22,477 bases of DNA. Origin: a virus. A model generated the notes under the pieces. The model saw only the letters and a list, made by a program, of their open reading frames with translations, was not told the DNA's origin and did no database searches. A program made the translations under genes and the position numbers. The stretch spans positions 1 to 22,477 of the IMG/VR virus record IMGVR_UViG_3300010885_041673. One strand, written 5' to 3'. Positions 1 through 22,477 of the stretch are shown here, in pieces; positions within the stretch are counted from its first letter, which is position 1; the number at the start of each line of letters is the position of its first letter.

Positions 1-123
1 AGCTGCGTTAGCTGCCAGCACATTGGCAATCATGGCTGAGTTCAATGTATTCACATAACTGACCACACCAGTGTTTGCTGTGACAATAGCTGCGTTAGCT
101 GCCAGCACATTGGCAATCATGGC
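1..123 (-). repeat. Direct repeat, 36-bp identical copies with 87-bp period
   Basis: Bases 1-36 and 88-123 are identical (agctgcgttagctgccagca...). The 87-bp period is 29 codons, so the repeat lies in frame inside the tail fibre gene and encodes duplicated AMIANVLAANAAIVTAN-type segments. The array is cut by the left edge and may continue. Confidence 0.85.
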
Positions 124-603
124 AGCATTGGTGATGGTTATACGATCATCTGTATACGATTTAAGATTGGTGTTTGCAAGATTTATATAGTTTACAGTTG
201 CTGTGTTTTGATCATAGATTAATTGAGTGGTCGCTGCATTGACTGTATCAACATAAGATTTCATGCCGGTGTTGGCTGTGATAATAGCTGAGTTCGTAGC
301 TAAAATAGAAAGATTTGCTAAATCTAATCCTGCTTGTACATCAGCACTAACAGATTTATTATTGCTGCTGTATATAAAGCCGTTGGCACTTATAGCGCCG
401 GTAAAAGCAGTGGTGCCAGCAAAAATTTTGTTTGATAAAGTTTGTACTGAAGTAGTATTGACTTGTTCAAATCCGCCGACGGCACTGCCATCATGTAAAA
501 ATAACAAATTTCTGTCAGTATCAACAATCAGTTCTGCGTCTGCACCAACAAATGTTGAGGTACTTGCTGTATTGCCTCTGCGTAATCGTAATTCAGTTGA
601 CAT
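1..603 (-). CDS. Tail fibre/structural protein with Mtd-like N-terminus (partial, cut by left edge)
   Basis: An open frame of 201 codons runs from an ATG at 603 to the left edge with no stop, so only the N-terminal part is visible. The first 45 or so residues (STELRLRRGNTAS, then GADAELIVDTDRNLLFLHDGS) fit the repeat found at the N-terminus of the Bordetella phage major tropism determinant (Mtd) and in many marine myovirus tail proteins, which anchors a fibre to the virion. The rest is Ala/Asn/Thr-rich with heptad-like repeats such as ANAAIVTANTGMKSYVD, also found in the neighbouring 617-1273 protein. The two probably act together as tail fibre or baseplate appendage proteins. A role in host recognition is inferred; no receptor-binding domain is visible here. 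Confidence 0.75.
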   Translation of the reverse strand, partial: MSTELRLRRGNTASTSTFVGADAELIVDTDRNLLFLHDGSAVGGFEQVNTTSVQTLSNKIFAGTTAFTGAISANGFIYSSNNKSVSADVQAGLDLANLSILATNSAIITANTGMKSYVDTVNAATTQLIYDQNTATVNYINLANTNLKSYTDDRITITNAAMIANVLAANAAIVTANTGVVSYVNTLNSAMIANVLAANAA

Positions 604-616
604 GCTGATATTTATC

Positions 617-1273
617 CTAGGGCACGGTACCAAAATCTACTAGAATAGCAGCAGTTTCGGTTACTGAACCCAGATCAACTATAGGAAATCCTGTTGGGCC
701 ACTGGTACCTGCAATTGCTCCCCACACTGTGGTAAATCCTTCAAAAGTATTTTGCTCGCTATTGAAACGAATCTGCCCGGCAACACCCAATGGTCTTTGA
801 CTGGTATTGCCAGCTGGCAGTTGAATAGAAGTCACACTGTTGAACACCACATTGCCAGTGAAAACTGGTGAATTTATATTGGCTTTGGTGGCTTTGATGT
901 TGATAATATCAACACTGTTGGACAATGAGCCAGTGTAAGAGGGCATATAAGCAGCAACTGCTGCATCGTTATAGCCGCCTGCAGATATAACCTGAGAATC
1001 AACATATGATTTCATGCCTACGTTGGCAGTGACAATTGCTGCATTTACTGCAAGAATGGTTGGATCACCAGGCAGATAAGCAGCTACGTTTGCATTTCCG
1101 TATGTGCTGGAGCTACCACCACCACTTACAACTAATCCACCAGGAGTGCTGCCGTCACTGATACGAATTGTGTTGGTGGCACTGTCATACCACAAACGAT
1201 CTTTTTGCCCTACATGAGTTGCATTGTTGGCTTTGTTATTTCGACTAGTGAAGAACTCTTGGATGAACGACAT
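617..1273 (-). CDS. Mtd-like tail fibre/structural protein
   Basis: A 218-aa protein. Residues about 22-50 (GQKDRLWYDSATNTIRISDGS, then TPGGL) match the Mtd N-terminal type repeat: a strand ending in DGST-GG. Residues about 155-185 (SQRPLGVAGQIRFNSEQNTF followed by a WG.I motif) match the short C-terminal module of many phage tail fibres, where 'QRP...G.IRFN....FEGF....WG.I' recurs. The middle holds repeats (NAAIVTANVGMKSYVD) shared with the downstream 1-603 protein. A collar, baseplate or fibre component is likely. The next gene starts 14 bp after the stop, so the two are probably co-transcribed. The exact virion position is unknown. Confidence 0.7.
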   Translation of the reverse strand: MSFIQEFFTSRNNKANNATHVGQKDRLWYDSATNTIRISDGSTPGGLVVSGGGSSSTYGNANVAAYLPGDPTILAVNAAIVTANVGMKSYVDSQVISAGGYNDAAVAAYMPSYTGSLSNSVDIINIKATKANINSPVFTGNVVFNSVTSIQLPAGNTSQRPLGVAGQIRFNSEQNTFEGFTTVWGAIAGTSGPTGFPIVDLGSVTETAAILVDFGTVP

Positions 1274-1285
1274 TCAGTGAAACCT

Positions 1286-1540
1286 TCACTGATCTAACGG
1301 TTCGTCATCGTCCGAAGCTACATATTCCTGATTTTTTTGTTCAACGCCAGTCATTTTTTTCATCATTTCGATCTTTTGCTGAAGCGGCGGAATCATGATG
1401 TCATCTCTGTCCATTGCATTTTCAACTTCTGTTGGCTCTGGCTTGGTGTCAATGTTTATACTGCCAATGTTGACAGTGACACTACCCTGTGACTGTTGTG
1501 CTTGACGGATTAGTTGGCTGAGGAATTCGTGGGCTCTCAT
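1286..1540 (-). CDS. Small conserved phage protein, unknown function
   Basis: An 84-aa protein beginning MRAHEFLSQLIRQAQQ and ending in a very acidic tail (ASDDDEPLDQ). The middle (IMIPPLQQKIEMMKKMTGV) resembles a segment I associate with short proteins of marine T4-like phages, but I cannot assign a function. The start has the M(R/K)..EF/EI pattern seen in several genes of this window, resembling the T4 capsid-targeting peptide, although no clear (L/I)xE|(A/G) cleavage site follows. It lies just downstream of a terminator and a GATAAATA late-type promoter, so it may start a late unit that continues into the two tail fibre genes. Confidence 0.6.
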   Translation of the reverse strand: MRAHEFLSQLIRQAQQSQGSVTVNIGSINIDTKPEPTEVENAMDRDDIMIPPLQQKIEMMKKMTGVEQKNQEYVASDDDEPLDQ

Positions 1541-1561
1541 ATTATTACCATGCTGTTCATG

Positions 1562-1569
1562 TATTTATC
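1562..1569 (-). promoter_or_regulatory. Candidate T4-type late promoter (GATAAATA)
   Basis: On the minus strand GATAAATA lies 21 bp before the ATG at 1540 and just after the terminator at 1598-1618. T4 late promoters are a lone -10 box TATAAATA; this differs only in the first base. The terminator-promoter-gene order fits a new late transcription unit. Confidence 0.5.
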
Positions 1570-1597
1570 AGTCTTTGCTTAGAATCTAGGCAAAGAA

Positions 1598-1618
1598 AAA
1601 CCCGCATTGCGCGGGTTT
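1598..1618 (-). terminator. Rho-independent terminator after the 1644-1982 gene
   Basis: AAACCCGC and GCGGGTTT form a perfect 8-bp stem around a 5-nt loop. In the minus-strand transcript the stem is followed by a T-rich run (TTTTTCTTT). It lies 26 bp beyond the stop of the 1644-1982 gene and would end the transcript coming from the 2872 promoter. Confidence 0.85.
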
Positions 1619-1643
1619 GAACTACAGCAAGTAAAGAGTTTGT

Positions 1644-1982
1644 CTATACGATCAATCGTTGTTGCGTTTCTCTACCGTCGAATATACAAGTTCCACTGTC
1701 ACGAATCATGTTGACTATCTGTTGTGGAATGTCTTGAAACGCTGTTTTCATATCTTCTAGGGTAACACTTTCATCAGTCTGAATCGTGTAAATCTCATAA
1801 TGACGCTGATTATTTACTCGCGCCCTCATCAACATGGAGTTGAGAGTGCGAGACATGGAATTTGCCAATAAACTGGGTTCGCCTTTCAACCTGCACCAAA
1901 TTTGATCTTGTTCGACTTCACGCAGGCTGTCGATATATTCTAGACCATAACAATCCCACATCACCAGAAACAAGTTGTTCAT
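1644..1982 (-). CDS. Conserved hypothetical phage protein
   Basis: A 112-aa protein beginning MNNLFLVMWDCYGLEYIDSL. The start fits a family of small T4-like phage proteins (MNNLF.VMWDC.GLE), but its function is unknown. No membrane segment or known catalytic motif is visible. Its ATG overlaps the upstream stop as TAATG, so it is translationally coupled to the 296-aa gene and probably shares its sigma70-like promoter at 2906-2934. A strong terminator follows, so the two genes form a short separate unit. Confidence 0.65.
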   Translation of the reverse strand: MNNLFLVMWDCYGLEYIDSLREVEQDQIWCRLKGEPSLLANSMSRTLNSMLMRARVNNQRHYEIYTIQTDESVTLEDMKTAFQDIPQQIVNMIRDSGTCIFDGRETQQRLIV

Positions 1983-2872
1983 TAAGTAAAAGCTCCTTCC
2001 GTATCATCGATGCGAGCCAGCATCTTGTCGATGGTGTCATACTTCACACCCAGCTTATAATCAAGATAATGATTGTCTCCGTTGGTTTCGTGTGCATCGT
2101 GCAACCAACGAATGGCGGTAACAATATCCACGCCGTGCTCACGCATAGTGCTGTCTAACTGAATCTGCAATTCTGCCAGTGCTGCAGCTTCCATATCACA
2201 CTGTTCCTGATAACGCAGTTTGGCAGAATTTACCAGGTCATCCCAGCGAGACTGAAGCTGGGTAGGCGTGGCAGCATTGGCCCACTGCCAAAAAGATTCA
2301 CTGGGACGAAAGCCATAGGCTTCCTTGTGCAGGTCGCTAAAGCTGTCCATATCGTAGGAGTAGGTGGTGCTGTTCATGTTGTTCAGTTCCCGATTGATTT
2401 CTTCAAGACGCTCGCGAGCAGCAGGGTTGTATTGTGCCATTTCTTGCAGGATCATCTGCTCTTCCAACAGATTACCCGCATCACGCACAGATTCGTATTC
2501 ACCATTCACGCGGCGAAGATTGTCACGAGCTGCCGAGTTTACAGCATAAGAACCTGCTTTTTGAGCAGCTTTGGCTTCGGCTACTTCCAACAACTGCCCG
2601 GCGTAGATTTCAATCTTGCTTTGCCCGCCTTTCATCGGCGCACGCCAATAAGCAATTTGTTTAGGCGTGAGATAACCATTGCGAGAATAGAACTTGGCCA
2701 TGCTGGTTCCCATACGAGCGTGGCAAGGACGAAAACCCCGGCCATTATTATGGCGAGTATGTTCGCTGGCCTGTTCATCGGCAGTCTGCCGTTCACACAG
2801 CACCACCAGTGCTCGTGCCACAGCTTTGTCATTGGTACGAAGAAGTTCAACAATCTGAGCTTTGGTCGTCAT
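1982..2872 (-). CDS. Conserved phage protein with RALV..ERQTADEQ domain, unknown function
   Basis: A 296-aa protein. Residues about 15-80 (ARALVVLCERQTADEQ, HNNGRGF, SMAKFYSRNGYLTPKQIAYW) form a domain I associate with phage and plasmid hypothetical proteins (RALV.IY.RQT.DEQ....T...NG.GF, then L..KQ....R). The rest is helical and charged, with Glu/Arg-rich coiled-coil-like stretches at about 100-170. No enzyme motif is evident. It has a good sigma70-like promoter immediately upstream, which points to early or middle expression unlike the structural genes nearby. The coupled 112-aa gene follows. Confidence 0.65.
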   Translation of the reverse strand: MTTKAQIVELLRTNDKAVARALVVLCERQTADEQASEHTRHNNGRGFRPCHARMGTSMAKFYSRNGYLTPKQIAYWRAPMKGGQSKIEIYAGQLLEVAEAKAAQKAGSYAVNSAARDNLRRVNGEYESVRDAGNLLEEQMILQEMAQYNPAARERLEEINRELNNMNSTTYSYDMDSFSDLHKEAYGFRPSESFWQWANAATPTQLQSRWDDLVNSAKLRYQEQCDMEAAALAELQIQLDSTMREHGVDIVTAIRWLHDAHETNGDNHYLDYKLGVKYDTIDKMLARIDDTEGAFT

Positions 2873-2905
2873 GTGCGGTACTCCGTTTCAGTTCAGTATG
2901 TGCTT

Positions 2906-2934
2906 ATATTACACGGTTCTAGGATGTTTGTCAA
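2906..2934 (-). promoter_or_regulatory. Sigma70-like promoter (TTGACA - 17 bp - TAATAT)
   Basis: On the minus strand a perfect -35 box TTGACA (2929-2934) is followed after exactly 17 bp by TAATAT (2906-2911). It reads into the 2872 gene with a leader of about 25 nt. Confidence 0.7.
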
Positions 2935-2981
2935 CCGTTTAGCTAAAATTTATTAAACATCTAAGTTATTGATTTTGTTGA

Positions 2982-3191
2982 TTATTTTTGCGGTACACAA
3001 ACATATTCTTGCTGGTATTGCAGCGTTGCACGAATAGCCTCTCGTACTGCAGGCTGTTGCAGTGCCAAAGGACTAATGCCCAATTCATATCGTTTCTGAA
3101 TCGCATGTTGGCAGGCTGCCAAGCTATCAAATTCGCCCATATAGCCTGCATGAACGCCGCTATTTATAAGTGCCCAAAGTATGTATTTCAT
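2982..3191 (-). CDS. Small secreted or membrane-anchored phage protein, unknown function
   Basis: A 69-aa protein starting MKYILWALINSGVHAG, a short hydrophobic segment that could act as a signal peptide (GVHA before a possible cleavage). The mature part has two cysteines, one near ACQHA and one in the final YVCVPQK, that could form a disulfide in the periplasm. Small phage proteins with 'F.SL..C..A' and a terminal CVP motif are known to me only as hypotheticals. A TTGACA promoter lies directly upstream, leaving little or no leader and no clear Shine-Dalgarno. It is divergent from the plus-strand lectin gene. An overlapping reading frame at 2966-3151 is judged a shadow. Confidence 0.55.
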   Translation of the reverse strand: MKYILWALINSGVHAGYMGEFDSLAACQHAIQKRYELGISPLALQQPAVREAIRATLQYQQEYVCVPQK

Positions 3192-3198
3192 GTTCAGT

Positions 3199-3227
3199 AA
3201 TTTAACATTTTATATGTGCTTTGTCAA
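3199..3227 (-). promoter_or_regulatory. Sigma70-like promoter (TTGACA - 17 bp - TAAATT)
   Basis: TTGACA (3222-3227, minus) and TAAATT (3199-3204) are 17 bp apart, upstream of the small ORF starting at 3191. The predicted transcript would start almost at the ATG. It sits in the short divergent region shared with the plus-strand gene at 3244. Confidence 0.45.
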
Positions 3228-3243
3228 CACACTAAATAACCAT

Positions 3244-4200
3244 ATGAGAATTTCAGGTTCAAAGCTTCGTGGTGTTCATATAAACCAAGCCTTACCGTGG
3301 CCGGTGGTATTACCGCCTGCAGAAAATTTATTATATTTCTTAGATGCATCCAATACTTCTAGTTGGCCTTATGAGCCAGGAGCTGCACCGTCACTCGCAT
3401 ATTGGACGGATATTAGCGGGGCTAGCTATTTTAGTGAATACTACCCTGTAAAGATGGATGTTTATAACAACCCATCGTTGGTAACTGTAAACGGCTCGAC
3501 AAAAGGGCTACGAATGCAGGCAACGACTGGAGGTACTTATCCTAACGGAACAGGAGTTGGTCAGCGCGGAATAGTAAATTTAGGAGGAGACCCCACTAAC
3601 GTAAATGGCGATATTGGGACTTTGCTGACAGCATCAAAAAGCTACAGCATTTCTATGTGGATCTGCTTCAATCAAGCCCCCATTGCTGGGTCTGGCTCTG
3701 GATCACAGGATTTTGGCACAACAATTTTTTCTCAATATACTAACGACAATCCTTTTCTCATTTTATCCAGTAGCCGCGGAAATTCGGTACAGCCCCGCTA
3801 TTTGAATGAAATAGCCGTCCAATATTATTCAAACGCTCCTAGTGCCTTTGCGGTTGCAGGCACATGGGTTCCCACTGTTGGAGTCTGGTATCTAGTAACG
3901 ATTGTTGGAGAAAATACTAGCTCTAGCTCAGGAATCTTAAGTCTTTACATAAATGATGCTCTTCAAGGAACTTCGACTATTACAGGGGCTAGTTATGTTC
4001 CGTTTAATCTTCCACATGGAAATTATTACGCTTACGCCTTCATTCTAAACTCTGGTTTTTATCCAAACGCTGATCCTATCAAGCCACCTAACTTTGGCGG
4101 CGACATTACGTTTAGTACGTTTAAAATTTGGAAATCAGCGTTAACCTCAGAAATGATAAACGGAATGTTTAATACTGAAAAAGGTAAATTTGGGTTATAA
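3244..4200 (+). CDS. LamG/concanavalin-like lectin domain protein
   Basis: The only plus-strand gene. I place the start at the ATG at 3244 (MRISGSKLRGV), because the 21 upstream codons of the open frame read through the divergent promoter region. About 318 aa. The order of motifs fits a LamG/concanavalin A-like beta-sandwich: LLYFLDASN near the N-terminus, then GTLLTASKSYSISMWICF, TWVPTVGVWYLVTIVGEN, GILSLYINDALQG and a final GGDITFSTFKIWKSALTSEM with an F.IW...LT..E ending. Such domains bind sugars and occur in phage tail adhesins. No signal peptide or collagen repeat is seen. It runs convergently with the cell wall hydrolase gene. A role in host-surface binding is inference; its isolated orientation suggests late acquisition. 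No clear ribosome binding site precedes the ATG. Confidence 0.7.
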   Translation: MRISGSKLRGVHINQALPWPVVLPPAENLLYFLDASNTSSWPYEPGAAPSLAYWTDISGASYFSEYYPVKMDVYNNPSLVTVNGSTKGLRMQATTGGTYPNGTGVGQRGIVNLGGDPTNVNGDIGTLLTASKSYSISMWICFNQAPIAGSGSGSQDFGTTIFSQYTNDNPFLILSSSRGNSVQPRYLNEIAVQYYSNAPSAFAVAGTWVPTVGVWYLVTIVGENTSSSSGILSLYINDALQGTSTITGASYVPFNLPHGNYYAYAFILNSGFYPNADPIKPPNFGGDITFSTFKIWKSALTSEMINGMFNTEKGKFGL

Positions 4201-4274
4201 CACCGCGCTTAGATTCTCTGTACCATCGAAGCAGTATCAGTCTGCCAAATCTGCTAAATTTCCAAGTTAAACTA

Positions 4275-4916
4275 TTATAGTCTACCGCGATAAAAAATAT
4301 TGTGTCCTGGTGAATTTACTGGGGTCATACGATGTTTCCAATCAGTTTTAATTTTTTTGTTATGAAAATACATTACATTTGAATACTTGATTCGATAAAC
4401 ATCGTGTTTGTCGTCACCTCTTAATAACTCATGAGCGATTCGCATACTATCTTGCCAGAGTTTGTCATGGTAGTTGGGTGCACGTAATCGCAAACAGTTC
4501 CAACTAAACTGACATGTACCTGCTGTTTTTTGCCGCACGACCGCACAAATAGTTTTAGGAAATTGGTGATCTGATACTCTGTTTAGCGTCACCAATCCTA
4601 CAGCTATCTTGCCTTCGGTAGGTTCATGACCTGCTTCATAATAGATATTGTGAGCCAAGCAATCAACTTCTCTGTTATCTGGTTTTGTCTTTTTATCTGT
4701 GTCATGGTAATTCTTAGGTTGTGGCCACAGATCGTTTCTATTCAGCGTTTTTGCCAGTTGCTGATCATCAGCAACTTTTTTCATGGTTTTTGATACCTGC
4801 CAATCTAGGGCAGAAATTGTCAGATATTGTGTCTCAGCGTGACCGAGTCGTGTTGCCACTGTTACGGTCAGGGCGACTGTGACAATGATTTGATGCAGTC
4901 TCTTCATTGTTCGCAT
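4275..4916 (-). CDS. Exported cell wall hydrolase, SleB/CwlJ (Hydrolase_2) type; probable endolysin
   Basis: About 213 aa from the ATG at 4916, chosen because a strong AAGGAGG lies 7 bp upstream and because it exposes a signal peptide (basic MRTMKRLHQ, then a hydrophobic stretch ending in GHA at about residue 27). The catalytic domain covers about residues 82-213: CLAHNIYYEAGHEP contains the conserved Glu (E94) of SleB/CwlJ hydrolases, followed by VGLVTLNRV, ICAVVRQK and CQFSW. These enzymes cleave peptidoglycan glycan strands. A Sec signal would let it reach the periplasm, so it may be a signal-endolysin that needs no holin pore to escape, though release could still be timed by a holin elsewhere. 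It stands alone, convergent with the lectin gene. Confidence 0.85.
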   Translation of the reverse strand: MRTMKRLHQIIVTVALTVTVATRLGHAETQYLTISALDWQVSKTMKKVADDQQLAKTLNRNDLWPQPKNYHDTDKKTKPDNREVDCLAHNIYYEAGHEPTEGKIAVGLVTLNRVSDHQFPKTICAVVRQKTAGTCQFSWNCLRLRAPNYHDKLWQDSMRIAHELLRGDDKHDVYRIKYSNVMYFHNKKIKTDWKHRMTPVNSPGHNIFYRGRL

Positions 4917-5075
4917 ATTTCGTCCTCCTTTGCGATCATAAACATTACTGTGCACGGGAAATCTTTGGCCCGTCTAGTATATAGCTAGTTGAATCAGTAA
5001 TTAAAGGCTAATATAACTTATCAAGCAGTGATATTAACACGCGATGCAAGAAAATTTCAAGATTTGTGGTGTAGG

Positions 5076-6821
5076 CTATGCCAAAGGATTTTGTGATGCC
5101 ATGCGCTTGACAGCATCTAGGTTAGCTTGAGCCCTAGCAAGAGTATCGGCATTTTCAGGACTGCCGTCTTTTGCTGCTGCTGTTGCGTTTTTAACTTGAG
5201 TTTCTGCACTAGCCAACGAATCTTGCGCTGCAGTTTGATTTGCAGCACTTTGGTCGGAGACTGAGCTGGCTATCTTGCCAACATAACTGGTTCTGGACAA
5301 ATTACGACCTTCCAACAAGGCACTGTTCAATGCGTCACCGTATAAATTATCAGCCGACACAGAACCCAATACATCATTATATCCTACGCCCATTTTATCT
5401 ACGCCAAAAGTATGAAGTTTGCTGGAAAAATTCAACACAGGCATAACTGAATTGCCCGGCGCAGGTATGCTTGAGAGGTCTTTTCCTGCCAGCAACATAT
5501 TACTGGACTCTTTATCCAAGTGTGCTGTGCTGTCAGTCAATGAACTATTGGCATTGGTTACCATGGATTGCATGGCAGTTGAAGAATTTGTAAAACTATT
5601 GAAATTACTCACCGAACTATTTAATGCTGACTGAGCGGCTGCAATGGTTCCACTATCACCGCCTTGGACTGCTGATACCATGGCAGACAGTTTATTATTT
5701 AGGTCTTGCCCTTGGCTGGTACTAGCTACACTACCTAAGGTGTCATTGATATTTTTGAACGGCACTGTGTGTGCACCCGATGCAGATCCAATCATATCTG
5801 TCATTGTTGGATTGCCAAACATCCCATTACCTTTGCCCAACAGTGGCTTGAGGCTCGACGACACACTGGCAGGCAAGGGCGTGCTGAGTGCGTCTAAATG
5901 AGAAAAATCTCGGAATTCAGAGCTATGCATTAAACCTTGTAGCTTGCTGGCATCCATTGGAGCACCCAAATTGTTTAACTTGTTTCCTAGGCCAGCAATC
6001 GAGCCAGGAGATCCGCCTCTGATACCCAGACTTTTTACAACCTCAGGATGCATCATTTTATTAACGTCAGTCATGTCTGCTAAACTGTTTAATGAACTGT
6101 AGGGTTTCGCACCAGTCATGACCAATATATGCTGCAAATCATTGCCCTGCACCGTGCCCAACACTCCGTGCAGCACTGAATCAGGTACATGATTTAAATT
6201 GTTGATGTCATAGCCAGCAGATGATAATGCATCGTTGATTCCTACTTTGCTGGTCAAACCTTGTTTATTCAATGTTTGAATTAAGTTTTTGGCTCCCAGA
6301 TTGGCAGGACTTTTAAAGTCATATGCAGTTCCAAAATTTGATATGTTGCTGCCAAGCATGGTGGCTGCGCCGCCTAGTGCTGCTGCAGTTTTTAAATTTG
6401 GAAAAGTATTACTGACATTGTTGGACAGCAAACTTTTGAAACTATTTCCACCTACTCCCAAATCAGAAAAAGATTTACCCTGAAATTGTGCAATAGCTGC
6501 ATTATATGATGCTGACATACTGCCCAAACTGCTTGCACCACCGAATAAACCAACGAATGTTTTGGTGCCGGCTGCACCCGTGGGCAATATTGCCTGCGCA
6601 CGAGCAGTTGCACTGGTAATCGCACTCTGGGAACCAGTCATGAATGTCGGCAGTGGGGTGACCAGGCTGCTGTAGCCTAGAGTTTTTAGTTGTTCAATAT
6701 TGCTGACCAGCGGATTGGATGAAACTTTGCTAAACACGCCGGTCATAACAGAGTTTACGGCTAATGCTTCGCCGCTCATCAATCCTTTGGTAGCTATCAG
6801 CACTGCTGGTGTTATAGCCAT
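5076..6821 (-). CDS. Ser/Ala/Asn-rich probable virion protein next to PAAR
   Basis: A 581-aa protein with no recognised enzyme motif. It is rich in Ser, Ala, Asn, Gly and Leu, starts with an Ala/Val-rich hydrophobic stretch (MAITPAVLIATKGLMSGEA), and has a low-complexity helical C-terminus (about 515-575) rich in Ala, Gln and Lys typical of coiled segments. Its ATG lies 1 bp after the PAAR stop, so the two are translationally coupled. Proteins in this position are often baseplate hub or spike partners, or cargo carried by a PAAR tip; both are inference from position. It could also be a tail structural protein unrelated to PAAR. Length and composition argue for a virion component. Confidence 0.6.
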   Translation of the reverse strand: MAITPAVLIATKGLMSGEALAVNSVMTGVFSKVSSNPLVSNIEQLKTLGYSSLVTPLPTFMTGSQSAITSATARAQAILPTGAAGTKTFVGLFGGASSLGSMSASYNAAIAQFQGKSFSDLGVGGNSFKSLLSNNVSNTFPNLKTAAALGGAATMLGSNISNFGTAYDFKSPANLGAKNLIQTLNKQGLTSKVGINDALSSAGYDINNLNHVPDSVLHGVLGTVQGNDLQHILVMTGAKPYSSLNSLADMTDVNKMMHPEVVKSLGIRGGSPGSIAGLGNKLNNLGAPMDASKLQGLMHSSEFRDFSHLDALSTPLPASVSSSLKPLLGKGNGMFGNPTMTDMIGSASGAHTVPFKNINDTLGSVASTSQGQDLNNKLSAMVSAVQGGDSGTIAAAQSALNSSVSNFNSFTNSSTAMQSMVTNANSSLTDSTAHLDKESSNMLLAGKDLSSIPAPGNSVMPVLNFSSKLHTFGVDKMGVGYNDVLGSVSADNLYGDALNSALLEGRNLSRTSYVGKIASSVSDQSAANQTAAQDSLASAETQVKNATAAAKDGSPENADTLARAQANLDAVKRMASQNPLA

Positions 6822-6822
6822 A

Positions 6823-7092
6823 TTATCCGCCTATATCTACGTTGTCGCTGCCTTCAATTATTATGTGACCACATTCATACTGATCACCTTTGCGAGCAGC
6901 AGCTTTGCCTTCAATAAAAACTGTACTGCTGCCTTGACTGATCGATGAACTGTCATGGTCATCATCATGATTTTGATTACTGCTGCCAACTACAGCAGCA
7001 GCAATGCCGTTGATGAAAACAGTTGCGGCTACATCGTTGCTGACAGAACCCATGCCATCGTCTTGGTCGCCTTTGCGTGCTGCTGCAGGCAT
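6823..7092 (-). CDS. PAAR-domain baseplate spike tip protein (T4 gp5.4-like)
   Basis: An 89-aa protein that is almost wholly a PAAR domain: MPAAARKGDQ at the start, VFINGIAAAVVGSS in the first half, then GSSTVFIEGKAAARKGDQ and CGHIIIEGSDNVDIGG. PAAR proteins form the pointed metal-bound tip of the membrane-piercing spike in contractile tails and type VI secretion. Likely Zn-binding residues are His42, His46, Cys74 and His76. The central loop has an unusual acidic/His run (NHDDDHDSS). Its ATG overlaps the stop of the upstream 102-aa gene (TAATG), and it is coupled to the 581-aa gene downstream. Confidence 0.9.
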   Translation of the reverse strand: MPAAARKGDQDDGMGSVSNDVAATVFINGIAAAVVGSSNQNHDDDHDSSSISQGSSTVFIEGKAAARKGDQYECGHIIIEGSDNVDIGG

Positions 7093-7400
7093 TATTTGAT
7101 AATGCCTTTGACTGGCTTGATGCCGGTGGTGGTCTGTATGTAATGATCTTGAATTTTATCAAATGCATTTGCAGCCATCATCACATGATTTTTACTAATT
7201 TCTACATCAATATCAGGTTCTGCAGCAAACAATGATTGAATCAATCCAAGTCCCTGGGAACTGGGCATCACAGTACACGGTCTGTTTAATAGATAACTGG
7301 TTTCGTTGATTGAAGTAACTTTGGCAATGATTTCATCACCATTTACCAATTTAAATGTGGCTATGCTGCCTTCACTGAGTTTTGATTTTGATATTAACAT
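7092..7400 (-). CDS. Small LSm-like phage protein
   Basis: A 102-aa protein. Residues about 11-45 (GSIATFKLVNGDEIIAKVTS, then YLLNRPCTVM) have the pattern of an Sm/LSm fold: an FKL.NGDEI.AKV strand pair followed by a short loop and a second strand pair. Short LSm-like proteins of this kind are common in marine T4-like phages next to nucleotide metabolism and virion genes; none is functionally settled as far as I know. RNA binding is possible but is inference. It starts 3 bp after the glutaredoxin stop and couples into the PAAR gene. Confidence 0.55.
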   Translation of the reverse strand: MLISKSKLSEGSIATFKLVNGDEIIAKVTSINETSYLLNRPCTVMPSSQGLGLIQSLFAAEPDIDVEISKNHVMMAANAFDKIQDHYIQTTTGIKPVKGIIK

Positions 7401-7402
7401 GC

Positions 7403-7648
7403 TTATCCTCGAAGTTTTTCAAAAAAATTACTGTCTTGTTTGGCTAAACCTTGGTAGCCGCCTTCTACTAACAATTTTCCATCTTGATAAATCTGTGGCA
7501 AGGTGCGATGCCCTTGTTTGATCAGAAATTCTCGCGCACTTGGAACTTGTTCTATATTTACCTCATCAAATGTGATGCCTCGCATATTCAGCATAGCCTT
7601 GGCTTGCACACAATAGGGGCAATTGTTCTTGGTGTACATAATAATCAT
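7403..7648 (-). CDS. grx: Glutaredoxin
   Basis: An 81-aa glutaredoxin fold. The redox motif CPYC is at residues 10-13, the cis-proline motif TLPQIY at 49-54 and the glutathione-contacting GGYQGL at 63-68. It would pass electrons to ribonucleotide reductase, in line with its position just downstream of nrdB; T4 nrdC plays the same part. The ATG at 7648 is favoured by a GAGG 9 bp upstream; a second ATG at residue 4 is possible. Length and motifs are complete, so it is probably active in the cytoplasm. Confidence 0.95.
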   Translation of the reverse strand: MIIMYTKNNCPYCVQAKAMLNMRGITFDEVNIEQVPSAREFLIKQGHRTLPQIYQDGKLLVEGGYQGLAKQDSNFFEKLRG

Positions 7649-7702
7649 TATTATTTTCCTCGTATTTGATTTTTGTTTGATACGATCATAGCATGCCAGG
7701 AA

Positions 7703-7765
7703 TCAGTTCTCTAAGCCTTCTGGTGCTTCTGTTATCCATGTGGTATTGAAATCTTGCCTACTCAT
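7703..7765 (-). CDS. Mini-ORF coupled to nrdB, possible gene remnant
   Basis: A 20-residue frame, MSRQDFNTTWITEAPEGLEN, starts with an ATG overlapping the nrdB stop (ATGA) and ends in TGA at 7703. The 'TWITEAPEGL' beginning resembles the start of several short T4-like phage proteins, so this may be the N-terminal stump of a lost gene or a real micropeptide. There is no independent evidence for expression. Confidence 0.3.
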   Translation of the reverse strand: MSRQDFNTTWITEAPEGLEN

Positions 7766-8862
7766 AAATCTGGCAACTCCGTGAAGTCTACTTCATTGCT
7801 CATCACACCAATCACATAGTTGGTGCTTTCCGATTCTTGCAATGCAGTTTGTTTCTTGCTGATATTGCTGTGCTTGTTGAACCACGGAATAGGATTCAGT
7901 TTTGGGTGATCTTCCAAATACTTGATACGAATATCTTTGAGCTTGATAAACGCTGTGTAGTCTACAAAATCTCGCAGAATGGCTGCATTTAGACCAATCA
8001 CCACGCCTTTTTGAAACAGATAATCAGCCCAAGATTTTTCTTCTTGAATCACTTCCATGTACATGGCATAAACTTCATCTGCACATTCTGTTTCCAGTTG
8101 CAAAAAATCAGGATCATCTTTGGTGACGTTGTTGATCAACCAAGCAGTCCACTCAGAATGCAACATTTCATCTTGTAGAATCAAGCTGATGATGTTGCCG
8201 TTGCCAATGAAAATCTTGTTTTCAACCATAGCCAGGCTAGTAGCAAAACTCACCATAAAACGCAGTGCTTCTAGTGCATAACTGGCATGTAATGCTAGCC
8301 AAATAGCTCTCTTGTGGTCATAAATCGGAACATCTTCACCTAGTTCTTTACGACAGTTCAGTTGATGCAATTGTTCGTAGTATCTGCCAATGTTGGCAGC
8401 CATTTTTACAATTTCATCAGTGTTGTGAATTGTGTTGAACTCTTCTTTGGGCACGCTGTAGATATTGCGAATGATATGGCTATAACTCTTGCTGTGAATG
8501 TTGGTTTCAAACATTGTCCAAATCAACGTCAAAGCTTCCAATTCTGGCAAACTACATACTGGACTAAAAATCTGATAGGGCGCACGGCCTTGGATACTAT
8601 CCAATGCAGTTTGTCGCAACAAATTGCTGGTAAAAATGTGCTTTACCGCTTCGCTGGCTTCTTTGTGATCAATCTTGTCTTTGGTCAGGCTGATTTCTTC
8701 AGGTACCCAGAAAAAGCCACGCTGCAGTTCTTCAAACTTCTGCAGCTTGTTGTATTTGACCTCCTCAAACCTCTGGACCACTACTGGACCAGCAGGATCT
8801 AGAAACATTTTTCTATTTAAGTAATCTGATTTTTTACTTAAATCATATTGTGCTTTGCTCAT
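7762..8862 (-). CDS. nrdB: Class Ia ribonucleotide reductase small (beta) subunit NrdB
   Basis: A 366-aa radical-generating beta subunit that pairs with NrdA to reduce ribonucleoside diphosphates. By comparison with E. coli NrdB, the di-iron ligands and radical Tyr are visible: Asp88 in ALDSIQGR, Glu119 and His123 in FETNIHSKSY, Tyr127 (Tyr122 of E. coli), Glu198 in YALEALRF, Glu232 and His235 in DEMLH. The C-terminus (IGVMSNEVDFTELPDL) is the tail that docks on NrdA. E. coli has E-x-x-H at the second ligand pair; here it is E-x-x-x-H, a one-residue insertion, while Tyr stays at H+4. The start has a strong GAGGAAG upstream. It follows nrdA and a homing endonuclease remnant and precedes glutaredoxin. 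Confidence 0.95.
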   Translation of the reverse strand: MSKAQYDLSKKSDYLNRKMFLDPAGPVVVQRFEEVKYNKLQKFEELQRGFFWVPEEISLTKDKIDHKEASEAVKHIFTSNLLRQTALDSIQGRAPYQIFSPVCSLPELEALTLIWTMFETNIHSKSYSHIIRNIYSVPKEEFNTIHNTDEIVKMAANIGRYYEQLHQLNCRKELGEDVPIYDHKRAIWLALHASYALEALRFMVSFATSLAMVENKIFIGNGNIISLILQDEMLHSEWTAWLINNVTKDDPDFLQLETECADEVYAMYMEVIQEEKSWADYLFQKGVVIGLNAAILRDFVDYTAFIKLKDIRIKYLEDHPKLNPIPWFNKHSNISKKQTALQESESTNYVIGVMSNEVDFTELPDL

Positions 8863-8872
8863 ATCTTCCTCA

Positions 8873-9025
8873 TTAATGCTTATGAAATCTTGTTAGCCCG
8901 GCTCGATTTGTTTCTTTTTTACATATTATACAGCAAACTCTACTTTTAGCAGGATTATTTTCTAACCAATGGAACTCGCCTTTTTCTATTTGATTTTTTA
9001 ATCTTTCAGAGTGACTCGTTTTCAC
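8873..9025 (-). pseudogene. Homing endonuclease C-terminal remnant between nrdA and nrdB
   Basis: Just after the nrdA stop, in another frame, the sequence reads TSHSERLKNQIEKGEFHWLE, NNPAKSRVCC, IICKKETNRAGLTRFHKH and stops. The motifs 'ER.K..IE.G.H.W..NNP' plus a Cys-x2-Cys...His-x-His finger are the C-terminal DNA-binding region of GIY-YIG/HNH homing endonucleases of T-even-type phages. No nuclease domain is present, so this looks like the tail of a decayed element. An ATG at 9052 inside nrdA could start a short ORF, but those first residues are the nrdA end read in another frame. T4 carries mobE at the same nrdA-nrdB position. Confidence 0.55.
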
Positions 9026-9026
9026 C

Positions 9027-10061
9027 TCAAAGCTTACAAGCCATACAATCATTTTCCTCTTCAATGACATCTATTGTAGCAGGAACCAACTCTGAGTTCA
9101 CAGTATTCTGGTTATCTAGAACACTCTTGGCACCTGTTTTGTTTATTAACGAATAGTATATTGTCTTTAAACCATACTTGTGAGCCAGCATCAGATTCTT
9201 GGCGATCAGTGTTCCTGGCACTTTACCATCAGCAAAGTGCTTGGGTGAATAGAATGTGTTGGTACTGATGCTTTGGTCAATATACGCAGCTAGCACTGCT
9301 GCTGTTTTCAAATAATCAATACAGTCAGTTTGATCCCACATCAGTTGGTAACGATTGCGCAGTCTCTTGTATTCTGGCACAACCTGCACAAAGCTGCCAG
9401 CCTTGCTTTCCTTCACTGAAATCAGTTCCATAGGCATTTCAATGCCATTGGTGCTGTTCAAGGCAACGCTACTGCTTTCTACAGGTGCAACTGCCATAAG
9501 CGTAGCGTTGCGAATTCCATATTGCTTTAATCTTTCACGCAGAGTTTCCCAATCAAGTGTCGGTGTGAAATCCGTGAGTGTATCAACATTTGCATTGCGA
9601 CGTTCCCATGGGAACACACCACGACCATACCAAGTGTTGGCGCTGCGTTCACAAGCACCGCGTTCTTTGGCTAGGTCGATACTGGCTTCTGTGAGATAAT
9701 AAGCCTGATGTTCCATGAATCGCTTGACCATGGCTAATGCTTCTGGTTCACCGTATTTCATGTTGCGCTTGGCTAGAAAAAAAGCAAGATTAGTGATACC
9801 AATGCCTAATGGTTCAAAGTCCTTATTTGCCAAACGACTTTGTACACTGAGAAAATCTTGATAGCCCAGCAGATTACTCAGACTGCGCACCAAGATTCTG
9901 CAAGCCTTGCGCATTTCTTGCGGATTTCGGAAACTTCCCCAATTTATTGAGCCGAGTGTGCATAAAGCCACTCTGCCCTTTTCTTCTTCAATTTCGTAAT
10001 ATTCGTATTCATCATCTAACTCCTCAGGTAGACATTCTATTTCTTCATACAGTTCGTTCAT
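9027..10061 (-). CDS. nrdA: Class Ia ribonucleotide reductase large subunit, C-terminal half (NrdA-b)
   Basis: A 344-aa protein matching the second half of NrdA, from the second active-site Cys (Cys34 in VALCTLGSINWG, E. coli Cys462) through the radical-path tyrosines (YYSLINKTG, residues 302-303, E. coli Tyr730/731) to the C-terminal redox pair (Cys339, Cys342 in DCMACKL, spaced CxxC rather than CxxxxC). It starts with its own ATG and a TTTGGAG ribosome site 7 bp upstream. The first 28 residues carry 14 acidic and one basic side chain and do not match ordinary NrdA. The first half of the enzyme is encoded separately at 11008-12474, and the two must assemble to work. Its ATG overlaps the stop of the upstream mini-gene. 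Confidence 0.93.
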   Translation of the reverse strand: MNELYEEIECLPEELDDEYEYYEIEEEKGRVALCTLGSINWGSFRNPQEMRKACRILVRSLSNLLGYQDFLSVQSRLANKDFEPLGIGITNLAFFLAKRNMKYGEPEALAMVKRFMEHQAYYLTEASIDLAKERGACERSANTWYGRGVFPWERRNANVDTLTDFTPTLDWETLRERLKQYGIRNATLMAVAPVESSSVALNSTNGIEMPMELISVKESKAGSFVQVVPEYKRLRNRYQLMWDQTDCIDYLKTAAVLAAYIDQSISTNTFYSPKHFADGKVPGTLIAKNLMLAHKYGLKTIYYSLINKTGAKSVLDNQNTVNSELVPATIDVIEEENDCMACKL

Positions 10062-10193
10062 TTTTCAACTCCAAAATGTTCTTTAATCTCGTTAATAATA
10101 TGGTTGACATCATTAGGTGGAGCCCAATCAAACCGATTTCCCGATCTGTGCGTTTTCAATTAAATTGATATAGTCTCTTATATTTTTGTTCAT
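10058..10193 (-). pseudogene. Frameshifted mini-gene between homing endonuclease and nrdA-b
   Basis: An ATG at 10193 overlaps the endonuclease stop (ATGA) and reads MNKNIRDYINLIENAQIGKSV to a TGA at 10128. In the +1 frame the text continues as GNRFDWAPPNDVNHIINEIK, EHFGVEK and stops in an ATGA overlap with nrdA-b. The two parts look like one small phage protein of about 44 residues, broken near an AAAA run around 10150. Removing one A would join them. It may be a true frameshift mutation, a sequencing or assembly error, or a programmed shift. Function unknown. The overlaps at both ends suggest it was once part of the coupled unit. Confidence 0.5.
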
Positions 10194-10954
10194 ATTCTCT
10201 TTCCGTATTTTGTGATTAGGTAATAACTTTTACCTGTTGCGTCTTTTGCTTCTGCAATACTGTCATATACAATACCATCATACTCAATTTTTACTGCTTT
10301 GGGATGATCGCCACCTTTAACAGCCAATTCTTTTAGTTGTTGACTTCTTTCTTCTTTAGTCATAAAAACATATTCAACAGGCTCATATACTACATCACGC
10401 TTGTTGGTTAACTTTTTACATTTATAACCTTTATACATACTCTTTCTGCCACGAGCAACCGCACTCATAGCACTTGCATTTAAGTTATGTTGACGACAGA
10501 ATTCAAGCATATTAATAATCAATAAAACTTCGTTAGCAGGAGTGATAACTTCCCATTCATCTGCTAATTTAAGTTTTTGCTCAACTTTCATTGCTTTACC
10601 TTTGTTACTAATTTCTAGACCATTTGCAAATCGTTGTTTTCTAGATTCAGATATTTTAGGACCATTACCGCAATCACCTCCACCTGCATTAGGAGCGATA
10701 TTATAATACAATGAACTTTTAGCACACTTATATGTGTCCAAATAAAATTGTTCTCTTAATAAGATATCTTCCTCTTTTTCAATGTATTCTACTATTATTC
10801 TTTCAAAATTTTCAATACCGTATTTTTTTATTGCATTTCCGAACCGTTTTCCGCTACCGGTATATCCATCGTCTATAGTACCTTTATGTGATCCCAAATA
10901 CTTTATACCATCTATTTTATTTGTCCATTCATATATAAAACCTGAGTAGTTCAT
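10190..10954 (-). CDS. GIY-YIG homing endonuclease inserted in nrdA
   Basis: A 254-aa GIY-YIG family endonuclease. The nuclease domain occupies about residues 4-95: GFIYEWTN and YLG (residues 19-21) form the GIY-YIG core, with YTGSGKRFGNAIKKYG containing the conserved Arg and Glu68 (LLREQF) the likely metal-binding Glu. Residues about 133-180 (EWEVITPANEVLLIINMLEF, then LNASAMSAVARGR and GYKCKK) and 218-250 (KAVKIEYDGIVYDSIAEAKD) are NUMOD-type DNA-binding modules. It probably cleaves an uninterrupted nrdA and copies itself there. It has its own GATAAATA promoter and AGGAGG, so it is a free-standing gene rather than an intron ORF. It is full length and appears intact. Confidence 0.92.
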   Translation of the reverse strand: MNYSGFIYEWTNKIDGIKYLGSHKGTIDDGYTGSGKRFGNAIKKYGIENFERIIVEYIEKEEDILLREQFYLDTYKCAKSSLYYNIAPNAGGGDCGNGPKISESRKQRFANGLEISNKGKAMKVEQKLKLADEWEVITPANEVLLIINMLEFCRQHNLNASAMSAVARGRKSMYKGYKCKKLTNKRDVVYEPVEYVFMTKEERSQQLKELAVKGGDHPKAVKIEYDGIVYDSIAEAKDATGKSYYLITKYGKRI

Positions 10955-10972
10955 ATGTGCCTCCTATACAGT

Positions 10973-10980
10973 TATTTATC
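10973..10980 (-). promoter_or_regulatory. Candidate late promoter of the homing endonuclease (GATAAATA)
   Basis: GATAAATA on the minus strand lies 18 bp before the ATG at 10954, with a strong AGGAGG (10960-10965) 5 bp before the start. T4 homing endonucleases are also commonly driven by their own late promoters. This site would also allow separate transcription of nrdA-b after the split. Confidence 0.5.
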
Positions 10981-11007
10981 ATTACTCTGTACTTTGGGCA
11001 CATTAAA

Positions 11008-12474
11008 CTATCTGGCTTTTCTAATGGATACAATATCTGTTGATATATTTTTCATAAACTTATCTATATTAGTTTTCTTAACTTTGATTAGTTTTTTCTT
11101 AGGTTCTAACCGTTGGAACGGCTTGGTGGGCAGCAGAATCTCTTGACACAAATTGCTTTGATAAATTGGATCTGTTTCTGTGTCGAATGGCCCTTGGTTG
11201 ATCACATTATCGATATTGACCAAATAAATACGACCAGTGTCAGTGCGTTCCTTGAGAATACCGTTCTTGAATATTTCTTCAGCACGAACAGTTTTCTTTT
11301 TTATCTCAGGCGTTGTTTCATATTTGACATACAGTTCTTCAAATCTCTGAGTATCACGATAAAAGGCTTCATATAAATCAGGCACATCGTGTGGGTCAAA
11401 CAGTGTGATGTTTTCACCGTTCTTATAGCGGCGCCAAAACATTGCATTGACAACAACACTATAATCCATTTGACGAACACGAGTTTCTTCTGTGCCTTGA
11501 TTGTTTTTCAGCACGATCAAATCTTCAAACTGATAATGCCAAATTGGAAAAGTCACCGTGCAACTTGCATTGCGCAGGCCACCCTGGCTGCAACTGCGCA
11601 GATCAGCAAACCATTTTTTCAAGAAGGGAATCAACCCAGTATGCTTGATTTCACCGTTACGAATCGGTGCACCCACTGGTCTGATCCTGCCTATTTCTAG
11701 ACCAATGCCTGCGCGTTTACTGGCATACTTGGCCATCATCTCGCCAGCAGCAAATATACTGTCCAGAGTATCATCACTGCTTATCAACACGCAACTGCTA
11801 AATTGCTTAGTAGGTGTGCCTAATCCTGCCAAAACTGGAGTAGCCAGCGTAAAATGGCCTTCACTAGCGCATTCATAATATTCTTTGACTAATTTTAGTC
11901 GAGTATCAGCAGATTCAGCGTGAAATGCAGTGGCAGCAGCAACAGCATAACGTACCTGAGGTGTTTCATAAATTTGACCAGTAGCTCGATTCTGAACCAA
12001 ATACTTTTCAGTCAACTGAGCAATAGCAGCATAAGCGTAGTTTTCATCTTTGCTGTGGTCTATAAACAAATCAATGATATTCCATTCATCTTCTGTATAC
12101 CATTGCAGCAATTCCGGCGTGTACATGCCGACTTCTACGTTGCGACGCACGATTTCATATAATTTGGGCGGATCATACGTACCATAAACTTCTTTGCGTA
12201 ACATGCTAACTCGCTGACGACCAGCAACATACTGATAGTTGGTGTTGTTGATTTCAGGATTTTCTGATTCATCAATCAAATTCACCATTGCTTTCAATAA
12301 TAGTTCGTCAATAACTTCAGTGCTGATGCCATCATGTAGTTCGATCTGAGCCTTGATTTCAATCATACTGGGACTCACACCTTCTATGCCTCTGCAATCA
12401 TGGGCTACTTGTCTTTGAATTTTGCTGATGTCTAATGGAACACGCTCACCGTTGCGTTTGATAACTTGAATCAC
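11008..12474 (-). CDS. nrdA: Class Ia ribonucleotide reductase large subunit, N-terminal half (NrdA-a)
   Basis: A 488-aa protein. Residues 1-90 form an ATP cone (IQVIKRNGERVPLDISKIQ) for allosteric activity control. The catalytic barrel follows, with the first redox Cys228 in FSSCVLI (E. coli Cys225) and N441/C443/E445 in NLCQE (E. coli N437/C439/E441, the thiyl-radical site). Homology ends at LPTKPFQRLE (residue 457). The last 31 residues are foreign and basic (KKKLIKVKK, then RKAR; 11 basic, 2 acidic). The start codon is GTG, with GAGG about 10 bp upstream; no ATG fits. The second half is encoded at 9027-10061. It follows a conserved hypothetical gene by 15 bp. Confidence 0.93.
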   Translation of the reverse strand: MIQVIKRNGERVPLDISKIQRQVAHDCRGIEGVSPSMIEIKAQIELHDGISTEVIDELLLKAMVNLIDESENPEINNTNYQYVAGRQRVSMLRKEVYGTYDPPKLYEIVRRNVEVGMYTPELLQWYTEDEWNIIDLFIDHSKDENYAYAAIAQLTEKYLVQNRATGQIYETPQVRYAVAAATAFHAESADTRLKLVKEYYECASEGHFTLATPVLAGLGTPTKQFSSCVLISSDDTLDSIFAAGEMMAKYASKRAGIGLEIGRIRPVGAPIRNGEIKHTGLIPFLKKWFADLRSCSQGGLRNASCTVTFPIWHYQFEDLIVLKNNQGTEETRVRQMDYSVVVNAMFWRRYKNGENITLFDPHDVPDLYEAFYRDTQRFEELYVKYETTPEIKKKTVRAEEIFKNGILKERTDTGRIYLVNIDNVINQGPFDTETDPIYQSNLCQEILLPTKPFQRLEPKKKLIKVKKTNIDKFMKNISTDIVSIRKAR

Positions 12475-12489
12475 GATTATTGATGCCTC

Positions 12490-12939
12490 TTAATATTGTT
12501 TTATTTTTAAATCTTCACCGCTGAATTTATGCAAAAGCATCAGCGTTTTATCGATATGTGAGTTATTTACGACTTCACCTGGCATCATATTAATCACATA
12601 TTTTCCTTGATTGAAAAAAGCTAAATTGTAGTTATATCGACTCACTGGATCTTGATATATTCTGAGTTCTGGTTCTAAGTCTATGCCGTGTTTACTAAAG
12701 CAGATAGTGTAAATCATTCCCAAAGCTTTTGCAATATCACAGTAATAATTATCGGTAATAAGCAGCCACGGATCAGGCCAATCCTCAATTTTTTCTGTGT
12801 CAAGATAAAACGGCGTGAACGGCGCTGAATCCCACAATTGCACTGTAGATAACAATGCATCATCTAAGCTGAGTTCTTCTAGACTATTTCTAAATTCACG
12901 CCAGCGAAGCAAACGTTCGTTAGCTGTTAATTTCCACAT
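12490..12939 (-). CDS. Conserved T4-like hypothetical protein upstream of nrdA
   Basis: A 149-aa protein with the distinctive pattern MWKLTANERLLRWREFRNSL ... LWDSAPF ... WPDPWLLITDNYYCDIAKALG ... QGKYVIN. I recognise this arrangement from marine T4-like phages, where its function is unknown. The many Trp/Tyr residues and lack of a signal or membrane segment suggest a soluble folded cytoplasmic or virion protein. It is packed between a tail-fibre-like gene and nrdA-a with short gaps (6 and 15 bp), so it belongs to the same transcription unit. Confidence 0.65.
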   Translation of the reverse strand: MWKLTANERLLRWREFRNSLEELSLDDALLSTVQLWDSAPFTPFYLDTEKIEDWPDPWLLITDNYYCDIAKALGMIYTICFSKHGIDLEPELRIYQDPVSRYNYNLAFFNQGKYVINMMPGEVVNNSHIDKTLMLLHKFSGEDLKIKQY

Positions 12940-12945
12940 TTGTTA

Positions 12946-13452
12946 TTAAATTGACGGCGTGTGAACAATATAGGTTATAGTACTAGCTGTTGAAGTTGAA
13001 TAGTTCAACGATGAGTAACTAGTGTTGGCAGTCATGCTAAATGTAATATCTGTGATGGCTGTTTCTGTATAATCTTCTTCATATGACACAGTTGACCCAT
13101 TGTGTGCTACTTTAATAATACCAGTTCTTTGGTTTGCGCCTTGATATAACGAATATGACACCGTGGCTGTGTTGGCATTAATGCCAACAATTGTGCCTGA
13201 ACTTGATCCAGCAACTGTAACAGTTGCTGCAACAGGCACTATTAATTGTAATTGTGCAGTGATTTCAGATATTGAGTTTTCGGTCAATATCTCAGTTAAA
13301 CCAAGATCTGGAGCACCTTCTTCTAACGTGCCATTTCCAATGTATAACTTTTGTGCATCTACACTCCAGCCAAGTTCTGCACTGGCTAATTGCGGTAAAT
13401 CTTGTTGAAGTCCTCTGCGCTGTTGTATCCTTGAAATTTGAACTATTGCCAT
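12946..13452 (-). CDS. Mtd-like short tail or neck structural protein
   Basis: A 168-aa protein. The N-terminal 55 residues (VQISRIQQRRGLQQDLPQLA, then SAELGWSVDAQKLYIGNGTL) are the Mtd N-terminal type repeat: 'IQ.RRG....LP.L..AELG...D...LYIGNGT'. The rest is Ser/Thr-rich beta-type sequence (about 70-165) without a known motif. Related domains sit at the N-terminus of neck, whisker or fibre proteins of marine myoviruses. It has a weak CTAAATAG box 27 bp upstream, which resembles the late promoter only loosely. It is next to the RecB-like exonuclease. Confidence 0.7.
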   Translation of the reverse strand: MAIVQISRIQQRRGLQQDLPQLASAELGWSVDAQKLYIGNGTLEEGAPDLGLTEILTENSISEITAQLQLIVPVAATVTVAGSSSGTIVGINANTATVSYSLYQGANQRTGIIKVAHNGSTVSYEEDYTETAITDITFSMTANTSYSSLNYSTSTASTITYIVHTPSI

Positions 13453-13481
13453 TGCCTGTCTCCGAGCCTAGTATCTACTAT

Positions 13482-14180
13482 TTAGCTTATCAGATAATAT
13501 AACTCTACTCGTTTATTCCAACTATCTCGCCACGCTTGAAATTCAGCGCCTTCTATCACAAATTCTTGATATTTTGGAGTAACATCTTGACTCTCAGGAT
13601 GAGCACACATAAGAATTACACCTGTTTCTATTTCAGTATCGTGTATTTGATTATGGGCTGCTGCGTATGATACTAGTTGTAAAAAATAATCGTCAATCCA
13701 TTCCTTCTTTTTGGGCTTATTGGTCTGTTTAAAGTCCAAAATAGCTGGTTTTCCTTTCCAAATACCCACGCAATCTGTTGTGCCTGCATAAAGCCCACTG
13801 TAATACACCGGCACCTCTACTCCCCAAAATTCATCAACGTGTTGCAATCCTTCTAGGATTATTTGAGCAGCCATATACCAACTTGTCTGTGCATATGGAT
13901 TTGAAGGCAGAGGTTTCATATCGTCTGAACGAATGTAATTTTCTAAGTATGAGTGCATACGAGTGCCACGATTTGCAGCTTCAGTTACAATCTGCTGTGC
14001 ACGTTCTTCTCCCATTCTCTGTTTCCATTGCCTAAGTGCTTGTTTCTTTTCTTCTGGTTTGGTCTTATCTAAGATCGTGGTAACAGAAGGAACTTTTATG
14101 CCGTCCGGCAAACAATAGTGCCGCTTGCCGTCTATTGTAGTTCTATCAAGCGGTGAATAATCGTATTTGTTGGTTATCAT
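13482..14180 (-). CDS. RecB/Cas4-like PD-(D/E)XK exonuclease
   Basis: A 232-aa nuclease of the RecB/MGME1-like PD-(D/E)XK family. Visible motifs are GTRMHSYLE (His76), VEVPVY (Glu122), GTTDCVGIW (Asp136), ILDFKQT (Asp149, Lys151) and DYFLQLVSYAAAH (Gln168); these are the metal-binding and catalytic residues of the family. It would degrade or trim DNA ends in phage replication or recombination, or break down host DNA. Length is usual for phage members. The ATG at 14180 overlaps the stop of the exported protein gene (ATGA), so translation is coupled. Substrate preference cannot be told from sequence. Confidence 0.85.
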   Translation of the reverse strand: MITNKYDYSPLDRTTIDGKRHYCLPDGIKVPSVTTILDKTKPEEKKQALRQWKQRMGEERAQQIVTEAANRGTRMHSYLENYIRSDDMKPLPSNPYAQTSWYMAAQIILEGLQHVDEFWGVEVPVYYSGLYAGTTDCVGIWKGKPAILDFKQTNKPKKKEWIDDYFLQLVSYAAAHNQIHDTEIETGVILMCAHPESQDVTPKYQEFVIEGAEFQAWRDSWNKRVELYYLIS

Positions 14181-14467
14181 GGGTTAGGAACTAATAGTGT
14201 TTTATAGCAATAACAAAAATTATCCCATAGTGTTACATAATGGTAGCCGTAAGGATATACATTAGGGTAAAAGGGGGGAATGTACGCTGGAGGAACGTAC
14301 ACAGGTTGATTAATATACACAGGCACAGGAGTATAATAATATGGGTGGGCCAATTGATAGCCAAATAATCCACCGATGACAGTAGGTGCTATCCATCCGC
14401 CATATGCTTCAGATTGAGGACTAAATGCGGCGGTAAAAAGCAGCAACGACATAATAAACTTTTTCAT
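14177..14467 (-). CDS. Exported Tyr/Pro-rich small protein
   Basis: A 96-aa protein with a clear Sec signal peptide: MKKFIMSLLLFTAAFSPQSEA with probable cleavage after SEA. The mature part begins with a Gly-containing hydrophobic stretch (YGGWIAPTVIGGLFGYQLAH), then is full of Tyr and Pro (PYYYTPVPVYINQPVYVPPA) and ends with a Cys-containing segment (FCYCYKTLLVP). It would act in the periplasm or outer membrane. Tyr/Pro-rich exported proteins of this style occur in bacteria as envelope proteins of unknown function. It has its own sigma70-like promoter (14490-14518) and AAGGA 7 bp before the ATG, so early expression is likely. Host-envelope modification or superinfection exclusion is possible but unproven. 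Confidence 0.7.
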   Translation of the reverse strand: MKKFIMSLLLFTAAFSPQSEAYGGWIAPTVIGGLFGYQLAHPYYYTPVPVYINQPVYVPPAYIPPFYPNVYPYGYHYVTLWDNFCYCYKTLLVPNP

Positions 14468-14489
14468 AAATAGTTCCTTGTTTTACATG

Positions 14490-14518
14490 ACATTACAACA
14501 AAGAAATTTATGTGTCAA
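14490..14518 (-). promoter_or_regulatory. Sigma70-like promoter (TTGACA - 17 bp - TAATGT)
   Basis: TTGACA (14513-14518, minus) is followed after 17 bp by TAATGT (14490-14495), a weak -10. It lies between the 14525 stop and the exported protein ATG at 14467 and would give a leader of about 16 nt. It resembles the promoter at 2906-2934. Confidence 0.5.
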
Positions 14519-14524
14519 GTTGTT

Positions 14525-14950
14525 TTATGCGTTTCTTGCTGCTCTCTTTGCCATGCTAGAAACAGTTTTTTCTGGTGCAGTTTTAATCGCGTCAGCAGCA
14601 TCGCCAGTTTTTGGCATTTCATCAGTGGGTTCTATTGGGTTGATAAAGACATATTTAATGCCTTCGTCATTATCTTTGATATCTCCGATTAGATTTTGAA
14701 CTATTTGATTGTTTTTCTTGGCATACATCAATGCATCTAAATCAAAGGCTTCCCCGCCTGGTTGTGATTTTACTAATTCTACCAGCGCATCCACACGAAT
14801 CTTTGGTATTTCTGCGTGTTCTGCGTTGAATTGCAATTCATGCAAAATATTAACCAACGCAGTATCTGATATACGTTCAGCATCGTCTTCAATGTAGTCG
14901 CTGAGTTCGCGATCTTCGTTGATCGCTTTGATTATTTCTCTAAAACGCAT
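14525..14950 (-). CDS. Conserved phage hypothetical protein paired with scaffold-like gene
   Basis: A 141-aa mostly helical protein: MRFREIIKAINEDRELSDYI, LVNILHELQFNAEHAEIPKI, RVDALVELVKS, NNQIVQNLIGDIKDNDEGIK and YVFINPIEPTD. No catalytic motif is seen. The N-terminus has the M(R/K)..EI pattern resembling a T4 capsid-targeting peptide, with INE|D as a poor cleavage site. Its ATG overlaps the upstream stop (TAATG), so it is coupled to the 229-aa virion/scaffold-like gene and may be a partner of it in head assembly. The tail is Ala/Lys/Arg-rich, suggesting nucleic acid contact; that is inference. Confidence 0.6.
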   Translation of the reverse strand: MRFREIIKAINEDRELSDYIEDDAERISDTALVNILHELQFNAEHAEIPKIRVDALVELVKSQPGGEAFDLDALMYAKKNNQIVQNLIGDIKDNDEGIKYVFINPIEPTDEMPKTGDAADAIKTAPEKTVSSMAKRAARNA

Positions 14951-15639
14951 TAACGACGCTCTCTGCCTAATTCTTCAGTGCCACCTGCAGCAGCAGCTTC
15001 GCCGCCAAATTCGTCCTCGCCACCTGGTGCTGCAGGCAGTTCACCTTCAGCTCCAGGCATAACAGGCAGTTCACCTTCGTCACCTGACATAGCGCCAAAG
15101 TCGCCACCGACATCTTCGCCAGCTAACACACGGGCTGCATTATCAGCTTGTTCTCTTCCTGAAGTAATGGCGTCATAAAGACTTTTTAGCACTGGGGAGA
15201 TAGCACTTTTAAACTGCTCGGCTTTATCCGTTCCAATCTGATCACGAATTGCATCAATTAACGCTGGCATTTGTTCATTTTGCATCTTGCTGACTTTTTC
15301 TAGCATGTCTTGCACACTGTCAACCATATCTTTGGCTGCTAGAATAGCTTCGCTCTTGGCTAGCTCGCTTTCCATGATGAATCTACGTTCATTGGAAATG
15401 ATCCAACGGTGTAAGCTTTCGCGAACCATCACCATTTCCATATAACGTGGGTCACGTTCGGCTTTATGAATTTTATGGCTTTTCTTATAAGATTCTAGAC
15501 CTTCTGTGATGCCCTTAGCTAAAGCAATTGCATTTTTCATGGTCAAGCTGTCGAAGTCAACCTTAAATCCAAATCGACTTTCCATGATGCGATTAATTTT
15601 TTTCACATCAATTTTTTTATTCATTTCATTTAGTAGCAT
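14950..15639 (-). CDS. Conserved T4-like virion or prohead-core-like protein with acidic tail
   Basis: A 229-aa protein. Residues about 12-135 (IMESRFGFKVDFDSLT, AKGITEGLES, AAKDMVDSVQDMLEKVSKMQ, NEQMPALIDAIRDQIGTDKA) are a helical, coiled-coil-prone region shared, as I recall, with conserved T4-like myovirus virion proteins. The C-terminus (170-229) is Gly/Glu/Ala-rich and acidic with repeated GELP-MPGAEGELP units, ending in the conserved-looking GGTEELGRERR. ITE|G at 44-47 fits the T4 prohead protease consensus (L/I)xE|(A/G). A scaffold or inner-head role is inferred from acidic composition, coils and this site; it is not proven. It starts 2 bp after the previous stop. Confidence 0.6.
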   Translation of the reverse strand: MLLNEMNKKIDVKKINRIMESRFGFKVDFDSLTMKNAIALAKGITEGLESYKKSHKIHKAERDPRYMEMVMVRESLHRWIISNERRFIMESELAKSEAILAAKDMVDSVQDMLEKVSKMQNEQMPALIDAIRDQIGTDKAEQFKSAISPVLKSLYDAITSGREQADNAARVLAGEDVGGDFGAMSGDEGELPVMPGAEGELPAAPGGEDEFGGEAAAAGGTEELGRERR

Positions 15640-15641
15640 GG

Positions 15642-16193
15642 TTAGTGTTCCCAGAGTTTAATGTATTTAGCACTTTTCACTGTTTTTCTCAAATGATTTG
15701 AACAAGACTTTAATTGCAGCATGGCATTTTGATATCTAGAAGTGTAAAGTGTTATGTTAAAATCGTCTTTGGCTGTGATCGAAGATTTCAAAGAGTTTTC
15801 AAATGTTTTTACATCATTTTTTAGTTTAATCACGCCTTTGCTTAGACTACAGAGTTTCATAGCTGTATTTACATATCCTGCTTGCAAGCATAAGCTGTAG
15901 AATATAGCGGTTTGATAGTCCGGAAACGCTTGTTTTTTTTCATCATTGCGATCATATCTTTGCCAAACATCTGCTTCTTGCATAATTTTGTCGTTTCCAA
16001 CACGATAACCGCCTGTTGATATTGGCCAACAGACTGATATTTTTTTGTTATCTGTGATATTCTTTAGTTCAAGTTGAGTCCACTCAGTGATATATTGAGC
16101 AGCTATGTCAATCATTTTATCCACTGATTGCTTAGTCACACCTTGTAAGTCTGCATTATTATCAGATTTTTTTCTTGAAGAATGTTTTGCCAT
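15642..16193 (-). CDS. Hypothetical protein, unknown function
   Basis: A 183-aa basic protein, not recognised. The N-terminus is Lys/Ser/Asn-rich and probably disordered (MAKHSSRKKSDNNADLQ). The rest is mostly helical, with a Trp/Tyr-containing middle (ISVCWPISTGGYRVGNDKIM) and many lysines toward the C-terminus (KTVKSAKYIKLWEH). No signal peptide or membrane segment. The ORF overlaps the preceding 68-aa gene by 32 bp and ends 2 bp before the scaffold-like gene, so it is part of one unit. The AT-rich, Lys-rich text is slightly unlike its neighbours. Confidence 0.55.
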   Translation of the reverse strand: MAKHSSRKKSDNNADLQGVTKQSVDKMIDIAAQYITEWTQLELKNITDNKKISVCWPISTGGYRVGNDKIMQEADVWQRYDRNDEKKQAFPDYQTAIFYSLCLQAGYVNTAMKLCSLSKGVIKLKNDVKTFENSLKSSITAKDDFNITLYTSRYQNAMLQLKSCSNHLRKTVKSAKYIKLWEH

Positions 16194-16368
16194 TTTTTCT
16201 TATGCGGCTTAGTACGTCTTTATTGACTAAATTATTTGCCATAACTAGTTGACGATCAGTTAGATTAGCTTTGTGTATCACTGATTCATTATCAAACATT
16301 TGCAATACATCAGCCTCTTCATTATTCAGAGGCAGCTTGATATTATTTAATAACTCAATTATTTTCAT
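16162..16368 (-). CDS. Small conserved phage protein, possibly winged-helix-like
   Basis: A 68-aa protein: MKIIELLNNIKLPLNNEEAD, VLQMFDNESVIHKANLTDRQ, LVMANNLVNKDVLSRIRKNG, KTFFKKKI. The pattern 'L..NEE.D.L..F....V..K..L..RQ..VANNLVNKDVL.R...NG...' recurs in marine T4-like phages in my memory, always as hypothetical. The helical part followed by a basic hairpin-like end would suit a small DNA-binding winged helix, but that is only a guess. A GATAAATA box lies 33 bp upstream. It overlaps the next gene by 32 bp. Confidence 0.6.
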   Translation of the reverse strand: MKIIELLNNIKLPLNNEEADVLQMFDNESVIHKANLTDRQLVMANNLVNKDVLSRIRKNGKTFFKKKI

Positions 16369-16400
16369 TTTTTATTTTCTAAAGTGCATTTTTAGTGAAG

Positions 16401-16408
16401 TATTTATC
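16401..16408 (-). promoter_or_regulatory. Candidate late promoter (GATAAATA) overlapping a stop codon
   Basis: GATAAATA on the minus strand starts within the TGA stop of the 16407-16841 gene and lies 33 bp before the ATG at 16368. It differs from T4 TATAAATA only at the first base. Confidence 0.45.
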
Positions 16409-16841
16409 AAACATAACTCTTTAAAGACTTGTCTGGCACAAAAAAAATATTTTTTATTGCTCCTTCACAATAAAATATAGGCAATAAAAATCTTGCAGTT
16501 TCATCCAGACCTGTAATCACCGGTACTTGATTAAAACAGTCTTTTAATCTTGATAATTCATCATCATTTTCTGAGAAAACGTTTTGATGTTCAACAGAAA
16601 ACTCCGCAATCCATATTTTATGTGTGCCCTGATACATTTCTCCAAATTTCAAGTTTTTGACATCACAGGTGAACTCTGGTTCACATTTTATGTCTATAGG
16701 CTGAGCTAGTATACTGATAGTCTGCAAAACAGTTTCCCAATTGCGTTGTTGATTACGTTTGTGCTGGTCGCCGGTAGCTCGTACTACACCAGTATTAGTA
16801 ATATCTACCAGGGTAACAATCAAATATCGATGCAATGTCAT
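16407..16841 (-). CDS. Conserved T4-like hypothetical protein
   Basis: A 144-aa protein starting at the ATG at 16841 (MTLHRYLIVTLVDITNTGVV). A TTG six bases upstream is a less likely start. Recognisable pattern: RYLIVTLVDITNTG, KRNQQRNWETVLQTI, a Cys-containing middle, FGEMYQGTHKIWIAEFSVEH and a final LLPIFYCEG. I recall this family from T4-like phages without a function. No signal or membrane segment. It directly follows the terminator at 16859-16890, so it needs its own promoter; a TATAAGTA box at 16848-16855 is one mismatch from the T4 late box and would make the message nearly leaderless. Confidence 0.65.
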   Translation of the reverse strand: MTLHRYLIVTLVDITNTGVVRATGDQHKRNQQRNWETVLQTISILAQPIDIKCEPEFTCDVKNLKFGEMYQGTHKIWIAEFSVEHQNVFSENDDELSRLKDCFNQVPVITGLDETARFLLPIFYCEGAIKNIFFVPDKSLKSYV

Positions 16842-16858
16842 ATACAATACTTATACCG

Positions 16859-16890
16859 AAAAAAAAGCGCATCATAAAGATGCGCTTTTT
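16859..16890 (-). terminator. Strong rho-independent terminator after the 16912-17349 gene
   Basis: GCGCATC (16867-16873) and GATGCGC (16879-16885) form a 7-bp stem with a 5-nt loop, flanked by A and T runs that extend the pairing. The minus-strand transcript ends in a run of about eight T. The run on the other strand is shorter, so it may work in both directions. A second perfect 9-bp hairpin (ACAACAGTC/GACTGTTGT, 16892-16912) adjoins the stop codon just before it. Confidence 0.85.
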
Positions 16891-16911
16891 CACAACAGTC
16901 AATGACTGTTG

Positions 16912-17349
16912 TTAGGCTAGCTTGATGCCACCAGTTGTGGTAACAGTTGTGGCTGCACCAATGTAGCAGTTGCCATAAGCACCAATGTTGCCACTGCCAA
17001 GAGCATTCTTGATAGCAACACCATCAGATGGCCAGCTTGAACGCTCGACCAGCATACTAATCTGACCATTACTGTCAACTTGATAAGCAAGAATAGAAGC
17101 ATTTGCAGTGACAGCGCGGATGATAGTTTCCACGGCGCCGCTAACACCTGATCCATTTGGAACACCAAGTTCTGCTACTAAATTTGGTGTGAATGTATTG
17201 ATACCGTCGCTTTGAATGCTACCAATTTTAATAGCTGTGAGCGGGGCAGCGATGCCGGTGTTGATAACAGCAGCATTAGCTACACTACGTCCAGCGTCTA
17301 CCTGTCTAACGCCGATCGAGTCGCCGTTTACACGATTAAAAGTTGCCAT
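16912..17349 (-). CDS. Probable abundant virion protein (capsid decoration or tail-type)
   Basis: A 145-aa Ala/Gly/Thr/Val-rich protein with no charged clusters: MATFNRVNGDSIGVRQVDAG, then AVETIIRAVTANASILAYQV, MLVERSSWP and a final GATTVTTTGGIKLA. The composition and FNRVNG start resemble small structural proteins of marine T4-like phages, and the 'V.G.VE.IIR.V....S.L.Y' segment resembles one such family as I recall it. It is flanked by a perfect TATAAATA late promoter with AGGAGA and by a strong terminator, so it is a monocistronic, probably highly expressed late gene. A capsid decoration protein is the likeliest role, but this is inference. No enzyme motif is present. Confidence 0.65.
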   Translation of the reverse strand: MATFNRVNGDSIGVRQVDAGRSVANAAVINTGIAAPLTAIKIGSIQSDGINTFTPNLVAELGVPNGSGVSGAVETIIRAVTANASILAYQVDSNGQISMLVERSSWPSDGVAIKNALGSGNIGAYGNCYIGAATTVTTTGGIKLA

Positions 17350-17398
17350 TTTATTTTTCTCCTAAAAAATGATGAGCGTTTTGTTCGCTTCATGTAAG

Positions 17399-17406
17399 TA
17401 TTTATA
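17399..17406 (-). promoter_or_regulatory. T4-type late promoter TATAAATA
   Basis: A perfect copy of the T4 late promoter box TATAAATA on the minus strand, 49 bp before the ATG at 17349, with a TAGGAGA ribosome site just before the start. There is no other gene between box and start, and a terminator follows the gene. Confidence 0.7.
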
Positions 17407-17421
17407 GGATAAAGAAAAAAA

Positions 17422-18522
17422 TTACTGGTTAACGACTCTGCCTGCGAAGTTTGCCGCGCTAAACACGCCACGATTGACTAATTTAATTATTCCAGACGGA
17501 GTATTGATAACAAAACCTTCACCTTTGGGTTGCCCATCAACAAATTGTTCGATGCCACGCACTTGGGGTTCTAGTTGTTCTAAAATGCCTAGTTTAAGTT
17601 GATAAATTTTAGTCCAAATTTCTTTGATGCCTTGTACCGCTGTTTGATTCTCTACAGCAGTTAAAATAGCATATTGAGGCTTTGTAAGCTTACTTGCTAA
17701 CCAATTATCATCAACAGGTTGATTTGTTATCAATCGATTATAATATGTTTGCAGTGAGCTTTTACTTGACGCAGTTAAACTAGTCAATAATGAATCTGCT
17801 GCAGAACCATATTTTTTTATTGCTTGATAAGCAGCTTTTACCAATTGCACTGGTTCTTTGACGCCAAATTTAATACCGAGATTTCCTGTTAAAATAGCAA
17901 CAGTTTTAGAAGCAACTAATCCTCCTGCACCATTTAAAGGCTGTTTTCCTACCAATGGGCTTTCTTTGGATTGTTTTTCTAGATCTGACCCGTAAGTATG
18001 TACAGCAATACCAATTTGTCGCCCAGCAATTTGTTTACCTAAGTCTGATTTTGAATCCACTGCATAAGTTACGCCATGTGGATTAGCTTTAAATACAAAC
18101 TTACCTTGCTGTGGCTGCAGTGCTGCTGACCACATTAGGTCGCCCATAACAAAACCTTTAAAACTGGCTGGCACTATCGTGCTTAATGGAGTAAAAATTT
18201 CTGCTAGCTTGTTTGCAAGCTCCATGTTTTTTTGTCGATCAGAAAAAAACTGCAATAACTCTTGGGGCGTAGTGACTTGACCGCCAACGTCAGCTATGTA
18301 TTCTTTATAATTCATGGTGAATTTTCCATCAGCTGATCTTCTACCAAAGATAATGGCTGGAAATCCATCCCACTTAATAGTCACTGCATCTGGACTGCTG
18401 ACTGCAGCCACAATGCCATCCACAGCTTGTTGAGCAGATTGACTACCTTGAAAAATAAAATCTTCAGGGTGAGGTGTTCTAGCACCTTCTGTTAACGTTT
18501 GAATAAACTCAAATATTTTCAT
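17422..18522 (-). CDS. KxDG ligase-like protein (resembles phage family DUF6267), possible virion protein
   Basis: About 366 aa from the ATG at 18522; the longer frame begins at TTG. Motifs resemble covalent nucleotidyltransferases (DNA/RNA ligases, capping enzymes): motif I VTIKWDGFPAIIFGR with the candidate nucleophile Lys50 in KWDG, then FVMGDLMW (about 124-131, like motif III), GEGFVI (334-339, like motif IV) and IIKLVN (about 345-350, like motif V), ending in FSAANF. I recall the same order in a T4-like phage family, DUF6267, of unproven activity. The first residues, MKIFEFIQTLTE|GA, resemble the T4 capsid-targeting peptide with an (L/I)xE|(A/G) cleavage site. It overlaps the upstream nucleotidyltransferase gene by 14 bp. 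RNA or DNA joining is inference. Confidence 0.65.
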   Translation of the reverse strand: MKIFEFIQTLTEGARTPHPEDFIFQGSQSAQQAVDGIVAAVSSPDAVTIKWDGFPAIIFGRRSADGKFTMNYKEYIADVGGQVTTPQELLQFFSDRQKNMELANKLAEIFTPLSTIVPASFKGFVMGDLMWSAALQPQQGKFVFKANPHGVTYAVDSKSDLGKQIAGRQIGIAVHTYGSDLEKQSKESPLVGKQPLNGAGGLVASKTVAILTGNLGIKFGVKEPVQLVKAAYQAIKKYGSAADSLLTSLTASSKSSLQTYYNRLITNQPVDDNWLASKLTKPQYAILTAVENQTAVQGIKEIWTKIYQLKLGILEQLEPQVRGIEQFVDGQPKGEGFVINTPSGIIKLVNRGVFSAANFAGRVVNQ

Positions 18523-19537
18523 CTGCAAACATTGCCTTTACGTAATCCAAACCCTGCATGATCTTGCGCTTATCTTCTTCAGCACGAGCAATAGCCTCCG
18601 GAGTTGAAGCTTTATCTCTTTTTTTAGCATTGATTTCTTTAACAGCTTTGGATTCATAATTTTCCCAAAATCTGTTTAAAAAATCTATTTTGTTACGATA
18701 GTTAGCTAAATCTCCCTTGCCGTACATATTATTCATTTGAAAACTTTCAGCCATGCCTTTTATCGCTTTGGCAAGATTGCTGATCTTGATTTCATCAACA
18801 TCACTGCCTGGATACTGCTTTAATAGACCAGAGATTTTAGGATTTTGAATACCTGCCATTTCAGCTTCGTGTTTGAAAATATCCAACACAAAATTTTCAA
18901 TATCGGTGGTAAGAGTGACCAATTCATAATTCTTACGAGTAGTAGAATAAGGCTGCTTGACTCGATCTCTGACCTTAAATTGAACACCAGCGTGTTGAAT
19001 ACTCATGGTCAACATCTCACCTAATACACTGAACATGTTGCCGTTCAACAAGCCTTTTAATCCGCGCTCAGGAGTAACACGATAACGTCCCCATTTTTCT
19101 AATCTTTGTGGATGAATCATCATGTCAACCTGGACCCATGCATCATCTGCTATTTTTAAAATAGGATGTCCAGCCTCACTATCAGAATGTATGTAATCCG
19201 GACGGGTTTCTTTGACAAATTGATCTGCTAAATTGTACCATTCAGATTGCATCTGACTTGTAGTTTTATTTTCTGTACCCGAATCAGGCACCACAATCTG
19301 AAGATCAATGTCACCGTAAATTTTATCTTCAGGGTCTACATCATGATATGTACTGCTGCCTGTTGGGGCACCCATTTTAACTGTGTCGAAGCCTTTCTTT
19401 TGAAGCCAATCATTGAACTCAGAAATAAAATGTTGCATTTTATGCAGAGCAATTTTGACAACTTTTGGAGTGACAACTGTCTTTTGAGTTACTTCAGTAT
19501 CCCACCCACCTTCTGATATTATTTCATGAAATCTCAT
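18509..19537 (-). CDS. Polymerase-beta-type nucleotidyltransferase, possibly virion-packaged
   Basis: A 342-aa protein. It has the signature of the pol-beta nucleotidyltransferase fold: a Gly-Ser pair (G60-S61 in GAPTGSSTYHD), then GDIDLQIVV with Asp76 and Asp78, and a third Asp138 in AWVQVDMMI. The gap between GS and DxD is longer than usual. After about residue 240 the protein is helical and charged. It starts MRFHEIISE|GGWD, which fits the T4 capsid-targeting peptide and prohead-protease site IxE|G. Its ATG overlaps the stop of a second, unrelated-looking nucleotidyltransferase. The substrate is unknown; tRNA, nucleotide or antibiotic-like transfer are all possible for the fold. Confidence 0.75.
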   Translation of the reverse strand: MRFHEIISEGGWDTEVTQKTVVTPKVVKIALHKMQHFISEFNDWLQKKGFDTVKMGAPTGSSTYHDVDPEDKIYGDIDLQIVVPDSGTENKTTSQMQSEWYNLADQFVKETRPDYIHSDSEAGHPILKIADDAWVQVDMMIHPQRLEKWGRYRVTPERGLKGLLNGNMFSVLGEMLTMSIQHAGVQFKVRDRVKQPYSTTRKNYELVTLTTDIENFVLDIFKHEAEMAGIQNPKISGLLKQYPGSDVDEIKISNLAKAIKGMAESFQMNNMYGKGDLANYRNKIDFLNRFWENYESKAVKEINAKKRDKASTPEAIARAEEDKRKIMQGLDYVKAMFADENI

Positions 19538-20289
19538 ATTTTATCCAATAAATTTCTAAACCAAACAGCAGTACCAATTCGGCGTGATTCATGTAGTTTA
19601 ATTAGTCCTTTGGCTTCATCATCTCGTGCTTGGGATAGTTTGGCATCTCTGTCAGGGTCGCTTGCCAATGCTTGCAATATAGATTTTACACTGTCTAAAT
19701 CCGAAGGTTTAGCATCTTTATTCAGCAGTATTTTGGCAGCATCAGCACGATTGTCAGCGACCACAGTGTTGTCATCTCTGCGCATGACTTTGCCAGCAAA
19801 TGCGTCTGTTTTAAGACCAAGAAATTTACCTATGCTGTTTAGCAAAATAAACAAATGTGCAGCTTTGAAATCAGGATCTTTATACATACCACGAGGACCA
19901 TGTTGATGCCAGTCTGCTACACGCTTGGCATCTACTATCACCATTAGATCTACTTGGGCACGACGTTCACCGCCTGGCGTGTTATAAGGCACTTCAACGT
20001 GAACATTTCGGCCTACAGTTTTAGCAAGATAGCCTTTGTGTTTCATGAATGCTTCTAATTCTTTTTTGGCTGATTTTTCATCAGCAGATTTGAAATAACT
20101 CATGACATCATTGGCATCTAAGAAAATGTCTATATCACCGCTTTCTACTTTATAGCCAGCAGAACCAATATCAGCAACTGAGGCAATTTGACTTGGCAGT
20201 TCTGACTGAACTTTTTTGACTATGCCGTTGATGTATTCTCGTTTGACTGCACCGTCGCCGAATACATTTCCGCTTTCCGTTAATTTCAT
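19534..20289 (-). CDS. Polymerase-beta-type nucleotidyltransferase
   Basis: A 251-aa protein with a typical nucleotidyltransferase signature: IGSAGYKVESGDIDIFLD (G42, S43; Asp52, Asp54), and a third carboxylate in RRAQVDLMVIV (Asp114). The GS-to-DxD spacing is the usual one, unlike the neighbouring 342-aa protein. A segment with HGPRGMYKDPDFKAAHLFIL follows. It starts at the ATG at 20289, overlapping the upstream stop (ATGA), and its N-terminus, MKLTE|SG, has only a weak match to the packaging/cleavage pattern. Two such enzymes plus a ligase-like protein in one coupled unit suggest a shared nucleic-acid task. Substrate unknown. Confidence 0.78.
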   Translation of the reverse strand: MKLTESGNVFGDGAVKREYINGIVKKVQSELPSQIASVADIGSAGYKVESGDIDIFLDANDVMSYFKSADEKSAKKELEAFMKHKGYLAKTVGRNVHVEVPYNTPGGERRAQVDLMVIVDAKRVADWHQHGPRGMYKDPDFKAAHLFILLNSIGKFLGLKTDAFAGKVMRRDDNTVVADNRADAAKILLNKDAKPSDLDSVKSILQALASDPDRDAKLSQARDDEAKGLIKLHESRRIGTAVWFRNLLDKI

Positions 20290-21992
20290 TGGCTTCTAGC
20301 CTTCTTCAATTTCTTGCAAAAATTACTATATTCGTTTTCTTCATGAATATATTTTTTTGCGATTAAATTTTTATTTTCATATGCGCCAACGGCTAATCCT
20401 AATGCTTGTTTAGCTGCCATAATATCTGGTAACCTAATTTTGTTCTCTGGTGTGCCTGCAGCTAATTGATCTAGAACCTTGGCTACTGCTTCAGGAACAG
20501 CGTTGCCGGAATCGTCTAGCCATTTTCTTGGTACATAAACTTGAAATATAGGCTTTTCTTCTACATCTGCCTTAACTTGAAATATAGGCTTTTCTTCTTT
20601 ATCTACCGATGCTTCAGCTGGAATACCCATATTCTTGTACAATGTATCGATAATCGTTGGATCCACGCCCACATCTTGTAAAACTTTGTGTATTTTAACA
20701 CTGTCTGTTGGATTGCCAGCTTTCTTTAGAGCTTGTTGCAATTTATCTGGTGTAACTTTTTGAGTTAGATTTTGACCTTTGGTTTTGAGCCAATTACCAA
20801 TGCTACCGGTGATATCTTTGAGAGCTTCGTTTGTTAGTTGGAAACCGTTGCGTGGTTTTCCCAGAGTTTCATTCAAATGCCACATCTTAATGGTAAGGTC
20901 GCGATCAATATATTTCTTTGGATTGAAGAATATTGATTCTTCAAAGTCTTCAACGTTCTCACGAGAACTAGCAGTGGACACTTGCTGCTGGGCAGTCAAT
21001 GCCTGCCCGGATGCGAATTCGCGGGCTTGCCGCAGGGACTGTAATTGTTCCGGCGTATAAAGTTCTTGAGGCACAGGTTTCCTGTCAATTTCGACCGGAA
21101 CGTCACCAACTAATCGTGCATTATGGTTAAGACCATTCAATCCCATCCTCTCAGCAAAATCGTTAATAAGCGCAGAGTCAGCTTCTGATTTAGCAGCACC
21201 GCGTTCCAGCTGGCGACGAGATGACTCCCACCGTGTATCAGATTCTGGCGGTTGTTCGCTGGATTGTTGATCAGCATCAGATTTTCCTTGCGTCTGATCC
21301 AGTGCACCACTGACTGCTGCACCAGCCATATTGCCTAATGCACCACCTGCTGCGCCAACAACTGCTCCGGCAACGCCTGATTTTAATGCTGATTTCCAAT
21401 CTTGACCTTGTAATTTAGCAGCAGCTATTGCCAATAAACCGCCGGTGACGCCACCAGCCAATGCTGCTCCAGCAGGACCGGCAAACATCATTCCGAGTTT
21501 ACCGGCAACAGGCGCTGCTGCACCACCAATAGCAGCCAAAATCATTTTTTGTGCCATCGGTGATTTCATGCCTTGTTGGATCATCTGCATAGCAGATTTT
21601 TTAGCTGCTGGATCTTTAATATTATTGACTGCTGCTGTTGCCTTACTTTCAAATTCGCTGACTTTGCCAGCATCAGCTGGCGGTAGCTCATCATAAAACT
21701 TTTTCTTTATAGCGTCTGGTAATAACCTGCCTACCTTAGTAGAATTAGGGAGGTATGCTTGTGTAGCTTGAGCAGCAACGATAACTAAACGATTTATTTG
21801 TTCTTGTGATAACTCTGCTTCTGTCAAAAATACATTTTCAGAAAGATATTTGATATATGGCACAACAAAATTTTCGTGCATATTTTTAAGATATCGTTGT
21901 GTTAAGCGATCTGTGTTGCTGCCTAAATTTTCAAATAGTTCTAGACTATGTTGTTCTGACAACATTTGTTTTATAATTGTTTTCGTATTCAT
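20286..21992 (-). CDS. Large protein with Gly/Ala hydrophobic core, possible ejected virion protein
   Basis: About 568 aa, starting at the ATG at 21992 (MNTKTIIKQML), chosen for a GGAAAAG ribosome site and because the longer frame would overlap the upstream gene by 38 bp. The N-terminal part is helical and holds FLTE|AE (residues 55-60), a good (L/I)xE|(A/G) prohead-protease site. Residues about 151-230 are very rich in Ala and Gly (AAIGGAAAPVAGKLGMMFAG, AGAVVGAAGGALGNMAGAA), like glycine-zipper membrane segments. After this come Gln/Ser/Glu-rich linkers and two copies of a KPIFQV motif near 490. No enzyme motif. A pore-forming or internal virion protein is possible but unproven. Confidence 0.6.
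   Translation of the reverse strand: MNTKTIIKQMLSEQHSLELFENLGSNTDRLTQRYLKNMHENFVVPYIKYLSENVFLTEAELSQEQINRLVIVAAQATQAYLPNSTKVGRLLPDAIKKKFYDELPPADAGKVSEFESKATAAVNNIKDPAAKKSAMQMIQQGMKSPMAQKMILAAIGGAAAPVAGKLGMMFAGPAGAALAGGVTGGLLAIAAAKLQGQDWKSALKSGVAGAVVGAAGGALGNMAGAAVSGALDQTQGKSDADQQSSEQPPESDTRWESSRRQLERGAAKSEADSALINDFAERMGLNGLNHNARLVGDVPVEIDRKPVPQELYTPEQLQSLRQAREFASGQALTAQQQVSTASSRENVEDFEESIFFNPKKYIDRDLTIKMWHLNETLGKPRNGFQLTNEALKDITGSIGNWLKTKGQNLTQKVTPDKLQQALKKAGNPTDSVKIHKVLQDVGVDPTIIDTLYKNMGIPAEASVDKEEKPIFQVKADVEEKPIFQVYVPRKWLDDSGNAVPEAVAKVLDQLAAGTPENKIRLPDIMAAKQALGLAVGAYENKNLIAKKYIHEENEYSNFCKKLKKARSQ
20538..20598 (-). repeat. 25-bp direct repeat, period 36 bp, in the large Gly/Ala-core gene
   Basis: Bases 20538-20562 and 20574-20598 are identical (aacttgaaatataggctttt...). 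The period is 12 codons, so the protein gains EEKPIFQV twice in frame. The perfect match suggests a recent duplication. Confidence 0.85.
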
Positions 21993-22017
21993 ATTATATC
22001 TTTTCCAATCTATACGC

Positions 22018-22477
22018 TCATGGATTATATGTAAACGTTTTTCCACCAAACGCATTGGGTGTAAGTTTTGTACCTGGCGCTGGTGTTACAGGTGCAGCAG
22101 GCGTAGTTGTACCTGGCGCTGGTGTTACAGGTGCAGCAGGCGTAGTTGTACTTGGAGATGCTGCTCGGCCTGCTGCACTCATACCTGCTAGCATTGCATT
22201 GCTGGCTGCAGATTTTTGTGCCTGGCGGCGTGCTGCACTCATACCCGGTACCATCTGATTGCTGGCTGCAGTTGTCTGTACTTGTTGCGCTGGCTGCGTT
22301 GTTTGGCTTCCAGCGCTGGGTGCTGTAGTTTGTGTTTGGCGATAAGCGTTGGATGCATTTGCATTCATAGCCTGACCTACAACTTGCGTTATGTATTTGT
22401 TGACTGATTTTTGATCTTCTATTTGATCTGTTGCTGGATCAACTATTATTCCAGCTGCTGCTGGATCAGGTACATCA
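22018..22477 (-). CDS. Ala/Pro/Thr-rich repeat protein (partial, cut by right edge)
   Basis: The frame is open to the right edge; an internal ATG at 22368 is unlikely to be the true start because the same frame continues upstream (VPDPAAAGIIVDPATDQIED). The visible part has near-copies of 'SNxMxxGMSAAxRxA' (at about 75 and 96 residues from the edge) and PAAPVTPAPGT twice near the C-terminus, ending GGKTFTYNP. Low complexity, no catalytic motif. It stops 26 bp before the next ATG, so it heads the block of putative virion proteins. The role is unknown. Confidence 0.6.
   Translation of the reverse strand, partial: DVPDPAAAGIIVDPATDQIEDQKSVNKYITQVVGQAMNANASNAYRQTQTTAPSAGSQTTQPAQQVQTTAASNQMVPGMSAARRQAQKSAASNAMLAGMSAAGRAASPSTTTPAAPVTPAPGTTTPAAPVTPAPGTKLTPNAFGGKTFTYNP
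22070..22147 (-). repeat. 39-bp tandem repeat, two copies
   Basis: Two identical 39-bp copies (gtacctggcgctggtgttac...) at 22070-22108 and 22109-22147, followed by a partial third. The unit is 13 codons and encodes TTPAAPVTPAPGT-like repeats in the C-terminus of the partial gene. Confidence 0.9.

Follow-up and report, generated by a model that had tools for sequence, protein, structure and literature searches.

An nrdA gene encoded in two pieces around a GIY-YIG endonuclease in a freshwater phage, with conserved new ends of opposite charge

In the literature examined, an nrdA gene in pieces with docking tails previously rested on one phage, Aeromonas phage Aeh1. Its ribonucleotide reductase (RNR) assembles as (alpha-a + alpha-b)2 beta2 and is active (PMC3267527), and a hairpin over the ribosome site of its endonuclease was described (PMC2988022). 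Aeromonas phages 25 and 44RR offer a case similar to the locus reported here in gene 43, an essential gene made as two polypeptides beside a GIY-YIG (seg) endonuclease, with 44RR having the split and lacking the endonuclease (PMC2988022), but the host gene is other than nrdA. The td intron of T4 with I-TevI shares with our locus a GIY-YIG endonuclease that has a late promoter and whose ribosome-binding site is covered by a hairpin (PMC2988022); the DNA analysed here, however, has no intron, and its host gene is split at the protein level. The "fractured genes" (Dassa et al. 2009, as cited in PMC3653736) have a free-standing endonuclease between the halves and nrdA among their hosts; they carry a split intein at the break, unlike our locus, which is without intein.

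The window is the whole analysed stretch of 22,477 nt (IMG/VR record IMGVR_UViG_3300010885_041673, positions 1 to 22,477). Very probably, its class Ia RNR large subunit consists of two polypeptides, as in the "genes-in-pieces" arrangement of Aeh1, the break originating from a homing unit and the new ends pairing with each other.

Structure of the divided nrdA

This freshwater phage has its nrdA divided into ORFs for NrdA-N and NrdA-C, with that of a GIY-YIG endonuclease in between (Table 1). A reading of the sequence alone had described two proteins of 488 and 344 aa with the endonuclease between them; the ORFs were found where it placed them, and by Pfam NrdA-N has the ATP-cone, Ribonuc_red_lgN and positions 1-222 of the barrel, and NrdA-C has barrel positions 220-430. 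It was also right that every catalytic residue is kept. The window has C228, N441, C443, and E445 in NrdA-N and C34, Y302, Y303, C339, and C342 in NrdA-C, and none of these residues varies among split relatives. By alignment they correspond to C225, N437, C439, and E441, and C462, Y730, Y731, C754, and C759, respectively, of E. coli R1.

Table 1. Features of the divided nrdA locus in the window
Feature	Position	Strand	Remarks
NrdA-N (nrdA-a)	11008..12474	-	488 aa, GTG start; ATP cone, all-alpha domain, first half of barrel
Basic C-terminal tail of NrdA-N	11011..11103	-	residues 458-488, PKKKLIKVKKTNIDKFMKNISTDIVSIRKAR, net +9; absent from unsplit NrdA
RNA hairpin	10948..11009	-	around endonuclease ribosome-binding site (AGGAGG, 10965-10960), bordering its ATG
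T4-late-promoter-like sequence	10973..10980	-	GATAAATA, within hairpin loop
GIY-YIG endonuclease	10190..10954	-	254 aa
C-terminal half of endonuclease	10208..10654	-	residues 101-249, presumed DNA-binding; homologous to Aeh1 MobE
Cargo remnant	10058..10193	-	reading frame broken; intact copies in same slot of L088, L137, and L138
Shine-Dalgarno GGAG of NrdA-C	10069..10072	-	
NrdA-C (nrdA-b)	9027..10061	-	344 aa; second half of barrel
Acidic N-terminal head of NrdA-C	9981..10061	-	residues 1-27, MNELYEEIECLPEELDDEYEYYEIEEE; absent from unsplit NrdA
nrdB	7762..8862	-	small subunit, partner enzyme

The empty site is represented by the unsplit nrdA of contig L074, which is nearly identical (99.6% aa identity for NrdA-N and 95% for NrdA-C). 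The insert follows the radical Cys and precedes the second active-site Cys; about 1.15 kb stands there in place of 31 nt of L074, and DNA identity to L074 is lost at position 11111 and regained at 9962. Alignment to the intact NrdA of L074 and of Xanthomonas phage X1 set the ends of the pieces: the match to unsplit NrdA ends at residue 457 of NrdA-N and restarts at about residue 28 of NrdA-C. In X1, the nearest cultured relative, the two NrdA matches are separated by 6 nt.

Interrupted genes often decay, and the cargo gene in the slot is broken, as would be the case if nrdA were a pseudogene on its way out, inactivated by the split. This is most improbable, as the catalytic residues are invariant, the native parts are under strong purifying selection, and no second nrdA that could serve as backup was found in the eight split-gene records searched (36-372 kb).

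The new protein ends

The charges given before for the new ends (+11/-2 in the 31-residue tail and -14/+1 in the first 28 residues of the head) were recounted and agree. The suggestion that the acidic head may be partly native was not borne out: given the points at which identity to L074 breaks off and resumes, the head is essentially all new, and only its last two to three residues (26-28) could be native. Neither tail nor head is present in unsplit relatives. In split relatives the head is near-invariant, with dN/dS of 0.04 in the A1 group and 0.11 in A2; the values for the tail are 0.07 and 0.01, respectively. Judged by these ratios, both ends are under purifying selection at the protein level.

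Net charges are opposite in every split pair, with +5 to +9 in the tail and -12 to -15 in the head of type A, and +6 and -10, respectively, in Aeh1. Among 378 ORFs of these phages, a C-terminal 31-mer of at least +5 occurs in 7% and of at least +9 in 0.3%, and an N-terminal 28-mer of -12 or lower in 1%. Such end charges are rare enough that the pattern is not due to chance. AlphaFold models of the single pieces (15-row alignments) were of poor quality, unsuited to judging contact between the ends: mean pLDDT was 55 for NrdA-C and 43 for NrdA-N, with tail and head mostly below 50. We infer that tail and head dock side by side via their opposite charge. The two ends would leave the native chain two to three residues apart and pair there, so that the half-barrels would be joined and splicing would not be needed. 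The assembled pieces would presumably be an active enzyme.

An unrelated adapter, designated type B, splits nrdA at the same place, with an intein-like tail and reversed charge polarity. Its tail matches intein block B (Pfam PF14890) with E 0.004-0.13 and in the same profile positions each time, and a PDB profile search gave only weak matches, including the gp41-1 intein (E 1.0). These consistent but weak Pfam/NCBIfam matches hint at an intein origin of the type B tail. In one relative, L139, nrdA is broken into four or more pieces, and two of the breaks carry split inteins.

The native half-barrels might also associate without new ends. A reading in which the native barrel interface alone joins the pieces, and the ends are selfish baggage (stop and start signals, or sequence carried along in homing), agrees with the large remaining interface and with ends that move with the homing unit. 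We regard it as improbable. Both ends are selected as protein and outlast the endonuclease in L134, L137, and L222, and the charges are complementary in all cases, even in unrelated type B. The Aeh1 tails, moreover, are reportedly essential for activity (Crona 2011), which also counts against this reading.

Tail and head could alternatively be the halves of a split intein that splices both proteins together. Genuine split inteins are found elsewhere in nrdA of three relatives (L222, L221, and L139), and at the very site of the break there is the resemblance of the type B tail to intein block B. The tail and head of the window (31 and 27 aa), however, gave no intein profile match, the tail junction lacks Cys/Ser and the head junction lacks His-Asn, and both together are far shorter than any intein. 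Protein splicing is a very unlikely explanation here.

The inserted unit and its relatives

The endonuclease was recognized by the Pfam GIY-YIG profile with E 2.4e-4, a score that falls slightly short of the curated cut-off. The conserved Glu and Asn are present when it is aligned with I-TevI, while the placement of Arg is uncertain; the earlier assignment of the invader to GIY-YIG thus stands. Bacterial and archaeal genomes searched with the endonuclease yielded no relative. The hairpin around its ribosome-binding site has -18.8 kcal/mol (z -5.0, with no shuffle as good) and is kept in 12 sequences, while L136 has a different hairpin of comparable strength (z -4.5). Of six [TG]ATAAATA sites on the minus strand, four precede a gene start by 19-50 nt. 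Late control of the endonuclease is suggested by this arrangement: the hairpin, with the late promoter in its loop, would silence the endonuclease on the long nrd transcript. In the cargo remnant, two small phage genes are fused, the first represented by its 5' end (MNKNIRDYINLIENAQ) and the second by its 3' end (..EHFGVEK).

The break, with the same tail and/or head, recurs in about 30 further contigs of IMG/VR. One of them, L098, matches the window at 100% identity across half of the endonuclease, the whole NrdA-C and NrdB. A sequencing error, which would have undone the earlier interpretation, is excluded by this recurrence and identity. Short-query tblastn of tail and head against the phage collection gave no match; this search is insensitive and does not count as a negative, as the Aeh1 head fails to retrieve Aeh1 itself.

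NrdA-N of the window, nearly identical to unsplit L074, is only 72% identical to that of split L082, yet the endonucleases of the window and L082 are 87% identical. On the NrdA tree, the split label requires at least 14 changes, six of them forced by well-supported branches. On these comparisons the split unit is mobile. The slot is occupied by three endonuclease families, and cargo genes vary. In L134, the endonuclease is lost and the NrdA pieces are 7 nt apart, with tail and head both kept. In L082 and L083, there are 0 bases between the endonuclease stop and the NrdA-C start.

An RNA splice joining the halves as exons was another outcome that would have spoken against two proteins; the intron would be of group I and td/I-TevI type, harbouring a GIY-YIG ORF. 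The leader is strongly structured, and GIY-YIG endonucleases occur in phage group I introns, which are common in nrd genes (PMC3653736). Nevertheless, with both ends kept and a gap of just 7 nt in L134, an intron is not feasible there, and L082 and L083 have no bases before the NrdA-C start. The ends evolve as protein, and start codon and Shine-Dalgarno sequence are conserved. Gathering thresholds of Rfam miss two known introns of T4, those in td and nrdB, which leaves the E-value mode as the search that counts; with the same settings, RF00028 found the T4 td intron (E 2.5e-8) and nothing in the insert up to E 10. The probability of an intron is therefore minimal.

Under the two-polypeptide reading, a homing unit composed of tail codons, the late-controlled GIY-YIG endonuclease, cargo, and head codons would have entered nrdA in the loop that links the two strands bearing the active-site cysteines. 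By analogy with Aeh1 and T4 relatives, the endonuclease presumably cuts intact nrdA at this loop, and repair would copy in the whole unit, so that the adapter ends would come together with the invader.

The tail and head may form a self-sufficient adapter, favoured by selection because it keeps the enzyme in one complex, that makes the nrdA loop a safe slot, in which invaders change and the adapter stays, and where a second, intein-derived adapter of reversed charge arose. We hold this as a possibility a little short of probable. If true, protein-level adapters would be a general way for phages to tolerate broken essential genes. The natural variants, about 30 in number, differ in endonuclease (any of three types, or none) and in the presence of cargo, and a second type of adapter occupies the same loop; they make it testable whether the ends are what lets an essential enzyme survive fracture and whether opposite charge is sufficient. 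Exchangeability of adapter pairs and their use as non-covalent protein-joining tags are now testable as well.

Comparison with Aeromonas phage Aeh1

Aeh1 had been proposed as precedent. The kind of arrangement was recognized correctly, but the relationship is more than analogy, as insertion site, tail, and half of the endonuclease are homologous; the charge pattern is accordingly inherited. The insertion codon is identical: the N pieces of the window and Aeh1 both align to L074 up to residue 457, and the C pieces restart at L074 residues 453-456. The window tail is homologous to the NrdA-A tail (shuffle z 5.8, p 3e-4), and a tail profile placed NrdA-A first among 2816 Aeh1 ORFs, with E 0.13. 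The acidic heads are of comparable length but barely alike in sequence (anchored p 0.03; unanchored p 0.30). Both loci have a ribosome-site hairpin ahead of the endonuclease (z -6.6 in Aeh1), and neither has an intron.

The nuclease domain of MobE is HNH and that of the window GIY-YIG, and no similarity was found between these two domains, whereas the presumed DNA-binding half is shared (32% identity to MobE residues 87-229, E 3e-19). The comparison shows homing endonucleases swapping the nuclease domain with target site and DNA-binding half unchanged. Of the two, the window alone has a cargo remnant between endonuclease and NrdA-C. New in comparison with Aeh1 are ends that outlive the invader, three endonuclease families with varied cargo in one slot, a second adapter, and nrdA in at least four pieces.

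Insert boundaries and the new ends

The basic tail of NrdA-N and the acidic head of NrdA-C, the two pieces of the ribonucleotide reductase large subunit, are charged as the sequence-only reading had counted: residues 458-488 of NrdA-N are +11/-2, and the first 28 residues of NrdA-C are -14/+1. The catalytic residues described there as retained are all present in the window and invariant among split relatives. Alignment with intact NrdA, which it had proposed, fixed the exact boundaries with two genomes. Xanthomonas phage X1, the nearest cultured relative, aligns to NrdA-N up to residue 457 and to NrdA-C from residue 28 onward, with 6 nt separating the two matches. In the near-identical IMG/VR contig L074 with unsplit nrdA (99.6%, 95%, and 98% aa identity in NrdA-N, NrdA-C, and NrdB, respectively), DNA identity stops at window position 11111 and restarts at 9962, and 1148 nt in the window stand in place of 31 nt; tail and head are therefore both insert-borne. 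Such ends are absent from all unsplit NrdA sequences listed, among which the loop length is constant; the objection that the tails might also exist in unsplit relatives thus failed.

Coordinates of the window genes and of type B split nrdA
Feature	Position	Strand	Remark
NrdA-N	12474..11008	minus	first in transcription order
GIY-YIG endonuclease	10954..10190	minus	second in transcription order
NrdA-C	10061..9027	minus	third in transcription order
nrdB	8862..7762	minus	fourth in transcription order
Internal protein-like	14525-14950	minus	T4-like start, by eye
Internal protein-like	17422-18528	minus	T4-like start, by eye
Internal protein-like	18509-19537	minus	T4-like start, by eye
Internal protein-like	19534-20289	minus	T4-like start, by eye
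Internal protein-like	20286-22055	minus	T4-like start, by eye
Type B split nrdA	L026:5623-6629, L097, L117-L130		intein-block-B-like acidic tail, short basic head

An RNA splice joining the exons had been named as a refuting alternative. A group I intron search of the insert gave no match at E up to 10, and T4 td, the positive control, scored E 2.5e-8. The stop codon of the endonuclease overlaps the start codon of NrdA-C in the related contigs L082 and L083, and in L134, which lost endonuclease and cargo, the NrdA-N stop and NrdA-C start are 7 nt apart with both ends intact. Intein features were not found in the window tail and head. On these grounds, a spliced nrdA was rejected.

Docking of two separate chains is proposed instead. 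In the native chain, a loop links the radical-Cys strand with the second-active-site-Cys strand, and the points within it where tail and head start are separated by two or three residues. The Lys-rich tail strand (KLIKVKK) and the Glu/Tyr-rich head strand (EYEYYEI) would each extend a native strand outward, and we infer that the two could zip by charge. Single-chain AlphaFold models of the pieces were too poor in quality for use.

Adapters, endonucleases, and cargo in relatives

Scans of IMG/VR with four kinds of query (one NrdA piece, the endonuclease, one tail, and one head) yielded about 30 further, fragmentary contigs that carry a window-type (type A) tail and/or head. Both ends evolve as protein, with tail and head dN/dS values of 0.07 and 0.04 in the larger type A group and of 0.01 and 0.11 in the smaller; the ATG and Shine-Dalgarno of NrdA-C are kept. 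No second nrdA was found in eight split-gene records of 36-372 kb, although these may not be complete; the phages therefore probably have no NrdA besides the split one. A tree built from the native NrdA-N sequence does not separate split from unsplit copies but mixes them: the window's partner is the unsplit L074, and a minimum of 14 changes is required for type A, six of them forced by well-supported branches. Window and L082 share 87% identity in the endonuclease and 72% in NrdA-N. Judged by sequence, the split unit is mobile.

Type A ends stand without endonuclease in L134, L137, and L222, and the adapter thus outlives the invader. They otherwise flank the window's GIY family, that of L136, or the one usual in type B (L138, L219), and L097 has type B ends around a relative of the window's endonuclease; adapter and endonuclease are separable. 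The cargo slot between endonuclease and NrdA-C is empty in L082, holds one or two small phage genes in L088, L137, and L138, and can also hold other small ORFs; in the window, two cargo genes are left over as a broken fusion.

An unrelated pair, type B, interrupts the same nrdA loop with polarity opposite to type A (tail -5/-6, head +3); one of the contigs that carry it, L129, is 372 kb long. The 46-aa tail of type B is similar to intein block B (PF14890, E 0.004-0.13, profile positions constant), and its head is MKI[IV]KKE[CT], which we take to resemble the beginning of an intein C half. The ends are retained in L122/L123, where the endonuclease is mostly deleted. A permuted tmRNA (RF04321, 80 bits) lies at 11426-11652 of L026.

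Further breaks and neighbouring genes

Real split inteins break nrdA further upstream in L222, L221, and L139. Their N half ('SC|CVTPDTWVEVLDEDNSIDK*', from L222 and L139) is about 19 residues long; the C half has about 135 residues and terminates in 'LTHN|SQGG'. In L139 (37-4943), two such inteins in tandem around the 8-residue exon SQGGIRNA are followed by a type A tail; this nrdA is in at least four pieces, the last beyond the contig end, and its breaks hold three endonuclease-like ORFs (GIY-YIG-like, uncharacterised, and L136 GIY family). One enzyme would require double trans-splicing plus docking. L222 (14-3669) has a split intein at SC|SQGG upstream of a type A break with no endonuclease in its slot, just 45 nt with a cargo gene remnant; L221 (250-3062) has the same two breaks and starts after the N half. 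In Vibrio phage S4-7 (KX507046.1, 41926-43682), nrdA is interrupted too, though elsewhere in the gene: the NrdA match falls into two parts, and the first half contains about 400 extra nt.

A 65-aa ORF (window 8873-9070, minus strand) in the nrdA-nrdB gap overlaps the nrdA-C end, has CxxC..HxxxH near its own end, and looks like a remnant of another endonuclease; the same gap of L219 and L221 has HNH-like ORFs. The five internal protein-like starts presumably are short leaders ending in an (L/I)xE site (MRFREIIKAINE, MKIFEFIQTLTE, MRFHEIISE, MKLTE, IIHE), and we take these proteins as candidates for capsid packaging and prohead protease cleavage. Two of them, in our view, resemble nucleotidyltransferases, and the slot cargo gene (MNKNIRDYINLIE) presumably begins with the same type of start. 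Six [TG]ATAAATA sites lie in the window on the gene (minus) strand only; four of them precede a gene start by 19-50 nt, a placement suggestive of T4-like late promoters.

Comparison with Aeromonas phage Aeh1

The precedent named in the sequence-only reading, Aeh1 with its NrdA-A, HNH endonuclease MobE, and NrdA-B, proved closer than a parallel case, with the break at the same codon. The Aeh1 tail KKEKMLFKVKKSEVDKFKLMVATDQYKSLRY aligns to type A tails free of internal gaps (z 5.8 against shuffles), and a type A tail profile ranked NrdA-A first among 2816 Aeh1 reading frames, with E 0.13. Between the acidic heads, charge and length agree, but sequence similarity is weak. The window endonuclease aligns over residues 101-249 with MobE 87-229 (E 3e-19), whereas the nuclease domain is GIY-YIG in the former and HNH in the latter. 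In the leader of the window endonuclease, the ribosome-binding site is covered by a hairpin (z -5.0) whose loop contains GATAAATA. An unrelated hairpin occupies this position in Aeh1 (z -6.6), and a third one in L136, whose endonuclease is different again. Such control was described for I-TevI, segB, and Aeh1 mobE (PMC2988022). Given the same codon, the tail, the shared endonuclease half, and the hairpin control, the window is therefore best read as using the Aeh1 mechanism in a homologous system whose nuclease domain was exchanged.

Follow-up and report, generated by a model that had tools for sequence, protein, structure and literature searches.

A candidate T4-type head cargo cassette of nucleotidyltransferases and a DUF6267 protein in an environmental phage

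Four coupled genes in a 22,477-nucleotide stretch of viral DNA (IMG/VR record IMGVR_UViG_3300010885_041673; hereafter, the window) probably form a T4-type head cargo cassette of a T4-related phage, the products of which would be packed with the DNA and injected. Their start tags and cut sites are like those of T4, and we therefore infer that the phage probably injects the cluster proteins. In the T4 precedent, a 10-residue tag is cleaved at L/I-x-E (PMC9026906). We envision a scenario whereby each protein would start out with a brief N-terminal extension, similar to the capsid-targeting sequence of T4, that terminates in a cut site of the gp21 type, L/I-x-E followed by G, A or S. By virtue of this tag, the protein would enter the prohead core; the prohead protease would then cut the tag off, and the matured enzymes would be packaged along with the DNA and later injected. 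This cargo would comprise two Pol-beta-type nucleotidyltransferases, a DUF6267 protein and a protein rich in Gly and Ala. Relatives encode fusions of these enzymes and of a HIGH-type cytidylyltransferase (CTase), from which the protease would free the single enzymes.

The gene cluster and its enzymes

The cluster consists of GA (20286-21992; 568 aa, with a Gly/Ala-rich core), NT2 (19534-20289; 251 aa), NT1 (18509-19537; 342 aa) and LIG (17422-18522; 366 aa). All four lie on the minus strand, as do all features located below, and successive genes overlap by 4, 4 and 14 nt, in agreement with the coupling described in the initial annotation. The gene order, which that annotation proposed to look for in related phages, is indeed conserved: NT2-NT1-LIG recurs in 48 distinct loci and NT2-LIG in 73, with a median gap of -4 nt. 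A DNA-level search against phages, a tblastn search of a phage collection with NT1 and NT2, and a PADLOC run each returned zero matches.

The nucleotidyltransferase identity claimed for NT1 and NT2 is supported: NT1 is of the Pol-beta type by motif and fold search, and NT2 appears to be so by motif. NT1 has intact catalytic motifs (GSSTYH..YGDIDLQ..VQVDMM), and its GSS...YGDIDLQ motif (19304-19360) and third aspartate, D138 (19124-19126), are invariant in 50 sequences. Its AlphaFold model (pLDDT 90.5) was compared with the PDB by Foldseek, and the best 50 matches listed all belong to the Pol-beta superfamily; NT1 thus combines the hG[GS]...DxD...D motif of the superfamily with its fold. NT2 likewise has intact motifs (GSAGYKVESGDIDI..AQVDLM): G42, S43, D52 and D54 of the GSxG...GDID motif (20128-20166) and the third aspartate, D114 (19948-19950), are invariant in 47 sequences. 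The NT2 and NT1 profiles match each other at E 5e-5.

LIG is a clear member of DUF6267 (PF19782, E 1.7e-34, 120 bits against a curated cut-off of 27; phrog_455, E 3e-29), a family present in 462 phage records. It carries the motifs KWDG, GDLM, EGFV and KLVNR, and so has the KxDG, EG and C-terminal lysine of covalent nucleotidyltransferases. In the motif-I-like K50-W-D-G53 (18364-18375), K50 and D52 are invariant and G53 is conserved in at least 90% of 78 sequences; in the motif IV/V-like E335-G336-F-V...K347-L-V-N-R351 (17482-17520), E335, G336 and K347 are invariant in the same number of sequences. The latter region aligns weakly with LEGFVVRF..KLK of Rnl1. The KxDG ligase assigned in the initial annotation therefore stands at the level of motifs, because profile and PDB fold searches recovered no ligase. 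Foldseek with the LIG model (pLDDT 89.9) gave no PDB match at E<=0.001, and a search of BFVD returned viral proteins of the DUF6267 and cytidyltransferase types, RNA and DNA ligases appearing only at E values of 0.08 or worse. No ligase family was among the Pfam matches listed for 78 DUF6267 proteins, alignment of DUF6267 by hhalign with the Rnl1 and Rnl2 of related phages was not significant (Rnl1 probability 2%), sequence profiles of LIG, NT1 and NT2 recovered nothing credible from the PDB, and Pfam links none of the three to a described RNA ligase or repair nucleotidyltransferase, RlaP included. From its motifs, LIG is probably a covalent, ligase-like nucleotidyltransferase.

What might such enzymes do upon delivery? 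Their likeliest job, possible rather than probable, is to transfer nucleotides to the ends of RNA or tRNA when infection starts, with RNA-end repair as our leading guess for the substrate role. Alternatively, the packaged enzymes may attack or modify the host rather than repair RNA, by AbiEii/MenT-like nucleotide transfer to tRNA or by AMPylation of host proteins, in a role comparable to that of the injected T4 Alt ADP-ribosyltransferase. This is a serious though doubtful alternative. T4 does inject Alt, which modifies host RNA polymerase (PMC9026906), NT2 weakly matches AbiEii (2/16 members, best E 0.0034), and no kinase or phosphatase of the T4-type RNA-repair pathway was seen adjoining the cluster. 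Against it, the recurrent association with a KxDG protein and with a HIGH-type nucleotidyltransferase looks pathway-like, and pairs of Pol-beta enzyme and RNA ligase in jumbo phages have been interpreted as RNA repair (RlaP; PMC7824862).

The Gly/Ala-rich protein may help entry, conceivably as a membrane-active partner. Its PHROG matches, to internal virion and tape-measure proteins, are weak and of low complexity, and relatives in four loci (L003, L012, L033 and L034) combine the same C-terminal domain with a LysM (peptidoglycan-binding) domain.

Tags, cleavage sites and fused proteins

The peptides quoted in the initial annotation are exact (a slash marks the predicted cut): MRFHEIISE/G in NT1 (19508-19537), MKIFEFIQTLTE/G in LIG (18484-18522), MKLTE/S in NT2 (site LTE/S, residues 3-6; 20272-20283) and VFLTE/A in GA (site LTE/A, residues 56-59; 21816-21827). 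The GA site, however, had been placed at or near the N-terminus, and its LTE occupies residues 56-58. It precedes a conserved helix start, xLSxEQIxxL, and LxE stands ahead of a Q[IVL]xx[LIVF] motif at this position in 12/44 proteins; a second GA site, MNTKTIIKQMLSE/Q, is located at the protein start. The peptides of NT1 and LIG are built like T4 propeptides, with about 7-19 residues, an M-K/R start, a hydrophobic core and L/I-x-E at the end. Among cultured phages, the DUF6267 proteins of Methylophilales phage Melnitz and Stenotrophomonas phage DLP6 are tagged as well, beginning MINFSKYITE/D and MMKFTQFLAE/S, respectively. Downstream of the cluster, a further tagged gene at 14525-14950 carries MRFREIIKAINE/D, and its family in relatives has starts such as MRIKDIILE/S; upstream of GA, a gene cut by the window end (22018-22476) has a relative in locus L031 that begins MKYNEFSSVQE/G.

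Across non-redundant homologues from 269 related loci, the cut-site pattern [LI]xE[GAS] is commoner than chance at the N-termini of all three enzyme families. It occurs within residues 1-35 of 77% of LIG, 81% of NT1 and 91% of NT2 homologues, as compared with 5.5%, 2.9% and 1.7%, respectively, within residues 36-70. The strict T4-like tag is found in 48/68 NT1 homologues (71%), in 17/145 of LIG and in 2/115 of NT2; the latter two families often have the LxE end without the full tag. In NT2 relatives the site reads LxE/GGN. In 122/142 N-terminal DUF6267 domains, LxE immediately precedes the core.

Fusions place the same site inside proteins. Wherever DUF6267 lies behind another domain, LxE is found upstream (10/10, against 7.4% of control windows), as if the fused protein were a polyprotein to be cut. 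In one CTase-NT2-DUF6267 fusion (locus L229), LLVE/GGNVF and MLLE/AASARIQHPED precede the last two domains. In a 260-kb relative (G015), the capsid gene is followed, as the next long ORF in the forward direction, by an 874-aa NT2-DUF6267-CTase fusion, whose only two [LI]xE[GAS] sites lie at the N-terminus and at the NT2/DUF6267 junction. Given LxE ahead of the nucleotidyltransferase and DUF6267 domains, the protease would release separate enzymes.

Could the genes instead code for ordinary early enzymes produced intracellularly, with the LxE peptides serving as part of the enzyme fold or as a docking peptide unrelated to the head? Two observations point this way: in cyanophages, DUF6267 and CTase genes are located between helicase/MazG and primase/RNR, and some DUF6267 proteins, those of S-WAM1 and S-SZBM1, have no tag. 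We nevertheless consider it unlikely that packaging is absent. The tag is disordered in the AlphaFold models, where residues 1-10 of NT1 and 1-14 of LIG are the only stretches with pLDDT <50. Both tag and cut site persist where the remaining N-terminus diverges, for example among NT1 proteins that differ in their N-terminal regions, and besides 71% of NT1 proteins the fuller T4-like tag heads 100 other genes coding for unrelated proteins (against 3/1474 internal sites). Moreover, the junctions of all ten fusions contain LxE, and in phages of this kind the canonical ligases Rnl1 and Rnl2 bear no tag.

Head genes and virion proteomes of relatives

The window is a fragment, within which no prohead protease or capsid gene is found. 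Its large relatives encode a T4-type prohead protease (gp21-type, Peptidase_S77; 6/15), capsid (Gp23) and T4 portal, and their capsid proteins have LxE near residue 42. In published virion mass spectrometry of two cyanophages, 5/7 tagged proteins were found in virions: 4/4 in S-CREM2 (background 52/219) and 1/3 in S-SZBM1 (background 30/218). This enrichment is small, and the looser tag pattern behind it was defined after two S-CREM2 matches had already been seen; the strict pattern occurs in none of the annotated S-CREM2 proteins. The authors of the proteomic work allow for carry-over of abundant proteins. The detected tagged proteins include the CTase whose relatives are fused to DUF6267, and the S-SZBM1 virions yielded the tagged CTase but not the untagged DUF6267 protein adjoining it. 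A nicotinamidase-like identity considered for two tagged genes was rejected, as it has no Pfam support. A function of the cassette in making or rescuing NAD(+) as infection begins, in which the HIGH-type enzyme would act as NMN adenylyltransferase, would fit the NMNAT-like annotation of cyanophage virion cytidylyltransferases (PMC9602691, PMC10665884) but is improbable, since no CTase gene is found within the window fragment and two Pol-beta nucleotidyltransferases have no obvious part in NAD synthesis.

Capsid packaging, as initially proposed, has come through each test and is well supported, if indirectly, by conserved tag and site, disorder in the models, fusion junctions, the protease of large relatives and the cyanophage enrichment. 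More tentatively, and at somewhat less than even confidence, T4-related environmental phages at large may load their heads with a nucleotidyl-transfer kit (Pol-beta nucleotidyltransferases, DUF6267 and the HIGH-type enzyme), sometimes as a polyprotein cut inside the head by the prohead protease, for delivery with the DNA. If so, a short sequence tag would predict proteins that T4-related phages inject and would explain the recurring cytidylyltransferase in cyanophage virion proteomes, DUF6267 would gain a cellular context, and a polyprotein would be processed by a phage head protease.

Comparison with known systems

The closest precedent is given by T4 IPI-III and Alt, whose capsid-targeting sequence is cut by gp21 (PMC9026906, PMC3012670) and is likewise a short N-terminal propeptide ending in L/I-x-E. 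T4 internal proteins, too, are non-structural cargo, and T4-type head genes are present in the relatives of the window. Unlike IPI-III and Alt, the putative cargo described here comprises nucleotidyltransferases and DUF6267 as a conserved set, and in relatives it also occurs as fused polyproteins with internal sites. For DUF6267 itself (PF19782, phrog_455, T4-GC 71), to which the libraries assign no function, tag and fusions now supply context.

Comparable virion enzymes are the virion-associated cytidylyltransferase (T4-GC190) of S-SM1, S-CREM2 and S-SZBM1 and the NMNAT-like virion protein of S-SCSM1, for which the respective papers propose no targeting signal. The CTases of S-CREM2 and S-SZBM1 are tagged, as are the cluster proteins, and the CTase gene adjoins DUF6267 in S-SZBM1, S-WAM1 and S-PM2; relatives of the window have the two fused, whereas the window itself has NT2 and NT1 in place of CTase. 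Finally, the RlaP system of jumbo-phage RNA repair (PMC7824862) combines a Pol-beta nucleotidyltransferase with an RNA ligase, and shares with the window the placement of such an enzyme beside a KxDG protein. The window proteins differ from it in having no Pfam match to RlaP or an RNA ligase family, and in being predicted to reach the cell from within the virion.

The gene cluster and its enzymes

The window, a virus record of 22,477 bases, is a fragment of a large T4-type myovirus that also encodes ribonucleotide reductase, a PAAR-like protein, glutaredoxin and others. On its minus strand, the genes for a Gly/Ala-rich protein (GA, 20286-21992), two nucleotidyltransferases (NT2, 19534-20289; NT1, 18509-19537) and a DUF6267 protein (LIG, 17422-18522) overlap successively by 4, 4 and 14 nt. 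For NT2, NT1 and LIG, the coupling described in the initial annotation is conserved in related phages: the order NT2-NT1-LIG occurs at 48 distinct loci and NT2-LIG at 73, the median intergenic distance being -4 nt, and synteny extends to genes downstream of the cluster. The gene immediately 5' of NT2 varies among phages; most of 44 examples start with M-K/R, and many carry the tag, a short N-terminal peptide resembling the T4 capsid-targeting sequence and ending in L/I-x-E plus a small residue (predicted cut marked by a bar). GA relatives contain a LysM domain. Immediately ahead of GA, positions 22018-22476 encode a low-complexity Pro/Ala/Thr repeat protein, whose relative at locus L031 starts with the tag-like MKYNEFSSVQE|G. 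Elsewhere in the window, the large subunit of ribonucleotide reductase is represented by two ORFs (9027-10061 and 11008-12474), between which lies a 254-aa ORF (10190-10954) resembling a GIY-YIG endonuclease, an arrangement of the kind produced by an intron or homing insertion.

The assignment of NT1 and NT2 as nucleotidyltransferases is supported, for NT1 by motif and fold and for NT2 by motif. A family search with the two window proteins gave no match; the complete Pol-beta nucleotidyltransferase motif is invariant in 50 NT1 and 47 NT2 sequences, and the two profiles match each other (E 5e-5). The AlphaFold model of NT1 (pLDDT 90.5) retrieves Pol-beta-superfamily enzymes throughout the 50 PDB matches listed (best E 2e-3), among them Pol beta, Pol lambda, CdnC, DncV, TUTase and cGAS. 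NT2 relatives give a weak match to AbiEii.

LIG belongs to DUF6267 (profile E 1.7e-34) and to phrog_455. Across 78 sequences, no variation is seen at its residues K50, D52, E335, G336 or K347, which read like ligase motifs I, IV and V; the earlier ligase-like description stands at the level of motifs. Confirmation of a ligase came neither from a PDB fold search, nor from a Pfam tally among the families listed for DUF6267 proteins, nor from hhalign against real Rnl1/Rnl2, and we therefore treat the name as a lead only.

The N-terminal tag

Do the cluster proteins share a packaging signal? All peptides quoted in the initial annotation are present exactly as written; the site in GA (LTE|A), however, lies at residues 56-59 and is not N-terminal. 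The argument for the tag is statistical. When non-redundant genes out of 269 sequences were scored, [LI]xE[GAS] fell within residues 1-35 in 91% of NT2, 81% of NT1 and 77% of LIG proteins, as compared with 16% of other genes; within residues 36-70 the corresponding values were 1.7%, 2.9% and 5.5%, with 6.8% for other genes. Of 68 NT1 proteins, 48 carry a stricter T4-like tag, as do 100 other genes; among internal M-K/R sites the figure is 3 of 1474. The tag is kept in NT1 proteins having longer, divergent N-terminal regions, and in AlphaFold models it is the only segment with pLDDT <50 in LIG (residues 1-14) and NT1 (residues 1-10).

Some DUF6267 proteins lack the tag. Nor is it present in five canonical Rnl1/Rnl2 genes of related jumbo phages, which means that the tag is no mere hallmark of this kind of enzyme. 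It is also seen on GH19 chitinase-like, amidoligase-like and weakly GNAT-like proteins (loci L092, L071 and L023), which suggests that the head cargo is varied.

Fused enzymes and virion proteomes

In relatives, the enzymes also occur as fusions: cytidylyltransferase-NT2-DUF6267 at locus L229, NT2-DUF6267-cytidylyltransferase at L218 and L050, and DUF6267-cytidylyltransferase in further cases. An LxE site lies immediately upstream of DUF6267 in 10 of the 10 domains having >75 preceding residues, and directly before 122 of 142 N-terminal domains, with a rate of 7.4% in control windows within mature DUF6267. The large phage record G015 encodes an NT2-DUF6267-cytidylyltransferase ORF of 874 aa after protease, candidate scaffold and capsid genes; it contains just two [LI]xE[GAS] sites, one N-terminal and one at the NT2/DUF6267 boundary. 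Judged from sequence, this junction pattern is what processing by a head protease would predict. Three other large records (G005, G006 and G007) each contain 4-5 matches to a cytidylyltransferase-like Pfam model.

Published virion mass spectrometry allows a comparison, albeit from other phages and with small samples of tagged proteins (four in S-CREM2, three in S-SZBM1). For S-CREM2, 52 of 219 proteins are listed (PMC10665884), and all four annotated proteins with a looser tag (SAM hydrolase, gp13, a kinase and a cytidylyltransferase) are among them; the Fisher p of 0.003 is optimistic, because two of the four had already been seen before the pattern was fixed. In S-SZBM1 (PMC9146016), one of three tagged proteins was found, again a cytidylyltransferase, and the untagged DUF6267 protein adjoining it was undetected. 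S-SM1 virions contain a cytidylyltransferase too (PMC3037559). Carry-over is possible according to the authors of the S-CREM2 (PMC10665884) and S-SCSM1 studies. The Cas9-annotated S-CREM2 virion protein gp12 (locus L279, 7704-10313) has a tag-like RFASFMAE|A around residues 18-25, perhaps reflecting an alternative start.

Possible function and the T4 precedent

What might the cluster do? In jumbo phages, Pol-beta nucleotidyltransferases adjoining RNA ligases have been read as RNA repair (RlaP, PMC7824862). By analogy with such pairs, our leading guess, though rated less likely than not, is that the cluster might transfer nucleotides onto RNA or tRNA ends, in line with the end- or tRNA-repair system suggested initially; alternatively, it may serve host modification or NAD metabolism.

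Head genes accompany the cluster's relatives: among 15 large records, Peptidase_S77 occurs in 6, Gp23 in 8 and the T4 portal in 6, and the capsid proteins have LxE around residue 42. For the tag of the window phage, a putative packaging signal, T4 supplies the precedent: there, gp21 cleaves behind L/I-x-E, and a capsid-targeting sequence of 10 residues is enough for packaging (PMC9026906; PMC3012670).
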